Positions 1 to 64,000 of a stretch of DNA of 64,000 nt are shown here, one piece after another. The DNA is taken from contig JAKAGT010000010.1 of assembly GCA_021825585.1 (NCBI GenBank), positions 83,059-147,058 of the forward strand, read 5' to 3'. The position numbers and the translations under genes were made by a program. The notes under the pieces were generated by a model, which did no database searches, was not told the origin of the DNA, and worked only from the letters and a program-made list of their open reading frames with translations. The number at the start of each line of letters is the position of its first letter. Positions within the stretch are counted from its first letter, which is position 1. Source of the stretch: Bacteroidota bacterium. GTDB lineage: Bacteria; Bacteroidota; Ignavibacteria; Kryptoniales; JAKASW01.

Positions 1-861
1 CTTCTCAGAACCTTCTCCTCTCCAGCCGTTGCCCGTTACCAGGACTCCGCCAATTCGCGAGACCGCGGAAGATTTCGTCGTATCCAGCGGGATGGAAAGC
101 AGATATCCGCTCTTTACCTGAGACAGGACTTGTGCGGAATCAGGCTGTATGATAAAAGAAGAGTCGTCGGGGAAAAACATCATCTCCTTGATAGCTCCGT
201 TGAACCAATCCGGTTTCATTGCTACGATTCTCAGATGTCCTTCACCGATTACTGCTTTGAAGCGCCAGCCGGAATCCTCAAGCGGGAGCCGCGAACGGGC
301 CTCTGCAAAGAGCCTCGAATTTTCGGCAGCGAGCTCGGCCGGACCGCCGCTCACCTTCAATTGAACGGAGGCCTCTGCCTTCCCCGGAACACAGCTTTCC
401 TGACACGCAAGCCAGCCAAGATTTGCCGTCAGGCCGACTGTCTGGCCGGTTTTCAAATCGGACGGCGGAGTTATCTGCGCGAGAAGGTAAACCGTGCCGT
501 CATATCCGTAGTTTACCAACCCCTCAAAGTCGAATCTCCTGGGATAGGGCCACTGGATCGGGCCTGCAGTGAATCCCTCGGGCAACTTCCACTGAATTGA
601 GGTTGGATAGCCGGAATTGCCGGGGTTCTTCCAGTAGATGTGCCATCCGGGCGATACCTCTAATCGAACGGCCACCCAGAACGGCCTGCCGGGTTGAACT
701 GTCATGACTTCCGAAATTATGCTCGCTTCGACGTGTGAGGTAACGTTCGACGTTTGTGAGAAGGTCGTGCCGCCGAAGAGTAGCACGGGAATGAAGAGGG
801 TTAATATTCGTTTCACGATTAATCCAGACTGTTTAGTTATCGCCTGATGCAGCTTTTTCAT
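1..861 (-). CDS. DsbD-like protein-disulfide reductase, N-terminal part (runs off the window)
   Basis: The frame is open from an ATG at 861 to base 1 with no stop, giving 287 codons of a gene whose 3' end lies outside the window. After a hydrophobic export segment (about residues 17-36) the protein carries the periplasmic N-terminal domain of DsbD/ScsB-type reductases. The conserved WHIYWKNPG stretch lies at residues 73-81, WPYPRRF at 104-110 and the WLACQESCVPG segment at 150-160 contains a cysteine pair (C153, C157). Family members carry reducing power across the inner membrane to periplasmic thiols through a membrane domain and a C-terminal thioredoxin domain, both outside this window. A GTG at 816 would give a more compact signal peptide and is an alternative start. 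The gene shares no obvious function with the restriction gene downstream. Confidence 0.8.
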   Translation of the reverse strand, partial: MKKLHQAITKQSGLIVKRILTLFIPVLLFGGTTFSQTSNVTSHVEASIISEVMTVQPGRPFWVAVRLEVSPGWHIYWKNPGNSGYPTSIQWKLPEGFTAGPIQWPYPRRFDFEGLVNYGYDGTVYLLAQITPPSDLKTGQTVGLTANLGWLACQESCVPGKAEASVQLKVSGGPAELAAENSRLFAEARSRLPLEDSGWRFKAVIGEGHLRIVAMKPDWFNGAIKEMMFFPDDSSFIIQPDSAQVLSQVKSGYLLSIPLDTTKSSAVSRIGGVLVTGNGWRGEGSEK

Positions 862-1055
862 GTCAAATGATTAGATGCAGTTTATCTTATAGCGTTGCCG
901 CTGTAATTCTTGACGGTCTTCTGTAATTGATTGATATTTCGAACCCTGCTGCGGCACCCATTTGTCACAAGAATGTATAACATCGCGTGTTCATCCTCAA
1001 TGAAGTTAACATTGTGGTTAGACTTTTCGGCCAGATCTCCAGGATGGTGAAAGTG

Positions 1056-3734
1056 CTAAGGAACAACTTTAGCATAGGTGCCTGTTAAAAATTTGAAACT
1101 CATGTTTAGCTGCACTGCCCCGTGAGGTATGAGAACATACTTCCATGGTTTGCCAGCGTGCTTTATGGTGTAGTCGGTGGCATACTTACAGTACTCAAGG
1201 GCTGCTTTGGATTTCTGCTGAACCTCGTCGGAATTCATCTCGCCTTCCTTCTTTGTCTCCACCATATAGATGGCATCTGCCGTTTCTGCGACGAAGTCAG
1301 GGTGATATTGTCTTGTGTTGTGATTCCAGTAAATGTAGAACTGGTTCGATGCCGGCCTCAGCCACTTGAGGACGTCTTTGTCGCTTTCAAGAATGGCAGC
1401 GAAGTCCTTTTCTGTCTTGGAATCGAATTTGTATAGATTATGGCAGGCCTTTGAAAAGCCGCCGAAGATCTTGGTCGGGATTGCGCTTGTCGGTGTTATC
1501 GTGTCTGTGTAATGAAAGATGCTGTCCTTTGAATACTTCGAGTAATTGTGCTCCTCAATGCGGGTGAAAGCCCTTACGATCGGCTCCTGGAACGATGGCG
1601 TTTCAATGTAGAAATGCTCCATCAGCTGTGCATAGATGAAGTCGGCAATCTCTTTCTTGTGGTACTGAACAACGTTGACCAGCGGGTCCTCGTCAAGATA
1701 AGACCGGAAGTGTGTGATGGCTTCATCAGCAAGCTCAAATAAAAAGTCGGACTGTTTGTCGTAGTCGACCTCAGGGTGGTTGATCAGCTCGTTGACAATA
1801 ATATTGTCAAGCCTGTCGGGTATAATTCGACCTCCCCCGATTACTGTATCGGTGCCGTTTTCCTGTTCACGCAGCTTTTTTATCAGTATCTCCTCGGAAA
1901 CAGGCTGATATCTCAGATTCTTCGCGTCAAGAACGAAAGGCTTGAATCCGGACTTTACCTCGTTAGACTGTTGTATGACAATTCTCGGGATCTCTATGAT
2001 GTGCTGAGAAAATTCGGAAACAGCCGCTTCGTATTGCCTCTTTGCTTCGCTGATCAGCTCGCCGGCGAATAAGCTCTGCTGGGGATCAGAGGTTATGTGC
2101 TGCTCGATTTTCTGGAAGGCTATTTCGGCAACCTCTTTTGTGGTCAGGTCAGCTACGTTCTTTGCATCGGTGTTCAGTTCCGGAAGTACTGAGAGGATGA
2201 GTTTCTTTGCCTCCAGTTCGGAGAGCGCCTGTTTCTTTTCCGTTGCGTCGGTTATCGCCTCGATGCGCCGTTTGTCTTCCTCGGCCTTCTTATCGATTAC
2301 GGAGACGCTGGTAACAACCTCCTTCGACTGCTCCAGCTCATCGACATCGATCTCGATGATGTTTTCCTTCCTGATGATCGAGTCCGGCTTATTCGCTTCG
2401 TCAATGATTTCCTGAAACTTGTCATGTGCTACGATCGTGAGCTTGTCGACTTTGTCGGCGCCGGTGCGCTTCCCGTATGGAAGACGAAGTCCGCGGCCGA
2501 TTGTCTGCTCGCGAAGTGTCGTTGAAGCGGCCGCGCGAAGAGGAATAATCGTGTAAAGGTTTGTGACGTCCCAGCCCTCTTTCAGCATATTGACGTGAAT
2601 TACGATCTCGATCTTATTCTCCGGGCTCTCCAGAGAGACGAGCTGGGCTATGTTTTCGTCCTTCTCTTCACCGGACTGGTTGGAGTGAATCTCCATGACT
2701 TTATCCGCGTAACGGCCGTCGAAAAACGAAGGAGAGGTTATCAGTTCTTTGAGCTGGCTGGCATGCTCGGTATCCTTGGATACGACAAGGACAAACGGTT
2801 TTACTTTCTGAGTCCTGGAGTCACGTGAATAGATGTCGAGCGCGACTTTGGTATCTTCGTGGATCCGAATGCCATCTTCGAGCTTTATCCGGTCAAGTTC
2901 CTCAGCCTTGTAATGGGAGGGGTCAAAGTCTTTGCGTGTCGCTACCGCGGGTTCCTTCACGAAGCCGTCCCGAATTGCCTTGGCAAGAGAATACTCATAG
3001 ACCACGTTCTTGAACTTCGTGGTGCCGCCGCTTCGTTCGACCTGGGGTGTAGCAGTCAGCTCAAGGCCGAGGATCGGATTGAGCTCGTTTATGACTTCCA
3101 TTCCCCGCTCGGCACGGTAGTGATGGGATTCGTCCATCAGCAGAACCAGATCGTCCAGATTCGATAGGTAATTGAAATACGATTCGCCGAGGTATTCCAC
3201 AAGTCTCTTGATTCGCGGAAGCTTCCCACCGCGCATTTCTGAATTTATTTTTGAAATGTTGAACAAGTTTATATGCACTTCGGACTCAAACAGCGCAATC
3301 TGCGACAGCGAGTCGTAATTGTCCCCGGTTACTATTTTCGGGCGGGAGTGAACGAACTCTCCGATGCCCTGGAAGACGTATTTGGGGCTTGAGGTGTTTT
3401 CGAAGTCCGCGATCAGCTTGTTGTAGACGGTTAAGTTGGGAGCCAGGACGAAGAAGTTCTTAATCCCTTTCTCAAGGAATAAATAAGCGGCGAAGGCGCC
3501 CATCAGTCTCGTTTTCCCGACGCCGGTTGCCAGTGCGAAGCAGACCGATGGAAAGCTGCGCTCGAAATCAGAACAGGTCGGATAGAGTGACTTCACCTTA
3601 GCAAGTTCCGATTGAATGTCGGCGTTTTTCTTGAGAGTTAATCTATCCGTGATGGCGGAGAGGATATCGAGGCTGTCGGCTTGGGGCTGCCTGAGGCTGA
3701 GGCGGTTCTTGATCTGATTTGCGGTACGGTTCAT
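1056..3734 (-). CDS. res: Type III restriction enzyme, Res subunit (helicase-nuclease)
   Basis: This 892-residue protein is the ATP-dependent translocase and nuclease subunit of a type III restriction-modification system. Superfamily 2 helicase motifs are visible: Walker A ATGVGKTR at residues 69-76, DESHH at 201-205, TATP at 227-230, and a motif VI-like QTIGRGLRLP segment near residue 415. The C-terminal part holds a PD-(D/E)XK nuclease motif, D813 in HPDF followed by E826-T-K828. Length and domain order fit Res proteins. The methyltransferase partner lies upstream at 5545-7233, separated from res by a Bro-N gene, a GxxExxY gene and palindromic repeats, an unusual spacing because mod and res are normally adjacent. 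No clear Shine-Dalgarno sequence precedes the ATG, and repeat copy 3747-3847 begins only 12 bases upstream of it. Confidence 0.92.
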   Translation of the reverse strand: MNRTANQIKNRLSLRQPQADSLDILSAITDRLTLKKNADIQSELAKVKSLYPTCSDFERSFPSVCFALATGVGKTRLMGAFAAYLFLEKGIKNFFVLAPNLTVYNKLIADFENTSSPKYVFQGIGEFVHSRPKIVTGDNYDSLSQIALFESEVHINLFNISKINSEMRGGKLPRIKRLVEYLGESYFNYLSNLDDLVLLMDESHHYRAERGMEVINELNPILGLELTATPQVERSGGTTKFKNVVYEYSLAKAIRDGFVKEPAVATRKDFDPSHYKAEELDRIKLEDGIRIHEDTKVALDIYSRDSRTQKVKPFVLVVSKDTEHASQLKELITSPSFFDGRYADKVMEIHSNQSGEEKDENIAQLVSLESPENKIEIVIHVNMLKEGWDVTNLYTIIPLRAAASTTLREQTIGRGLRLPYGKRTGADKVDKLTIVAHDKFQEIIDEANKPDSIIRKENIIEIDVDELEQSKEVVTSVSVIDKKAEEDKRRIEAITDATEKKQALSELEAKKLILSVLPELNTDAKNVADLTTKEVAEIAFQKIEQHITSDPQQSLFAGELISEAKRQYEAAVSEFSQHIIEIPRIVIQQSNEVKSGFKPFVLDAKNLRYQPVSEEILIKKLREQENGTDTVIGGGRIIPDRLDNIIVNELINHPEVDYDKQSDFLFELADEAITHFRSYLDEDPLVNVVQYHKKEIADFIYAQLMEHFYIETPSFQEPIVRAFTRIEEHNYSKYSKDSIFHYTDTITPTSAIPTKIFGGFSKACHNLYKFDSKTEKDFAAILESDKDVLKWLRPASNQFYIYWNHNTRQYHPDFVAETADAIYMVETKKEGEMNSDEVQQKSKAALEYCKYATDYTIKHAGKPWKYVLIPHGAVQLNMSFKFLTGTYAKVVP

Positions 3735-3746
3735 AATGGTTTAATG

Positions 3747-3847
3747 GCACGCAGAAAACACTGAAGAAGCACAGATTCTCACTGATATGTCCATGATAAT
3801 CGTCTTATCTGTAATCATCTCGTATCTTTCGGTGTCATCTGTGTGCC
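3747..3847. repeat. Palindromic GCACAC/GTGTGC repeat, copy A
   Basis: An imperfect palindrome of about 100 bases with GCACGCAG at one end and CTGTGTGC at the other. It contains the blocks CACTGA, ATCTGTNNTCATCTCGT and TTTCNGTGT that recur in the other copies (3866, 4392, 5442, 12190, 12394, 12501). It lies just upstream of res. The transcript of either strand could fold into a long hairpin. Confidence 0.7.
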
Positions 3848-3865
3848 ATCCCTTTTTCTTTTATT

Positions 3866-3949
3866 GCACACTGATGACACTGAATCAACAGATTCGCACT
3901 GATTGAATTATCTGTGACCATCTCGTTTGTTTCAGTAAATTCTGCGTGC
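3866..3949. repeat. Palindromic GCACAC/GTGTGC repeat, copy B
   Basis: A second copy in direct succession to copy A, 84 bases long, running from GCACACTGATG to TTCTGCGTGC. Its last base is the first base (plus strand) of the CTA that reads as the TAG stop of the GxxExxY gene, so the gene ends exactly where the repeat begins on the minus strand. Confidence 0.7.
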
Positions 3950-4353
3950 TATTTCTTTTCCTTTCGGTCGTTTGTGAAGATCTTCCTCTTTATTTCAGGC
4001 TTTTTTCCAAAGTTGAGTAATAGCCCAACTTCAACATTTGTAGCCTTTAAGTAGTTAATAAGTTGATACTCATGTTCCTCAGCCAAAGCCTCAACAGCTT
4101 TGAGCTCAACGATGACTGTATCTTCCACAACAATATCGGCGAAATAGTCACCGACAATTGAATCCTTGAAATAAACCTTTATCGGTTGCTGAGCTTTTGC
4201 TCGCAAACCTTTTTCCGCAAGAACAACCAGCATCGCATTTTCATAAACCTTTTCCAGGAACCCGAAACCCAGAGTGTTGTAAACCTCATAGAAGCAGCTA
4301 ATGATCTTCTCGGTCAGTTCTTTGTGAAGATAGTTGCTCTTATCTGTGGTCAT
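3949..4353 (-). CDS. GxxExxY protein (PD-(D/E)XK-like nuclease family)
   Basis: A 134-residue protein with the family motif at G31-F-L-E34-K-V-Y37. A nuclease-like core follows, with D73 and E83-L-K85 spaced as in PD-(D/E)XK enzymes. GxxExxY proteins are small and poorly characterised, and are often found singly or inside unrelated operons. I place the start at the ATG at 4353. The longer open frame upstream to 4512 is only translated repeat sequence. That start codon lies inside a repeat block (GAGATGACCACAGATAAG) which also occurs in non-coding copies, and the stop codon touches copy B, so the gene sits precisely between repeat ends like a cassette. The function is unknown. Nuclease activity is inferred from the motif only. 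Confidence 0.82.
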   Translation of the reverse strand: MTTDKSNYLHKELTEKIISCFYEVYNTLGFGFLEKVYENAMLVVLAEKGLRAKAQQPIKVYFKDSIVGDYFADIVVEDTVIVELKAVEALAEEHEYQLINYLKATNVEVGLLLNFGKKPEIKRKIFTNDRKEKK

Positions 4354-4391
4354 CTCGTCTCTTTCTGTGTATTCTGTGTGCAAAAAGCTTC

Positions 4392-4540
4392 GCACACTTG
4401 CCGCCTTGCGGCATCCCGCATCATCTAATAAATCTGATGTCGGAGCGGGAGATAACACTGAAAACGCACTGATTCCCACTGATAAGAAAATGTTATTCCT
4501 ATCTGTGGTCATCTCGTCTTTTTCAGTGTAGTCCGTGTGC
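4392..4540. repeat. Palindromic repeat with hairpin core, copy D (plus half copy 4333-4381)
   Basis: This copy starts GCACACTTGCCGCCTTGCGG and holds a hairpin-forming core (GCCGC-CTT-GCGGC, then CATCCCGC pairing loosely with GCGGGAGAT) followed by the usual tail ending GTCCGTGTGC. Its last base overlaps the CTA that encodes the TAG stop of the Bro-N gene. A half copy lies immediately to the left, 4333-4381, and contains the start codon of the GxxExxY gene. Confidence 0.65.
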
Positions 4541-5385
4541 TATCTTTTCTTTCCGTTATCAAGTTCTCTCCTTTTTCTCTGAGAAAGCTCTTTGAAGTTC
4601 TTGCTGGTCACAACTTTCCTGCCCGATTTCTTTTCCAACTCTTTTCTTGCGTTTCCAGCGACTGTTCCACCTTCTACGGCGGCCCTTTCATTCTCGGGGA
4701 GCCCTTGAGCGTCTTTATTGCGGGCTATCTCGGTGGTTGCTGCCTCGCCGAGCATGGTGAATATCAATTCCAGATCGGTCATGTGATCGCGGAGATTCTC
4801 TTGTGGCTTCGACAAGCCTTTGAATTTCTTGTAGTCGGCTGGGCTCAAGCCAAAGGTGGCTTTGCTTATGTCGGCAGTAAGTATCGCATACTCGACGCCT
4901 TCTTTGACACCGCGTTTTTTCCATTCAGCGGTCAATTCGTCCCGGACAGCGATGCCGCGGACACGTTTTTCGATCCACTCATCGCTGTAACCTTTTGCTT
5001 TATAGATCTCCTTCATTCGCGTCTGGGCAAGCTCAGGATTCTCAATTTCCTCAAGGCGTTCATTCCCAACTTTTGCTAACCAGAGCTTGAAGGGTTCTGC
5101 TTTCGGAGAAGGAATGGATTGAATAATTCTCAACAAGCCTTGCGCGTTTGCACAACTCATTCGCTGTCTTCCACCTGGAGTATCAACCGAAAGGGCAGGT
5201 ACAAATTGTACCCATCCTTTGGCAAGTTCAGGATCACGCTGCTTCATTCGCTTCACATATTGCTTGGGATCGGCACTATCGGTCAAGGCGGCAACGACAT
5301 CTTCGACAACGAAGTAAAGTTTCTGGTCTGCGTCGTTCCAAGCTGATCGAATCTTCTTTTCTTCAAAGAGTTTAATGTTCGCCAT
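4540..5385 (-). CDS. Bro-N domain protein (phage antirepressor/DinD-like)
   Basis: A 281-residue protein whose first 110 residues match the Bro-N domain found in phage antirepressors and in DinD-type proteins (pattern IRSAWNDADQKLYFVVEDVV, then DPKQYVKRMKQRD and a GLLRIIQSIPSPKAEPFKLWLA segment). The C-terminal half is charged and helical (roughly residues 120-281) with a lysine/arginine-rich end. Proteins of this kind are frequently encoded inside restriction-modification loci, where a regulatory or DNA-damage role has been suggested, but the biochemical function is not settled. A strong GAGGAGG lies upstream of the ATG. A perfect 17-base inverted repeat sits a few bases further upstream and could be an operator. 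The stop codon coincides with the edge of a repeat copy. Confidence 0.82.
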   Translation of the reverse strand: MANIKLFEEKKIRSAWNDADQKLYFVVEDVVAALTDSADPKQYVKRMKQRDPELAKGWVQFVPALSVDTPGGRQRMSCANAQGLLRIIQSIPSPKAEPFKLWLAKVGNERLEEIENPELAQTRMKEIYKAKGYSDEWIEKRVRGIAVRDELTAEWKKRGVKEGVEYAILTADISKATFGLSPADYKKFKGLSKPQENLRDHMTDLELIFTMLGEAATTEIARNKDAQGLPENERAAVEGGTVAGNARKELEKKSGRKVVTSKNFKELSQRKRRELDNGKKR

Positions 5386-5403
5386 GCATAAGCCTCCTCA
5401 AAG

Positions 5404-5420
5404 CGTGACAATTTGTCACG
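5404..5420. promoter_or_regulatory. Perfect inverted repeat upstream of the Bro-N gene
   Basis: CGTGACAATTTGTCACG is a perfect 8+1+8 palindrome lying 5 bases beyond the Shine-Dalgarno sequence of the Bro-N gene. It could be a binding site for a dimeric regulator, possibly the Bro-N protein itself, or a small hairpin affecting translation. The palindrome is seen directly; the role is inferred. Confidence 0.4.
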
Positions 5421-5441
5421 GTTTCGTTTCCCTCTTCTTTT

Positions 5442-5538
5442 GCACACAGATTCCACAGAAGAAGCACTGATTTTCACTGATAAGGAAATATTATTCTTAT
5501 CTGTGTTCATCTCGTTTCTTTCTGTGTATTCTGTGTGC
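5442..5538. repeat. Palindromic GCACAC/GTGTGC repeat, copy E
   Basis: A 97-base copy without the hairpin core, running from GCACACAGATTCCACAG to TATTCTGTGTGC. It lies between the Bro-N and mod genes and ends 6 bases before the mod stop codon. Confidence 0.7.
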
Positions 5539-5544
5539 TTTCTT

Positions 5545-7233
5545 TCAGAACAGCCTCTCCTGTTTTTCATCCGCCTTCTGCCTCTTTGACTTCGATGGGT
5601 TGGAGGCGATAGGGCCGGTCGGAACGAAATCGGGTTCACCGTCTTCTCGGGGCATATTTATGATGTTCAGACTGTAATCCTCTTTGCCGAACTCGCACCG
5701 GCCAAGGAGCATCTTCGGAATCTTCTTGATCGTGATGTTCGGGTACTTATCAGCAGCCTTGCTGAAAGAGGTGCAGCAGATCAGAAGACTTTCATCCGAT
5801 TTCATTTCGCTCTGAATTGTATCCACTAAGTCGACGCTGACGAAGTTCGTCGTGGTGAAGATATAGTCCTTTTCAGTGGACTGGCCCTGCTTCCAGTAGT
5901 AGGTTTCGTCCGGCTGGAATCGGAATCCTTCATGTTTTGCCATTGCGGCGGCAAGCTGTGCAGCATTGTACTGCTTGTTGATGATCCAGTTGCCCTTCTT
6001 GTCCTGGAGAAGCAAAGATGGAGCGAGGTAGTAGTACTTGAATCCACCGCCGCCCTTCCAGTTCTGAGCTTCGCTGATGCCGCCCTGGTCTGTTCCATCA
6101 CAGACCATCTTTAGCCGAGGAATGCAATGAGTATGGCAATGTTCGCCAAGTTCGATGCCAATCCATTTGCGCTTCATCTTGTGAGCGACAGCGGCTGTAG
6201 TGCCTGAACCAAGGAAGGAGTCGAGAACCCAGTCGCCTTCCTTTGAACCAACAGCAATAATGCGGTCGATTAGGCGTTCAGGCTTGGGGGTTGCAAAAAT
6301 CTCCTCGCTGTTGAAATCCTTCACTTCTCGCTTTGCCTCTTGGTTATCACCGACTTCTTGTCGGAGCCATATGGTCTGGCACACCATTCCTTCTTGGACT
6401 TCCGAAAGGAATCGCTTCACCCGAGGTACGTTATTTCCATTAGCGCCGAAATAAAGTCGTTTATCTGCTAATAGTTCCTGATACCTCTTGGGACTTGCGC
6501 CCCAGCACCGACCACTGGGCGGAAGTAGTGTTCGTCCGGACGGCGTTACAATCTCATAAATGTTTCCACTTTCACCAGTTCGTGCAAATTGGGCGCCACG
6601 TTGTCCGCCAGTGAGACTAATCGTAAAGTCACTTGACATCCACATTCCGCGAGGGTCATTGTCCGGGTTTCTGTATCTTGACTCAGCCAGCACTGATCTC
6701 TCAAGTAAATTCGGTCTCCATGTTTGTTTGTCCCTTGCATATACAAGTATGTGGTCATGACTGTCGGAAAGCCAAACCGCATTGGCCTGCGGGGAAGATT
6801 TCTTCTGCCAAATGACATTGTTCACGAAGTTTCTTCTCCCAAAAACTTCATCGCATAAGATCTTTAAATAATGGCTTTCATCGTCATCGATGGATATCCA
6901 GATTGAGCCGTCATTGCTAAGCAGCGAATACAGAAGCTCAAGACGGGGTTTCATCAGGTTCAGCCAGATTGAATGTTCGAGGCTGTCATCATAGTGTTCG
7001 AATGCGTTGCCCGTGTTGTACGGTGGATCGATGTAAATGCACTTTATCTTTTCAGCAAAGTTCTGTTCGAGTGCCTTCAAGGCGAGCAGGTTGTCACCGT
7101 AGATGAGCATGTTCTCGGTGTTCTTGTCGCCGTAAGACTTCTCTGGATCTTCGATGAGGATTCGCGGCTCGAGCTTGGGCTGCTCGCCTTTGCCGATCCA
7201 GCTTAGTTCGAGTTTTTGTTTGTTGTTAGTCAT
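5545..7233 (-). CDS. mod: Type III DNA-methyltransferase, Mod subunit (adenine-specific)
   Basis: A 562-residue beta-class DNA methyltransferase. The catalytic motif DPPY is at residues 69-72 (YIDPPYNTGNAF) and the S-adenosylmethionine motif FLGSGTT at 340-346, the order expected for N6-adenine or N4-cytosine beta-class enzymes. The region between them (about 150-320) is the target-recognition part. In a type III system Mod methylates one strand of a short non-palindromic site and also guides Res. It lies 83 bases downstream of gajB and is read in the same direction, so Gabija and restriction genes may be co-transcribed. The start at 7233 has no obvious Shine-Dalgarno sequence. The protein ends QKADEKQERLF, common for such Mod proteins. 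Confidence 0.93.
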   Translation of the reverse strand: MTNNKQKLELSWIGKGEQPKLEPRILIEDPEKSYGDKNTENMLIYGDNLLALKALEQNFAEKIKCIYIDPPYNTGNAFEHYDDSLEHSIWLNLMKPRLELLYSLLSNDGSIWISIDDDESHYLKILCDEVFGRRNFVNNVIWQKKSSPQANAVWLSDSHDHILVYARDKQTWRPNLLERSVLAESRYRNPDNDPRGMWMSSDFTISLTGGQRGAQFARTGESGNIYEIVTPSGRTLLPPSGRCWGASPKRYQELLADKRLYFGANGNNVPRVKRFLSEVQEGMVCQTIWLRQEVGDNQEAKREVKDFNSEEIFATPKPERLIDRIIAVGSKEGDWVLDSFLGSGTTAAVAHKMKRKWIGIELGEHCHTHCIPRLKMVCDGTDQGGISEAQNWKGGGGFKYYYLAPSLLLQDKKGNWIINKQYNAAQLAAAMAKHEGFRFQPDETYYWKQGQSTEKDYIFTTTNFVSVDLVDTIQSEMKSDESLLICCTSFSKAADKYPNITIKKIPKMLLGRCEFGKEDYSLNIINMPREDGEPDFVPTGPIASNPSKSKRQKADEKQERLF

Positions 7234-7316
7234 ATCTGTAATGTGTAATTCTGCTTCGTTGTCTCATATCCTCTTCGGCAACATTCTCTTTTTTGCGCAG
7301 AATGGGATTAGGTCTA

Positions 7317-9062
7317 TCAGGTAATATCAAGTTTCTTCCTCCATACTTCACAATCACTTTCAGGCACAGCGATCCATAATATTTTACGAGGACGTGTCAT
7401 GGCGACATAAACCGTTCTAAGTTCTTCTTTTTGTTTACTGGACAAAGTCTTTTTAGGAAATAGTAAAGTCTCATAATTTGAGTTGCCTGCTTTGTGAGCA
7501 AGAACCAACATGACCGCCTCGAAAGTCTTGCCTTTGGCTGAGTGAATTGTTCCCAAAAAACACTCAGCGTTTGATGGTTGGGCATCCATTTTAAATAGAT
7601 TCTTTATGGCCACATCTGATTTCTTAGCATGTGTGCTCAACTTAATGTTGATCTTATCACTCAAGAGGAGCTGGTTTGCTTCGGCTATCCACTGCTTCAA
7701 CACTGCTTCGCGAGTCGGGGGCAAGAGATTAGCGAATTGAAAAATCTTGTTCCGATAGCTCTTGAAGCCTAGCTCTTCAATTTTGTTATTGATGAATTCC
7801 TCGGAACAGAATTTTAGGCCTGGCTCCACTGCCTTATGGTATCCCCTTTCAATTGATCTGAAACCTCTTCTAAAATCTCCGCTTTCCAGCAAAAACTTTC
7901 CAAAAACAATTTCTCTCACATAGCCATGATTAGTGAGCCACGGCTCTTCGGTTTCTTCAATGGTTGATACTCCGCACCATTTGCCTACAACACGGCGGCT
8001 CCGGAATAGCACGGCGACATCCTCTGAATTAATAGTGATCTGTCTGTCCTTGCAACACTGCAGGTATTCTTGCACAATCTGGTTTACACTTTTTTCGTCC
8101 TCTTTGTGCATTACTACGCGGGGCTTGTAATTGTAATCCTTGTCTGCTCCTATCACTTCGTAGTTTGGGATGCCAAGAAGATGTCGGCTACAATCACAGA
8201 TGGATCTTGAACTCCTCCTGTTCTCATTCAGATCTATTCGACACCACTTCTCCAGTTCATATTTCTTCGTGAATAGTTCTGGCCTAGCATTATTCCATTC
8301 AAAGATTGCTTGGTCAGGGTCTCCAATCAAAGCAATTTGATTCAAGCCCTTGTCCTTCAATATGTCAATAATTGCTATTTGTAGGTCATTTGTATCCTGA
8401 CCTTCGTCAATAATGAAGTGTGAAAACCTATTCAGGATGCCTTTCCCTATGAGACTGTAATCCTTCAAGATTCTATGCGCGATGTATATCGCGTCGGACT
8501 GGTTGGCTTTTCCGTCTTTGAAAAGTGTCTCTTTCGAGCTTCGAATGTGATTCCGTAAATGGAGATATTTACCTCCAAAGAAGGTATTGAGAATATTTCC
8601 GATGGGTATCACTTCCCCTGCGATATCGAAACTGAATAGATCAAAATATTGATAGAAAGCTTTTTCTCCATTGCCTAGGTTCGGATAATACCATCTGTTG
8701 TAAGGTTCTCCGACTAACTCTGGACGTTTTCCGCAGCTCATTATCAGGTGGCCAAATGGCAAGAAGATGTATTGATTTATGAAACTATCGATGGTTCCGA
8801 TGAAGTGAGGGTATCCTACAGGAGTTTTGACATTAAAGGCTTCTTTGAGTTTCTTTTCTATTTCTTGCCAAGCCACATTTGTAAAAGAAAGTGCTGCAAT
8901 ACCTTTACGGGAAAAATCAAATTGGGGATCATGAAGCAATCGGGCGATCCGCGCGGCAACCGAATATGTCTTGCCGCTACCTGGACAGGCCTTCACGACA
9001 AAAATTCCATCCTGGTTGACTACTCTTTTTTGCTGTGCCGACAATGAATCTTCATTTATCAT
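7317..9062 (-). CDS. gajB: Gabija protein GajB, UvrD-like helicase
   Basis: A superfamily 1 (UvrD/Rep-type) helicase of 581 residues from the ATG at 9062. Motifs in order: Walker A PGSGKT at residues 27-32, FIIDEGQDTND (Walker B), IGDPDQAIFEWNNA (motif III), a GTIHSAKGKTFEAV segment (motif V) and VYVAMTRPR (motif VI). The chosen start overlaps the last 11 bases of the upstream gene (ATGATAAATGA), the tight coupling seen between gajA and gajB. An open frame continues 30 codons further upstream inside gajA but carries no helicase sequence. In Gabija, GajB is thought to sense DNA ends and nucleotide changes and to activate the GajA nuclease. The region is visibly A+T-rich (21 G or C in 60 bases at 8341-8400), which suggests transfer. 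Confidence 0.88.
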   Translation of the reverse strand: MINEDSLSAQQKRVVNQDGIFVVKACPGSGKTYSVAARIARLLHDPQFDFSRKGIAALSFTNVAWQEIEKKLKEAFNVKTPVGYPHFIGTIDSFINQYIFLPFGHLIMSCGKRPELVGEPYNRWYYPNLGNGEKAFYQYFDLFSFDIAGEVIPIGNILNTFFGGKYLHLRNHIRSSKETLFKDGKANQSDAIYIAHRILKDYSLIGKGILNRFSHFIIDEGQDTNDLQIAIIDILKDKGLNQIALIGDPDQAIFEWNNARPELFTKKYELEKWCRIDLNENRRSSRSICDCSRHLLGIPNYEVIGADKDYNYKPRVVMHKEDEKSVNQIVQEYLQCCKDRQITINSEDVAVLFRSRRVVGKWCGVSTIEETEEPWLTNHGYVREIVFGKFLLESGDFRRGFRSIERGYHKAVEPGLKFCSEEFINNKIEELGFKSYRNKIFQFANLLPPTREAVLKQWIAEANQLLLSDKINIKLSTHAKKSDVAIKNLFKMDAQPSNAECFLGTIHSAKGKTFEAVMLVLAHKAGNSNYETLLFPKKTLSSKQKEELRTVYVAMTRPRKILWIAVPESDCEVWRKKLDIT

Positions 9063-10899
9063 TAACAGCCCACTTGATTCCCTTTTGGATATAATCTGGG
9101 ACAATAAACTTGGACCTAAGCTCTTCAAAATGATCTTGTAGATGCATCGCAAGCTTGTGAGCTAATTCAGATTTGTCTCTAAAGGAATCGAGTTTGTCTA
9201 GCAGGTCCATGGCCCGTTCTTCATTACTTCCTTCGCGCTTTAACTTAGTATGGGTATGAATTCCTTCGTAAATCTCACGCATTATTTTTTCGTTTTCATC
9301 CGAAGCAGTGAATAATTCATACTCGAAAGTCTTTCGTGCTAAAAGGACATCGACATTGCCTTTCTTCAGGCTCTCTGCGATCAAAGCCCGTGGCGACTTG
9401 TTCCCGCCATTCCTGTGGCTGTCATCATCTGTTAGGAGCGCACAATGTATGTTGAGTTTCTTTGCGCCGTCTTTATCCGAAGCTATGAAGAGATTAGCAA
9501 AATGTTCAAACGCAACTCCGCCGACGACCACTACTTCTATGCCTTTCCGTGCTATGTCATATTTTATCTCTTTGTGACCGTCGTCTTTGCCTTCGTTAGC
9601 AAGGTGATCCATGATCTTTGAAAATATCGGAAGTAATAGTCCTTCAGAAATTCCTTCAACTAAAATTATTCCCTTTGAGAAAAACAATTGCGACTTTGTA
9701 ACATCAAGAAACTTAGAAAGGTATTTCCTGTTTTCTGGTGACAGATTGGAGTCTTTCAATGCCAGAGAAGAGACTTCACCAAAGTTCCTCCTCATCACCG
9801 TAATAAACTCAAGATTTGTTTTAGCAGTTATTGTTGGGGAATGAGATGTAATGAATATCTGGATATCTTTGTCCTCAAACGAGTTAATGTATTTGAAAAA
9901 AGTGTTTTGCATCTGAGGGTGCAAGTGCGCTTCAGGTTCCTCAATTAGCAAAGCATGATAATAGCCCTTTTCCTTTCTATTGATCAAATCTCCCAAGACT
10001 GTTGCCGCGTAGATTAAGTTGTTCTCTCCAAGTCCGTTTTGAAATAGAGTGAAGTATCTTTGCTCTGCTCCATGTTGGATCTTTTCTTCACTTAAAATCG
10101 GAATCTGCAACTGAAGGTTATTTATGATATCGTCATATTCGTACCCCGAGAATCCAACTTCTATTTCTTTATTGTCGCCTTGAATGGATGATTCTTTGAA
10201 ATGTTTATTGACCTTCGTCTCCCCTTCCGCTATCAAGTATTTCCAATCGTTACCATCGTCATTGAGCCAATTTACTAGCTTGTCCGCAAGTTCCTTCTTT
10301 TTCTCCTTATCCAATTTCTGTGTACCACCATCTTTGGTGTATTGCAGTAAGCTTTCGAACAGCGAAACCAACTTATTATTGTGGCTGTACGGTCGCAGCT
10401 TTTGTGTTGCATCCCTCAGCGCATCCAAGAATGTGTAGTCTATGAATTGAAGGGGCTCAGAAGGAACACCCTGCCCTTCATTCGTGCCACCCCATATTTT
10501 CCAGCGAGGTATCTTTCTGTCGTTTTTCTCTTCCAACCGATAACGAAAATGAATCTGGATTTCTTGAGACTCGACGTTGTCTTTATCTTGAAAGAGCAAC
10601 TCATTGAACAGGCCGCGTTCAGAATCGTCTTCAATATGAAAATGCAAATCAAACTCGATCTCAGGCAGCGTAACAGTACTGCTATCTTTATCAATGTGGA
10701 AGTCGGACGGTCGAATACCGATGTCCCGCCATTGCTTGCCATACCCAAGACAAATCCTCAAAGCGTCGATCATCGACGACTTGCCCGAATTGTTTTCACC
10801 AATGAAAACATTGACCCCTTTGTTGAAGGTCAAATCTAAAGATTCAATGCAGCGGAAATTACGGATCTTGAATTCTCGCAAGTACATAGGTGATTTCAT
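9052..10899 (-). CDS. gajA: Gabija protein GajA, OLD-family ATPase/TOPRIM nuclease
   Basis: A 615-residue OLD-family protein. The N-terminal ABC-type ATPase shows Walker A GENNSGKS at residues 34-41, a signature-like GLGENNL near 289, Walker B LLIEEPE at 317-323 and the TSHSP switch at 351-355. The C-terminal TOPRIM nuclease follows with E415 (ILVEG) and the acidic cluster D491-D-D493 (LLTDDDSH). An OLD nuclease directly followed and overlapped by a UvrD-like helicase is the definition of the Gabija anti-phage system. Known GajA proteins are slightly shorter, under 600 residues. The start ATG at 10899 overlaps the upstream DUF2130 gene by 4 bases. A second in-frame ATG at 10887 has better spacing to the GGAG and is an alternative. 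Confidence 0.9.
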   Translation of the reverse strand: MKSPMYLREFKIRNFRCIESLDLTFNKGVNVFIGENNSGKSSMIDALRICLGYGKQWRDIGIRPSDFHIDKDSSTVTLPEIEFDLHFHIEDDSERGLFNELLFQDKDNVESQEIQIHFRYRLEEKNDRKIPRWKIWGGTNEGQGVPSEPLQFIDYTFLDALRDATQKLRPYSHNNKLVSLFESLLQYTKDGGTQKLDKEKKKELADKLVNWLNDDGNDWKYLIAEGETKVNKHFKESSIQGDNKEIEVGFSGYEYDDIINNLQLQIPILSEEKIQHGAEQRYFTLFQNGLGENNLIYAATVLGDLINRKEKGYYHALLIEEPEAHLHPQMQNTFFKYINSFEDKDIQIFITSHSPTITAKTNLEFITVMRRNFGEVSSLALKDSNLSPENRKYLSKFLDVTKSQLFFSKGIILVEGISEGLLLPIFSKIMDHLANEGKDDGHKEIKYDIARKGIEVVVVGGVAFEHFANLFIASDKDGAKKLNIHCALLTDDDSHRNGGNKSPRALIAESLKKGNVDVLLARKTFEYELFTASDENEKIMREIYEGIHTHTKLKREGSNEERAMDLLDKLDSFRDKSELAHKLAMHLQDHFEELRSKFIVPDYIQKGIKWAVNDK

Positions 10900-12164
10900 T
10901 CTCCAGTTTGGTTTTCGTTCGAACCCAACAGCTTCATATCCAAGCCTTCAATCTCCTGCATTGTCTTGCCCGCGATGCCCTGCAAGTCTCCGTACATACC
11001 AACCGTCGCTACCATCACGTGTTCGATCTGCTCTTCTCTCTTGGCCCACTGCTTCGTGATGGCTTTCTTCTCCCTATCCAGGTTTTCCTGCATCGTGGAA
11101 AAAGCCTCGACGATAGCCTGCACGCGCTGCCGGAAGCGCGGGCCGGTAAGATACTGATATACCATCTCCATCTTGGTTTGCTGACCTTCAGTGGCAAGTC
11201 GGGCGGAGGCCGTCTCAATGAGTCCCTGACGCAGCAGGAGCGCAACTGCCAAGGCAGCTTTGGGAGTCGTAACGTAAACGCCATCAACCAGGTCGAAGAG
11301 GTCAACATTCTTTGGCAGCGATTGTGACACTATTACGGCAATCTCGGCCTTCGCGGCTCGCTGATCTTCGCGGAGCTTCGGCAGCCACGAATCGCTCCAG
11401 GCTTTCGTACGCTTCGATTCCCAAATTATTGTTCCACTCTGCTGGCCGAGCGGACTGACAACTCTTTGCAGAACATCGCCGCCGTGTTCGCCCTTGGCAA
11501 CGGGTTCAATCAGGTCATGTGGAAATTTGGAGCGCAACAAGCTTTCCAGCTCAAGCTCCTGGACCTCACCCTGCAGCTGCTGCGAGCCTTGCTCAGCTTT
11601 TCGCTTCATCTCCTCAGCGAGTTTCTTTTGATCGTCAAGTTGCTTTTCCAACTCTCTAATCTTCATGGTAGAAGATTCATCGAGTTGTTTTTGGATTTTT
11701 ACTCTTTCTTCCTTCAGCTTCTCCGAGTATTCTTTCTCTTTTTCGAGAGCTACTTCATCACGAAGCTCATTCTTTTCACGTTTAAGCTTTTCAATTTCGG
11801 CTTTGGCTTTATTAAGATCTTTTACCTGTCCGGATTTCTGTTCGAGTTCTCTCTGCAAAGACTTGATTTGCGCGTCCGTCTCTTCTTTCATTTCTTCACG
11901 AATGGACTTCTCCATCTTGAGTTTTTCAGAGTTGAGCTTTGCCTTGATTCCTTCGTTGATCTGCTTCTGGAGATGTTCTCGATCCTTTTCCAGTTTCTCT
12001 TTTTCCTCGTCTAAGGACTTGACCTTCTTCTCTAACTCTTTTTCTTTCTTTGCACTTTTCTCGTCATACTCTTTTTTGAGTTGCTCCTGGACCTGGCGAT
12101 ATAAGATTTCGCTAACATCGATTTTTGCGCCGCATTTCGGGCAGTTTATTGTTGGTTCTGCCAT
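10896..12164 (-). CDS. DUF2130 coiled-coil protein
   Basis: A 422-residue protein starting with a short CPKCG zinc-ribbon half (C8, C11), then a very long lysine/glutamate-rich coiled coil from about residue 20 to 215, then a DUF2130 domain from about 225 to 390. The domain contains an ESKRTKAWSDSWLPKL segment, in which the glutamate-x-lysine is placed like the core of PD-(D/E)XK nucleases. DUF2130 proteins are widespread and of unknown function, often near defence genes. The stop overlaps the gajA start by 4 bases, so it is the promoter-proximal member of the Gabija transcription unit. A GAGG lies 9 bases upstream of the start codon. A role as an accessory to Gabija is inferred from context alone. 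Confidence 0.85.
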   Translation of the reverse strand: MAEPTINCPKCGAKIDVSEILYRQVQEQLKKEYDEKSAKKEKELEKKVKSLDEEKEKLEKDREHLQKQINEGIKAKLNSEKLKMEKSIREEMKEETDAQIKSLQRELEQKSGQVKDLNKAKAEIEKLKREKNELRDEVALEKEKEYSEKLKEERVKIQKQLDESSTMKIRELEKQLDDQKKLAEEMKRKAEQGSQQLQGEVQELELESLLRSKFPHDLIEPVAKGEHGGDVLQRVVSPLGQQSGTIIWESKRTKAWSDSWLPKLREDQRAAKAEIAVIVSQSLPKNVDLFDLVDGVYVTTPKAALAVALLLRQGLIETASARLATEGQQTKMEMVYQYLTGPRFRQRVQAIVEAFSTMQENLDREKKAITKQWAKREEQIEHVMVATVGMYGDLQGIAGKTMQEIEGLDMKLLGSNENQTGE

Positions 12165-12189
12165 GGTTACCTCATGAATTCAAAAAATA

Positions 12190-12383
12190 GCACACTTGCC
12201 GCCTTGCGGCATCTCCCGTCAAAAAGATTTTGTATGTCGGGATCCCGCAAAGCGGTGACCGCATCATTTAATAAATCTGATGCCAGAGCGGGAGATGACA
12301 CAGAAGAAGCAATGATTTTCACTGATAAGAAAACAATATTTCTATCTGTGATCATCTTGTCTCTTTCCGTGTGTTCTGTGTGC
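12190..12383. repeat. Palindromic repeat with hairpin core, copy F
   Basis: A full-length copy of about 194 bases. The core (GCCGCCTTGCGGC, CATCTCCCG pairing with CGGGAGATG about 70 bases on, and an internal CCGCAAAGCGG) is followed by the CACTGA...ATCTGTGATCATCTTGT...GTGTGC tail. It lies 26 bases upstream of the DUF2130 start codon, so the island promoter must lie within or just before it. Confidence 0.7.
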
Positions 12384-12393
12384 TAAGAGCTTT

Positions 12394-12490
12394 GCACACC
12401 GAGAACACTGAAAAGGCACTGATTTTCATTGATAAGAAAATAGCATTTCTATCCGTGGTCATCTCGTTTCTTTCTGTGTATTCTGTGTGC
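12394..12490. repeat. Palindromic repeat without core, copy G
   Basis: A 97-base copy resembling copy E (GCACACCGAGAACACTG to TATTCTGTGTGC), placed between the two full-length copies F and H. Short open frames here are translations of the repeat and not genes. Confidence 0.65.
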
Positions 12491-12500
12491 CAAAAACTTT

Positions 12501-12694
12501 GCACACTTGCCGCCTTGCGGCATCTCCCGTCAAAAAGATTTTGTATGTCGGGATCCCGCAAAGCGGTGACCGCATCATTTAATAAATCTGATGTCGGAGC
12601 GGGAGATGACACAGAAGAAGCAATGATTTTCACTGATAAGAAAACAATATCTCTATCTGTGGTCATCTTGTTTCTTTCTGTGTATTCTGCGTGC
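12501..12694. repeat. Palindromic repeat with hairpin core, copy H
   Basis: A second full-length copy, nearly identical to copy F over about 190 bases, including the core TTGTATGTCGGGATCCCG and AATAAATCTGATG blocks. F, G and H form a direct tandem array at the upstream end of the defence island. Confidence 0.7.
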
Positions 12695-13153
12695 CGTTGT
12701 TTTATTCTGTCACCCACTGCCATCGGGATTTTCGGTATGAGATAAAGCTGGTTACTCATACAAGATATTGATCCAAAGAGTACTTTGGACAAATTCACTC
12801 TAGAATAGAGTTTTCCGAAATCATGACGGTCCGCCCTTCTGTAAATTGTGATCAGCCAGTCCCAAATTACTGTTGGGTAAAATTTATACGATATACCGAG
12901 GAATAACAAACGTCCGACCCGTTCGGCATGCCTAGTGCAATATCAGGAATCAATTCCAACAAATCATCTTCTACAATAGTAGACAAATGTTCACCAAGAA
13001 AAATGTATCTCTCCTGAAAGAGAAAGTCAAGATGGTAGGTGTATTGCAGGATAATATTAGTATCCCACTGAAAAACAGGAGGATACCAGGATAGGCAGAC
13101 TATCTTTTATTGTGAAATATCAGATAGAATTCCGTCTATCTACCTTAAAATAA
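12695..13153. other. No gene recognised between the repeats and the next gene
   Basis: An A+T-rich stretch. A minus-strand open frame covers 12700-12909 (beginning LFLGISYKFYPTVIWDWLI) but runs straight into the repeat array, has no ribosome-binding site I can see and resembles no family I know. It may be a gene remnant. Nothing else is supported. Confidence 0.4.
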
Positions 13154-13684
13154 CTACAGCAATACTGCGAATCCCAGCAACAACCGTCGGGCATAGATGT
13201 GATCTGTAAACCTCGGATAATGCGCAAGAAAAGACTGATATCGATATTCTACCCTAAGAAGGGCTCTCCCTCCAAATGTCATGATTTTCACGCCGCAACC
13301 CGCATTGAAGAGCGAAATAGCAGATTTATAATCGGCAGTCCGTACCAGCGGCTGGCTGAACGGCACCCCGTTGCCGATGCCGTATCCCACAAGCACGAAC
13401 GGCACAAACGCAGAATACCCCATCCCGTAGCTATAGCACAAATTGCCACTCACATTTATCGCATATGGCTGATCTTTGGAATCCCCGTAGAACAATTCCG
13501 GCTCAACAGAAAGGCCTTTGTATACATAAAGACCCGGACTGAACGAAAGGGCGGTATACCAGTGGCTTCCAGTCGAATTAGAATACGAATTCAGGTCCGT
13601 AGACAGCGTCATCTCCCATCTCGGCAGAAACCCCTGACAAAACCCAAGAGCCGGAAAGAGTATGACCAATAGAAGCGTTTTCAT
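13154..13684 (-). CDS. Small outer-membrane beta-barrel protein
   Basis: A 176-residue secreted protein. A signal peptide ends near residue 17 (LGFCQ), followed by alternating polar/aromatic strands typical of an eight-stranded barrel (for example WYTALSFSPGLYVYKGLSVEPELFYG and ALLRVEYRYQSFL) and a glycine-rich SYGMGYSAFVPFVLVGYGIGNG segment. The chosen ATG has GGAGG 7 bases upstream; the longer frame begins at a TTG inside that sequence. I cannot assign a function. It is a monocistronic gene separated from its neighbours by several hundred bases. Confidence 0.65.
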   Translation of the reverse strand: MKTLLLVILFPALGFCQGFLPRWEMTLSTDLNSYSNSTGSHWYTALSFSPGLYVYKGLSVEPELFYGDSKDQPYAINVSGNLCYSYGMGYSAFVPFVLVGYGIGNGVPFSQPLVRTADYKSAISLFNAGCGVKIMTFGGRALLRVEYRYQSFLAHYPRFTDHIYARRLLLGFAVLL

Positions 13685-14056
13685 ATGAATTTCCTCCAAT
13701 CTTGTTTGCCGTATACGATTAAGCCGTTTCCCTAAGCCCTCCTACAATCAGGACCATGAAGACCAACGCCGCGTCACTCCACGGGATTTGCCTTCATGAC
13801 TGATTCTAACAATCTGAAGTCGATATGTCAACTCCAATTATCGTGATCGCAAGCGTGGCATCCCCGGTGTTACGCAATGCCGCCCTTGGAACGACCCCAT
13901 ACCTGCCCCACCAACTGCGTGTCCCGGCCGAAGTTCCTTGCAGATTGTCCTGCCATATTCGCGGAAAATTCAAACATTCAAGGAGAAGTGAAGTGCGCCC
14001 TCGGCTGCTTTGTGAGGCGCGTGCACAGGCGAGGGCGCTTTCTAATTACTGGAAGG
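13685..14056. other. Intergenic region with one strong hairpin
   Basis: 372 bases without a convincing gene. The only structure I see is the hairpin at 13995-14038, entered separately. The remainder probably carries the promoter of the barrel gene at 13154-13684, but no clear promoter elements are recognisable. Confidence 0.4.
13995..14038 (-). terminator. Likely terminator after the lipoprotein gene
   Basis: GCGCCCTCG at 13995-14003 pairs perfectly with CGAGGGCGC at 14030-14038 across a 26-base loop. It lies 19 bases beyond the stop of the minus-strand lipoprotein gene. No clean T tract follows on that strand (a short TTTCT follows on the plus strand), so intrinsic termination is plausible but not certain. 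Confidence 0.45.
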
Positions 14057-15061
14057 TTAATACGAACCTAATTCTGTTGCGGCTCCCGTTCCATACGCCG
14101 TCAGTTCGGCAGAGTAAAGATCTTTGTTCTCATTCCCTACCATTTCATACTTCACGACCTTGCCGGGGACATCTGCCGTTCTCCATAGCCTGAGTGTGAA
14201 CCCCTGCGTCAGGCCGAATTCCAACTGGTCGCATGTGAAAGTCCCCGCGGGAACCGTGACGCTCACGCCTTTCTTCACTACCGCACCATCGACCGATTCC
14301 GGCGTCAACTGCATCGGCGACGTGTACCAGCCCTCTGTAACAGGCACCTCTTTGGGAGATTCATTTCCGAACTTCGCCCGCATTCTCCTTATCGATTGAA
14401 GCTTGTCGCTGAACAAAACTTCCATGAGCATTGAATCTGACTTGGTCTGGAAGCTCACCTGCCACCATTCCTCACCGTTCGACAGTTTTGTAAGATAAGC
14501 CTTCCTCGTCAGGAATTCGTCTTTTCCGTTGGTGCTGATTTGCCAGTCGGTATACTGCCCCGGCTGGTATTTGCCCAGGTCGATACTGTAGCCGTAAGCA
14601 TTGAAGACGTACTGGAATAGGAGCGGATAGAGTCTCGCGCCCATCATAGAGAAGTAATTTCCTCCTTCAACCGCAACGCCTTGGTTTCGGGTCGGTGCCG
14701 CATTTGGAACGTAGTTTGCCGTAAGGGTTTTTCCGCCGTCGGAAGGCATAGAGACATTGTAGGAGGCGATGACATTATCCTGATACCTGACTGCGATGTA
14801 ATAAGGGCCGATGTCCGAGAAGCTGAGTTTGGCCACTCCCGAGGAATCAACGGTTACGGTTTCACCGCTGCTGCAACTTACGACCGCGCCGACAAGGGCC
14901 GTGTTTCCCGGACCAAACACTCTTATTTTCATCGAGAATAGATGCAGGCCGAGAGTATTGTACGCACCAAAACAACCCGCTAGCGTAATCGCGGTAAGCG
15001 CCGTGAAGAAGACGGTCGTGAGCCTCCTCGACCAGATACGGTAAATCGAACACTGGTTCAT
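14057..15061 (-). CDS. Predicted lipoprotein with an Ig-like N-terminal domain
   Basis: A 334-residue protein with a lipoprotein signal ending in a LAGC lipobox near residue 29. The first 100 mature residues look like a small beta-sandwich (GNTALVGAVVSCSSGETVTVD). The rest is unrecognised, with a segment (VKKGVSVTVPAGTFTCDQLEF and later WRTADVPGKVVKYEM) resembling DUF3108-like periplasmic beta domains that describe conversion of a measured quantity. The start at 15061 has AAAGGAGT upstream; a longer frame to 15121 overlaps the previous ribosome-binding region and is unlikely. It is 28 bases downstream of another lipoprotein gene, so the two are probably co-transcribed. Function unknown. Confidence 0.65.
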   Translation of the reverse strand: MNQCSIYRIWSRRLTTVFFTALTAITLAGCFGAYNTLGLHLFSMKIRVFGPGNTALVGAVVSCSSGETVTVDSSGVAKLSFSDIGPYYIAVRYQDNVIASYNVSMPSDGGKTLTANYVPNAAPTRNQGVAVEGGNYFSMMGARLYPLLFQYVFNAYGYSIDLGKYQPGQYTDWQISTNGKDEFLTRKAYLTKLSNGEEWWQVSFQTKSDSMLMEVLFSDKLQSIRRMRAKFGNESPKEVPVTEGWYTSPMQLTPESVDGAVVKKGVSVTVPAGTFTCDQLEFGLTQGFTLRLWRTADVPGKVVKYEMVGNENKDLYSAELTAYGTGAATELGSY

Positions 15062-15089
15062 CTTAGTGTACTCCTTTTTGTTTATCACA

Positions 15090-15815
15090 TTAGCTCCACG
15101 TGCCATAGTAAACCTGTGCACCCGAGGATGGGTCGTACTCCCACCACTGGCCGGAGCCGTTTGACTGCCAGGTTGCCTTGAAAGTCATCTGAGCACCGGT
15201 ATATACATCTACCTCGCCGCTTTTGTCTGTATTGTTCGTGATTACAACCTTTTCGGTTACGGCACCACTGGCGTTATACACCAGGACAGTTCCTGTGACG
15301 GTGCCGTTGCTTGCAGTCGCCCAGTTGAACTGAATACCGATGCTGCTCGTATTAGAGTAGTAAATCGTGCAGTTCCCGCTTTTTCCGTCGCTGCTTGTCG
15401 TGCCTTTTAAAAAAGTCCAGTTATTGTAGGTTACGCTGTCTGTTTGTCCGTTGAATACCAGGCTCCACGAATAACTTCCGTCACTCTGCTTGACCGCCGA
15501 CCAGGTGGCTGTAAAGCTGGAGGTTGAAGAGTGATAGGTCCAGGACCAGGTGGATCCGTTCTGTTTCGCTTGTCCGGTCTGGAAACTTTCAGCGAACGCA
15601 ACCTGGAAATTCATTGTGGCGGACAGGCTCTTCGCCTCTATCGCTCCGAGGCTATCCGAAGTTGTATTTGGCCCTGTAAAAGTCGGAGTCGCCAGCTGCG
15701 GGGCCGTCGTTGTACCGGGCCCGGTAGGATTTGTGCCACTGCTGCTCTTTGAACAGCCTCCAATAAACGAAGCTGCGAGCACGATGGCATATAGTCCAAC
15801 AAGTCTTCTTCTCAT
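15090..15815 (-). CDS. Predicted lipoprotein, serine/threonine-rich
   Basis: A 241-residue protein with a lipoprotein signal and an FIGGC lipobox at residues 17-21, then a low-complexity linker rich in Ser, Thr, Gly and Pro (about 22-55). A region rich in Trp, Ser and Thr follows, with repeated short strands (WSWTYHSSTSSFTATW, YSWSLVFNGQ, KATWQSNGSGQWWEYD). The composition suggests a small extracellular beta protein. A GAAGGAG lies 7 bases upstream of the start. Function unknown; it belongs to the envelope-gene block and precedes the lipoprotein at 14057-15061. Confidence 0.65.
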   Translation of the reverse strand: MRRRLVGLYAIVLAASFIGGCSKSSSGTNPTGPGTTTAPQLATPTFTGPNTTSDSLGAIEAKSLSATMNFQVAFAESFQTGQAKQNGSTWSWTYHSSTSSFTATWSAVKQSDGSYSWSLVFNGQTDSVTYNNWTFLKGTTSSDGKSGNCTIYYSNTSSIGIQFNWATASNGTVTGTVLVYNASGAVTEKVVITNNTDKSGEVDVYTGAQMTFKATWQSNGSGQWWEYDPSSGAQVYYGTWS

Positions 15816-15920
15816 GTCGTATTTCTCCTTCTTAAAACATGTTATTGATGCTTATGCCCGGATGAAGTTCAGTACGCCTGGGAATTCGAGCAACTGTACA
15901 AACGTACGGTTTTGCATGGG

Positions 15921-17951
15921 CTACCTCCTTATCCCTACTTCCTCGCCACGGTCGCTCTCCACACCTTCCGTGTTTACTGAGGTTAGGTAATAGAAATACA
16001 ACTGACCCTTTTCCGTATGATCATCGAGAAATTGGAGAGTCTGGTCGGGCCTGACCGTTGCAATGCGGATTGGGTATGCTCCTCGCTGGTACCTGTAAAG
16101 CCTGTACACCATCAAGCCCGGCTGATAGGTCCTGTCCCACTGAAGGAGTATCCCGCCTTGCGTCGAAGTTGCAGTGAGGCCTGCGGGTGGGATCGGCTGG
16201 ACGGCAGGGATGCCTGCCTGTGCCGAAGCGCTCAATGCACTCTGCGTTTTGAACATGTCCACCGCACGTACCGCATAGTCATAATGAAGGCCGACTTCGG
16301 CAGTGGTGTCGGCAAAGTGATTCTGATCGGCAGGCAGAAATGAGGGTGATAATCTCACAAACGCTCCCGGTGATTTCCCTGCATTCAACGTCCTTCTGTA
16401 CACGATATATCCTCTGAGCGCATCGTCGAACGGCTGCATGTCGTGCCAGTAGAGCTGTATAGCCTTCCCTTCGGCCGTCGCGGTCAGTCCGAGCGGAGTC
16501 GGCGGATGAGTCGCAACGCCGGGTCTCACATAAACCGTGTCCGAGAAGCCGCTCAGCACATGGCTTGCGCCCTCGGCGCGGACTGCGTAGGCGTATGTGA
16601 GATTGCCGGAGAGAACATGGCTGGTGTCGTTGAAGACGGTTACCGAATCCGTGCGGGGCACCGCTCCCGACACGAGGCGGAGATATTTATGAGTCCCATC
16701 GTTCCTGTAAACGCGGAAGTTCACATCACGATTGTCGGACGCGAGTATGCTGAACCGTACACCGTCCGGGGTACCTGCTGCACCGAATATTGCCGGCGCC
16801 AGCGGCGCTATTTTGCTGATGTACATCCCGAATACTTTCGCACTCGGCGGCGAAGCTTCACCGAGTATCCCCGTCATGACGATATAATAGAAGTACCGTA
16901 CCATCGGTTTGGCTGTCTGGTCTACATACGAATCGGCTTGAGGAGACAGGTCGGTAAGCTTGACGTACCCTTTGTCGTAATCGACACTCCTATAGATGGC
17001 CAAGCTGCGGAGAGCCCTCGTATTCCGGAGTTTCCAGGTTATTCGAAGCCCGCCCGTCGAGTCGAGGTTTGTAACGTGCATGGAAATGGGAAGCGGGACC
17101 TCCACGAAGCTGTAAGCTCCTACAAGCGCCGTATCTGAAGCTATTCCCGGATTCCCGAAATAATCCTGCGGCACAAGAAAGTACCTGTAAATCTGATATG
17201 CCTGTACCAGTGTGTCTTCAATCCCATAAAAGATTGAATCTTTTCTTTGTGTGAGAAACCTCCTCACTGCGACGGGACGAAAACTACCCCGGAGTCCGTC
17301 CTGGCAGAAGGCAGTGAACGGATTTCCAGCACTTCCCCGTCCGCTCGTCCAGTAGGCAACGACATATTTCTCTGTGGTTATCTTGCTGTAAAAGTGAAGC
17401 TTCGGAAGGATGGCGACTTGCGGGTAAGATTCCACATTGGACAGCAGTACAAGGATCTGACGCCTTGATTTGCCAACGAGCAAGACGCGGTACTGGTAAT
17501 GAACGCCTCTCTTCGCGGTTGCATCGAAGTACATCATTCCCGCTGCGAGTCTCACTGCCAGGACATTCGACCAAAACCCCAGCGAGTCCATCGAGCCATA
17601 CCGGCTCACTAATTGCCAGAGCGTATCTATCGGTATGTAATTCATCGGAATCGGTTCCGGGACCTCATGCATACTTTTTTCGAGCCGGGAGCGAAAATCG
17701 GAAAGGCTCGCCGGCGCGCTGACGGATGCGATCGGGACCCATTTGTTTTCGCCCGATACCCTTCTTTCGATTGAGTATGCAACACCCCCGTCGACAGGGT
17801 GAATGGCGCTCGGAAGGTTCGTACCCAATTGGACGTAAATTCCGAGCGGCCCTCCCGATGCGACGGTATTGCCGGTCTGCTGTGCAAACACCGACTGCGA
17901 CATCAAAATCAGGAAGGCAACACGGATGATAAATGAGATCTGTGTTTTCAT
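15921..17951 (-). CDS. Secreted fibronectin type III repeat protein
   Basis: A 676-residue protein with a signal peptide cleaved near residue 23 (SQSVFAQ). Several fibronectin type III-like domains occupy roughly residues 290-676, recognisable by repeated patterns such as GLRITWKLRNTRALRSLAIYRS, KAIQLYWHDMQPFDDALRGYI and GGILLQWDRTYQPGLMVYRLY with YYYIV/YDYAVRAVD strands. The first 270 residues are less repetitive. No T9SS C-terminal domain or anchor is visible. The ATG overlaps the stop of the upstream 1828-residue gene by 4 bases, so the two are translationally coupled and probably act together at the cell surface. I do not recognise a specific function. Confidence 0.72.
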   Translation of the reverse strand: MKTQISFIIRVAFLILMSQSVFAQQTGNTVASGGPLGIYVQLGTNLPSAIHPVDGGVAYSIERRVSGENKWVPIASVSAPASLSDFRSRLEKSMHEVPEPIPMNYIPIDTLWQLVSRYGSMDSLGFWSNVLAVRLAAGMMYFDATAKRGVHYQYRVLLVGKSRRQILVLLSNVESYPQVAILPKLHFYSKITTEKYVVAYWTSGRGSAGNPFTAFCQDGLRGSFRPVAVRRFLTQRKDSIFYGIEDTLVQAYQIYRYFLVPQDYFGNPGIASDTALVGAYSFVEVPLPISMHVTNLDSTGGLRITWKLRNTRALRSLAIYRSVDYDKGYVKLTDLSPQADSYVDQTAKPMVRYFYYIVMTGILGEASPPSAKVFGMYISKIAPLAPAIFGAAGTPDGVRFSILASDNRDVNFRVYRNDGTHKYLRLVSGAVPRTDSVTVFNDTSHVLSGNLTYAYAVRAEGASHVLSGFSDTVYVRPGVATHPPTPLGLTATAEGKAIQLYWHDMQPFDDALRGYIVYRRTLNAGKSPGAFVRLSPSFLPADQNHFADTTAEVGLHYDYAVRAVDMFKTQSALSASAQAGIPAVQPIPPAGLTATSTQGGILLQWDRTYQPGLMVYRLYRYQRGAYPIRIATVRPDQTLQFLDDHTEKGQLYFYYLTSVNTEGVESDRGEEVGIRR

Positions 17952-20900
17952 TGCGGACTCGCGTTTAATATGAAACTAACCGATTTATAGTCTGTGCCAT
18001 AATGCCCTTTCACGCCGATCGATATGCTGCCGCTCTGGCTTACCAAAGCACACGGTGCAGATCCGCCGCTGCCGGAGCAAGTGTTGCCGCAGTCTCCGAG
18101 GCCCGCGGATGCCGTGCCTTTCAGCATTAGTATCGCACTTCCATCAACGTACCAGTTACCGTTCGATTGGTACTCGCCACCGAGCCCCACATCAGCCAGG
18201 ATTTCAGCGCTCACGGCAGCACATGCGACCTGGAAGTTTGCATCTATGGCAACGCTCGCCTGCGCAAAGACGTCGATGCCCACATCGTAAGTGTTGCCGG
18301 AACCCGTAAACGACATGGCAAGACGGAGGTCTGCTCCCATAGTAACGCTGAGCTTACCTTGTATCGGACCGAAGCTGAAACTAGCGGACGGGACACCCGG
18401 AATTGGCATGGTGACAGCACCTTCGAAGTAGAACCCTGAGACGCTCTTCGGAAATTCAGGCGGCAGGCTGTCAAACTGTGAATAGTAGTAAGAAACCGTC
18501 TGCATCTCGCCTTTGATTTCATCGATCATCGAATGATTGCCGATTAACAGACCCGCCTCAATGCTGATCTGCGGGCTGCTCAGCGTCAACGTTCCGCCTG
18601 CCAGGAAGAACCAGCCGTCTCCGCCTATCGAAATATCCGCGGTAGCTACGATGGTCGTCCCTCCCGAAAGGGTGTCGTTGAGGTTTACGCTTCCGTAGAT
18701 CTCGCCGGTCGTGGGAACAAAAGTCAAGCCTATTCCGATGAATGGCATGCTTATATTCTTCACACTGATTTTCTGGTTTTGTCCGATAAGATCGCCGTGA
18801 ACTACGAATCCCAGCCTCCCGCTTGCGCCCTGCGAGCCGACAAGATCGCCTGAAAACGAGAAATTAGTCCAGGAGTTCTGCTGCACCTCCATCGACCCCA
18901 CCACGTTCGCAAGATTCGAGGTTCCGTCGGCAGACACGTTGAACTGCTGTCCCGACACGGTCCAGACAGAAGTTGAATCGACAGTCCTGTAAAGCTGTAC
19001 ATTGAAGCCGAACACGCCATTCTCGGCAACCGTCCCGGAAGCGTGGAAACCCGTAGAATCGAGTGTCTCCGGGTTCTGCTGGTCAGCCGGAAACGAGAGG
19101 GCAACGCCGTTGACATTGAAGCTGACGGGGAATCTGGTAAACCCGAATGTCGTGACGCCATTGGGCTTAGAGTAACTTATCACGCAGCTCTGTGCCTGAA
19201 GCGCCGGAATGCCAAGATCTATAGTCCCCGTAACGTTCACGTGAGTCGAGTAGAGATTCAGGCCCGTCGGTTGGAAAGATGCGACTTTGTACAGAGATAT
19301 CGGTGATGAAGTATTATCCATTGTAAATCCCGCCGTACCGTCACTCAGGAGTTTGATGTTGTTTATGGATAACTCATCCGTCACTGCGGCGCCTGGAAGA
19401 CTGGAAATGTGAGCCGCCGAAGAGCTGTTTCCATTAGGAGTCACAGAGAGCGACCAGTGGGCCGCTCCATTGTCGAAGCCAAAGTACCACTTTCCCATTA
19501 CCTGTATGGTAAGCACATCAGAGAGCGAGACAGTATCAGCCTGGAACACTCCATTCTTCAACTCGGTAGAGTCTATCTCGAGACCGGTAAAAGGCACGTT
19601 CACCAATCCCGTTCGCACCATGCCGCTGTCTATCGAGAATCCGCTCTCTGTGATCGACCACTTGTCTCCCTCGATAGTCCAATTCTCAATCGCAATCTTG
19701 ACAGGAGTCTCGCTCGATATGGGGTCAAACCTGTCACTATGCAGCGTCACGTTTCCAACATCAAGGTCGATATCCGGTTTCGGGACGTCCCTGAGACTTG
19801 TGTGAATCGTCGTGGCAAGAGTAACGTTGTTTCCGTTCAACGTAGACTTACTCGAGTCGGCAACTGCATGCAATGAAAAAAGTACGTATCTGATCGAATT
19901 CCCTTTCGCGTCGGAAAGAATGAAGCCGTTCCGCGTCCCCGGCGGTGCCACTCCGGAGGAGGTGATGGTTGGGAGCTGCATCCTGTCCGACAGGCTCGCG
20001 GCGTTTGGAAGACCGAGGTAGAGTTCCGGGAGACTGATGTTCGAGAAAGCCGGATCTTTCTTGAATGAAACAGGATCGATGTATGTCGGTCCGACGAATT
20101 CCCCTCCATTGCCTGAAGTGTCGACCCGTATCCCACCAGCGCTTCCCTGTGCACCTTCAAGTGCGGAGTAGATCCGAAGTGGAATCGAATTCACGTCGGT
20201 CACCATGGGGAGAACTTTCGGAACAGCATAAGGCACGTTTACGCTGTCTTTCTCAATGCCGGAGTCTATCTGTATGTTCGCGAACCCTATCATCAGCTTC
20301 GGATCGCTCGGGCCGAAGATGCCATTCGAGTCGAGGGCAACGAAATTCCCGCTTATCATCACGCTGGATCCGTTAAGAGTCAAGGAAGTGACTTCAATCG
20401 GGAACCCCATCAGTTTGCTGATATCCATCCCATTATAGATCCTGAGATGGAAGTTCACGTTCCTGAGCCCCTTCGAATGAATATTCGCAACGAGAGTCGT
20501 ATCGGCACCTATCAAATCAGACTGTGACTTAGCGGCCTCAATCTTAATCCGTGTCCCCGGCGGCACATCATGCAGGACATAGACTCCCTGATTATTGGTT
20601 TTTGCGGCGATCGGAGGCATGTGAGGAGATTGCCGCCGGTCCAGGAACACATCCGCCTGCGGGATAGGTGTACCCCCAACAAGGACTCTTCCCTCCACGT
20701 ATATTGCGGACCTTAGTTTGACGGGGATAATCGTCCAATCCTTTGAATCGGGAACGTAGGCAGTCAGCACCTGCCCGATAAAATCCTTTCCGTCGGGTGC
20801 AATGACGGTGATGCTGAATGAGTTGGATGCGCTGATGAACGTGGTATCCGCCGCCCCGGAGTTGTCGGTCTCAAAGCTCCCTACGTTTTGTATCTCTACA

Positions 20901-23434
20901 TGCGCGCGAGGGATACTCACCCCTGCAATCGTTCTCACCACGACTTTAAGCCTGTGGAGTTTCTTCTTCAGTACAAATGTGCCGAGGTTCTGTTCGTTCT
21001 GGGTTATGTTGACGTATTCAGTGTCCGGAAAAAGTGAGTTGTCGTACGGCGTTGGATCTATTATGATTTGCTGATTGCCAGAGACTGCGGGAGCCTGAAA
21101 ACCGGTGTTGTAGCTGATGGCCTGGAAAGTCCTTTCTTTCCCATTCATAAAGTATTGTTGTCGCAGAACAGTTGGGAGATTCGCCTCGACAGATGTTCCC
21201 TCCCCGATTGTTACGTTCGCCTGAACCGGATTGCCCTCTTCATCCACGACTTTCCCGGTCACGTTGAACGCCGGTTGAAGAAGAATCTTGGGAAAGTAAA
21301 CCTGCTGCCCCATCGTCAGAAGCTTGCCGTTGTTGACCGAAATGATGGTATCTCTGTATCCGTTCTTGTAGATCTCTATCTGATAACCGCTCCCCAGGTC
21401 GCTGGCCCCTAAGTGAAAATTGAAATAACCGTCGTTCATCGTAATAAACTCATCCGTGAAGCGGTTAACCTTATCGTTGAAAAAATACTCCAGGTATGTC
21501 TCTGCGGATCCCACGGGCTCATTTGGATTGTCCGACCGATAGATATAACCGGCCACTTTCGGAAACGCGGCCCACATAAGCTGGGTGATCGATACCTCGG
21601 GCGCAACGTATTCGCTGTTGAATACCGACGACGCATTCCATGTGTTGGGAGTTACTTGGTATCCGGGATATTGAGTAGGATTGTCGTTGTAGCCAAACTG
21701 GAACGACGTGGGGAGAGTGGTGTAGAAAAATGGCGAGCCGGGATCCGGCGCCGCATATACGAAATACTGGTCGTTGGGACCATTGTTCTGAACCAGGTTT
21801 GAGAAGGTAACCTGGCCGTTGTCGTCTGCAGTGGCCTCTGCCACGACCTGCATTGACTGAACGGTATCCGCCGAGGGTGGGGCCGGAAAACCTTCGTTAT
21901 CAGGCACTCCTTCAGGACGAGACTGCCTGAGGAGGTAGACAGCGTACCCGCTGAGATCGGATGAAGAATTCGCCAGCTGCTGACCTCCACGCAACACGTT
22001 CGGCGTAAGTGTAATACTCAGTGAGTATGACCGCGCCAACGCGAACTGTTGCCCGATGTTGTCTGATTGGCCAGTCTGAACATCAATGTCATAGTCGGGA
22101 CTGCAGAAGTACGGGCTTTGAACAATTATCCGATACACCTTCACCAGAGTGCCAGTTGCCGATCGGCCTCCCTCCAATGTGACAGTCGTGTTTTGTGATA
22201 CCGTGTCAGGGCTGTTTTTCGTCTGTGCAAACGAAAACGAGAAATTTCCTGATGCATCTGTCGTTGTCGTTGCGATGACCTTGGCCGACCGCTCCATCGA
22301 CGGCACCGGGGCTTCTACGAAGACCCTTTTAACCGGATCGTATCCCTGCAGGAGCACATATTCATCGACAAGGTTCAAGGTAGTATTTGCCAGAGGAAGA
22401 GGCTGCGGTCCGCTTTGTGAATTCGAGCCGCCCGACCCCCTGTGTCCGTACCGTCCCTGTTGATTGAGAAAAGGTTTATTCTGCTGGATTGTAAACGCCC
22501 CATACATCGTACCCGAAATGGTGGTGGTAGTGAAAAGGTTTTTATTAACAGGAGGAGTCCCCGGGCCGACCGGCGTCACGTGATGGTAAGTAACAATCCC
22601 AACCGGTTTTTGGTAAGTGAACGTCCGGATCTGACTCTCGCCGTTATTTGAGGCAGGCGGGAAACCGTTTTGATCGAGTGCCTGAACCTGCCAGACGTAA
22701 GTGTCCCCGGCAACGAGCGGCAGTGCACTCAGGGGATACTGCAAGGTCGTCGCGGCAAGGTTCTCGTTTGTGTACTGTGGGATGTCAGCATCGAGTGCCT
22801 GGAGCGGAGTCTGGCCCTGGAGTAATTGCACCATCTTAAAGACATAATGGACCTGGTATTGAACGGGGACCTGCACCGGCGTCCATTGGAAAATGGGGAA
22901 GTTCGTATTTACAGAATCGCCATCCATGGGGTAAACCAACTGCGGCGGATCAGCATAGACAATTGTGAACTCCCGGCATTGTTCAGACACCAATCGCACT
23001 CCTTCCGCGCCCAAAATACTGATACAGGCGGAGTAAGTACCCTCTGGAATTCTACCCGTCTGAATGATTTGACTCTTTATGCCGGTGTCGTAGTATTTCA
23101 GATTTCCATGAAGCAGACTTGTGTTGTTCATCACGTTCGGACCACGCAGCAAAACGGTGGGGGAACTCGTGCCGGAAATTACCTGCCTCCCGTCATTCGT
23201 CGTTACACTTAGTGTAATGACCACTTCTTTCGGACTATTCGAGCCGTTGAAGACGGTCAGCGAAGCAATCGACGGATTGGTCTGCCAGTCGCTTACATAC
23301 GGGCTTGGAAAAGGCTGAACGAAAAACTCGGCCCGCACGCCTGAGGAAATCTGTGCCATCACATCAGGGATTGTCGCCGCGAAAAAAATAAAAAGAAATG
23401 CGACAAACCGTAACAAGCGTATCTTGACTTCCAT
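17948..23434 (-). CDS. Giant secreted multidomain protein (Ig-like/carboxypeptidase-regulatory-like)
   Basis: An approximately 1828-residue exported protein. A signal peptide covers residues 1-28 (ending DVMAQ). The N-terminal third contains a FN3-like segment (FPIFQWTPVQVPVQY, VWQVQALDQNG). The middle has several carboxypeptidase regulatory-like folds (AGYIYRSDNPNEPVGSAETYL, FNVTGKVVDEEGNPVQANVTI, IYVEGRVLVGGTPIPQADVFL). The last 700 residues are a long beta-rich array ending in a cysteine-containing tail (DCGNTCSGSGGSAPC). The start at 23434 has GGAGG 5 bases upstream. It lies 51 bases after the barrel gene at 23486 and overlaps the FN3 gene by 4 bases. The design suggests a large surface structural or substrate-binding protein. 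Exact role unknown. Confidence 0.72.
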   Translation of the reverse strand: MEVKIRLLRFVAFLFIFFAATIPDVMAQISSGVRAEFFVQPFPSPYVSDWQTNPSIASLTVFNGSNSPKEVVITLSVTTNDGRQVISGTSSPTVLLRGPNVMNNTSLLHGNLKYYDTGIKSQIIQTGRIPEGTYSACISILGAEGVRLVSEQCREFTIVYADPPQLVYPMDGDSVNTNFPIFQWTPVQVPVQYQVHYVFKMVQLLQGQTPLQALDADIPQYTNENLAATTLQYPLSALPLVAGDTYVWQVQALDQNGFPPASNNGESQIRTFTYQKPVGIVTYHHVTPVGPGTPPVNKNLFTTTTISGTMYGAFTIQQNKPFLNQQGRYGHRGSGGSNSQSGPQPLPLANTTLNLVDEYVLLQGYDPVKRVFVEAPVPSMERSAKVIATTTTDASGNFSFSFAQTKNSPDTVSQNTTVTLEGGRSATGTLVKVYRIIVQSPYFCSPDYDIDVQTGQSDNIGQQFALARSYSLSITLTPNVLRGGQQLANSSSDLSGYAVYLLRQSRPEGVPDNEGFPAPPSADTVQSMQVVAEATADDNGQVTFSNLVQNNGPNDQYFVYAAPDPGSPFFYTTLPTSFQFGYNDNPTQYPGYQVTPNTWNASSVFNSEYVAPEVSITQLMWAAFPKVAGYIYRSDNPNEPVGSAETYLEYFFNDKVNRFTDEFITMNDGYFNFHLGASDLGSGYQIEIYKNGYRDTIISVNNGKLLTMGQQVYFPKILLQPAFNVTGKVVDEEGNPVQANVTIGEGTSVEANLPTVLRQQYFMNGKERTFQAISYNTGFQAPAVSGNQQIIIDPTPYDNSLFPDTEYVNITQNEQNLGTFVLKKKLHRLKVVVRTIAGVSIPRAHVEIQNVGSFETDNSGAADTTFISASNSFSITVIAPDGKDFIGQVLTAYVPDSKDWTIIPVKLRSAIYVEGRVLVGGTPIPQADVFLDRRQSPHMPPIAAKTNNQGVYVLHDVPPGTRIKIEAAKSQSDLIGADTTLVANIHSKGLRNVNFHLRIYNGMDISKLMGFPIEVTSLTLNGSSVMISGNFVALDSNGIFGPSDPKLMIGFANIQIDSGIEKDSVNVPYAVPKVLPMVTDVNSIPLRIYSALEGAQGSAGGIRVDTSGNGGEFVGPTYIDPVSFKKDPAFSNISLPELYLGLPNAASLSDRMQLPTITSSGVAPPGTRNGFILSDAKGNSIRYVLFSLHAVADSSKSTLNGNNVTLATTIHTSLRDVPKPDIDLDVGNVTLHSDRFDPISSETPVKIAIENWTIEGDKWSITESGFSIDSGMVRTGLVNVPFTGLEIDSTELKNGVFQADTVSLSDVLTIQVMGKWYFGFDNGAAHWSLSVTPNGNSSSAAHISSLPGAAVTDELSINNIKLLSDGTAGFTMDNTSSPISLYKVASFQPTGLNLYSTHVNVTGTIDLGIPALQAQSCVISYSKPNGVTTFGFTRFPVSFNVNGVALSFPADQQNPETLDSTGFHASGTVAENGVFGFNVQLYRTVDSTSVWTVSGQQFNVSADGTSNLANVVGSMEVQQNSWTNFSFSGDLVGSQGASGRLGFVVHGDLIGQNQKISVKNISMPFIGIGLTFVPTTGEIYGSVNLNDTLSGGTTIVATADISIGGDGWFFLAGGTLTLSSPQISIEAGLLIGNHSMIDEIKGEMQTVSYYYSQFDSLPPEFPKSVSGFYFEGAVTMPIPGVPSASFSFGPIQGKLSVTMGADLRLAMSFTGSGNTYDVGIDVFAQASVAIDANFQVACAAVSAEILADVGLGGEYQSNGNWYVDGSAILMLKGTASAGLGDCGNTCSGSGGSAPCALVSQSGSISIGVKGHYGTDYKSVSFILNASPQ

Positions 23435-23485
23435 TCTTATCCTCCATGGTTCATAAGAACCTGAGTGGTACTTGCTCAGCATTGT

Positions 23486-25444
23486 TCAAAAGGTATGCGA
23501 CAGGTTTAGTCCGATTGTGTGCTCGGAAAACTTGGTCGTGCCGGTATACAGCGTCTCCATCACCGTTAGGACTATGGCGTCGGCACCTGTAATCCCGTAG
23601 TCGGATGAAAATCCGATCTGGAGAGAACTGGCACCCTGAACTCTTGAAACTCCGAGCGATAGAGAAGAGTTGAGCCTGTTTTCGAACGCCCGGTCTTGTG
23701 CGGAAATTGAATAAGATTGCGTCGAGGTCCATCCGGTTTCCCCAATTTTTGAGGCTATCAATGACAGAGCAGGCATTATCACCAGACCGGCTGCCGCATT
23801 CAAGGAGATGCTCAGGTTTGCTGAATGGGAAACCATTCCGCTCCCCTGCTGCAGCGGATTGTTATTCGCGGAGTTTTGAAAGGTATAGTTCAGAGAAGCC
23901 ATCTGGAAAAAGCTCCCGGGTCCGACAAAAATCATCTGCGTCATGCCGGCCATGAGTGTCGAGTATGCTACTTTAAACGTGTCGCTTGAAGCGTTGTTCG
24001 CCATGTTCATGTAGCTCCCCATTAGCGTAGTCGTCCACTGCCGCGAAAAAGGAAGACTGATGTTGCCCGCCACCTGGTTCCTGTTGGTGGTATAGCTCTT
24101 CTGACCGAGCAGGTTGTCGTTCTGATGTCCCGCGTTCAAGCTGATGGAAACGCGCGACAGCCTTAGCATGGTTGCCAAAGTAATCTGGCGCTGGTCCGGA
24201 AGGAGAGATGCGACTCCAAGCGACGTATACCCTGGACCGATATACTGGTATCCGATTCTAGCGTTGAAGGTTTGCAGGTTGAGGCCGACCTGAGCATTGT
24301 AGGCATAATCCGCGCTGGAGCTTGAGCGCGGGGCATATATTCCGGTAAGGGCTTTCGGCAACCCGATGCTGTCCACTTCGGTTGCATTCATGTTCCTCGT
24401 GTAAACACTTCCATCCAGCTCGCCCTTTATCGTCAGGACGTTGTCGAAGAGTGCAAGCCTCCCGTCGGCTCCGGAGACTAAATTCTCTTGCGGAGTCACA
24501 GCAAACGAATTAGTCAAAATACCTGGTGTCGTTCCCTGCTGCTCCTGGATGCCTGAGCCTATCGTAAAAGGAAATTGGCTCACGCTGCTTACCGAATCCT
24601 GCAGGCTGGTAATCCTGATGAGCGCTTCGGATGTCGGCGGTCCTGTTACGAGCCAGGTCTGTGATCCGGTATTCACGACGCTGTCGAACAAGACCTGGTA
24701 AGTCGAGCCGCCGTCCCTTGAGATTTCTATCCTGACGTTTCCATAAATGCCGGCTGATGCCCAGGTGATGGTCTCGATGTTTCCGATCGGCCATGCGTCG
24801 TTCCCGTTTGGTGCGATGATCACGACCGTGGGATGAGGCGACGGCAGTGATGACGGATTGTCCCTCGTTCTAAGAAATGAAATATCGAAATAAGATCCTT
24901 CCTGTTTGCCGACTCCGATTCGCGCTCCATACATGTACCTCGAGTAACCGCCTATGCCCGGTCCTCCGCTGACCGCCCTTTGGGTATAACCTCCGACCGC
25001 CGAAAATCGAAAAACGCCGGGATGCAGGTTGATGCCCGCGCCTCTTACAAGTATTCCGTCAAACGTCAGCGGCGTGAACATCGAGCTGAAGTCTCCCAGA
25101 TGCGCATCTCCCCAGCCCCATGAAGGATTCACTCCCAGCTGGTTTATGTTTTGCCTTGCCGAGCTCCCTTCAGTCGATAAAAGAAAATCGAAAGACATCG
25201 AGAATGCATGGAAGAGTGTCACAGTCGGCTGGAAATAGAGCCTGGCCAGGCTGGGCGGCAGTCTTCCGGGAATTCCTGATATACCGTACATCTGGCCGTA
25301 CGCCCCCACGACGCCATTTATGCTGACGTTCTTCCCGATGAATGACTGCGACGAATCAGGTAGGGGACCAGTCTGCGCCTTTGCGTTTCCCCTTCCTGCT
25401 GCGACCAGGAAAACGAGCAAAATACATTGCATTATCCTTTTCAT
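23486..25444 (-). CDS. Outer-membrane barrel protein with a Kre9/Knh1-like domain
   Basis: A 652-residue exported protein (signal peptide ending near GNAKAQ, residue 24). Residues 40-200 and 310-652 consist of alternating strands typical of a beta barrel, and the protein ends in phenylalanine (LSHTF), as many outer-membrane proteins do. Between them, residues about 205-296 form a Kre9/Knh1-like domain (NGNDAWPIGNIETITW, IEISRDGGSTYQVLFDSV, ALIRITSLQDSV), which in bacterial surface proteins acts as a beta-sandwich module. GGAGAAGGA precedes the ATG at 25444; a longer frame to 25825 overlaps the next gene and is not used. It is the first gene of a tight three-gene unit with the giant protein and the FN3 protein. 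Confidence 0.68.
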   Translation of the reverse strand: MKRIMQCILLVFLVAAGRGNAKAQTGPLPDSSQSFIGKNVSINGVVGAYGQMYGISGIPGRLPPSLARLYFQPTVTLFHAFSMSFDFLLSTEGSSARQNINQLGVNPSWGWGDAHLGDFSSMFTPLTFDGILVRGAGINLHPGVFRFSAVGGYTQRAVSGGPGIGGYSRYMYGARIGVGKQEGSYFDISFLRTRDNPSSLPSPHPTVVIIAPNGNDAWPIGNIETITWASAGIYGNVRIEISRDGGSTYQVLFDSVVNTGSQTWLVTGPPTSEALIRITSLQDSVSSVSQFPFTIGSGIQEQQGTTPGILTNSFAVTPQENLVSGADGRLALFDNVLTIKGELDGSVYTRNMNATEVDSIGLPKALTGIYAPRSSSSADYAYNAQVGLNLQTFNARIGYQYIGPGYTSLGVASLLPDQRQITLATMLRLSRVSISLNAGHQNDNLLGQKSYTTNRNQVAGNISLPFSRQWTTTLMGSYMNMANNASSDTFKVAYSTLMAGMTQMIFVGPGSFFQMASLNYTFQNSANNNPLQQGSGMVSHSANLSISLNAAAGLVIMPALSLIASKIGETGWTSTQSYSISAQDRAFENRLNSSLSLGVSRVQGASSLQIGFSSDYGITGADAIVLTVMETLYTGTTKFSEHTIGLNLSHTF

Positions 25445-25547
25445 GAATGTCCTTCTCCCGCTCCTGCACAGCTTTAAGTCTTTCTTCACCTCAATGAGTC
25501 GTGTGCTCGACACACACGACCCGAAGAGGTGATTTCCACAGCCGGAC

Positions 25548-26108
25548 TTAGAAAGCGTAATCGACTCCAAGTGCGAGGACGTAGAACCCAAATCCAACAC
25601 GAGCCTCCGCCGCCCAATTGGGGTTGAAGAAGTACCGAACGCCTGCACTGCCGCCAAGTGTGATCCCTCCTCCGGTTTCCGAAGGTGTAGGGATACCGAG
25701 TTCTGCGTAATATGCCTTGGCAGACGAGCCCCACGACCATGAAGAAATTTCATCGCCAAGGTATATGCCCAGAAACGGATCCCACTTCTTATCCGCAAGA
25801 ACGAAGTGGTACATCCCGGTAACACCTATATCTATGTATGTCCATGTTCCACCATAGCCGCCGGGATTATCACTATAAGAATAATAGTCGAATATGCCGC
25901 CGATCCCGATGATTCCCGGCCCCACCTCACCGACATTCGTAATTCCACGCTCGTAATCGAGTCCGAGCGTTAAAGCACTTCCTACACCGCTGAGTCCGAT
26001 GTGCGGCCCCAGATAGTTCGTCTGGTTTGCAAATTGAGCCTGCGCCCTGGGTGCAAAGAACGATAACGCCAGCAAGCTCAGAGAGGTAATGAAAAGATTT
26101 CGTGCCAT
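25548..26108 (-). CDS. Outer-membrane beta-barrel protein (porin-like fold)
   Basis: A 186-residue protein with a clear signal peptide (residues 1-24, ending RAQAQ) and an outer-membrane barrel pattern: YLGPHIGLSGVGSALTLGLDYERG, YIDIGVTGMYHF, WDPFLGIYLGDEI, GGITLGGSAGVRYFF, WAAEARVGFGFYVLALGVDYAF with C-terminal phenylalanine. It resembles the small barrels that appear in large numbers in Bacteroidota genomes. AAAGGAGA lies close upstream of the start. Function unknown. Unlike its neighbours it seems to be transcribed on its own. Confidence 0.68.
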   Translation of the reverse strand: MARNLFITSLSLLALSFFAPRAQAQFANQTNYLGPHIGLSGVGSALTLGLDYERGITNVGEVGPGIIGIGGIFDYYSYSDNPGGYGGTWTYIDIGVTGMYHFVLADKKWDPFLGIYLGDEISSWSWGSSAKAYYAELGIPTPSETGGGITLGGSAGVRYFFNPNWAAEARVGFGFYVLALGVDYAF

Positions 26109-26202
26109 TTTGTCTCCTTTTGGTTTTGTTTATGCGCGCTGTGCAGAAGCCGTGGCAATGCCGCCACTTCACAACACTCCCGCACAACACGGTTTCTTAT
26201 GC

Positions 26203-26396
26203 TCACTTGAGAAGGACCAGCTTCTTGACGCTGACAAAGCTTCCCGCCGTGAGTCGGTAAAAATACACTCCGCTCGCAAGCCGGCTGGCATCGAAGGTAA
26301 CTTGATAACTGCCGGCACTTTGCTTCTCGTTTACCAGTGTCGTCACTTCCCTGCCAAGAATGTCATAAACCTTTAGACTGACGAAGCTGTTGGCTG
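26203..26396 (-). pseudogene. Disconnected T9SS C-terminal domain of the propeller protein
   Basis: In the +1/-1 frame relative to the gene upstream, this stretch reads SLKVYDILGREVTTLVNEKQ, then a GSYQVTFDASRLASGVYFYRL block and a KKLVLLK end with a TGA stop at 26203-26205. This is a complete T9SS type A sorting domain. It is cut off from the propeller gene because one 7-base unit is missing from the heptad array at 26382-26402 compared with the intact gene at 29577-29604. Either the protein is no longer anchored or secreted, or the locus can switch by heptad slippage, or there is a sequencing error. Confidence 0.75.
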
Positions 26397-27452
26397 ATAG
26401 CTGATAGCTGTCGTCGGGTTAAACGGGTTCGGATAGTTCTGGTCAAGACTGAAATGCGTCGGCGAGTTGGTTGAGAACCTTTCCACTGAGGTAATCATCT
26501 GCGACAACGGTCGTCTCCAGGCGCCGCTGCCGTTGGTCCCGGCAAAGAGATTCGCGTGGAAGACGGCAAGGGCGTTGACATAAGTATTCGTCAAGCCGGT
26601 ATTGATCGCCGTCCAGCTTGTGCCGCTATTGGTGGAAAGAAAAACGCCGCCGCTATTAGTCCCGGCAAAGAGATTCGTGCCGGAGACAACAATGGCATTG
26701 ACATAAGTGTCCGTCAAGCCGCTATCGATTTGAGTCCAGGTTGTGCCGTTGTTGGTCGATAGATAGATACCGGCGCCATCAGTCCCGGCAAAGATGTTCG
26801 TACCGGAGACCGTAAGGACATTGACAACGGTGGTCCGCAAGACCCAATTCCAAGTTGTGTCGCTGCCGGCCAGCAGAAAGATGCCGTTATCAGTCCCGGC
26901 AAAGATGTTCGTGCCGAGGGCGGCGAGAGCAGAAACACCAGTATAAATCAAGCCGTTATTGACGGCGGTCCAGCTTCTGCCGCTATTGGTGGAACGACAG
27001 ACACCGCCGCCATTCGTCCCTGCATAGAGATCCGTGCCGCTTGCACCGTTGGGGGAGACGGCAAAAGACCAGACATCAGTGTTCGTTAAACCGATACTCG
27101 CCGCAGTCCAGCTTAGCCCCCTATTGGTGGAAAGAAAGACGCCGCTGCTATTAGTCCCGGCAAAAAGATTCGTGCCGCCTGCACCGTTGGGGGAGACGGC
27201 AAGAGCATGGACATAGATGTCCGTCAAGCCGGAATCCACTGGTGTCCAGCTTGAGTCGATATGTCTCAAAATAAAGACGCCTCCGCCATAACTCCCGGCA
27301 AAGAGATCCGTGTCGCCTACTCCGTTGGGGGAAACGGCAAAACAGGTAACATTGAGGTAGGGTCCATTGGTTTGGACCCATTGGGCATGCAATGGATTCG
27401 TAGTGGTGAATAGGCAAAACACCACAAACAGGAATCGGAAAATATTTTTCAT
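26373..27452 (-). CDS. Secreted BNR/sortilin-like propeller protein, C-terminal domain frameshifted off
   Basis: A 359-residue product from the ATG at 27452 (AAAAGGAGA upstream; the frame to 27629 is not needed). A signal peptide ends near residue 24 (NPLHAQ). About seven BNR-type blades follow, each with the pattern NxFAGTNxGGVFxSTNxGxSWTAxNxGLTxTYVxALAVS. The protein then enters the T9SS linker LDQNYPNPFNPTTAIS and stops 10 residues later. The sorting domain continues in another frame (26203-26396). Blades of this type are common in secreted proteins of the Ignavibacteria group. Function of the blades unknown. The abrupt end inside the heptad repeat suggests a phase-variable or decayed gene. 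Confidence 0.72.
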   Translation of the reverse strand: MKNIFRFLFVVFCLFTTTNPLHAQWVQTNGPYLNVTCFAVSPNGVGDTDLFAGSYGGGVFILRHIDSSWTPVDSGLTDIYVHALAVSPNGAGGTNLFAGTNSSGVFLSTNRGLSWTAASIGLTNTDVWSFAVSPNGASGTDLYAGTNGGGVCRSTNSGRSWTAVNNGLIYTGVSALAALGTNIFAGTDNGIFLLAGSDTTWNWVLRTTVVNVLTVSGTNIFAGTDGAGIYLSTNNGTTWTQIDSGLTDTYVNAIVVSGTNLFAGTNSGGVFLSTNSGTSWTAINTGLTNTYVNALAVFHANLFAGTNGSGAWRRPLSQMITSVERFSTNSPTHFSLDQNYPNPFNPTTAISYQPTASSV

Positions 27453-27687
27453 CCGTTTCTCCTTTTTTGAATTAGTGAAGGGCAATAGGCTTGCGGCGAG
27501 TTTCATGGGCCAGGACAGGCACGATTGTTTCCCAGTGCGCAAGCCGTGGGTATTTTCCCCGAGAGTTCGCCCAAGCCAAAATGGATACTTGCTGATAGAG
27601 CAAGTCGAATCCATCATTTCATTTTTCATCGAAAATCTCCTTTAACTTTATCTTTCATTGCCGGATGATTCTGTTCCATATTAGAAT
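27453..27687. other. Spacer before the propeller gene
   Basis: 235 bases between the end of the delta-60 locus and the propeller gene. It holds the Shine-Dalgarno of the propeller gene near 27455-27462. The rest has no recognisable gene or signal. Confidence 0.35.
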
Positions 27688-27867
27688 TCACTTTAACACC
27701 ACGAGCTTCTTGACGCTCACGTAGCTTCCTGCTGTGAGCCTGTAGAAATACACTCCGCTCGCCAGCCTGCTGGCATTGAAATTCACCGAATAGCTCCCGG
27801 CGTTTTCCTTTTCATTCACGAGCGTCGCCACTTCTCTGCCAAGTATATCATAAACTTTCAAGCTCAC
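27688..27867 (-). pseudogene. T9SS C-terminal domain downstream of an in-frame TAG
   Basis: In the same frame as the delta-60 gene, and separated from it only by the TAG at 27868-27870, the sequence reads VSLKVYDILGREVATLVNEK, then a GSYSVNFNASRLASGVYFYRL block and a VSVKKLVVLK end with a TGA stop at 27688-27690. It is an undamaged sorting domain. A single substitution explains the stop, since the intact paralogous linker at 29577-29604 has AAC at that codon. Confidence 0.78.
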
Positions 27868-29367
27868 CTAGCTGACCGCTGAAAGCTGATAGCTGATTAC
27901 AGTCGTTGGGTTGAACGGGTTCGGGTAGTTCTGGAATAGGGCAAAACTCTTCGGCATAGAATTGATCTGTTGTATTCCGGTTACCGCGGAAGGCATGAAA
28001 CGCGCGACAGCAAAAGCCCAGCCCAGGGAGCCGAGGTAAGGCGGAGTGCCCTCCGAGTAACCCGCAGCGACTATCTTCCCGTTCGACTGAATCGCAACTG
28101 CATTTGCTTCATCATCGCTCGAGTCTCCGCCCCAGATATTTGCAACGGTGGAACCATTCGTGCCGAAAGATTTGTCCAGATACCCGTTGCTGTCGAAGCG
28201 GGCTACCGCAAACGCGTCCCTCGTGTTAGGGCCAGGGAGCGAAGAATGTCCGGCAAGGACTATGTTGCCGCCCGATCCAATTGCCATGGCAAACGCCTCG
28301 TCGCTGGTGCCATCACTACCCGATATGTGTGTGGTGGCACCGCCCATTGCGCCGAATGTGCCGTCGATTGTTCCGTCACTATTAAACCTGATTACAGCAA
28401 AACCTGAGTCAATTGAGTATCCCCCCACAAGTATTTTACCATCGGCCAGGATCGCCAATGAATAGGCAAGCCCCGATTCATCGGGGATTCCGGGGACCGG
28501 GACGGCAACTCTGACCGTTCCGTTGGATCCGAAAGTCTTATCCAGTGTGCCATCGCTGTTGTACCTTGCCAGGGCAATAGCTTGCACAGTAGCCGAATAA
28601 GGATCGAGCGACCACCCCGCTGCGACTATTTTCCCGTCCGGTTGTATTGCGACGGAATGAGCTTCGTCATCGAAAGAATCCGACCCGGCAATGTAATCCC
28701 TCACGGTCCCGTTTGCGCCGAATGTCCCATCGAGGGTTCCGTTGCTGTCAAAGCGCGCAAGAGCAAACGCAACCTTCTGAGAATCAGTCGAGCTTCCCGC
28801 AACTACTATCTTGCCGTCTGATTGTATCGCCACCGCGTACCCTTTATCGGTTGTTGAATCACCCCCAAGAATCGCGGCGCTAACCTCACCCTGTTGACCG
28901 AACGTGTTGTCGAGTAAACCGTCGCTGTTGAACCGGTACAATCCAAATCGGTATATATTATTCGAAGCATAACCGCTTGGTGCCACATCGGTATTGCCGC
29001 CGAGGATAATCTTTCCATCCGATTGGATTGCAACTGCTTGTGCCATCCACTGCGAGCCGCTGCCCATGACCATTCCGCCTGTGCCAAACGACTTATCAAG
29101 CGTTCCATCCGTATCGTATCGCACAAGGGCATAATTGTAATACAAGTCCGACTGCGCAGCTGAAAGACCTGCGACAACTATTTTTCCATCGGGTTGTATT
29201 GCGACGGAAGTTGCCTGGTCGCCGCTTGAATCACCGCCCAGGACATAATTTCTCACTGTCCCGTTCATGCCGAAAGTGTTGTCCAGCATTGACGTTTGGG
29301 CGAATGCGGTTGACGATAACACGAACAGTATAGTCGCCGTAAACGCAATGAGTGTCATTCTGTTCAT
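27868..29367 (-). CDS. Secreted delta-60 repeat protein, truncated before its sorting domain
   Basis: A 499-residue protein with a signal peptide (residues 1-23, ending TAFAQ) and seven delta-60 repeats. Each begins with a LDxTFGxxGxV motif and contains VAIQPDGKIVVAG followed by an ALARYNSDG-type strand. The repeats form a propeller-like fold found in many secreted bacterial proteins of unknown role. The chain ends in the T9SS linker (QNYPNPFNPTTVIS) and then at a TAG, with the sorting domain lying in frame downstream (27688-27867). Unless the TAG is read through, the product would lack its T9SS signal. A GGAG precedes the ATG at 29367. It lies 30 bases after the next propeller gene, so co-transcription is likely. 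Confidence 0.78.
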   Translation of the reverse strand: MNRMTLIAFTATILFVLSSTAFAQTSMLDNTFGMNGTVRNYVLGGDSSGDQATSVAIQPDGKIVVAGLSAAQSDLYYNYALVRYDTDGTLDKSFGTGGMVMGSGSQWMAQAVAIQSDGKIILGGNTDVAPSGYASNNIYRFGLYRFNSDGLLDNTFGQQGEVSAAILGGDSTTDKGYAVAIQSDGKIVVAGSSTDSQKVAFALARFDSNGTLDGTFGANGTVRDYIAGSDSFDDEAHSVAIQPDGKIVAAGWSLDPYSATVQAIALARYNSDGTLDKTFGSNGTVRVAVPVPGIPDESGLAYSLAILADGKILVGGYSIDSGFAVIRFNSDGTIDGTFGAMGGATTHISGSDGTSDEAFAMAIGSGGNIVLAGHSSLPGPNTRDAFAVARFDSNGYLDKSFGTNGSTVANIWGGDSSDDEANAVAIQSNGKIVAAGYSEGTPPYLGSLGWAFAVARFMPSAVTGIQQINSMPKSFALFQNYPNPFNPTTVISYQLSAVS

Positions 29368-29397
29368 AAATACGCTCCATATCCTTTTCTTGAAAAT

Positions 29398-31326
29398 TCA
29401 TTTCAGCAAGGCAAGCTTCTTTACACTGACAAAGCCCCCTGCTTTGAGTCTGTAGAAATACACTCCGCTGGCGAGACGGCTTCCGTCGAACTTCACCGAG
29501 TAACTCCCGGCATTCTCTCTTCCATTTGCAAGTGTCGCTACTTCCCTGCCGAGAATGTCATAAACCCTCAAGGTCACGTTGCTGACTGCTGAAAGCTGAT
29601 AGCTTATAACTGTCGTCGGGTTGAACGGGTTAGGATAGTTCTGGTCGAGGTCGAATTTTGCCGGTACGCCTTTTCCTCGGCTGTCAATGGCGGTAGTAAC
29701 GATTGAAACTTCGCCGCTCGGGGAGCTTAAATTGTCGTGAATATCTTCAGCCGAGACCACATAATATGCCGTCCCGCTCGTGAGAGGTCTGGTATCTGTG
29801 AATACTGTATCGGTTGTCGATGCGTATGGGGTCAAAGAATCAATGCCGGTAATCGACGAATTGCTCCGGTACACTTCATAGCCCTTCAGGTCTTTCTCAA
29901 CATCAGGCTTCCATTGGAGCATCACACTGCCGGAGACCAACGCACCTGTGAGGCGAGACGGCGCAGCCGGCGGAATGTTGTCTACGGAGTATCCGCTGTC
30001 GATATTCGAGTCGTAAAACATGTTCGCATTATTTGTCGTCGCCGACACCATGAAGTACTCCGTACCGCTTGTGCTCGTCATCGAGTCAGTAAGAGTAGGC
30101 GCCGCATAAGAATAAAGGCTGAGCCTGTGTGCCAGTTCCTCCCCAACCCACTGAAAGGCGAATGTTCCCGCTGCTGTCGTTACGACACGAATTCTATTCG
30201 GACCCGATGAAGCGCTGACAATCTTGACGGGAGCCTTGCCCGCAGCACCCTGTGCGTTCTGCGGAATAGCACGCCAGATGCTGTAGTACGGAAGATCATA
30301 CACGTTTGTGTCGAGGCTTGAGGCCGTCCAAGTGAGATCCACATGTCCGCCTTGATCGAAGGGCACATCCTTTACGGAAAGCAATTGTGGATAAACGGAC
30401 AACTGGTAAATCCAAACCCCGTTGTAGGTGCCAGCGAGAAGGACGCCCCCGCTCGCAAAGAGGCCCAAAATATTTGTGTTGCCGAGTCCTGAATTCAACG
30501 ATTCCCACCCGTTCGCCTCTGCATTATTCATCAGGGCGAATACGCCCGCTGAAGTACCCGCAAAGAGGTTTCCTCCGTTCACTGATAAGCATTGTACGCT
30601 TGAATTTGCAGGCAAGCCTGCATTCATCGTTGTCCACGTAGCCCCGTTGTCCGTCGATTGATACACGCCTGCAAATATCGTCCCACCGAATAAATTCTGT
30701 CCAATGTTGGTGAATGCATTCATGTCTACCATGATCGGTCTTACTTCCGTCCAACTGCCGCCCACGATATTGGTACTGTAAAGGCCGTCATAAGTAGCGG
30801 CGTAGATTTCGATGCCGCTGTAATTGAGAGAATTACTGATGACATTGAGCGACATCACATATAAATAACCCAAGCCTGTATTCACCGGACTCCAGCTCGC
30901 GCCGTAATCGGTAGAGAGAAAAACTCCGCCGCCGTTCGTTCCTGCAAGAAGGTCGGTCCCCACCGTAAGAAGAGTGTTCACCGTGGTATTAGTCAGTCCC
31001 GAATTTACCGCGGTCCAACTTATCCCGGAGTTCGTCGATTTGAATATCCCGCCTGAAGTTCCAGCAAACAGCGCTCCGCCGGCTATCGCGAGCGCGTGAA
31101 CAGTTTTGTTTGCCGGTTGTGCCCCAACCGGGTTCCAGGTGAAACCATTGTCGTAGGATACAAATATGCCTCCACCGAGGCTCCCTGCATATATTGCCCC
31201 GTATTGGGAGATAAAGCATGAGATGTATTGTCCGGAAACTCCGCTTGATTGTGTCCATTGAGACCTTGCTTCACCGACCGACATCAAACAAATCAGAACG
31301 ACCCAAAGCCAATACATTATCCTCAT
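29398..31326 (-). CDS. Secreted BNR-propeller and FN3 protein with intact T9SS sorting domain
   Basis: A 642-residue protein from the ATG at 31326. A signal peptide ends near residue 22 (GEARSQ). About six BNR-type blades (GGIFKSTNSGISWTAVNSGLT and similar) cover residues 25-320. A fibronectin type III-like part follows at roughly 460-550 (VMLQWKPDVEKDLKGYEVYRS, TAYYVVSAEDIHDN), then the linker QNYPNPFNPTTVISYQLSAV and a complete type A sorting domain ending KKLALLK. This is the only one of three neighbouring T9SS proteins whose sorting domain is still in frame. It should be exported and attached to the cell surface. Natural function unknown. A longer open frame to 31425 carries no signal peptide and is not used. 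Confidence 0.8.
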   Translation of the reverse strand: MRIMYWLWVVLICLMSVGEARSQWTQSSGVSGQYISCFISQYGAIYAGSLGGGIFVSYDNGFTWNPVGAQPANKTVHALAIAGGALFAGTSGGIFKSTNSGISWTAVNSGLTNTTVNTLLTVGTDLLAGTNGGGVFLSTDYGASWSPVNTGLGYLYVMSLNVISNSLNYSGIEIYAATYDGLYSTNIVGGSWTEVRPIMVDMNAFTNIGQNLFGGTIFAGVYQSTDNGATWTTMNAGLPANSSVQCLSVNGGNLFAGTSAGVFALMNNAEANGWESLNSGLGNTNILGLFASGGVLLAGTYNGVWIYQLSVYPQLLSVKDVPFDQGGHVDLTWTASSLDTNVYDLPYYSIWRAIPQNAQGAAGKAPVKIVSASSGPNRIRVVTTAAGTFAFQWVGEELAHRLSLYSYAAPTLTDSMTSTSGTEYFMVSATTNNANMFYDSNIDSGYSVDNIPPAAPSRLTGALVSGSVMLQWKPDVEKDLKGYEVYRSNSSITGIDSLTPYASTTDTVFTDTRPLTSGTAYYVVSAEDIHDNLSSPSGEVSIVTTAIDSRGKGVPAKFDLDQNYPNPFNPTTVISYQLSAVSNVTLRVYDILGREVATLANGRENAGSYSVKFDGSRLASGVYFYRLKAGGFVSVKKLALLK

Positions 31327-31512
31327 GACCAACGGCTCCTCAATTGTATGTATTTTTAAACCAGCAAGGAGGGGATGCTTCCTGACAACACAGCGTACCG
31401 TGGTTCCTCCAGCTCTCCTCCTCAATACGAGTGAAGTTGGATTGAGAAAGATGCGTCCGCAACTGAACGAATGTACAGTTGTGAAACAAAATGCCCTTTT
31501 TATGAAGTGGGA

Positions 31513-32157
31513 TTACTTGAGCTTGTTCTTGACGGCTCTCGCCACAAGCTCGGCGCGGGTCCTGACGTGAAGCTTTTCGTAGATATTGTGGATATGGAAT
31601 CTGACTGTGTGGGCGCTGATGAAAAGCCTCTCGGCGATCGACTTATAAGAAAACCCGTCCACCAGACCCTGAAGGACTTCGAGCTCTCGCTGGGAGAGTG
31701 ATGCCGTCCAACTGCCGTCGTCTCCGCCCTGGAAGTACCCGATCACCTTTCTGGCTACTTCAGGTGACATTGGCGCACCGCCCCTGTATGCTTCCTTTAT
31801 TGCCTCCAGAAGTTTCTCGGGGGATATATTTTTCAGGATGTACCCCACCGCACCGTTCCGAATCGACTGAAATACCTTATCATCTTCGGTATACACGGTG
31901 ACCATAAGTACTTCCACACGTGGAAAGTATTCTTTGATTTTCAGAACACATTCTATCCCGGACTTTCCGGGCAACCCGATGTCCATCAGTATAACATCGG
32001 GGGTGTTTTCATCCACGCCCCTCAGGAGTTCGGCGCAGTTCCGGTAATTCGACTCGCAGGCGAATCCGTCAGAATGGTTCAACAGCCAACAGAGGCCGTT
32101 TCTTATCTCATCGTCGTCATCGACGATTGCTACATGTATGATATTCTCGCCAGGCAT
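31513..32157 (-). CDS. NarL/FixJ-type response regulator
   Basis: A 214-residue regulator. The receiver domain (residues 8-125) has the acidic pocket DDDD at 13-16, the phosphate-accepting D59 (ILMDIGLPG), a TVYTEDDK switch segment and the conserved lysine in GYILKN. The C-terminal LuxR-type helix-turn-helix (about 150-210) shows LSQRELEVLQGLVDGFSYKSIAERLFISAHTVRFHIHNIYEKL in pieces typical of the family. It lies 98 bases downstream of the histidine kinase gene in the same direction, so the two form a two-component system. The block of secreted protein genes further downstream is the nearest candidate target, but no binding site could be identified. Confidence 0.93.
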   Translation of the reverse strand: MPGENIIHVAIVDDDDEIRNGLCWLLNHSDGFACESNYRNCAELLRGVDENTPDVILMDIGLPGKSGIECVLKIKEYFPRVEVLMVTVYTEDDKVFQSIRNGAVGYILKNISPEKLLEAIKEAYRGGAPMSPEVARKVIGYFQGGDDGSWTASLSQRELEVLQGLVDGFSYKSIAERLFISAHTVRFHIHNIYEKLHVRTRAELVARAVKNKLK

Positions 32158-32255
32158 TTGTATACTTCTTAGTCCTTCATTCCACCCAGATTTTCTGCAA
32201 GCGCGTCAAAATCCTAACCGTCGGACATCTGAAGTGCAACAGAACAAATGTACAG

Positions 32256-35200
32256 TTAGGTGCGCAAGGGAATTACGACCTCTATTACCGTTCCTTCTGA
32301 AGGATAAGACTTGATGCTGAAGCTTCCGCCGATCTTCTCGGTGCGATTACGCATGTTTTCCAGTCCATGACCTGTTCGATGGTACTTCATATCGAAACCG
32401 CATCCGTTGTCTGAGAGCTTCAATTCGATTGATTTGTCAATCGACTTTATCCCAATACAAATCGTCCTGCACTTCGAATATTTCACGGAATTATTCAACG
32501 CCTCCTTGGCCACCAGCAACATGGCCCTCAAAATCTCCGGGGCAACTCGCATGACTTTGATCTTTTCGTCCACGACAAAATCTACCGAGATGGTTCTGGC
32601 TTCCGAAATTTCGTATGCGAATGTCTGAAGTCTCTTCAAGAGATCACCTACCGTCATGTTCTTCGGATCTACCGACCAGACCACGTCGCTCATCGAATCA
32701 ACAAGGTCTCTGGCATTTAACCCTATGCGTTCTACGATATTATGGGCAGAATACCCGTTGTCCGGGCTGTTCGCTGAGTTCACTTTGGCCTGTTCGCCGG
32801 TTTTCGAGCCGGTTTGCCGGGCAGCGACTTCGGCCAACACGGCGATGCGGGTCAGCCCGGAGCCTATGTCATCATGCAGATCTGTCGCAATCCTGGAACG
32901 CATTCGTTCGATCTCGAGGAGCCTTGAGACTTTCAGCTTAATGGAAAAGTAAATAAGCGACATCCCGGCGATAGACACCGCTAAGATGAACCACCATCGC
33001 TGCCAGTAAGGCGGAATTATGACGAAAGAGACTGCAGCTGGATTTGCACTCTGGAGACCGGACGGCTCTACAGCCTTCACTCTGAATGTGTAATCACCCG
33101 GTTTCAGGGACACGTATGTCACCGCGTGGGCGGCAGGGGCATACCTCCACCTGTTGTCGACGCCCAGAAGCATGAACCTGTAAGACAGATCCTCTCCCTC
33201 CCTGAGGCTTATTCCACCAAAAACGAATGTAATAGTGTTTCTATCGTGGGACAGTCTGAGATTCTTTTCGACCTGCAACGGTTGGCCGTTCACAAGAAAT
33301 CTCGTTATCCGCACGAAGGGAGGCGGCTCGGGATTAGGACCAACGGATAGATCAGTTATTGTCGTGATCACTCGACTACTAATCCACCGCAGGTCTGACA
33401 AGCTGGTTCCGACCGAATATACGGGCACTCTCCCGCTTAGTGTATGGAACATCATGTCCAGCCTGTTGCTGCCCGCAAGCCTCTGGAGACCGAGTTGGGT
33501 GCCTACGAGCATGCCCTTATTCCCGTCGCGGGCAATTGCCCACACACCATTGCTTACCAACCCGTCTTCCACCGAAACATCTTCAAATTTGCCGCCATGC
33601 ATTATTGCCAGCCCTCCGAACCTCGTGCCGATCCACAGGTTGCCGCGGCTATCCTGGGTGATCGCACGAATCGCATCGTCAGGCAGGCCGTTTGCTTTCG
33701 TGTACAGGTGAACCCAAGAGTCCTTCCTGAACGGATGGCGGAACTCGGCAATGCCGCCGATATATCCACCGAACCAAAAGTTACCATACGAGTCTTCACA
33801 AATTGCACGAATGGAATTGTCCGGGAGGCCCGCGGAAATTATGCGAACCCGATCCTCCAGGTCTTGATCCCTCGTGTCCAGGACGAGAAGCCCTAGTTTG
33901 TTTTGACTATACCAAATTCGACCTCTACTGTCGACATAAAAGCACAGGAATTGATCTGACCGGAACAGCTTTCCGATCCTGTACTCGCCTTCCCGCCTGA
34001 GCTGCGACGCTTTGTCAGGACGCGTCCTAATCTCGAAGCGATGGAAGTTTCCACGATCCGAGCACAGCCATAACTGTGAGCCGTTTGTAATCCGAAGCGA
34101 ATATTCCGGATGAGGCATCTCCAGTTCCTTGAACGTGTGAAGATGGCTTTCAACTACACCGAGATGTCCCCGCCAAATTTCCAACAACCCATTGACGCCT
34201 ATCGCCCAAAGATGTCCGTTACCATCCCCCGCCGCCTGTGAATTATCGATAGAGACGTTAGGCGTTTTGGTGTCGAACGCGCATATATTTTCATCGGCAA
34301 GTTTACACAAACCGCCTGCACCGACAGCGAGCCATATATCCCCTTCCGAATCGCACAAGCCCGCCGTTACCTCGTTGTCGGGAAGACCGTTTGACTGGGT
34401 AAGATGCACCGGAGACAGTAACCGGCTGCGACTCTCCTTTCTGAATTCGTATACTCCGTCCATTCTCCCTTCCCATAAATTCCCATGATTATCGTCGAAC
34501 AGAACGTTTACGGGAGACTTGGCAAACTGACGCATGGCTGTGCCATCGCTGTAATCAACGAGAGTTCCATTCGTTAATGCGACCCATAATTTCTTGTCAC
34601 GTCCGATCGTAAAGGTACTTACGTCTGCACCTTTGACCCACTTGTCTCTCAATTTGTGAATTGCCCCGCTTGAGAGGTTGTAACTAAACAAATTGCCGTT
34701 GCTGTCTAACAGTACGAGGCTGTCCGATACACATACAACCTGCGCAAAGGAATCCCCCGAAAGCTTTGCAGCAATGAGAGATGACACCCCTTTCTTTAGG
34801 GAATATATACCCTCATCTGTTGCGCAGAATAACGTCCCGTCGCGGCTCTGGGAAATCGAATTGACCCTGTTAGTCCAGCCATCATTTCCGACTCTATAAC
34901 TTGTGAAAACCCCGTTGGCAAACCTACTGATACCTCCACCGAGAGTCCCTATCCAAATTGTTCCGACCCTTCCGCGGTCCTCGAGAATGCAATTCACCCA
35001 ACTCGAAGCAAGGCCATTGACGGTGGTATAGTTTCTGAAGGAACGTCCGTCGTAAACACTTAGCCCGTCTGTCGTGCCAATCCACAAGTAGCCATATGAA
35101 TCCTGGTAGAGCGTGGTAACACCGTTTGAAAGGAGCCCCTGCCTGACGGTGTAAGACTCAAAATCGTAGATTTGGCTGTAGCAACTGCGAGGACAAATTA

Positions 35201-35288
35201 CCCCGGCAAAGGCGAATAATAGCACGAAGAGAATACCGCTGTTCGACCTCATCCTTTTCTTCAAGATGAAGCGCATAGGCCGTCCCAT
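32256..35288 (-). CDS. Propeller-type sensor histidine kinase (Reg_prop/Y_Y_Y)
   Basis: A roughly 1010-residue membrane kinase. After an N-terminal hydrophobic export segment come two seven-bladed sensor propellers built from Reg_prop repeats (YGYLWIGTTDGLSVYDGRSF, GNLWIGTRFGGLAIM and others, about residues 40-650). A Y_Y_Y domain follows (LSYRFMLLGVDNRWRYAP, then PGDYTFRVKAVEPSG) and a transmembrane helix (WWFILAVSIAGMSLIYFSI, near 770). The HisKA_3 dimerisation box has the phospho-accepting histidine in ATDLHDDIGSGL near residue 808, and the HATPase ends with NSVKYS, DNGCGF and GHGLENM motifs. Such kinases usually sense extracellular oligosaccharides. The start could be 35288, 35276 or 35252; the first has the better Shine-Dalgarno. 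It is the first gene of the pair with the response regulator. Confidence 0.9.
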   Translation of the reverse strand: MGRPMRFILKKRMRSNSGILFVLLFAFAGVICPRSCYSQIYDFESYTVRQGLLSNGVTTLYQDSYGYLWIGTTDGLSVYDGRSFRNYTTVNGLASSWVNCILEDRGRVGTIWIGTLGGGISRFANGVFTSYRVGNDGWTNRVNSISQSRDGTLFCATDEGIYSLKKGVSSLIAAKLSGDSFAQVVCVSDSLVLLDSNGNLFSYNLSSGAIHKLRDKWVKGADVSTFTIGRDKKLWVALTNGTLVDYSDGTAMRQFAKSPVNVLFDDNHGNLWEGRMDGVYEFRKESRSRLLSPVHLTQSNGLPDNEVTAGLCDSEGDIWLAVGAGGLCKLADENICAFDTKTPNVSIDNSQAAGDGNGHLWAIGVNGLLEIWRGHLGVVESHLHTFKELEMPHPEYSLRITNGSQLWLCSDRGNFHRFEIRTRPDKASQLRREGEYRIGKLFRSDQFLCFYVDSRGRIWYSQNKLGLLVLDTRDQDLEDRVRIISAGLPDNSIRAICEDSYGNFWFGGYIGGIAEFRHPFRKDSWVHLYTKANGLPDDAIRAITQDSRGNLWIGTRFGGLAIMHGGKFEDVSVEDGLVSNGVWAIARDGNKGMLVGTQLGLQRLAGSNRLDMMFHTLSGRVPVYSVGTSLSDLRWISSRVITTITDLSVGPNPEPPPFVRITRFLVNGQPLQVEKNLRLSHDRNTITFVFGGISLREGEDLSYRFMLLGVDNRWRYAPAAHAVTYVSLKPGDYTFRVKAVEPSGLQSANPAAVSFVIIPPYWQRWWFILAVSIAGMSLIYFSIKLKVSRLLEIERMRSRIATDLHDDIGSGLTRIAVLAEVAARQTGSKTGEQAKVNSANSPDNGYSAHNIVERIGLNARDLVDSMSDVVWSVDPKNMTVGDLLKRLQTFAYEISEARTISVDFVVDEKIKVMRVAPEILRAMLLVAKEALNNSVKYSKCRTICIGIKSIDKSIELKLSDNGCGFDMKYHRTGHGLENMRNRTEKIGGSFSIKSYPSEGTVIEVVIPLRT

Positions 35289-35515
35289 GGTTCGTTGCCT
35301 TCTCTCCTCTCCCTGTCTGTGAATGCAAAATAGCAATCAATCCCGAAAACACCAAAACAGAAACGGCGAAATCAGTTGAAGGGCTTATTTTTGACGGCAT
35401 GAGGGAGCAAAGGTGAAGGGACATTTGCCTGAGACAGCGTGCTTCGACGCCGGACTAAATTCAAACTTCCCCTGAGTGTGATCGATTATACTTCGTTGTC
35501 CTGTTTGCCGGGAGG

Positions 35516-35929
35516 TCAGTTTACTCCAAGCTCAACGGAGCTGTACGGCCGCGTCGTGAATCCCTCTGCCTTCGTCTCGCTACTCTTCGCAAGCACAAGC
35601 CGGAGCGTGCCGTCCGCTTCGCATTTCCTTAAAGTCACCGACACCGAACTTCCCATGATGCCGAAAGTCTCAGGTACTACGCCGTCGACATCATGTTCCA
35701 TCACCTTGCCATTGGCTGCTGTGATAGAAATTGTGCCGCAGAATTTCATGCCATTCTCCCCGGTGACCCGCAGCGTGTAGGTCTTGTCCCCAACGAGCCC
35801 GACTGAGGGAAAGAATTTCCGTCCGCCTGTCGCGATCATTTCGAAAGTGAAATACAGTCCGACCACGAGCGCCCCGACAACGCTCAGCTTAAGCCAACGT
35901 TTTGCCGGCTTCCCTTCCTGCTTTTCCAT
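35516..35929 (-). CDS. Small membrane-anchored protein, unknown function
   Basis: A 137-residue protein with a short basic N-terminus, one membrane helix (about residues 12-33, KLSVVGALVVGLYFTFEMIA) and a soluble beta-rich part outside the membrane (YTLRVTGENGMKFCGTISIT, then VSVTLRKCEADGTLRLVLAK). Two cysteines (in KFCG and RKCEA) could pair. AGGAG stands 9 bases before the ATG at 35929; a longer frame to 35965 adds no recognisable sequence. It has no known relatives that I recognise and stands alone between the histidine kinase and the Argonaute operon. Confidence 0.6.
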   Translation of the reverse strand: MEKQEGKPAKRWLKLSVVGALVVGLYFTFEMIATGGRKFFPSVGLVGDKTYTLRVTGENGMKFCGTISITAANGKVMEHDVDGVVPETFGIMGSSVSVTLRKCEADGTLRLVLAKSSETKAEGFTTRPYSSVELGVN

Positions 35930-36034
35930 GATTCGTTCTCCTGAATTGAAGTTTTCATCGTCCAATCAGCCGAACCAATTAATCTGAACTCGTGCGCCTT
36001 AACGCCGAAGGCGCAGATCCCCACGACCCGTGAA

Positions 36035-37513
36035 TCACATGCAAAACCTGAACGATGTCTGCGGCACATCATTCTCGGGTACGTACATAAGTATGTCTGC
36101 AGCCCGACGGACTGCATGTATCGTCACGGGTTCGCCGACGACGAACTCCCCGTCGTTCCATGCCAGTTTCGATAAGCCCAGGATTTCTTCGGCGAGCTTT
36201 AACGGCGCAGTCTCAGATTTATGGCTGAAAAACTCCAACGGGCGAGGGACATAGAGACCCGGGTAGGTCTGGAGAAAATTCACACTACCCTGGAGATAGA
36301 TGAGTCCACGCTTCTCCTCAAGCTGAAGGAACGTACCGCGGAGGGGCGGATAAGTGGATTCACGAAACAGGCGAGTCATCGACCGCGAGACGCTAAGCAG
36401 GTCCAAATGACCGATCCTTTCCTCTTTTGCCGCCGATTCGAATCCCTCAAGTTCACCGCCGCTCATCTCGGATGTCATGTGCACGACAACGCGCCCCGGA
36501 ATACTCTTGTGCTCCCTCCTGTAAGCTTCGATGATACTTATAAACAACGCGCGGGAATCATCGATAGAGAGATGCGGGGCATTGTCATCCCCCCCATGCT
36601 CTGCTTTCCCTCCCCTTATTATTCTTCCTTCTCCCATCTCGTTGAAAATCAGCGCGATTCCTGTAAGAGTATCTTCACCGTCCAATTTTCTGTATGAACC
36701 GATCCCAACATAGCATGTCGATCCGCTCAGCGGATCCTGATGGAGTTTCCACGGGACGCCGCCGGCTTTATAGTACAGCGGCACATAAAAGCTCCACGCG
36801 CGGGTCGCTTCGTCAAGAAGACTTGCATCAGCTTGCACCTTCCTCATCGAACCACGGGTTCGCTGCCCGACGTAAATATGAGGAAGTACAGGTAGAATCG
36901 GAACGCCGAGCTGCATGCCTTTGGCTTTGAGGACGTCTTCAAATCGAGGTATCCGATTTCCCGCTCCCTCATTGTTGACGCGGATCCTCTCATCGATTTC
37001 AATTGCGTCCGGACGATACGCCCCCCTATGGCCATAATCCAACGCGTCCAAAAGGTTGCGCGGAGGAGCAATTATCAGAACTGACGGATTAGCCTTGGAA
37101 GCAATATCCCTTGCTCCTTCAAGGAAAACCGCAGCCGACTCATCGATAAGTCCACTGGAACTAGAAGAAGCAACAAGTCCATCAATCACCCTGTTGGGTA
37201 TTGCGACGCACCACTTGTCGCTGTGTTCCAGAGTTGATTTGAAACATGACCGTTCCGAGAAGCCGGGGAATGCCGGGTACAGGTTGTGCAAGCGGCTTTG
37301 CTTCCCTTCTATAACTGTTTTTCCGCGTTCCAGCCAATCACGCAACTTCTCAATAGTCTCGCTCGTTCCGACAATGCCGACTCGTATTTTTGCAGGAGCT
37401 GTTCCCCTCCCGGCGTCAAGCGGACCATACTGCATCAGGCCAAACTTGGCGTCGATGTGAGTTCCACCACCGCCGAACTCCAGTTCAGGATCAGGTAAAG
37501 AGTCGATTCTCAT
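36035..37513 (-). CDS. Short prokaryotic Argonaute (MID-PIWI), SPARDA-type
   Basis: A 492-residue MID-PIWI protein without PAZ domain, the size of short Argonautes. The N-terminus shows the hallmark LEFGGGGTHIDAKFGLMQYGP (residues 11-31). The PIWI half begins near 255 with STCYVGIGSYR and VVVHMTSEMSGGE (342-354). At the positions of the first two catalytic aspartates of active Argonautes the sequence has glycine (YVGIG) and histidine (VVVHM), so it should not cut targets itself. Short Argonautes bind a guide and trigger an effector. The effector gene lies immediately upstream with a 2-base gap; GGAGG precedes this start inside its end. Together they match SPARDA (short Argonaute, DNase and RNase associated), which kills or arrests cells invaded by plasmids or phages. 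Confidence 0.85.
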   Translation of the reverse strand: MRIDSLPDPELEFGGGGTHIDAKFGLMQYGPLDAGRGTAPAKIRVGIVGTSETIEKLRDWLERGKTVIEGKQSRLHNLYPAFPGFSERSCFKSTLEHSDKWCVAIPNRVIDGLVASSSSSGLIDESAAVFLEGARDIASKANPSVLIIAPPRNLLDALDYGHRGAYRPDAIEIDERIRVNNEGAGNRIPRFEDVLKAKGMQLGVPILPVLPHIYVGQRTRGSMRKVQADASLLDEATRAWSFYVPLYYKAGGVPWKLHQDPLSGSTCYVGIGSYRKLDGEDTLTGIALIFNEMGEGRIIRGGKAEHGGDDNAPHLSIDDSRALFISIIEAYRREHKSIPGRVVVHMTSEMSGGELEGFESAAKEERIGHLDLLSVSRSMTRLFRESTYPPLRGTFLQLEEKRGLIYLQGSVNFLQTYPGLYVPRPLEFFSHKSETAPLKLAEEILGLSKLAWNDGEFVVGEPVTIHAVRRAADILMYVPENDVPQTSFRFCM

Positions 37514-37515
37514 TT

Positions 37516-38883
37516 CTACACCTCCTTCCCCTCAAACGGCAGAAATGAGTCTCCAGGTACACTGCTGTAACTTCTATCAGCATCGGGGTTGCGCTCGCTC
37601 CATTCGGAATCGCTGATCCCGACATTAGATTCCAGTTTGATCAGCCTGCCGAACCTGAGCATCCCCTCGCTCTTATTGAACAGATCACGCTGGGCGCTCA
37701 TCATATCGGCCCAGAACAACAAGGCGCTAAGCACAGTCCTGTTGCCTTCCGATCTTTTCATTGCTCTCAAGCGTTCCTCGTGGAAGCGCTCAAGGTTTTT
37801 ACCGTCCTTTGTGAACCTGTATGTCGGCGTTACTTCCAGGTACCATTTTCCGTCGAGCCGCCGGAATTGTCCCCTGAAAGCCATATGCCTCAGCCACTTA
37901 TAGTCGTGATTCCTTCCTTTTCCCTCATATTTTGTTACGGTAGAAATCCTGCTCTGATGTCTCAACGATCTGTATGACACCTTCACGGTGCCCTCTTCCA
38001 GAGACCCGGCGTATGCGAAACAATCCTCGTCCGGCCAGTATTTGATGTTGTCGTTCTGGCAATATTGCAGAGCCTGATTGCAGAGTTGAACGAACTCCCG
38101 CTGTCTGGTCGAGTCGCCTGAGTTAGCCCATTCTGCTGCAGGATAAGCCTTCACCGTCCCGGCAACACAAACATTTGACCATGCGCGGGTTGATAGGTTA
38201 TGAAACGAAACGATCTGCCCGTCGCGCAATAACCATGCACCGCTGACGTCTCGGTCCTTTCCCTGCAATGCCCCCCACACTTCCCATGTCTTTCTGAGTT
38301 CGGTTTTTGCGATGTAAATACTGGGAGGATAGCCGTCTAAAGGCAACAGGTTTGAAATGAGATTTTCTGTCTTCGGCACCGGGGCCAAATACAGTCCCGA
38401 ATCAACCGACTCCCCTACCCTTATGAGCTCGTGGAAGGACTCGGGGACAAATTTGCAGGAGCTCTTAACGAAATGTACACGTGTGTCGGATGCGTCCGCC
38501 CGGTTATTGAAGTACCCCTTTACATCGATCCAGTAAGCCTCTTTGGTTGACGGCCTGGTTACCACTAAAATAACCGGCATGTTACCGCTCATCCAATAAT
38601 TTAACTCGCTCTTCTGGCAGAGATAATCGAATGAATCGGGATCTTCATTCACAAATTCAGACACGTGCCTGGCCTGTACGGCTATAGTGGTTCCGAACGA
38701 TCGACCTGTACCACTATCGAAAAACTCGATATATCCGTCGATCCCGACTTCACCAGCGCCGGACGATATCCATCGCGAGTGCATTTGGAGCACGACATTC
38801 TCGACGAGATTCAATCCCTTCCGACCGAGGATTCCCGGTTTGGACATTGTGCTGCGTTTGACCGCCTTACGAAGTCTCTTCAT
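37516..38883 (-). CDS. SPARDA effector: DUF4365 nuclease fused to APAZ domain
   Basis: A 455-residue protein with two parts. Residues about 20-135 match DUF4365, a PD-(D/E)XK-type nuclease domain: GEVGIDGYIEFFD (D49), TTIAVQAR (Q70-A-R72), YLCQKSELNYW and MPVILVVTRP. The rest, roughly residues 165-450, corresponds to the APAZ domain that replaces the N-L1-PAZ part of Argonaute and holds the partner protein. In SPARDA the activated complex degrades DNA and RNA without selectivity. Here the usual Q-x-K of DUF4365 reads Q-A-R, so the catalytic lysine may be replaced by arginine. The start could be 38883 or the ATG 12 codons later (38847). The gene is the first of the two-gene operon. Confidence 0.82.
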   Translation of the reverse strand: MKRLRKAVKRSTMSKPGILGRKGLNLVENVVLQMHSRWISSGAGEVGIDGYIEFFDSGTGRSFGTTIAVQARHVSEFVNEDPDSFDYLCQKSELNYWMSGNMPVILVVTRPSTKEAYWIDVKGYFNNRADASDTRVHFVKSSCKFVPESFHELIRVGESVDSGLYLAPVPKTENLISNLLPLDGYPPSIYIAKTELRKTWEVWGALQGKDRDVSGAWLLRDGQIVSFHNLSTRAWSNVCVAGTVKAYPAAEWANSGDSTRQREFVQLCNQALQYCQNDNIKYWPDEDCFAYAGSLEEGTVKVSYRSLRHQSRISTVTKYEGKGRNHDYKWLRHMAFRGQFRRLDGKWYLEVTPTYRFTKDGKNLERFHEERLRAMKRSEGNRTVLSALLFWADMMSAQRDLFNKSEGMLRFGRLIKLESNVGISDSEWSERNPDADRSYSSVPGDSFLPFEGKEV

Positions 38884-39267
38884 CTGCCACCGCCCTTACT
38901 CCGCTTATGCATGTTGGCTGTCCTTGACGAACCACTTTACTTGAACCTAAGTGTTTTGGAAAAGAGAATCAAATCGACGGGAAGAAGACGCTTTTCCACA
39001 TAACGAACCGGCCTTCTCTCGGCCTTACGCATGTCCTGCATCATGGAACCCGGCGGGAGAAAGGGACTTCGATTGTCCTCACCTTCAAGGGATTACCGGC
39101 CAGCCCACCCGCAGGACAGGTCTCGTCATATTTGCCCTTTCCTGCCCGTTTGTGATGTTGCAATTGTTCTCTCCCTTCTTTATCCTCATGCAGATTGAGA
39201 ACCAGGTCACCCAGATCAGCCTTCGAATGATTAGATCGATTAAACATCCAAGAAGCGGCACATCCCG
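38884..39267. other. Divergent intergenic region between SPARDA and the multiheme gene
   Basis: 384 bases lying between divergent genes, so promoters for both should be here. A plus-strand open frame of 106 codons (38951-39271) overlaps the multiheme start by 4 bases and contains one hydrophobic stretch (GLVIFALSCPFVMLQLFSPFFILM). It has no family I recognise and unclear coding character, so I do not call it a gene. Confidence 0.35.
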
Positions 39268-40491
39268 ATGAGTACGCGCATTATCATTGTAGTTGTGCTA
39301 CTCTTCACCACATCGGCTTACGCGCAGTCTCCGCACGGCAGGAAATTCACGCTCGATTGTTCCTACTGCCACCTCCCTACTGGCTGGAACATTTTGCGGA
39401 AGGACATGAAGTTCGATCACAACGAAACTCCGTTCAAACTCACCGGACAGCACACCTTGCTGGGCTGCCGGTCATGTCACACCTCACTGGTGTTTTCAGA
39501 TGCGAGCCCGGACTGCAATTCATGTCACGAGGACGTCCATCATGGCAGCGTCGGTTCTAATTGCTCCGGATGCCATTCAACAACCGCCTGGATTATTCCG
39601 AACGAGATTCTCTTACATCAAAGAACACGATTCCCTTTGGTGGGAGCGCATCAGATCGCAGATTGTTCGGCATGCCATAGCGGCTACTCAGGATTGTATT
39701 TTCCCCCGATCAACGTGCAATGTGTAAATTGTCACTCCAATGAATACTACGCGACAACTTCACCTAACCATGTCGCGGCAGGATTTTCCACCCGATGCCA
39801 GGAGTGTCACAATATAGCCGACATAACCTGGGCGGCAAGCAGCTTCGACCACAGCTTCTTCCCCCTTGTGGGCGGCCACAACATCCAGAATTGTTACGCA
39901 TGTCACACGAAGGGAAGCGATTTCAAAGGGCTATCGACGAGTTGTTACAGCTGTCACCAGAAGGATTACGTCGCGACGTCGAATCCCAGCCACACGACCC
40001 TTGGATTCTCGACTGTTTGCTCCGCCTGCCACACCACAAACCCCGGCTGGAAACCGGCTACCTTTTCAATCCACAGCAATTACTATGTATTAGCCGGAGC
40101 TCACACCTCGCTGACCTGCGATCAATGCCATAACGGGAATTACGCTTCGGCTCCGACGACCTGCTATGGATGCCACAAAAGCGATTACGACGGCACGACA
40201 AACCCGGCGCATGCGGCAGCCGGATTTCCTACCGACTGCACTCAATGCCATTCCCAGACGGCATGGACGCCCTCCACATTCGACCACACTTCGTTTTTTC
40301 CGCTAACTGGAAGCCATGACGTCTCCTGCTCTACCTGCCACACAAACAGCGCCAACTTCTCACAGTTTTCCTGCACAGCCGCATGCCACAGTGAGGCAGA
40401 GACTGATCCCCGTCACAGCGACGTCAGAAATTACGTTTACAGTCCGACATCATGCTACAGCTGCCATGCAAATGGGAGAGGAGGCGACTAG
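39268..40491 (+). CDS. Exported multiheme c-type cytochrome (15 CxxCH sites)
   Basis: A 407-residue protein with a signal peptide (residues 1-20, ending SAYAQ). It has 15 CxxCH haem-binding motifs, from CSYCH to CYSCH, plus one CTAACH site with three residues between the cysteines, so up to 16 haems c. Repeats of about 55 residues have the pattern FPLxGxHxxxxCxxCH, NPxHxxxGFxTxCxxCHxxxxW and FDHxxFFPLxG, typical of the cytochrome c3/c7-like proteins found in Ignavibacteria and Geobacter relatives. It probably carries electrons in the periplasm or at the cell surface, for example in respiration with insoluble or external acceptors. The haem ligation machinery is not in this window. The Shine-Dalgarno is weak. 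Confidence 0.88.
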   Translation: MSTRIIIVVVLLFTTSAYAQSPHGRKFTLDCSYCHLPTGWNILRKDMKFDHNETPFKLTGQHTLLGCRSCHTSLVFSDASPDCNSCHEDVHHGSVGSNCSGCHSTTAWIIPNEILLHQRTRFPLVGAHQIADCSACHSGYSGLYFPPINVQCVNCHSNEYYATTSPNHVAAGFSTRCQECHNIADITWAASSFDHSFFPLVGGHNIQNCYACHTKGSDFKGLSTSCYSCHQKDYVATSNPSHTTLGFSTVCSACHTTNPGWKPATFSIHSNYYVLAGAHTSLTCDQCHNGNYASAPTTCYGCHKSDYDGTTNPAHAAAGFPTDCTQCHSQTAWTPSTFDHTSFFPLTGSHDVSCSTCHTNSANFSQFSCTAACHSEAETDPRHSDVRNYVYSPTSCYSCHANGRGGD

Positions 40492-40522
40492 TTCAGCCGG
40501 TCCGGCGACCAATCCGCTCTCC

Positions 40523-41659
40523 TCATTTCGATTCGAGTTTTTCGATCAACGTGAGAATTTCATCACCCGTGTTGTAGAAGTGCGGAGAGACTCTTACGAC
40601 GCCCTGACGGACGGCAACTTCTATCCTTGCCTTCGCGAGATTGGCCGCGTAAGCCCCGGCATTTTGAACCAGTATGGACACTATTCCCGCTCGTTCTTTC
40701 CTGTCGCCCTCCACGTAAGCCTTCATTCCCATCGACCTGAGACCTTTTATCAGCTCGTCGCTCAGATCGAGCACATGCTCCTCAATCTTCTCAATCCCCA
40801 CTTCAAGAAGCGTCCCCAAAGATTCGTGAAGACTGGTTATGCCTATGTAATTCAGGGTGCCGTTCTCATACCTGCGTGCGGTATCGTCGAGATCGAGACG
40901 GTATTTCGTAAATTCACTGAAAAAGTTTTTTATACTCGTCCACCCGAGGTATGCCTGCCGGAGCCTGGCCTGTGTTTCGCTGGATATGAATGCAAACGCA
41001 ATCCCCTGTGGAGACAACAGCCACTTCTGGCCGCCGGTAGCAAGGAAGTCTATTTTCATCCCGTCAACGTCGATCGGCACTACACCGGCAGACTGAATTG
41101 CATCGACTGAGAAAATGATTCCGCGCCTCCTGCACATTTCTCCGATTGCATACAAGTCGGCCCTGTACCCGGTCAGGAATTGTACGTGGCTTATCGAAAG
41201 CAGCCTCGTGCGGGACGTAATTTTTTCCTCGATGTCCTCGACGAGAATTTTCCCGCCACGGTTCCTGACAAAATCGATTTCAACTCCGAGACGTTTCAGA
41301 TTAAGAAAAGGATAGACATTTGCCGGGAACTCAATGTCATCTAGAATTACTCTGTCCCCCTGCTTCCATTCAAGGCCGGCAGCGAGCAAATTGATCGCGT
41401 TTGTCGTATTGTCGTAGAAGGCAATTCTGTCCGGGGTAGTATTCAGCAATCTCGACGCAAGGGATCTTGTTTCGATGAGTATCGGTTGGAACAATTCATA
41501 GTTGTCGATATGCGTCTCGCTCCGCTCGTGCAGATACCTATCCACAGCTGCGACAACTTTTGTCGATAACGGACCGGTTGCCGCGTGATTCAGATAGATG
41601 GTCCCTGCCTGCACTACCGGGAAGAGTTCGCGGTACCTGTTTATATCGTACTTCAACAT
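40523..41659 (-). CDS. Class V aminotransferase (SufS/isopenicillin-N-epimerase-like)
   Basis: A 378-residue PLP-dependent enzyme from the ATG at 41659 (AAGGAC upstream; the frame to 41842 overlaps the permease gene and is not coding). Family landmarks are YLNHAATGP at 22-30, the PLP-contacting D186 in SVDAIQS, and the Schiff-base lysine K212 in TGGQKWLLSP. These give the class V fold shared by cysteine desulfurases, isopenicillin-N epimerases and kynureninase-like enzymes. No cysteine loop diagnostic of cysteine desulfurases is evident, so the substrate remains open. It lies 62 bases after an amino acid permease gene on the same strand, which suggests joint use in amino acid metabolism. Confidence 0.85.
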   Translation of the reverse strand: MLKYDINRYRELFPVVQAGTIYLNHAATGPLSTKVVAAVDRYLHERSETHIDNYELFQPILIETRSLASRLLNTTPDRIAFYDNTTNAINLLAAGLEWKQGDRVILDDIEFPANVYPFLNLKRLGVEIDFVRNRGGKILVEDIEEKITSRTRLLSISHVQFLTGYRADLYAIGEMCRRRGIIFSVDAIQSAGVVPIDVDGMKIDFLATGGQKWLLSPQGIAFAFISSETQARLRQAYLGWTSIKNFFSEFTKYRLDLDDTARRYENGTLNYIGITSLHESLGTLLEVGIEKIEEHVLDLSDELIKGLRSMGMKAYVEGDRKERAGIVSILVQNAGAYAANLAKARIEVAVRQGVVRVSPHFYNTGDEILTLIEKLESK

Positions 41660-41721
41660 ATCAGTCCTTATGATTGAGTTCTCAAACTGGATCAGGCCTC
41701 CGTTCCCAGTCAAGCCTGCGA

Positions 41722-43065
41722 TCAGGTGGAAACAGCACTTTTTCTTTTCCAATAATAGTAGATGGGAACACCGAGGGAAATGAATGCAAGCCCCGCGAAC
41801 GACTGGAGCGGCGCGGTAACAAGTGTATTGATGACGAACCACGAGGCGACTGCCACAAAGAAGAGCGTCGTGTAGGGATAGCCCGGCGTTTTATACGGAC
41901 GATCAAGTTCTTTCATCTTTCTCCTGAAGACAAATACCGAAGCGGCAGTGAGCGCGAAGAATATCCAGTCCGCAAATATCGCGTAAGTTATAAGCTGAAG
42001 GAAGTTGCCCGAGAAAAGAAGGACGATTACCCAGGCGGACTGGAAAATGATAGAATAAGTCGGCGTATGATATTTCGGATGGATGTATGCCGTTTTCCTG
42101 AAGAACACGCCGTCTTCGGCCATTGCATAATAAATCCTCGGGGCGCTGAGTGTATAGATGCCTGCCGTTCCGAATGTGGAGATGATGATGGCGACAGAGA
42201 TCAACGTCCCGCCCGCGGGTCCTAGGAAACTCTGTGCCGCATCGGCGGCAACGCGGGTCGACGACGAGATACTCGCGACCGGTAGAAGATGCAGGTACAC
42301 CAGGTTGATAGACACATAGGCTGCAACGACCAATAGAGTACCGGCAATTATTGAAATCGGAAGGCTTTTCCTCGGATCTCTCGCCTCCCCGGCGAGAAAG
42401 GTGGCATGCTGCCAACCGCCGTAAGTCCAGAGCACTCCCACCATTGCGATTGCGATCGAACTGCCCAAGTGGCCGGAGATGCTCTTCGGGATGAAGGGTA
42501 CGAAAGAGCTGGCGTTTGAACTCCCGAGTAGGAACCCGAACACGACCAGGCCGGCGATGGCAGCAACTTTCAGCACAGTGAAAATGCCGGCAAATGTGCC
42601 ACCGAGTTTGACGCCGAAATAGTTCACACCTGTCAGGAAGACAATCCCGGCCACGGCCACGATCTTTATGCCTGCCGCAGAAAGATGTACAAAGTATCCG
42701 AGATACGATGCATAGACGAGCGCGATGGCAGCGAGGCCGCCTGTATTCACGACAACGAAGTATGCCCAGCCGTAAAGAAACCCCCAGAGTCCTCCGTATG
42801 CTCTGGCGAGGTACACGTACACGCCGCCGGCATCCGGCATCATCCCGCCGAGTTCAGCGTAAGTCAGGGCGCCGCAAAGGGCCGTCACCCCTCCCAACAC
42901 CCATACAGACACTATCAGCAGCGGCGACGGCAGCTCGCGGGCGATAGAGGCGGGCGTCATGAAGATCCCGGCCCCGATGACCGAGCCGATGACAATCATC
43001 GTCATGTCAAACGTATTCAGCCTCCTCAGAAGCCCTGGACTTGAAACACTCGAGCTATCAGACAT
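41722..43065 (-). CDS. APC-family amino acid permease
   Basis: A 447-residue membrane protein with about 12 hydrophobic segments. The first helix carries the conserved APC signature VIGSVIGAGIFMTPASIA (residues 25-42), the unwound glycine-rich substrate site of this superfamily. The second has LTYAELGGMMPDAGGVYVYLARAYG in pieces typical of LAT/cationic amino acid transporters, and a PYKTPGYPYT loop precedes the last helices. Likely function is proton-coupled uptake or exchange of amino acids; the substrate is unknown. It is followed by the class V aminotransferase gene, with which it probably forms an operon. No strong Shine-Dalgarno precedes the start. Confidence 0.9.
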   Translation of the reverse strand: MSDSSSVSSPGLLRRLNTFDMTMIVIGSVIGAGIFMTPASIARELPSPLLIVSVWVLGGVTALCGALTYAELGGMMPDAGGVYVYLARAYGGLWGFLYGWAYFVVVNTGGLAAIALVYASYLGYFVHLSAAGIKIVAVAGIVFLTGVNYFGVKLGGTFAGIFTVLKVAAIAGLVVFGFLLGSSNASSFVPFIPKSISGHLGSSIAIAMVGVLWTYGGWQHATFLAGEARDPRKSLPISIIAGTLLVVAAYVSINLVYLHLLPVASISSSTRVAADAAQSFLGPAGGTLISVAIIISTFGTAGIYTLSAPRIYYAMAEDGVFFRKTAYIHPKYHTPTYSIIFQSAWVIVLLFSGNFLQLITYAIFADWIFFALTAASVFVFRRKMKELDRPYKTPGYPYTTLFFVAVASWFVINTLVTAPLQSFAGLAFISLGVPIYYYWKRKSAVST

Positions 43066-43517
43066 ATGGAATCAAATCACGTTACCAAACGGTTCAAGAA
43101 ATCGGATGTCCGTGCCTCCTTGCAACTATATTGATAGGAAAAGTTATTCAACGTCGGGGTCTGAAACAACAAGGCGGGAATCCAGGGCATGTTTCACCGC
43201 CCCGGATGTTGTCTCTCCCCTCTTGTCCGGGACACATTCTCCGGAAACCCCGACCAGAGTTTAGTACCGGTCATTAAGATATCGACCTGACCAAGACTTC
43301 CGGGCTAAGGCTGACTATCCGCATGCACCGGTTGGGCAGTCCGACATGTATTCCCGGAATCTTGTTGTAAGTCTTTCTCATCTGCAACTCACCGAAGACA
43401 ATTGGGGGGGTGGCTCCTCCCGCCAATATGAGTGCGGAGATGACCTACCGATTGAAGATATACTTACGCCGGCATATATTTATTCAAATCCACTTTACAA
43501 CGCATTTCAAAGAGGAT
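43066..43517. other. Intergenic region upstream of the GNAT remnant and the permease
   Basis: About 450 bases with no gene I can support. Short plus-strand frames in it (43041-43277, 43346-43579) lack ribosome-binding sites and family resemblance. The promoters for the permease (minus) and the GNAT remnant (plus) should lie here; an AAAGAGG precedes the GNAT start. Confidence 0.35.
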
Positions 43518-43796
43518 ATGATGGAACAGACACTGAGTCGTGGCGACCGGCTGCGTATAAGGTTCGCTACGGAGACTGACGCCGGCAAAGTACTGGAATT
43601 CATTCGAGACCTGGCCGAATATGAGCGGCTGCCTGACGAGGTCATTGCCGATGAAGAATCGATAGAAGAGAACGTTTTTCATAAGCATGGGGCTGAGGTA
43701 ATATTCGCAGAAATTGACGGGACTCCCGTGGGCTTTGCCCTCTTCTTCCACAACTTCTCCACCTTCATGTCGGGTTTCACCGGTAGCGCCGGGTAA
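43518..43796 (+). pseudogene. GNAT N-acetyltransferase, 5' remnant
   Basis: The N-terminal half of a GNAT acetyltransferase of the spermidine/thialysine acetyltransferase type. RLRIRFATETDAGKVLEFI, a LAEYERLPDEV segment and PVGFALFFHNFSTF follow one another, but after residue 83 the sequence leaves the family. The acetyl-CoA-binding motif (LEDLFVxPExRGxGxG) that should come next is absent. The plus-strand frame runs instead through the antisense of a GH92 remnant and stops at 43796. The join lies at about 43766. The start is one of two consecutive ATG codons at 43518 and 43521. It cannot be functional. Confidence 0.78.
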
Positions 43797-44707
43797 TATC
43801 CCTTATCGAAGTAACACTTCTCGAGCTCCGTTATGTGACCCTCGTCGCGCCACGGGATCATAGTCGCCTCGGTCGCGTTCTTCCTCATGCCGGCATATGC
43901 TTCCTGAACATTGAAATCCCTCAACCCTTTCATATACGCATCCGTGATTACCGCCGCTGTGTGATTCCCTATCATCGCCTGCGAACTGGGCAGCCAGCCG
44001 GTCTTCTCATAATCGCGGACAAACTTCCGTATGATTTTCATATTCAACGAAGGATCAATGATTGTCTGCAGAGGATAGGCACACCGGTAAGCGTTCCAAA
44101 CATTACTCTTCTGTCCCATCGTCCGGTACAACGCTGTGTAGAAGGTCTCGAGTTGATTTTCGGTTCCTCCCTGGACCGTAATCAAGCCGAGAGCCTTGTT
44201 CCATAGACTCTTTGTCTGAGACTTTGTCCTGTCGAAATTCCAGTCGGGAATTTCCTTCTCAAGAACAGAGCGGGCATCCTCTATGCTGCTGGCGGAAATA
44301 CCTACTTTCAATTCCACCTGCTCGTTTCCGGAAGTCGAATACCCTGCAAACGCGCCGATTCGATTGCCTTCTATATTTCTTGTACCGGCGCCGACCGTAT
44401 CGCCTCTCCATGTTCCAGCGAAGGCAATAGGCCTGTTGAACTCCGCATAAAAGTACAACGTCTTGCCTTCCCGGATTCCGAGTGAGTTCTGGTAGCCTCG
44501 CAAATGGCCCTGACCATTCAGTACATTATTCCCTGTAAAGCTAAGTCTTCCCGCATCGAAGACAGAAAACAGAATGTTCGATCGTTCGGACTTTGGAAAA
44601 GTGAATCTGAAAATTATTGCATGATTTGTTGAAGTCTCCCTAATTTTGTGTCGCGGACTACCCGGGGTGCCAGGTTCGACAACATTCACATCAATGTCTT
44701 TCCGCAT
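43679..44707 (-). pseudogene. GH92 alpha-mannosidase, internal fragment
   Basis: An open frame of 342 codons that matches the middle of GH92 enzymes only. Recognisable blocks are FRFTFPKSERSNILF (equivalent to MRFTFPKSDSANVMV of the intact GH92 downstream), LYFYAEFNRP, VELKVGISASSIEDA, TFYTALYRTM, AYPLQTIIDP and HTAAVITDAYMKGLRDF. About 150 N-terminal residues and the entire C-terminal part with the GNDDCGQ motif are missing. A deletion also seems to have removed the residues between TFYTALYRTM and AYPLQTIIDP that contain the WDTFR motif. The left edge joins the GNAT remnant and the right edge the GH47 gene. It is a decayed paralogue of the gene at 46199-48574. Confidence 0.75.
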
Positions 44708-44731
44708 TCACGGCATTACTTTCTCGATACC

Positions 44732-46183
44732 TCACTTCCAGTTTCTCTGCATCGGATGTGCTTCGGTGTTGAAAATGACGTCGTTGAAATTGAGAGTGGA
44801 TGGCGGAGAGAACAGCAAGTAAAGATATTTCATCGTCTCGGCCAGGAAATAGCTCGGCATTCCGTCCATCTTCTCGTGTGTGACCACGCTCCTGAGCTGC
44901 ACGAAGCCGTCATCGGTCCTGCAGTACTCCACAAGGTCATCAAAGAATGTCCTTCCCATAGCCAGGTACCGTGGGTCTTTCGTATAGTGGTACAGATAGT
45001 AAGCGGACTCAATTATTTCGGGCCTCAGATAATATTGCGGGGCCACCGCCGTCATCGTCCGGTAGTTGAACAGTTCCGGTTCAATCCCGTACCTGTTCCA
45101 CATCTTGTAACACGATTCCTCGAGCTCCGCGGCCCTTTGGACGTCCCCGCCGAGACAAAGAGGATCTGGAAAGAATGCGTCCAGCGATCCGAATATCGTG
45201 GCCGTTCGTTTTCCGGTGTACATGTTTGCGTGACCGTACCATACTCCTGTAGAAGTACTGTCGTAAAGGTACTTGTTGATTGCGGCAACCGTCGTATCCC
45301 ACATCGCGAGGCAATCTTTGTCATGGAACAGGATCGCACTCTTTATCAGGTATTCATAATAGGAGTCGATTCCGCCGGAGACACTGCAATCGGTTCCGGT
45401 CCACTTTCCCGTCTCGACATTGATGCCATTTCCCACCAGACCGATGCTTGAACGGAGGCTGAAAAGCTTCAGAAGCGCCCTTTTCGCGGTATTATAGTAA
45501 ACCGTATCTCCCGTCACCTTACTGAGCGTTCCAAATTCGATCAGCGTCGTTCCGATTTCGGCCGGGCTTGTATCCGCTCTTCTGACGGCGCCGGTTTTCA
45601 GGTTGACTTCTCCGTAAGGCATTCCGGTCGGCGATTTGAACGCCGCCAGCTCCCGATCGGCAAGATCTTTTGCCAGCGCAAGAAGCTTCCTGTCTCCGGT
45701 CATCTCGTAAGAAGAAAGTAAACCTCCGATGAAACGGATAGTGAATTCAAAGGTCGAGACATACACGTCCCGATCGAAGTCGAGATGCGAATCGACGAGT
45801 GCCCTTGCACTGTCTGCCTGCGGCTTGAGCCCCATGAGTATCATCGTATCCATCGCGTCTACAGGGGTCATGTAAAAGGAAACTGAATACCAGTTCTCTC
45901 CCTTCTTCTTCAACGGATCGAGTTCGTCGTATCCCCACGCGTATTTCACGTAAGAATTCCAGCATAGGAGAAATTCACGTTTTATGTCAGCAGCAATTTC
46001 AGCCTTGTCAATCGATCCATCTGTCATCGTGCTGAGGTGTTTCGCTGCGCCCGATTTGACCGGCGAAGCAGGCGCCAGCGCTTCAGCTCGCGCGCTGGCT
46101 TGCGCCTGCACGCTCATATTGGAAAAAACGAAGAACGAGAGCGCTAAAGTGATCGTCCGGTACCGTCTGGGAATCTTCATCAT
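44732..46183 (-). CDS. GH47 alpha-1,2-mannosidase (class I), exported
   Basis: A 483-residue glycoside hydrolase family 47 protein with a signal peptide (ending SVQAQA). Family motifs in order: CWNSYVKYAWGYDELDP (near 78-94), MTPVDAMDTMILMGL, VSTFEFTIRFIGGLLSSYEM, PYGEVNL, AEIGTTLIEFGTLSKVTGD, GGIDSYYEYLIKSA, LRPEIIESAYYLYHYTKDPRY, PSYFLAETMKYLYLLFSP and the FNTEAHP end that binds the essential calcium. GH47 enzymes invert at alpha-1,2-linked mannose in high-mannose glycans and fungal mannan. Such genes are uncommon in bacteria. It follows GH92 by 15 bases in the same operon. The start is one of two adjacent ATGs after AAGGAGAAA; 46183 is the outer one. Confidence 0.92.
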   Translation of the reverse strand: MMKIPRRYRTITLALSFFVFSNMSVQAQASARAEALAPASPVKSGAAKHLSTMTDGSIDKAEIAADIKREFLLCWNSYVKYAWGYDELDPLKKKGENWYSVSFYMTPVDAMDTMILMGLKPQADSARALVDSHLDFDRDVYVSTFEFTIRFIGGLLSSYEMTGDRKLLALAKDLADRELAAFKSPTGMPYGEVNLKTGAVRRADTSPAEIGTTLIEFGTLSKVTGDTVYYNTAKRALLKLFSLRSSIGLVGNGINVETGKWTGTDCSVSGGIDSYYEYLIKSAILFHDKDCLAMWDTTVAAINKYLYDSTSTGVWYGHANMYTGKRTATIFGSLDAFFPDPLCLGGDVQRAAELEESCYKMWNRYGIEPELFNYRTMTAVAPQYYLRPEIIESAYYLYHYTKDPRYLAMGRTFFDDLVEYCRTDDGFVQLRSVVTHEKMDGMPSYFLAETMKYLYLLFSPPSTLNFNDVIFNTEAHPMQRNWK

Positions 46184-46198
46184 TTCGAATCTTTCTCC

Positions 46199-48574
46199 TT
46201 AATTGTGGACGTCTGCGCCGCTGTTATTCATGTCTTCATTTCCCCGCTCATTCGGCCGCGAGATCGAAGGCGGTACGCTGCTTTCGCTCGTGCCCCATTC
46301 CTTGTTGGCCTTGTTCCCCATCACAAAAACCAGATACCCTCCGTTGCTGACCGCTTCAAACGGAATGTAAGTCTTGTCCCATTTCTTGCCGTTTAATGTG
46401 ACCGATTGGATGTACTTGTTTTCCGGCGATGCATTTGTCGCTTTCATGGTAAATACCTTCCCGTTTCCGAGACGGATGGTCGCCTCCTTCACTACCGGGG
46501 TGCCAATCACATAATAGTTGTCGCTGGGACATGCGGGATAGAATCCCATCGCGCTGAAAACGTACCACGCCGACATTTGACCGCAGTCATCATTCCCACA
46601 CAACCCGTCCGGCTTGTTGTAGTAAAATTTTGTCTCGACTTCGTTCACATATTCCTGCGTCTTCCATGGCTCCCTTGCATAATTGAACAGGTATGCTGTT
46701 TCGTGCGACGGTTCGTTGCCCTGCCAGTATTCACCGATCTCACCCGTATTTCCCTCGAACCCGCCCTGAGGATCCTTCATCGTGAACAGTGTGTCGAGCT
46801 TTTGAGCGAAGTACTCTTTCCCACCCATCAGGTTGATCAGGCCCTGGATATCCTGCGGCACAAACCATGTGTACTGCCAGTTTGTCCCTTCGGTGATCGT
46901 CGGATTGTAATCCGCCGGGTGGAACGGCGTTATCCATTTGCCCTTTGAGTCTTTCGCCCTCATTAACTTTGTGGATGGATCGAAAAGGTTTCTGTAAGAC
47001 ATGGCTCTCTTCATGAAGTACTTGTAATCCTTCTCTTTCCCGAGTTTCTTTGCCACCTGTGCGATGCAGTAGTCATCGTAGGCGTATTCGAGAGTTTTCG
47101 AAACGGACTCGTTCTCATGGTCATATGGAACGTATCCGATCTCCGCGTACTCTTTCACAGAATCGTAGTGCGGGTTCATCGCAGTCGTCTTCATCGCCTC
47201 ATACGCCCGCTCATAGTCGAATCCCCTGACGCCCTTCATAATCGCGTCTGCAATCACCGGCACGGCGTGGTAGCCGATCATGCACCACGTTTCGTTGTTG
47301 TACAGCGACCAAATCGGGAGTAGATGTTCGACGCTCTGGTCATAGTGAGCCAGCATGGAGTTTATCATGTCGGCATCCTCGCGCGGATGGATCAGGATCA
47401 TCAACGGGTGTTCGGCCCGGAACGTATCCCAGAGCGAGAAAATCGAGTACTTCGTGAAGCCTTTTGCCACGTGGATATTCTGGTCGAGGCCCCGGTATTG
47501 TCCGTTCACATCTTCATAGATCGTCGGATCCATTTGCGTATGGTAAAGCGCCGTGTAAAATGTCTGCTTCTGCTCTGCATTCCCCTCGACGGTTATCTTG
47601 TTCAGCTCCTTGCTCCACGCCGCACGGCAGTCCCGGACTACTTTATCGAAATCCCAACCGGGTATTTCTGCCTTCAGATTCTCGAGCGCATTCTTAGAAC
47701 TTACGGCGGATATGCCCACTTTCACCATCACGACGGGGTTCTTCTCCGTGTTGTAAGTCATGTAGTACTGAAGGTCCGGACCGTCCGCCTCGTACGCACT
47801 TCTGAACCTGTATGTGTTATAGATGACCTTCTTCCCGTCCATCATGACCCCAAATTCATCGTAAGGTCTGGAATATTCAGCTGCGAAATACAAATAGCGT
47901 TCCGTCGCCCATCCGTGAACGAGGTGGAAACCGGTCACGAGCGTCTTGCTGAGCCTTCTTACCCGCGACCAAATCACTTTCCACTGCAGAACGTGCGTCA
48001 GGTCGACCATGACATTTGCACTGTCGCTCTTCGGAAATGTGAATCTCATAATGCCCGCATGAGGGGTCGCCGCGCATTCAACGAGTACGTTGTATTTCGG
48101 AAGCCTTACCGAGTAATATCCTACTTTGACGACTTCGTCCTTATGCGAAAATGGCTGGCAGTACCCGGAATCCGGATTAAAGATGTCGCGAAATTGTCCA
48201 TGCGCCGTTTTTATTCTCTCCATGCCGGGGACGAATTTCATCTCGCCGACTGATGGAACGAACGCGAAGTCGCCCAGGTCCGGGATACCGGTGCCGCTAA
48301 GGTGCTGCATGCTAAAACCGATAATCACGCTGTCTCCGTAGTCGTACCCGTCGGACCAGTTTCTCATGTCCGTATCCGGGCCGAGCTGAACCATCCCGTG
48401 AGGTGTCGTGGGACCTGGATATACATTGCCCTGGTTATCCGTCCCGATCATCGGGTTCACGTAGTCGATCGGCCTGTCCTGGGCCAGCGCAACCTGACCG
48501 AAACAACTGACCGCCAGGCACAGAAGCCCTGTGACAGACAATGTTGCCGACAGTTGCGAAATAACCTTCTTCAT
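46199..48574 (-). CDS. GH92 alpha-mannosidase, exported
   Basis: A complete 791-residue GH92 exo-alpha-mannosidase with a signal peptide ending near residue 32 (ALAQD). The N-terminal domain starts DYVNPMIGTDNQGNVYPGPTTPHGMVQLGPD. The catalytic domain shows SLWDTFRAEHPLMILIHP, TLEYAYDDYCIAQ and the active-site GNDDCGQMSAWYVFSAMGFYP block. GH92 enzymes are calcium-dependent and invert at the non-reducing mannose of alpha-1,2, -1,3, -1,4 or -1,6 links. GGAGGC precedes the ATG. With GH47 (15 bases downstream) it can strip alpha-mannose from glycoproteins or mannan outside the cell or in the periplasm. A decayed GH92 fragment lies nearby at 43679-44707. Confidence 0.94.
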   Translation of the reverse strand: MKKVISQLSATLSVTGLLCLAVSCFGQVALAQDRPIDYVNPMIGTDNQGNVYPGPTTPHGMVQLGPDTDMRNWSDGYDYGDSVIIGFSMQHLSGTGIPDLGDFAFVPSVGEMKFVPGMERIKTAHGQFRDIFNPDSGYCQPFSHKDEVVKVGYYSVRLPKYNVLVECAATPHAGIMRFTFPKSDSANVMVDLTHVLQWKVIWSRVRRLSKTLVTGFHLVHGWATERYLYFAAEYSRPYDEFGVMMDGKKVIYNTYRFRSAYEADGPDLQYYMTYNTEKNPVVMVKVGISAVSSKNALENLKAEIPGWDFDKVVRDCRAAWSKELNKITVEGNAEQKQTFYTALYHTQMDPTIYEDVNGQYRGLDQNIHVAKGFTKYSIFSLWDTFRAEHPLMILIHPREDADMINSMLAHYDQSVEHLLPIWSLYNNETWCMIGYHAVPVIADAIMKGVRGFDYERAYEAMKTTAMNPHYDSVKEYAEIGYVPYDHENESVSKTLEYAYDDYCIAQVAKKLGKEKDYKYFMKRAMSYRNLFDPSTKLMRAKDSKGKWITPFHPADYNPTITEGTNWQYTWFVPQDIQGLINLMGGKEYFAQKLDTLFTMKDPQGGFEGNTGEIGEYWQGNEPSHETAYLFNYAREPWKTQEYVNEVETKFYYNKPDGLCGNDDCGQMSAWYVFSAMGFYPACPSDNYYVIGTPVVKEATIRLGNGKVFTMKATNASPENKYIQSVTLNGKKWDKTYIPFEAVSNGGYLVFVMGNKANKEWGTSESSVPPSISRPNERGNEDMNNSGADVHN

Positions 48575-48828
48575 TAGCTTGCCTCCTTTGTAATTGAAAA
48601 ATCCATCTTTCGTACTGTAGTTACAACTCTACCGCCAGATGTGGGTCTGCTCGTGTGCAATCACTCCTTCAATCTCGATGACAAAAAGATAACAGGTGTG
48701 AGTATCAAAAACCCGAAGAGGGGCTCCACTATGCGCCTAAGGACAGCAGCAGTCAATACGCCGCCCCCCACGTGTCCTCCGAGGAACTCTGTTGGTATCA
48801 AGGCAAACCGGAAGGAACAGACAGCCGC

Positions 48829-49530
48829 TCATTTTACATATACTATCTTGTCTGTCGATTCGAAGCCATCCGCCTGTAATTGACAGAAGTAAACGCCGCT
48901 CGACAGGCCGGCCGCCGAATACGGGATCGTGTATTCACCCGCTGCCATCTCCGCGTCTATGACGATCGCAACCCGCTGACCAATCACATTATAGATGCTG
49001 AGCGTTACGTGTCCCGCTTTTGCCAGAACAAACCGAAAATTCGTCCCAGGATTGAAAGGGTTGGGGAAATTCTGATATAGTGTGTAGCCGGTCGGAACGC
49101 GAGACGAGTCGATGCCTAGATTGTCCCACGTGTCCTGTATCGGATGCGCCTCCGTGTTGAAGATTGTCGTGTTCCAATCTATCGTGTTCTGCGGGGCGAA
49201 CAGGAGATAAAGGTACTTCATCGTCTCTGCCAGGAAATAACTCGGCATGTCATCGGTCTTTTGTTTCGTGATGACGCTGGAGAGTTGAGTATAACCGTAC
49301 GGCGTCTTGCAGTACTTCATAAGGTCGTCGAAAATTACCTGCCCCTCCTGGAGATAACGCGGATCCTGTGTGTAGTGATAGAGGTAGTAAATCGATTCGA
49401 TGAGCTCGGGTCTCAGATAGTAGCCCGGCGATGTCACTGTTATGGTGCCGTAGTTGAAGCCTTCGGGTTCGATGCCGAACAGGTTCCACATCTTGAAATT
49501 TGACTCCCCCAGAGCGATCGCATCACTCAA
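48829..49530 (-). pseudogene. Second GH47 alpha-mannosidase, C-terminal part with T9SS domain
   Basis: The 3' part of a GH47 gene that is split by a TAG at 49597-49599. It reads ESNFKMWNLFGIEPEGFNYG, LRPELIESIYYLYHYTQDPRY, PSYFLAETMKYLYLLFAP and FNTEAHP, then a linker FPNPFNPGTNFRFVLAKAG and a complete T9SS sorting domain (LSIYNVIGQRV to KIVYVK). Unlike the intact GH47 it was built for T9SS export to the cell surface. The reading frame is the same as that of the 5' part (49597-50082), so only one substitution (AAG or similar to TAG, by comparison with the TGKRT of the intact paralogue) splits it. Confidence 0.8.
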
Positions 49531-49596
49531 GTCTCCGCCAAGGCAAAGCGGATCGCACCAGAAAGCATCCAGCGACCCGTAGTCTCTCCCCGTCCG

Positions 49597-50082
49597 CTAC
49601 CCCGTGTTCATGTCCGCGTGCCCGTACCATATTCCGGTGGAAGTGCTGTCTCTCAGGTACTTGTTGATTGCCGGCAGAGTGGTTTGCCACATCGACATCA
49701 AATTCTTATCATGGAACAGAAGCGCTGATTTGATCAGGTATTCAAAATATGAGTCGATGCCTCCCCCGACGCTGCAGTCGGTGCCTTCCCACTGTCCGGT
49801 GTCCACGTCGATCGCGTTTCCCACGAGTCCGATCTTCGACCTGAGGCTGTACAGCTTCATTACCGCACGTTTGGCAACATTGTAATAAGTTGTGTCACCT
49901 GTGAGCTTGGACAGTGCACCGAATTCGATAAGTCGGGTGCCGATCTCCGCAGGATTGGTCACCGGACGCCCCACCGCACCCGTTGCAAGATTGATATCCC
50001 CGTACGGCATGCCCGTCGGAGAATTGAACTCCTTCAACAGCCTGTTTGCCAGGTCTTTAGCCAGTGCAAGGAGCCTGTCCCG
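49597..50082 (-). pseudogene. Second GH47 alpha-mannosidase, 5' part, truncated at its N-terminus
   Basis: The homology starts abruptly at DRLLALAKDLANRLLKEF (about 50080), equivalent to residue 165 of the intact GH47, so the first third including the signal peptide and the YAWGYDELDP motif is gone. It continues through PYGDINL, AEIGTRLIEFGALSKLTGD, GGIDSYFEYLIKSALLF and YGHADMNTG, and then meets the TAG at 49597. Upstream of 50080 the sequence belongs to something else. This gene has both a nonsense codon and an N-terminal deletion, so it is dead. Confidence 0.8.
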
Positions 50083-50517
50083 GCAGTGTTCCCTGCACGA
50101 TGGAGGTGAAAGTGGAGATAGGCTGGCCGGAGGCTTTCACCATGTATGCCGTCACGTAGGCCGTCAGCTGCGACATAAACGTACACTTTTTGCGTCAGTG
50201 GGTCGACGCCTATATTATTGCTCACAACTACATTATATATAATAGAGAGCACTTCCGCTCTTATGCTTGATCTTACAGATTTCATGGCATTTACGGCTAT
50301 TTCCTTGATTTATATACCGTGATAAGCGTTTGACCCCTATCCGTCTTCACCATTCTAACATCTATCAAAGAAGCCCGGACGGCGCAACTTTACAAATTTT
50401 CTCCGGAGTCGTACGTCAACTGAAGCCCAGAAGGGTCAGATGCCACGTTTTTCTTCTCTCACTCATGGAACCACTTTCTCCGGGCGTAACGGTAATATCC
50501 CTGCAATCCTGGAGAAT
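50083..50517. other. Unassigned remnant sequence
   Basis: On the minus strand, 50084-50285 reads as a possible start (MKSVRSSIRAEVLS) followed by VYVYVAADG, and in a neighbouring frame as LTAYVTAYMVKASGQPIST, both with protein-like character. This suggests a frameshifted fragment of another gene joined to the GH47 remnant near 50083. I do not recognise the family. The part 50290-50517 shows nothing I can name. Confidence 0.35.
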
Positions 50518-51816
50518 TCATCTCAGGCATCTCCGGCCGCAGAACTGCGCCGGACCGGACGGAAGGATCAAAGGACTCGATTCTCGGCGCCCCGGTTCTA
50601 AGCGGAAGCCGTTATGCTGTATGGTCTTCACGAGGTAGCCGTTTTGAGTGAAGATTCTGATCGTGCATTTCGCCGGAAGATGATTGAAATAGAGCTTCTG
50701 AGTATCCCTTCCCTGAAGTGCGCTGGCAGTCTCCCAGTTGGCCACAACCACGTAAGGATTCGGAACAACCGTCACCTTGTCTAGAGCGTTGCTCTTAACC
50801 GCCGTCGTCGTGTCCGCAAAAGTGTTCAGCTGGTAGACATCGTTGTTTCCAAACGGGGTCCCGCACACAAAATCATACTGGTCGCCCGCTTGAGGAATTA
50901 TCGCGCTCGTACCGGGCGGGGCCGCAAACTTCAAACTCCAGGCTGTTATCTGACTACCGTCGGGCTTCTGCAGCCTGATAAATATCTGGTCTCCGCTGTT
51001 TGTGTGATGATCTCTTTGATTGTCGTTGAAAAAGTAATTAAGAGTATCACCGGTCGAGTTATCGATTATTATGAGATATTCCTGGGGAGGTCCGGATATG
51101 GTGGCCGGATTGGATGCCGGCTCATCGGTAACCTTTATCGTGAAGTCGAGCGGAACAGGATCGGTTGGGGAACCGCCGTTCGCAATAGTAGCGGTCAGAT
51201 TCGTCTTGCTGCTCGAGTTCCATCCGGAGTTCGCCTCGCTCGAATCGAGGATCGGCTTTGAATTGTAGAATGTCAGGTACATCCCGTCGAAAACTGGCGT
51301 GAGCCATGACTGGCTGACGTTCCCGGTCGAGTCCAATGGAATCGGTATCGTACTGGCGATAACTGAATCTCTCGTGACATCGGTGACGGTATAACTCGTT
51401 GTGTGGAGAGCAAAATTCTGATCGACGGCAGAAGAAAAAGTGGTCTGATACCTGTGACCGCCGGGAATTGCCCAGGGGTCGACTACCGTGACCTGAACGG
51501 CCCCGGTGGATGATGAACCCGAAGTCTGTCTGACATAACCGTTTGCAGTGGCATCCGTATGGCCGGGTGAATCGTTGACGGCGACTGTATTCGGGGTGAC
51601 TATTGCCGTGTTAACGGTTTCGCCGGTAAGCTGGTCGAACTCGTTATAGGTAAAAGAGAACGGACTGAACGACGGCTCTATGGGAACCAGGTGCCTGTCC
51701 ACACCGCCGGTCACCCAGTTGTATCCGTGATCGTTAAGGATGGTATCCATCCCCGCGAAGTGTCCCCTGTCGTACGAGAGCACTGCATAGTAATAAGTAA
51801 CGCCATTGGGAAACAA
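50518..51816 (-). pseudogene. Large FN3-type secreted protein, internal fragment
   Basis: A frame of 432 codons that begins in mid-domain (NGVTYYYAVLSYDRGHFAG, a typical FN3 strand) and ends just after the block VVPNPYVVVANWE, LYFNHLPAKCTIRIFTQNGYLVKTI and HNGFRLE. In related Ignavibacteria-type surface proteins this block is followed by a GTEFWDLxSKDNQEIAPGVYLY segment. Here the tail instead reads into unrelated sequence with a stop at 50518. Both ends are truncated: the 5' end joins the symporter remnant near 51820 and the 3' end breaks near 50620. No signal peptide is present. It is a remnant of an otherwise 1000-residue-class secreted protein. Confidence 0.65.
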
Positions 51817-51824
51817 AACTTTCG

Positions 51825-52775
51825 ATGCTGAGTTACAACGGTACGGTCAATCCTGAAAGGATTGTTCCAGCAGTGATACTGTTCGACCTTCCGACCGGTG
51901 TGCGGGGATTTCTCGTCATAGCCCTGATTGCGGCGGCTTTTTCTTCCTTCAACTCCAGCGTGAATTCCGCAGCAGCCTATTTCACCCGCGATCTGTATCA
52001 ACGCTTCATCCACGTGAGTGCCCGCACCAAAGAGCTGATAGGAGTTTCCTATCTCTTCATCTGCGGCATGGTTCTGACAGCGTATTTTCTTGCGTTTTAT
52101 TTCCGAAGCATCACGCAGATCTGGGGTTGGATCGTCATGGGACTTGGAGGCGGCCTGGCAATTCCTGCCATGCTGAAGTTTTACTGGTGGCGGTACAACG
52201 GAGGCGGTTTCGCCATTGGGACCGCCGTCGGCATTCTTGCCTCGATCGTCGAGGTGAGGCTCTTTCCTCATTTACTCGAATGGCAGCAGTTTTTTCTGGT
52301 TGCCGGTGTCTCGCTTGTAGCTACTATTGCAGGTACCCTTCTGACTCCTCCGGTCGAAGATGGTGTTTCATTCCACTTCTATCGGACTACTCGACCATTC
52401 GGGGTATGGGGGCCATTCAAAAAAAGACTGGAGCCGGCCGTCAGACTGGCGATGGAAAGAGAACACAGGAACGACCTCATCTCGGTCCCCTTCACGCTCG
52501 GATGGCAGCTGTCGCTTTTCCTCCTGCCGATGCAGCTGATGATCGGAAATTTTCGCCAGTTCTTCGTCACACTTGGCGTCTTCCTCTTCTGCCAGCGATC
52601 GGTTGATCGAGCTGATAAAAAGCAACAACCTCAAACAAAACGACAGACTCCCGACGGTCAGGGAGATAATAGACAAATGGAATTTCAGCTATGCGACCGT
52701 TCATCGCACTCTGATCGAAATGGAAAACAGAGGAATCATAACCAGGCGGCAAGGAAAGGGTATGTACGTCGATAA
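51825..52775 (+). pseudogene. Sodium:solute symporter (SSS family), C-terminal half
   Basis: Residues 1-260 of this frame match the last six helices of SSS-family transporters related to sodium/glucose cotransporters: GFLVIALIAAAFSSFNSSVNSAAAYFTRDLYQRF is the strongly conserved sodium-site helix, followed by five more hydrophobic segments and the FFVTLGVFLF end. The N-terminal half with the first transmembrane segments is missing (join near 51820). The frame continues out of register through the start of the next gene and ends meaninglessly at 52775; homology ends at about 52595. It was probably a sugar transporter of the mannan locus. Confidence 0.8.
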
Positions 52776-53628
52776 ACTGGAGGACAATCCCGCCGATAAA
52801 CAGATTGCACTGATAATACCGAGCCACTTCAGCGGATTCAAGATCTTCATCGACATACTGTCCGGGATAAGAGCCGCATTGGATAAGAAGAAGATCGGCA
52901 TCTTGATTTCAATCTCGAACATGAATCACGAGAAGGAGAAGGACACCATAGAGCGTCTCATATCGCGGCATGTGGACGGCATGATCATATTTCTCGAAGA
53001 CCACTACAGACAGGACTACTCCCATATTGCCAAGCTCAGAGAAGCAAACTACCCCTTCGTCCTGATAGACAGATACATCCCTGAACTCGATACGGACTAT
53101 GTCGTAGTGGACAATACTATTGCCATGGGCAGGATTTGCGCATACCTCAAATACAACAGGTACTGCGACAAGTTAATCTTTGTCCCCGACAATGAGGCAC
53201 CGGAGAATATCTCCTCCTCAGAAGAGAAACTTGCAGGGTTTAAGACTGCTATGGAGGTCCTTTACGGCCGTGAGGACGGGACGGTGCTCAGCTTCGACGA
53301 GCTGGTCTCCCAAATTTGCGATATCTCAAGCTCCCACAAAAACGTGGGCATATGCGTGAACCATGACGGGCTGATAACTTCCCTGTTTCAGAGTCTCGAG
53401 AAACTGAATATTTCTCTCCCCTCGAATTGCCACCTTTTCGGCTACAACAACAGTTTCGAAACGCCCCTGTATCCGACTGTTGAGCAATTCAACGATAAGG
53501 CAGGCATGAAAGCCGCAGAAATACTGATGGAGAGAATGGAGAATCCTACCGGGAGCAGAACACACTACAGGATCGAACCGAAACTGGTGCTCCCCGATGC
53601 GGACGGCAATTTTTCTTTCGAGAGCTAG
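52573..53628 (+). CDS. GntR/LacI-type transcription regulator, possibly missing its first residues
   Basis: A regulator with a GntR-type winged helix (residues about 8-65: DRLIELIKSNNLKQNDRLP, VREIIDKWNFSYATVHRTL, ENRGIITRRQGKGMYV) and a LacI-type sugar-binding domain (about 75-345, with IALIIPSHFSGF, LISRHVDGMIIF, YPFVLIDRYIPELDTDYVVVDN). In such regulators the ligand is usually a sugar. The only available starts are TTG codons inside the end of the symporter remnant, without a Shine-Dalgarno, and the first few residues of the normal helix are replaced by SSSSA, so the join at about 52595 may have removed the true start and promoter. Whether it is still expressed is uncertain. Confidence 0.78.
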   Translation: MASSSSASDRLIELIKSNNLKQNDRLPTVREIIDKWNFSYATVHRTLIEMENRGIITRRQGKGMYVDKLEDNPADKQIALIIPSHFSGFKIFIDILSGIRAALDKKKIGILISISNMNHEKEKDTIERLISRHVDGMIIFLEDHYRQDYSHIAKLREANYPFVLIDRYIPELDTDYVVVDNTIAMGRICAYLKYNRYCDKLIFVPDNEAPENISSSEEKLAGFKTAMEVLYGREDGTVLSFDELVSQICDISSSHKNVGICVNHDGLITSLFQSLEKLNISLPSNCHLFGYNNSFETPLYPTVEQFNDKAGMKAAEILMERMENPTGSRTHYRIEPKLVLPDADGNFSFES

Positions 53629-53631
53629 GAA

Positions 53632-53652
53632 TCGCCGCCCCCGACCCGGCGA
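53632..53652. terminator. Short hairpin between convergent genes
   Basis: TCGCCG at 53632-53637 pairs with CGGCGA at 53647-53652 over a 9-base loop. It lies 4 bases after the stop of the plus-strand regulator and faces the minus-strand lipoprotein gene, a usual place for a bidirectional terminator. No T tract, so weak evidence. Confidence 0.3.
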
Positions 53653-53672
53653 AACGCCCGATGGCCTTCAGT

Positions 53673-54230
53673 TCAGAAATTCGTGTACTCTTTGTAGCCC
53701 GCACTGCTGACGGAGAACTGAGATCCTCCCGCAAATCCCGGGTATGAGATCGAGTTGAATGGAAGGATGGTTATGTCAAGGTACGGACAGGGCCCGCCGG
53801 ACGTCTCCTGAAACACCCATGAAGGAAAAGTAAGAGTATTTGAACCGGTTCTCGTCGACCATGATGTGACTACGCTGCCGGATGAATCATAGCTGACGGC
53901 CGTCAACAGATAGTATTCTGCACCTACCGCTCCCGTCCCCCATGCAACAGAATAAGATGTACTCTGATTTTCCACCCCTTTTTGCGGCATGCTCGGCTGG
54001 AGGATACAGTCGGTTATCGATGGCGGCACACGAAGCATTTGCTGGATGGTCCCCACCAACTGATGCTGTATTGTAAAGACAACTGAGTCTCCCGCAGAAA
54101 GCATCAGTCCGTTGCCCGAAAAAGTGCCCGCCGTTCCCTGATGCGTCAATCGAATCCCGTTCACTGCGATACGGGCTGAGTTGAACACGGTGTCGGCCGA
54201 TGACTGATCCCGATACGCAAGCTGGCACAC
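53673..54230 (-). pseudogene. Predicted lipoprotein, main part (frameshifted from its start)
   Basis: A frame of 185 codons without proper start whose sequence begins inside a beta domain (QLAYRDQSSADTVFNSARIAVNG) and ends in an exposed beta-sheet region (TLTFPSWVFQETSGGPCPYL, SQFSVSSAGYKEY). The true N-terminus with the lipoprotein signal is in another frame at 54161-54436. Reading the shifted frame upstream gives PNSDIYVSGTAQVQTPASSG, which connects smoothly with CQLAYRD. A single-base shift near 54330-54345 therefore splits one lipoprotein of about 250 residues. Function unknown. Confidence 0.6.
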
Positions 54231-54436
54231 GACCGAATAGCTCGCTTTGCCGGATGATGCGGGAGTCTGAACCTGCGCCGTGCCGGAGACGTATATGTCC
54301 GAATTCGGGATCGGATGATTTGCAATTTGGCCCCCGGACTCGTCGGACCGGAACAGGCCGACAAATACACGCCGAGAACTAAGATGCTGATGAAACCCTT
54401 TGTCAACGTACTATCTCCTAATGACTTCTTCTTCAT
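54161..54436 (-). pseudogene. Predicted lipoprotein, N-terminal part with lipobox
   Basis: The frame starts MKKKSLGDSTLTKGFISILV and shows an LSAC lipobox near residue 28, followed by SGPTSPGAKLQI. After about residue 36 the sequence becomes unlike a protein domain because the natural frame has shifted; the continuation lies in the frame of 53673-54230. Only about the first 110 bases are meaningful. It marks the natural start of the split lipoprotein gene. Confidence 0.6.
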
Positions 54437-54760
54437 AACCGCTTATCCGACTTGGTATATCCTTACGCCGCTCCCCCACAAATCATCCGGGGTCCGAACG
54501 CGCTCCTGGAAACGATGATACCCTAGACGTTCGCTCCGCGAAATAGTTCCGACTGACATATCTGCATGGTTGCGTCCACGAGAAATCCAGGCAGCAATCG
54601 AGGTGCAAAATAGTCTTCGCTTCCGTTAAAACCAAGATACTCTCATCCTTGTAAAGAGATAGGAAAACAGAGGACGGAATTCAGTAGATTAAGAAGAAAA
54701 CAGCAAAAGTAACGTGAAAATTACCGAACGCACTTCACACCTGATGGAGGTCACTGCAGC
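54437..54760. other. Divergent intergenic region
   Basis: 324 bases between the split lipoprotein (minus) and the mutarotase (plus). It should hold two promoters. The GGAGG of the mutarotase is at 54749-54753. No operator, riboswitch or other structure stands out. Confidence 0.35.
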
Positions 54761-55075
54761 ATGAAGAGATTCGCATTCAAAATGAAGTTGAAACCTGGAT
54801 GCAAGGAGGAATACGTCCGCAGGCACAACGCCATCTGGCCCGAGCTAAAGGCCCTGTTGACATCTGAAGGAGTCAGAGATTACACAATCTTTTTGGACGG
54901 CGAAACCAACACCCTGTTCGCCGTTCAGAAGCTTGAATCGGATAAGTCGGCCCAGGACCTGGGAGACAATCCCGTCGTTCAGAAGTGGTGGAAGTATATG
55001 GCCGACATTATGGAAACCAACCCCGATTCTTCACCTGTCTCGGTCCCTCTTGAAGAGACATTTCACATGGATTAA
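54761..55075 (+). CDS. rhaM: L-rhamnose mutarotase (RhaM family)
   Basis: A 104-residue protein that covers the whole RhaM fold (ferredoxin-like). Hallmarks: FAFKMKLKPGCKEEYVRRHNAIWPEL at residues 4-29 with the catalytic-type histidine in RRHNAIWPE, the YTIFLDGETNTLFAV strand and the closing WWKYMADIME. RhaM interconverts the anomers of L-rhamnose and some relatives act on other 6-deoxysugars such as fucose. GGAGG stands 8 bases before the ATG. No other rhamnose gene is in the window, so the physiological sugar is uncertain. It is transcribed alone, convergent with the UroD-like gene. Confidence 0.85.
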   Translation: MKRFAFKMKLKPGCKEEYVRRHNAIWPELKALLTSEGVRDYTIFLDGETNTLFAVQKLESDKSAQDLGDNPVVQKWWKYMADIMETNPDSSPVSVPLEETFHMD

Positions 55076-55201
55076 GAAACCCGGCAGGCGCGAATTGCCA
55101 CGCCCTGCAGGAAAGGTCTTGTACCGCACCGGTGGGCTTTGAAGAAAGCCGACTGGACCCGATGCTCAGATTGAACCGGAAGTGCCTGCTGCGACTAATG
55201 G

Positions 55202-56305
55202 TTACTGATAATTTCCGAACTCTTTTGCCGCTTTGATCATTTCTCTTACAGTTTCCATCGAAACATCCGTCTGAACGATGTGGGCCGGAGCCAGCATGTA
55301 TCCCCTATCCCTGCCGAAGATGCTTATCCTCCTCTTTATCTCATCACGTATCTCTTTGACGTTGCCGCCCGGGAGAAGCTCCTGCTGGTCAATTCCTCCA
55401 AAAAAACAGATCCTCTCCCCGTATTTGTCCTTAAGTTCCTGAGGATCCGACCCCGGGACGTTCGGCTGGACCGGGTTAAACACGTCTACCCCGATCTCTA
55501 TAAAATCGTCGATAAGCGGAGCCACGGCACCGTCCGAATGCATGATGACGATCAGGTCGGGATTCTCCTGCTTCAACTTCTCTATCAGCCTTTTGTGGCG
55601 CCACTTGAACATGTTTCTCCACATCTTCGGTGAGATGAGTGTCGATGTCTGACTCCCCAGATCTTCACCGAGCCAAATGGCATCCACGCCCGCCCTTACC
55701 AGCTGCAGCGCGAGGGCCGTGCTCCATTCCTCCACGCGGTCATTCAATCTGTCCACCCATGGTTTTGGCCCGATCATAGCAAGCAGATATTTCTCCAACC
55801 CGGTGAGATGCCACGCCATTTCGAAGATGGTTATCTCGACATCTCCGATGACAAAATAGTCTTTGCCGTATTTCTCTATATCTCTTTTCGCCTTCTCGAA
55901 TCTCCCGGGTGCGTAAGGATCCGGGAATTGATATTCTTCTATTTGACCTACCGTTTCCACCTCGTCCAGCGGACATTTGGCCACTTCGACATAAAGAGGA
56001 CTCGGCTTCATGTGCATGCCGAACTCATTTGTCGTAATATCGTCTTCGACAACCCGGGGCATGAAACCGCTCGCAACCGTTCCGCCGACAACCACCACGT
56101 CGCTCCCCATTTTTGTGCGGAGCTCGTTCGCGGAAATTCGGTAGGTCAGGTCCTCGTAATACGAAAGAGCATAGTCGGGATCTATTCCCATTTCACTCCC
56201 GAACTTGTCCGTCAATTGCCTGCACAGGTCGAATTGTATCGGGACCCTGTCCGGAAAACCATCTTTCTTCTTAAAAGCCCGCAATACCCGCTCTTTCGAG
56301 TTCAT
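55202..56305 (-). CDS. Uroporphyrinogen decarboxylase-fold protein (MtaA/CmuA-like)
   Basis: A 367-residue protein with the UroD/MtaA barrel fold. The N-terminal SKERVLRAFKKKDGFPDRVPIQFD, the DAIWLGEDLGSQTSTLISP strand, DLIVIMHSDGAVAPLIDDFIEIGVDVFNPVQPNVPG and FFGGIDQQELLPGG are characteristic of the sugar-locus branch of this family. In cobamide-dependent methyltransferases such as MtaA a zinc ligand cysteine follows the histidine (HxCG). Here the segment reads HSDG, so the zinc site is altered. The biochemical role of this branch is unknown; its members often lie in carbohydrate gene clusters of Bacteroidota and Planctomycetes. The gene converges with rhaM. Confidence 0.82.
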   Translation of the reverse strand: MNSKERVLRAFKKKDGFPDRVPIQFDLCRQLTDKFGSEMGIDPDYALSYYEDLTYRISANELRTKMGSDVVVVGGTVASGFMPRVVEDDITTNEFGMHMKPSPLYVEVAKCPLDEVETVGQIEEYQFPDPYAPGRFEKAKRDIEKYGKDYFVIGDVEITIFEMAWHLTGLEKYLLAMIGPKPWVDRLNDRVEEWSTALALQLVRAGVDAIWLGEDLGSQTSTLISPKMWRNMFKWRHKRLIEKLKQENPDLIVIMHSDGAVAPLIDDFIEIGVDVFNPVQPNVPGSDPQELKDKYGERICFFGGIDQQELLPGGNVKEIRDEIKRRISIFGRDRGYMLAPAHIVQTDVSMETVREMIKAAKEFGNYQ

Positions 56306-56448
56306 TCAATAAACCTTTCTCTTTGTCCTGGTAAGTGAAGTTCTTAGACGGACGAGACAGCCGATGAAATCGACCTTTCCCGTTTCTCAAAGCAGTGCTA
56401 AGTTAGCATTCCGATAATGGATTGGCAAATCGATCTGATTACGAACAA

Positions 56449-56886
56449 TCACGACGCGAATTGAAATGAGAACTGTGTTTTCTTCTTGAGAAGGTACCAG
56501 AACATCTTGTTATTTGAAACCGGGTGTTTGTAAACTACATCTCCGTAAGCGTTCAAAACGGTTATTTGGCTGGAATGCATGAAGTCTCCATCGGCCTTTT
56601 TCTTAAACTCTACTCCGATTCGATTCAAGCTGATAGAGCGAGCCGCTGCCAATTCCGGCGTTTTGATCCGAAACAACGCAACATGTATCGTGCTGAGTCG
56701 AGCCTGAACCGACGACAGGCCGGCTTTTGCCTGCCGGATGAATGTCATTCCCTTTTTTCCATAACAACTAATGTCCATTCTTAGAAGGCCGTATTCACCC
56801 GGCCCGATGTCTTCAGCCGATGCAGGTTCAACGCTCCGTAATCCGCCCATGACTAATCTGGTTCTCGACGAGGTCGCGTCCAGCAA
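56449..56886 (-). pseudogene. Secreted protein of unknown function, C-terminal part (other frame)
   Basis: The C-terminal half of the split gene described under 56853-57353. It reads SRTRLVMGGLRSVEPASAED, a YGLLRMDISCYGKKGMTF block and LSTIHVALFRIKTP, then VYKHPVSNNKMFWYLLKKKT as the end. The same frame continues upstream past its nominal start as YRIVSVGAVASWLLDATSS, so no separate start is needed. No known domain. Confidence 0.55.
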
Positions 56887-57353
56887 CCATGAGGCAACCG
56901 CTCCGACACTAACAATCCGATATCAAAAATGCGCTCAATGCAATCTCCGGGCTTCACATAGTGCTCATATCGAAAGGCCCTTGAAGAAATTCGAGATGTC
57001 AGAGAAGGAATCTGGGATACCTTAAGGGTATCCTTTTCGTTCATCTGCAAAGACAAAGTGGTATCGATGCGGCACGCGACTCCAAATGAATCCGGGAGTT
57101 CAGCGGAAGCAATCAGTTCCGAATTTGAAAAAAAGCATATGCGAAAGGGTTCGTCTTCTCGCTTCCCGAACGGCAGGATCAATTCGACATCGATACTCCT
57201 GATACAGAGGTCCTTCTTGCCACTTGAATCTCCCTTTGGAGCCACAGCCCCATCGCTTCTCCCTCCCCCGGGAGAGACCGTCTGGGAATATGCAGTGTCA
57301 CAGATTTCGCCACACAGCGCGACGACCAGAATTGAAACTAACAAGCCCCGCAT
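56853..57353 (-). pseudogene. Secreted protein of unknown function, N-terminal part
   Basis: A frame of 166 codons with a good signal peptide (RGLLVSILVVALCGEICDTAYSQ in pieces, cut near residue 24) and AGGAGG before the ATG, followed by beta-type sequence (DVELILPFGKREDEPFRICFFS). After FRYEHYVKPGDCIERIF it degenerates, and the natural continuation lies in another frame (56449-56886). The change happens at a run of five T residues near 56925, where one base is probably lost or gained. The intact protein would have about 300 residues. Function unknown. Confidence 0.6.
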
Positions 57354-57661
57354 AGCCTTAGCCTCCTGACTAAATTACCCTAATCCTGACTAATAAAATC
57401 ACGGCTCCTAACTTGTGTGCCCGGATTATTCATCAGAGCAGAGTTAGTGCCCGGACCGGATATTGGCAAACTTCGTCTTGAGAGGGCAGCGTCTACGGGG
57501 ACCACGATTCCCATGCGTCCTTATCCAGGTGTAATTGGATCCATTCGTCCCCCCTTCAGTCTTCGCAAGCCCAACAACGTCGACAGTCACTGAGCCATAT
57601 CTCTTGACTCAGAGCACAAATCCGCCTATTTTAATACCAAGAAGCACCCAGAGGTTTTGTC
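57354..57661. other. Divergent intergenic region upstream of the sugar operon
   Basis: 308 bases between the split secreted gene (minus) and the GntR gene (plus). It should carry the promoter and, by family habit, the operator for the GntR-type regulator that begins at 57662, but I see no obvious palindrome. The T/A-rich stretch CTATTTTAATACC near 57625 could be promoter DNA. Confidence 0.35.
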
Positions 57662-58675
57662 TTGAAAAGCAAAGTCCGGTTAGAACTCGCCCAAACGCCC
57701 TCTGTCCCGAAATATCGCCAGATCATAAACTCGATCGAGCGGTCGCTTCGAAATGGCGACCTGAGAAAAGGAGACCGAATCCCATCCCTGAACCAATTGT
57801 GCAGGGACCACGGCCTGTCTCAGGACACGGTGCTTGCCGCATACAACGAGCTGAAAACGAGGGGCATAGTGACTTCCACTGTGGGCAAGGGATATTACAT
57901 CCTAGACGACGGACTCGACACTCAACACAGGGTGTTTCTTCTTTTCGACAAGCTGACCGCGTACAAAGAAATCCTATACGGCTCCTTCAAAGAGACATTG
58001 AAAGGCAAAGGAACCGAGCAGATCTTTTTCCATCACAATAATCCGGAGGTCTTCGCGAGGATCATCGAGACTTCGCTGGGGCAGTTCAGTGACTATGTCA
58101 TAATGCCGATAGCAAATGAAGACGCACTCACGGTTCTCAAGCTTCTCGACCAGGACACGATTTACATCCTGGATCAGGGACGCTCACGATTCGGGAATCA
58201 ATATCCCGGGGTCTATCAGAATTTCGAGGAGGACATTCGCAACGTGCTCCGCGATAATGGCGACGCCGTCTGTAAGTACGCCAGGGTCACCATCCTGATA
58301 AGAGAGCCGCGTGGACACTACGGAGAAATCATCACGGGTTTGAGAAAGTTCTGCGCTGAGCGTTCCACACCAATGACAATCGAAAGCAGTGCCATGTCGG
58401 TACAACCAGAGCGTGGGACCATGTATGTCGTCGTCGATGACACGGACCTGATCACAATCGTGAAAAAGGCTGCGGGATCCCGGCTGGGGTTAGGCACCGA
58501 CATCGGAGTGATCTCGTACAACGAATCCCCCCTCAAGGAGGTAATCGACAAGGGTATCGCCACAATCTCGACGGACTTTGCCCAGATGGGGCGGTCCATT
58601 GCGCGAATGGTTGTCAGCGGCAGGAAGAATCACATTGATAATCCTTTCGTGATGATGAGAAGGGCTTCGGTATGA
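57662..58675 (+). CDS. GntR-family regulator with sugar-binding-type effector domain
   Basis: A 337-residue regulator. Residues 10-75 are a GntR winged helix (VPKYRQIINSIERSLRNGDLRKGDRIPSLNQLCRDHGLSQDTVLAAYNELKTRGIVTSTVGKGYYI in continuous register). The rest, about 90-335, resembles the periplasmic-binding-protein fold of LacI-type regulators (VFLLFDKLTAYKEI, GTDIGVISYNESPLKEVIDKGIATIS, QMGRSIARMVV). The start is a TTG with AGAGG 9 bases upstream; no ATG fits. Its stop overlaps the cupin isomerase start by 4 bases, so it heads the sugar operon and likely autoregulates it in response to a sugar or sugar phosphate. Confidence 0.88.
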   Translation: MKSKVRLELAQTPSVPKYRQIINSIERSLRNGDLRKGDRIPSLNQLCRDHGLSQDTVLAAYNELKTRGIVTSTVGKGYYILDDGLDTQHRVFLLFDKLTAYKEILYGSFKETLKGKGTEQIFFHHNNPEVFARIIETSLGQFSDYVIMPIANEDALTVLKLLDQDTIYILDQGRSRFGNQYPGVYQNFEEDIRNVLRDNGDAVCKYARVTILIREPRGHYGEIITGLRKFCAERSTPMTIESSAMSVQPERGTMYVVVDDTDLITIVKKAAGSRLGLGTDIGVISYNESPLKEVIDKGIATISTDFAQMGRSIARMVVSGRKNHIDNPFVMMRRASV

Positions 58676-59262
58676 ATAAGAGCAAATCCGAGCATCTCGG
58701 CATTACCAATCCTCCCCGGACATTGGAACTCGACTCCGGAATGCTTATGGGCACAGGCATTACGGTCAGTGAGAAGAGGCTGAAGAATCTCGAAGGACTG
58801 TTTGCCGACGAGAACGCGCGGGCTTCCATGGATCCCGAGACTCTCGTATACAGCGTCCAGGCCCATATGCCGGTCGGTGAAGGTACACCGGGAGGACTCT
58901 TCTTCGGAAATACAACAGTTGAACCGGGCAAAGTCGGCGGCGAGTATTTCATGACACACGGTCATTTCCATGCTAACGCCGGGAGAGCGGAGTATTACTG
59001 GGGAATAAAGGGAGAAGGGATTCTAATACTGATGGATGTTCACCGCACGACATGGGCGGAAAGAGTTTTCCCCGGAAGCCTTCACTATATCCCGGGAAAC
59101 GTAGCTCACAGACTCGCCAACACCGGCCCGGTCCCGTTGACAGTCGGCGCGTGCTGGCACTCCGACGCGGGCCACAACTATGAAGAGATCGACAGGAACG
59201 GATTCTCTGCAAGGCTCCTGGAAGTAGATGGCGCCCCAAAACTGGTCGGGGTAACCCGATGA
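58672..59262 (+). CDS. Cupin-type glucose-6-phosphate isomerase
   Basis: A 196-residue cupin enzyme of the archaeal-type phosphoglucose isomerase family (GPI). The metal site is visible as H98-F-H100 (THGHFH), E107 (RAEYYWG) and H146 (NVAHRLAN), with the EPGKVGGEYFMTHGHFH motif of the family at 84-100. It interconverts glucose-6-phosphate and fructose-6-phosphate, usually with a bound iron or nickel, and in some relatives acts on mannose-6-phosphate. The start overlaps the regulator stop by 4 bases, and its own stop overlaps the ROK gene by 4 bases, so translation of the three is coupled. It is the first of two cupin isomerases in this region. Confidence 0.87.
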   Translation: MNKSKSEHLGITNPPRTLELDSGMLMGTGITVSEKRLKNLEGLFADENARASMDPETLVYSVQAHMPVGEGTPGGLFFGNTTVEPGKVGGEYFMTHGHFHANAGRAEYYWGIKGEGILILMDVHRTTWAERVFPGSLHYIPGNVAHRLANTGPVPLTVGACWHSDAGHNYEEIDRNGFSARLLEVDGAPKLVGVTR

Positions 59263-60242
59263 GCTCAAAAGCGATAGCGCTCGACCTGGGCGGGACCAGG
59301 ATAAAGATCGGAGTCACCGACGGCGGCAGGATTATCGCAGACAGTATTATCGACGCTTTTTCCGGCGGCGGTTTTATCCCAAGGCTCCACGCCGTCGAGG
59401 CCGAGGTGTCTTCCCTTTTATCGAAGTCCGGCCTGGGAGCAAATGACGTCCGCGGAATCGGCATATCTATTCCGGGCATCGTGGATTCGAAAGAGATGAA
59501 GCTTCTCTCGGTGAACGAGAAATATTCCGATGCCGTCGGGTTCGATTTCAAGGGCTGGGCCAGGAAGAACTGGGACCTTCCCCTCGTGATCGAAAACGAT
59601 GCGCGAGCAGCGATAATCGGTGAATGGCAGTACGGAGCCGGAAAAGGTTGCGACAACCTTGTAATGGTTACCCTCGGCACGGGTATTGGCGGAGCGGCCG
59701 TCGTCGAGGGAAAAGTACTCCGCGGCAAACATTTTCAGGCTGGGATCCTGCCCGGCCACTTCACAATCAACTACCACGGTCACGACTGCAATTGCGGGAA
59801 CGTCGGCTGCGTCGAATCGGAAGCCTCATCCTGGCGCCTTCCCGACCTCGCCAGGCAGAACCCGCTGTTCAAATCGAGTCCGCTTTCAGAGTTACAGATC
59901 GTCGACTACAGGGAGGTATTCGAGTCGGCGGAGAAGGGCGACAAACTTTCGGGAGAGCTTATCATCCACAGCGTCGAAGCCTGGAGCGCCTGCGTGATAA
60001 ATCTTATCCATGCCTATGACCCTGAACTCGTGATAATCGGGGGCGGCATAATGCGCAGCGGATCGACAATCCTCCGCGAAATCTCTACCAGAGTCCACAA
60101 ACATGCATGGACGCCGTGGGGAAAGGTGAGAATCGTTCCCGCCGAGCAGATGGACTTTGCTGCTCTGCTCGGTATAGGGTACCTTCTCGATCAGAAATCG
60201 TCACTAAACAAAGTGATAGAACAGTTTCTTGACCATGAGTGA
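59259..60242 (+). CDS. ROK-family sugar kinase (glucokinase/mannokinase-like)
   Basis: A 327-residue ROK kinase. The phosphate loop DLGGTRIKIG is at residues 9-18, the catalytic aspartate D114 in IENDARAAI, the second phosphate motif LGTGIGGA near 138 and the ROK zinc motif CNCGNVGC near 178. It phosphorylates a hexose such as glucose or mannose at carbon 6 with ATP in the cytoplasm. The family pattern before the zinc motif is G-x-x-GHxxV. Here PGHFTINYHGHDC keeps the zinc-ligand histidine. The gene overlaps the cupin isomerase upstream and the mannose-6-phosphate isomerase downstream, which suggests it supplies their substrate. Confidence 0.9.
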   Translation: MSSKAIALDLGGTRIKIGVTDGGRIIADSIIDAFSGGGFIPRLHAVEAEVSSLLSKSGLGANDVRGIGISIPGIVDSKEMKLLSVNEKYSDAVGFDFKGWARKNWDLPLVIENDARAAIIGEWQYGAGKGCDNLVMVTLGTGIGGAAVVEGKVLRGKHFQAGILPGHFTINYHGHDCNCGNVGCVESEASSWRLPDLARQNPLFKSSPLSELQIVDYREVFESAEKGDKLSGELIIHSVEAWSACVINLIHAYDPELVIIGGGIMRSGSTILREISTRVHKHAWTPWGKVRIVPAEQMDFAALLGIGYLLDQKSSLNKVIEQFLDHE

Positions 60243-61992
60243 ATTCACGAAGTTTCCATATGTTCAGATCGAAGGCAATTTCCCTGTCGCCAAAGGCTGG
60301 GATGAGATTTCCGCACAGATTATGGGCAGCCTGTCCCGTATTGAAAGCGGGAGGAAGGTCGTCGCAGTCGAGTATTATCAGGGCGTCCTCGAAGAAGACG
60401 CGACCTTGAGCCTTATAAGCAGAATCGAACCAGAACTGGTAATTCTGCCGAAAGACTGCATGTGGCCGGAGGAAAAGATAAGGGAGATGGTCTACCCCGA
60501 TGTCACGGACGACAGGATCTTCGGGCATATGACAAGCCTGGAGATAGACTCTTTCTTCGATCCCGGCAGAGTCGCAAATGCACGGAAAAAGATCGAATCG
60601 GTCCCGAACGGATTAGTCCTTGTAATCGGCACGGGAGCGTCTATCGTCGCGGGTCGCTATGATCTCCTCGTATACGCAGACATGGCAAGATGGGAGATCC
60701 AGCTCCGCATGAGAGAGCATCTGGTGGATAATGTCGGCGTCAATAACCGCGACATCGAAGACTGGTCCCTCCTTTACAAGCAGGGTTACTTTGTCGACTG
60801 GAGGGTCTGCGACCGCCTGAAGAAAAAGCTGATGAAGAAATGGGATTACGTTCTCGATACGAACGACAGGAACAATCCGAAGATGGTCGCCGGGAACGCG
60901 GTGACGGAAGGCCTGTCGCAGGCGCTCAAAAGCCCTTTCAGCGTGGTGCCGTTTTTCGATCCCGGCCCGTGGGGTGGACAGTGGATGAAGGAGCACCTCG
61001 GTCTCGACCCGGACGTCGAAAACTATGCGTGGTGTTTCAACTGCGTCCCGGAAGAGAACAGCCTCCTGATGAGATTCGGCAATACAACCGTAGAAGTGCC
61101 ATCCATAAATCTTGTGTTTCATGATCCGGGGAACCTTCTTGGGGGCTATGTTTACAGACGCTTCGGCGAAGAGTTTCCCATCCGCTTCGATTATCTCGAC
61201 ACCTTCGACGGAGGAAACCTGAGTCTTCAGGTGCATCCGCTGACGGAATATATCCGCGAGAAATTCGGTGTCCAATACACGCAGGACGAGAGCTATTATA
61301 TGATGGACGCGCGCCCGGGAGCACTGGTCTATCTGGGGCTGAAAGATGGCGTCAAACCGGAAGTGATGCTCAGCGAGCTTGAAGCCGCTCAGAACAACGG
61401 GAAGCTTTTTGATGCCGGGAAGCACGTGGAGACTTGGCAGGCGAAGAAGCACGATCATTTTCTGATCCCGGCAGGGACCGTGCACTGCTCCGGAAAGAAC
61501 AGTATGGTACTGGAGATAAGTGCGACTCCGTACATCTTCACGTTCAAACTGTGGGATTGGGGACGATTAGGCCTGGATGGCAGACCGCGCCCGATAAACA
61601 TCGAACACGGCAAAAATGTGATACAGTGGAACCGCACTACAGGCTGGACCCGAGACAATCTCGTCAACCGCTTCGAAACCGTGGCGCAGGGCGACGGCTG
61701 GAGAGAAGAGCGCACGGGCTTGCATGAGTTTGAATTCATAGAAACAAGGCGCCACTGGTTCCGGAAACCTGTTCTTCATGAAACCGGAGGCACTGTAAAT
61801 GTACTCAACCTTGTCGAAGGCGACGAAGCAGTCGTCAAAAGTCCATCCCGAAGTTTCGCCCCTTTCATAGTCCATTACGCCGAAACGTTTATCGTCCCCG
61901 CCTCTGTTGGTGAATATGTGGTCGAACCTCACGGAATCAGCGAGGGAAAAGAATGCGCCACTATAAAGGCTTACGTCCACAGCAGGACGTAG
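60235..61992 (+). CDS. Class I mannose-6-phosphate isomerase-like protein with extra N-terminal domain
   Basis: A 585-residue protein with two parts. The C-terminal part (about 240-580) is a class I phosphomannose isomerase: FFDPGPWGGQWMKEHLGL at 240-257, zinc ligands Q332 and H334 (NLSLQVHP), E352 (QDESYYMMDA) and H417 (IPAGTVHCSG). The N-terminal 230 residues resemble the core of uridine kinase/phosphoribulokinase-type proteins (VVAVEYYQGVLEEDA, GLVLVIGTGASI, DLLVYADMARWEIQLRMREH) but have no P-loop, so they are not expected to bind ATP normally. Such long forms occur in Bacteroidota; the extra domain has unknown function. The ATG at 60235 overlaps the ROK stop by 8 bases. It would convert mannose-6-phosphate to fructose-6-phosphate. 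Confidence 0.87.
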   Translation: MSEFTKFPYVQIEGNFPVAKGWDEISAQIMGSLSRIESGRKVVAVEYYQGVLEEDATLSLISRIEPELVILPKDCMWPEEKIREMVYPDVTDDRIFGHMTSLEIDSFFDPGRVANARKKIESVPNGLVLVIGTGASIVAGRYDLLVYADMARWEIQLRMREHLVDNVGVNNRDIEDWSLLYKQGYFVDWRVCDRLKKKLMKKWDYVLDTNDRNNPKMVAGNAVTEGLSQALKSPFSVVPFFDPGPWGGQWMKEHLGLDPDVENYAWCFNCVPEENSLLMRFGNTTVEVPSINLVFHDPGNLLGGYVYRRFGEEFPIRFDYLDTFDGGNLSLQVHPLTEYIREKFGVQYTQDESYYMMDARPGALVYLGLKDGVKPEVMLSELEAAQNNGKLFDAGKHVETWQAKKHDHFLIPAGTVHCSGKNSMVLEISATPYIFTFKLWDWGRLGLDGRPRPINIEHGKNVIQWNRTTGWTRDNLVNRFETVAQGDGWREERTGLHEFEFIETRRHWFRKPVLHETGGTVNVLNLVEGDEAVVKSPSRSFAPFIVHYAETFIVPASVGEYVVEPHGISEGKECATIKAYVHSRT

Positions 61993-62110
61993 CCTGCATT
62001 CATTTTAAGAATGGAGCCAACATCTATGGAACAGAAACAACATCAATGCCCGCGCTCAAGTGTCCAGACTTCCCAGTGCCTCTCAGTGACATTTGTATGG
62101 TTGACATATT

Positions 62111-62890
62111 ATGCATTTTGATCCCGGAATAGACATACAGCCGACTTCCCGCCCGTTGGGATTTGCCTACGGTTCGGGGGTCTTCGGCCCACAAGTAGAA
62201 TACCGCTCGCTCGATTCAATTCGGCGGAGTCTCCTCGACCCGCAATGCTCCGGTCCGGACCCAGTCTATGCGATAGCGATGGACGTCGGGAAGGAAGAAC
62301 ACCGTTCGCTGCTCAAGGAGCGCAATCTCCTATTCGGCGTCGTCACTTACGCAGCCGGTAGGTTGGGCACGGAGCCGGTGCGCAGTCAGGGGCATATCCA
62401 CAAGAAGGCGCGCGGGAACAGACTGGCTCCTCCCGAGATTTATGAGATCTGGTCAGGCAAGGCCGTAGTTTATATGCAGGAAACTCCGGATGACGATCCG
62501 GTGAGATGCTTCGCAGTTGAAGCTGGACCAGGCGAGGTTGTCGTAGTTCCACCGGACTGGGCGCACGCGACTGTCAGCGCCGATCCGAATGAGCCTCTGA
62601 CTTTCGGCGCCTGGTGCGACCGCGAGTACGGCTTTGAGTATGAGAAAGTTAGAGCTCATAAAGGACTTGCATGGTTCCCGATTCTCGACGCAGCAGGGAA
62701 AATGGACTGGCTCCCGAACAAAAGCTATCTCCGGCGCGAACTGGTCACGAAAACTCCGGAGAATTACAGTCACCTTGGAATTACGGAAGGTAAACCCATC
62801 TACACCGCCTTCGAAGAGAAACCCGATGCTTTTCTGTACGTGTCGAACCCCGAGCTGCAGTCTGATGCGTGGAGGGACTTCACGCCGTAG
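62111..62890 (+). CDS. Cupin sugar isomerase (glucose-6-phosphate isomerase family), second copy
   Basis: A 259-residue cupin of the GPI family that differs from the protein at 58672-59262. The metal ligands are H95 and H97 (SQGHIHKKA), E109 (PPEIYEIWSGKA) and H152 (DWAHATVSA), with the family pattern GxIHxxxxxxxxPEIYEIxSG. It has a longer N-terminus (residues 1-55) than standard cupin PGI. It lies 118 bases after the phosphomannose isomerase gene, in the same direction, and probably is part of the same regulon. The start ATG has no clear Shine-Dalgarno. Two different cupin isomerases side by side suggest different sugar-phosphate substrates. Confidence 0.83.
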   Translation: MHFDPGIDIQPTSRPLGFAYGSGVFGPQVEYRSLDSIRRSLLDPQCSGPDPVYAIAMDVGKEEHRSLLKERNLLFGVVTYAAGRLGTEPVRSQGHIHKKARGNRLAPPEIYEIWSGKAVVYMQETPDDDPVRCFAVEAGPGEVVVVPPDWAHATVSADPNEPLTFGAWCDREYGFEYEKVRAHKGLAWFPILDAAGKMDWLPNKSYLRRELVTKTPENYSHLGITEGKPIYTAFEEKPDAFLYVSNPELQSDAWRDFTP

Positions 62891-63177
62891 AGACTCTGCT
62901 GCTTCATCGATTGACTTCCGGTGTGTATCAGCCCCCTTCGCATAGCGATGAAGTGTATAACACCGGTCTTTTTTGTCCGAAGAAGTCGTGGATATGAGGC
63001 GCGTTCGAGTATTATATTAATACCATGCGGGATGATGGATTGTCGGGTGTATGATCCGGAAGGAACCATTGCTCTGATACTTCTTCATTGCAATTTTGTG
63101 TGAGCCGTAAATTATACCGACAGATGTAAGCTTTCCCGGGTTCCAGATATACGTATCCAAAAAGGAGATAAAGTGAA
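62891..63177. other. Intergenic region
   Basis: 287 bases between the second cupin isomerase and the CBM9-like gene. AAGGAG near 63161-63166 is the ribosome-binding site of the latter. The region includes a TATTATATTAATACC stretch near 63012 suitable for a promoter. No gene. Confidence 0.35.
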
Positions 63178-63876
63178 TTGGAACACGATAACGCGGTATC
63201 GGATCGAGAAGCAGACTACACATATACTGTGAGAAAGATTGACGGCGAGTTGCAGCCGGACTGCAATTGTGCAAAACCTGAGTGGCAGGAATGCGAATAT
63301 CTGAGCATCGTGCAAGACAATGGCTGGGAAATGAAATTCATGCCAAAGACCTCAGTCAAACTTCTTTACAGCGACCGACTTATCTACGTCTTGTTCCATG
63401 TCGATGACAGGTATGTCCGATGTGGCACAAACAGGACTAATGGCGAAGTGTGGAGGGATGCGTGCGTTGAAATGTTTTTCGCTCCTTCCGAAGCGTCACC
63501 GTCAAACTATTTTAGCCTTGAAATCAACTGCGCTGGAGCAATCCGCCTGGGATATCATGTCCCCGGCGAGAACCGGAACGTGCTGGTCGACAAAGACGAC
63601 ATCGGAACTATAAAACTCTGCCAATCACTTTCGGGTATCATAGAAACGGAAATAGAGACGCCGATTGCGTGGATAATGGAAGTCGCAGTGCCGCTCCGAA
63701 TGCTCGAGAAATACTCCCCCGTGGATATGCCGCGCCCCGGCGTCACCTGGAGAGCGAACTTTCAGAAGTGCGCCGAAAATAATTCACATCCTCACTGGTT
63801 AAGCTGGGCACCGATAGATTCCCCGGAACCGAAGTTCCATCTCCCCGAATATTTCGGGACGATAGAATTCACCTAG
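63178..63876 (+). CDS. Carbohydrate-binding module family 9-like protein
   Basis: A 232-residue protein that is almost entirely a CBM9-like beta-sandwich: TSVKLLYSDRLIYVLFHVDDRYV, EVWRDACVEMFFAPSEASPS, YFSLEINCAGAIRLGYH and WIMEVAVPLRMLE are typical strands, and the C-terminal WRANFQKCAENNSHPHWLSWAPIDSPEPKFHLPEYFG is the usual ending of the soluble single-domain form. Such stand-alone domains occur in Bacteroidota next to glycan genes, and bind sugars or act in the cytoplasm; no signal peptide is visible. The start appears to be a TTG 12 bases after AAGGAG; I find no ATG that fits. It closes the sugar block. Confidence 0.8.
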   Translation: MEHDNAVSDREADYTYTVRKIDGELQPDCNCAKPEWQECEYLSIVQDNGWEMKFMPKTSVKLLYSDRLIYVLFHVDDRYVRCGTNRTNGEVWRDACVEMFFAPSEASPSNYFSLEINCAGAIRLGYHVPGENRNVLVDKDDIGTIKLCQSLSGIIETEIETPIAWIMEVAVPLRMLEKYSPVDMPRPGVTWRANFQKCAENNSHPHWLSWAPIDSPEPKFHLPEYFGTIEFT

Positions 63877-64000
63877 CAGGCTGTTGAAAAACGAGGACGA
63901 AACATTTTTTTTTGATATGAGCCGGAAGGGGTGAATGATGTATTATATTTTCATTGTTCATTAGAAATCATTCATCAGGATTGGAGCGATAGAAGGATGC
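63877..64000. other. Region upstream of the next gene at the window edge
   Basis: 124 bases with a run of nine T residues (63906-63915) and A+T-rich sequence that could serve as a promoter. A GAAGG followed by ATG at 63997-63999 may be the start of the next plus-strand gene, but too little sequence remains to judge. Confidence 0.3.

What the first reader, a model, noticed from the sequence alone, without database searches (positions are those of the whole stretch)
1056..12164. Gabija operon nested with a split type III restriction system
Seven minus-strand genes follow one another: DUF2130, gajA, gajB, mod, Bro-N, GxxExxY, res. gajA/gajB overlap by 11 bases and DUF2130/gajA by 4. Mod and Res are usually neighbours but are here separated by Bro-N, GxxExxY and repeats. 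Restriction targets unmodified phage DNA, while Gabija reacts to DNA ends and nucleotide depletion. A single transcript could deliver both in sequence, with cuts made by Res becoming substrates of GajA. The gene identities are well supported; the cooperation is inference.
Basis: partly seen in the sequence, partly recalled or inferred. Interest (0 to 1): 0.75.

Follow-up and report, generated by a model that had tools for sequence, protein, structure and literature searches.

The report
Restriction operon with swappable Gabija cargo
A bacterial restriction operon carries the phage-defence system Gabija at the place where related operons carry other defence genes, so Gabija is likely a swappable second line of defence, while the repeats between the genes resemble the ends of a separate, probably mobile nuclease gene that sits among them.

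Summary
The seven genes, their strand and both overlaps are confirmed. A joint Gabija-restriction system is only partly supported. The window's mod/res belongs to a family found in many phyla. In 56 of 79 mod loci examined a DrmD-like SNF2 helicase lies upstream; between it and mod lie 91 same-strand genes of 50 protein clusters (AAA, AIPR, GmrSD, Schlafen, SIR2, Abi_2, DUF2130) at a median spacing of 15 nt. Complete Gabija lies upstream of mod in the window and in 1 of 80 loci, and after res in one more: a recurrent cargo, not a fixed partner. A gene lies between mod and res in 27 of 72 loci, so that split is common. Eight of 80 loci keep short copies of the ends of mod or res beside cargo; in one, a copy of the mod start follows gajB, so Gabija probably once abutted mod there. 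The repeats go with GxxExxY, a PD-(D/E)XK nuclease gene usually flanked by inverted arrays of ~10-bp-phased CRCNRAK sites. One array pattern is in excess only in genomes with the gene (395 hits vs 17 control; 28 vs 24 without it). This is probably an undescribed mobile repeat. Cooperation of Res and Gabija is untested.

The parts
1056..3734 (-). res, type III restriction subunit (892 aa)
   Evidence: PF04851 78 bits; PADLOC REase_III 4.6e-183; 67-69% identical to the res beside the mod relatives L053 and L054
3743..3951 (.). two ~100-nt palindromic repeats between res and GxxExxY
   Evidence: DNA folding z -2.4 and -0.6
3949..4353 (-). GxxExxY protein, small PD-(D/E)XK nuclease (134 aa); its ATG lies in the flanking repeat
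   Evidence: TIGR04256 137.6 bits, cut-off 35; PF13366 142.5 bits; model pLDDT 91.6, best fold match Cas4-type SSO0001 ('Cas4' recalled)
4331..4556 (.). half repeat upstream of GxxExxY plus one full palindromic repeat overlapping the Bro-N stop
   Evidence: folding z -3.5 for 4441-4542
4540..5385 (-). Bro-N / PDC-S13 protein in the mod-res gap
   Evidence: PF02498 44.6 bits; PADLOC PDC-S13 4.4e-116; no tblastn match at 1e-6 in the 80 mod loci
5438..5554 (.). palindromic repeat overlapping the mod stop
   Evidence: folding z -6.7
5545..7233 (-). mod, type III methyltransferase (562 aa)
   Evidence: PF01555 173.6 bits; PADLOC MTase_III 8.5e-196; DPPY and FLGSGTT
7317..9062 (-). gajB, UvrD-like helicase of Gabija
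   Evidence: PADLOC GajB 1.2e-192; ATG at 9062
9052..10899 (-). gajA, OLD-family AAA+TOPRIM nuclease of Gabija (615 aa)
   Evidence: PADLOC GajA 8.5e-156; PF13175, PF20469
10896..12164 (-). DUF2130: CxxC motif, coiled coil and predicted PD-(D/E)XK domain (422 aa)
   Evidence: PF09903 254 bits; invariant C8, C11, D230, E249, K251 in 15 rows; clade with type III-linked DUF2130
12182..12710 (.). three palindromic repeat copies upstream of DUF2130
   Evidence: folding z -1.7, -2.9, -2.7

Best explanation
This is a type III restriction-modification operon in whose cargo slot upstream of mod lie DUF2130 and Gabija, predicted to act as an interchangeable second line of defence, while the repeats resemble the ends of a GxxExxY nuclease element that is likely mobile. 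Shown by comparison: the stretch between an SNF2 helicase and mod holds different, largely defence-type genes in relatives, on the same strand and tightly packed; 8 of 80 loci carry truncated copies of the ends of mod or res beside cargo; Gabija lies upstream of mod in a second, unrelated locus; most GxxExxY copies looked at have their own inverted end arrays, and one array pattern is in excess only in genomes that hold the gene. Inferred: Mod and Res methylate and cut unmodified phage DNA; DUF2130 (predicted nuclease) and GajAB act when restriction is evaded or when ends and nucleotide depletion appear, as PrrC does for its restriction enzyme; cargo enters by recombination at the ends of mod or res; GxxExxY binds or cuts its phased site arrays and so spreads them, which has broken up the mod-res side of this operon.
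For: Gene identities. Mod and Res remain a pair: both find L053 and L054 at 67-69% identity. Slot: 56 of 79 loci examined (80 fetched; L135 dropped for want of an intact mod frame) have the SNF2 gene in reach, with 91 same-strand ORFs of at least 100 aa in 50 clusters (two of the 91 are mod copies), 3 opposite-strand ORFs, median spacing 15 nt and 98 of 147 spacings at most 50 nt. Cargo families. Annotated plasmids show the same frame: SNF2-AIPR-HTH-hypothetical-VapC-mod-res and, with an empty slot, SNF2-mod-res. Gabija upstream of mod in L099. Scars. DUF2130 of the window and five type III-linked loci form one clade, 100/99. GxxExxY: inverted ends, phased motif, replication on 20 further loci, presence/absence at one orthologous site, genome-wide link.
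Against: The window has no SNF2 gene next to DUF2130 and no mod scar, and in L099 the SNF2 gene is not in view, so that Gabija entered the slot rests on comparison. Gabija with this mod is rare (2 of 80). Scars are absent in 72 of 80 loci, and none of 7 further loci tested shows one at a cargo border. DUF2130 of this clade also occurs without an annotated type III operon on rhizobial plasmids. Defence genes lie downstream of res too (Cas, pAgo, PD-T4-9, HEC-06), so ordinary island crowding contributes. The window's own GxxExxY copy has only a weak inverted match of its flanks (score 24, reached by 3 of 24 cross pairs), and the own genome has just 1 hit to the array pattern (control 1). No co-transcription or phage data exist here. 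No target-site duplication was established for GxxExxY.
Confidence: 0.65

Rival explanations
1. Gabija and the type III enzyme form one dedicated system: Res-made DNA ends are the substrate of GajA, and all genes are needed together.
For: Tight same-strand run from DUF2130 to mod with 4- and 11-nt overlaps. A second case upstream of mod, L099, where a copy of the mod start lies 10 nt after gajB. Gabija after res in L109.
Against: Complete gajAB with this mod in 2 of 80 relatives; the place upstream of mod otherwise holds many other families. The two other gajA relatives in 247 phylum genomes (L060, L061) stand without this mod or res in the stretches fetched.
Confidence: 0.1
2. Ordinary defence-island crowding: the systems are neighbours by chance, without a slot or shared regulation.
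For: Defence genes also lie downstream of res in relatives. Gabija is rare next to this mod.
Against: 91 same-strand versus 3 opposite-strand ORFs and a median spacing of 15 nt in the slot. Copies of the ends of mod and res beside cargo. A DUF2130 subfamily shared by type III loci of several phyla.
Confidence: 0.2
3. The repeats are ordinary intergenic hairpins (terminators or mRNA stabilisers) that merely resemble what flanks GxxExxY.
For: They lie at gene ends and 5 of 7 copies fold significantly (z -2.4 or lower). Several overlap stop codons. The window's own GxxExxY flanks match each other only weakly in inverted orientation.
Against: Many GxxExxY copies have their own end sequence with the same phased motif. 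The array pattern is in excess only in genomes with the gene: 28 of 99 with three or more hits versus 0 of 99.
Confidence: 0.09
4. GxxExxY is itself functional cargo of restriction operons, not a selfish element.
For: It lies between mod and res in the window and in two unrelated loci, L079 and L112, and a remnant lies in that gap of a second type III locus of the same genome, L014.
Against: It is found in 99 of 198 genomes of the phylum, in 74 of them in two or more copies, far more than type III mod relatives (20 of 247). Presence/absence and decay to bare ends at one site.
Confidence: 0.1

Closest known systems
Defence genes embedded in restriction loci (PrrC and RloC; DarTG2 between hsdS and hsdR; 'guilt by embedding')
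   Same: A second, often abortive defence gene lies inside a restriction operon. PMC2610378 gives RloC linkage to type I or III loci as 8/73; PMC12255303 describes DarTG2 between hsdS and hsdR; PMC3506569 says AIPR and toxin-like genes are linked to type III loci (passages seen).
   Different: Here the host is a type III family with an SNF2 helicase, the cargo is Gabija plus DUF2130, and some relatives carry copies of the ends of mod and res beside cargo. None of these was found in the searches listed in the full report.
Gabija (GajA-GajB)
   Same: Both genes, order, overlap and domains.
   Different: Preceded by a 4-nt-overlapping DUF2130 gene and followed by mod; the gajAB loci L060 and L061 have neither.
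Type III restriction-modification (Mod-Res)
   Same: Families and active-site motifs.
   Different: Mod and Res are 1.8 kb apart, with Bro-N, GxxExxY and repeats between them.
DISARM (DrmD)
   Same: The one SNF2 helicase scanned (L072) matches PADLOC DrmD at 1.1e-202.
   Different: Here it accompanies type III mod and res; the window lacks this gene next to DUF2130.
REP/RAYT and MITE-like palindromic repeats (recalled)
   Same: Short palindromic units at gene borders, linked to one gene family, with copies away from the gene.
   Different: The gene is a Cas4/Hjc-type PD-(D/E)XK nuclease, not a tyrosine transposase, and the ends are arrays of ~10-bp-phased CRCNRAK sites.

Membership tests
Gabija | GajA: OLD-type AAA ATPase with TOPRIM | tested here: met
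   PF13175 and PF20469; PADLOC GajA 8.5e-156
Gabija | GajB: UvrD-like helicase directly after gajA | tested here: met
   PADLOC GajB 1.2e-192; 11-nt overlap
Gabija | Anti-phage activity of the pair | not testable with these tools
   needs a phage assay
Type III restriction-modification | Mod with N6/N4 methylase motifs and Res with SF2 helicase and nuclease motif | tested here: met
Type III restriction-modification | Mod and Res adjacent and cognate | tested here: inconclusive
   Separated by two genes; both find L053 and L054 at 67-69% identity; a gene between them in 27 of 72 relatives
DISARM | DrmA, DrmB and DrmC with a DISARM methylase | not tested
   Only the DrmD-like gene of L072 was scanned; no search for the other genes was made
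GxxExxY (TIGR04256) | Score above curated cut-off; G.G..E..Y and D..ExK residues | tested here: met
   137.6 bits versus 35; G29, G31, E34, Y37, D73, E83, K85 invariant in 39 rows
REP/RAYT elements | Y1 (HUH) transposase beside the palindromes | tested here: not met
   The Pfam scan of the island's seven proteins gives no transposase family; GxxExxY gives only PDDEXK_3
Insertion sequence or MITE | Terminal inverted repeats | tested here: met
   For most GxxExxY copies: 17 of 25; 19 of 30; 13 of 20; weak for the window's own copy
Insertion sequence or MITE | Target-site duplication | tested here: inconclusive
   Empty and filled copies of one site were read side by side but are too diverged to fix borders to the base
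PDC-S13 | Match to the PADLOC model | tested here: met
   4.4e-116, residues 3-275; function untested

The most novel reading that the evidence does not exclude
GxxExxY genes are the nuclease genes of an undescribed class of mobile repeat: a minimal Cas4/Holliday-resolvase-like PD-(D/E)XK enzyme bracketed by inverted arrays of ~10-bp-phased CRCNRAK sites, with hairpin copies away from the gene in the same genomes. In this window it has colonised the borders of a restriction operon that itself gathers swappable defence cargo by recombination at the ends of mod and res.
Probability: 0.6. Interest if true: 0.8.

Novelty: new variant of a known kind. Interest (0 to 1): 0.62.

Why it matters
It turns a single odd island into a testable rule: a type III restriction operon family, spread over many phyla, appears to act as a chassis with a slot for interchangeable second-line defences, and some relatives keep truncated copies of mod or res beside cargo that hint at how cargo enters. 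Unassigned cargo genes (cluster c6, ~931 aa; the 910-aa protein of L077) become defence candidates. Separately, it links a common protein family on which two listings were all that our search found (GxxExxY) to a repeat class, which makes the origin of these 'CACAGAG/CGCAAAG' repeats (name mine) directly testable.

Tried and rejected
A fixed Gabija-restriction system was rejected on counts (2 of 80 loci). DUF2130 as a part of Gabija was rejected: it clusters with type III loci and is absent beside gajAB in L060 and L061. DUF2130 as exclusive to type III loci was also rejected: five rhizobial plasmid copies nest in the clade; PLSDB gene tables are incomplete, L241 has a restriction endonuclease and a methyltransferase gene 5-9 kb away and L243 a DEAD/DEAH helicase gene. 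A repeat remnant in the gajB-mod gap was tested and not significant. A mod scar in the window was sought and not found. Promoter and terminator scans gave no usable signal. The DUF2130 fold search gave only weak matches (best E 0.015). The tree used 23 of the 30 loci; left out were L189 (own), L193, L204 and L212 (stop codons), and L200, L201 and L214; the tree used 11 of those 23. One search used 25 copies of the 34 rows, one with a stop codon (L042); one search left out two near-copies (L031, L041). One search took the first 20 rows that had no locus, G000 rows excluded; two of them (L228, L231) are neighbours in one genome with overlapping flanks. The motif CRCNRAK was chosen after seeing the loci, so only and the reversed-pattern control are independent. 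Motifs in the wrong orientation also occur (two or more in 16 of 53 and 7 of 20 loci). One query (gxx2) was out of frame and useless.
Full report
OBSERVATION. The seven minus-strand genes are real. Pfam, NCBIfam and PADLOC scans give res, GxxExxY (TIGR04256), Bro-N (PADLOC PDC-S13), type III mod, gajB, gajA and DUF2130. Overlaps are as stated: 4 nt between DUF2130 and gajA, 11 nt between gajA and gajB with gajB starting at ATG 9062. The gap from gajB to mod is 83 nt, against 159, 186 and 214 nt at the three other gaps, each of which holds repeats. Active-site motifs are intact.

WHERE IT COMES FROM. The window lies on contig 9 of a 4.97-Mb genome. So the window is probably from an Ignavibacteria-type bacterium (inference).

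THE RESTRICTION OPERON FAMILY. In 247 genomes of the phylum, mod relatives at E<=1e-60 occur in 20 and gajA relatives in 3, the own genome included; only the own genome is in both lists. The closest relatives with their operon in view (L053, L054; mod 68% and res 67-69% identical) have AAA-AIPR-mod-YhcG-res in one tight operon and no match to Gabija, Bro-N or GxxExxY (AIPR and YhcG named by eye; Pfam AIPR matches 6 of 91 slot proteins). A scan of named genomes kept the best 80 of 519 confirmed mod relatives, from many phyla. An SNF2 helicase of ~964 aa clusters in 58 loci and lies upstream of mod in reach in 56 of 79 examined (L135 dropped for lack of an intact mod frame). The one scanned, from L072, matches PADLOC DrmD at 1.1e-202. 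Between it and mod lie 91 same-strand ORFs of at least 100 aa in 50 clusters and only 3 opposite-strand ones; two of the 91 are mod copies (L123, L125). 98 of 147 spacings are at most 50 nt; nine loci have an empty slot. Pfam counts among the 91 (25 of 50 families are listed): AAA_21 14, AIPR 6, Schlafen AlbA_2 6, GmrSD_N 5, Peptidase_M78 5, DUF2130 4, DUF3800 4, Abi_2 3, SIR2_2 2, AAA_13 2. PADLOC models matched include mad3 (14 of 91), AriA, PtuA, LmuB, AbiU, HEC-06 and Old (25 of 468 listed). Genes downstream of res, taken as a comparison (74 genes), show another profile with Cas, PD-T4-9 and pAgo, but also HEC-06 and mad2 (25 of 217 listed). A same-strand ORF of at least 100 aa lies between mod and res in 27 of 72 loci. 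Annotated plasmids show the same frame: SNF2-mod-res with an empty slot and SNF2-AIPR-HTH-hypothetical-VapC-mod-res; a third has SNF2, about 1 kb without listed genes, mod and res.

GABIJA AS CARGO. Complete gajA-gajB occurs in L099 upstream of mod (the SNF2 gene is not in view there) and in L109 after res; L095 and L133 have only OLD- or helicase-type relatives. This is 2 of 80, of which 61 had at least 5 kb upstream and 57 at least 7.7 kb downstream. No Bro-N relative was found in the 80.

DUF2130. It is directly followed by a different gene in each type III locus: gajA here, OLD in L072, AAA_13 (PDC-S06) in L142, the split c6 protein in L096, a 910-aa protein without family in L077; in L068 an opposite-strand ORF and mod follow. 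Window plus five such loci (Bacteroidota, Nitrospirota, Thermodesulfobacteriota, Pseudomonadota) form one clade with 100/99 support against 23 other DUF2130 of the phylum. Against exclusivity, five rhizobial plasmid DUF2130 without an annotated type III mod-res pair within about 9 kb nest inside that clade. The protein has an invariant CxxC, and D230, E249 and K251 are invariant in 15 rows. The model (pLDDT 77, pTM 0.37) has an alpha-beta-beta-beta-alpha-beta core. The fold search lists many PD-(D/E)XK enzymes, all weakly (best E 0.015; superfamily names recalled).

SCARS BESIDE CARGO. Eight of 80 loci hold short same-strand copies of the ends of mod or res near cargo. Copies of the mod start: L087 (three, 69-136 bp, 90-97% identical, separating four successive cargo genes in front of mod), L076 (two, 52 and 87 bp, 79 and 83%), L099 (98 bp, 89%, starting 10 nt after gajB), L123 (319 bp, 93%, followed by a DUF2130 fragment), L127 (206 bp, 84%). 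Copies of the res start: L066 (94 bp, 72% in DNA, 84% over 32 aa) and L094 (60 bp, 93%). Copies of the mod end: L094 (243 bp, 92%) and L064 (32-54 bp; partly inside the cargo ORF and the start of res, the least clear case). In one search every partial mod copy is terminal; the other rows are second full mods (L110, L125), distant methylases at 26% (L113, L136), and the mod of L135. In the DNA self-comparison of 79 loci, 7 matches involve the mod start, 2 the res start, 2 the mod end (L094 and the tandem mods of L125), 1 the mod interior (tandem mods of L110), 1 the mod against itself (L100), and L115 has matches involving the res interior; 20 further repeats in 10 loci involve neither gene. 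None of seven further loci (five plasmids, L053, L054; L053 is the same genome as L065) has such a scar at a cargo border; one plasmid (L248) has several partial mod copies in tandem. The order [start-of-gene copy]-[cargo]-[full gene] is what a single crossover between a cargo-plus-gene-start fragment and the resident gene would leave (inference). In L099 the scar suggests that Gabija once directly preceded mod, as it does in the window. The window itself has no scar.

GxxExxY IN MOD-RES GAPS. It lies between mod and res in L079 and L112, and a remnant lies between an unrelated type III mod and res in the own genome (L014). Whether that is a preference or chance was not tested.

LITERATURE. 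Searches for GxxExxY (2 papers, listing only), PDDEXK_3/PF13366 (1, listing only), Gabija with type III and DUF2130, type III with SNF2 and cargo, type III with DrmD, RloC/PrrC and embedding terms showed, in titles and abstract starts, no account of the slot, of Gabija as type III cargo, of the scars, or of GxxExxY ends. The idea of embedded defence is known: passages seen in PMC3506569, PMC2610378, PMC12255303, PMC12707154 and PMC12988326. The Payne 2024 preprint was seen only as a reference-list entry. The library lacks most subscription papers. Gabija biochemistry is recalled, apart from titles in a reference list.

VERDICT. The gene list is right. The cooperation idea is one untested possibility among many cargoes. 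The stronger results are the swappable slot with end-of-gene scars and the GxxExxY repeat system. On checking, confidence in the best explanation was lowered from 0.66 to 0.65 because the window's own GxxExxY flanks match only weakly and L099 shows no SNF2 gene.

Noticed in passing
window 5404-5420: Perfect palindrome CGTGACAATTTGTCACG just upstream of the Bro-N start (5385), operator-like, inside the mod-Bro-N gap.
   Followed up: no
L014 4649-12279 (own genome, contig 50): A second, unrelated type III mod and res in the same genome with a truncated GxxExxY and an IS200-type transposase-like ORF between them (the last named by eye, no family search).
   Followed up: partly
L087 3880-9141: Row of cargo genes in front of mod, three borders each carrying a 69-136-bp copy of the start of mod.
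   Followed up: yes
L239-L243: DUF2130 of the type III-linked clade without an annotated type III operon on rhizobial plasmids, in L242 and L243 next to a RelE/ParE-HTH pair.
   Followed up: partly
L248 6561-12434: Several partial and complete type III mod copies in tandem before one res on a Ligilactobacillus plasmid, 83-89% identical in DNA; looks like a recombining mod set.
   Followed up: no
L137, L143, L111, L096, L120, L121 (cluster c6): A cargo protein family (median 931 aa); its L096 member has no Pfam family and only marginal PADLOC matches, so it is a candidate new defence gene.
   Followed up: no
window 26522-27342: Tandem arrays of 123-138-bp units.
   Followed up: no
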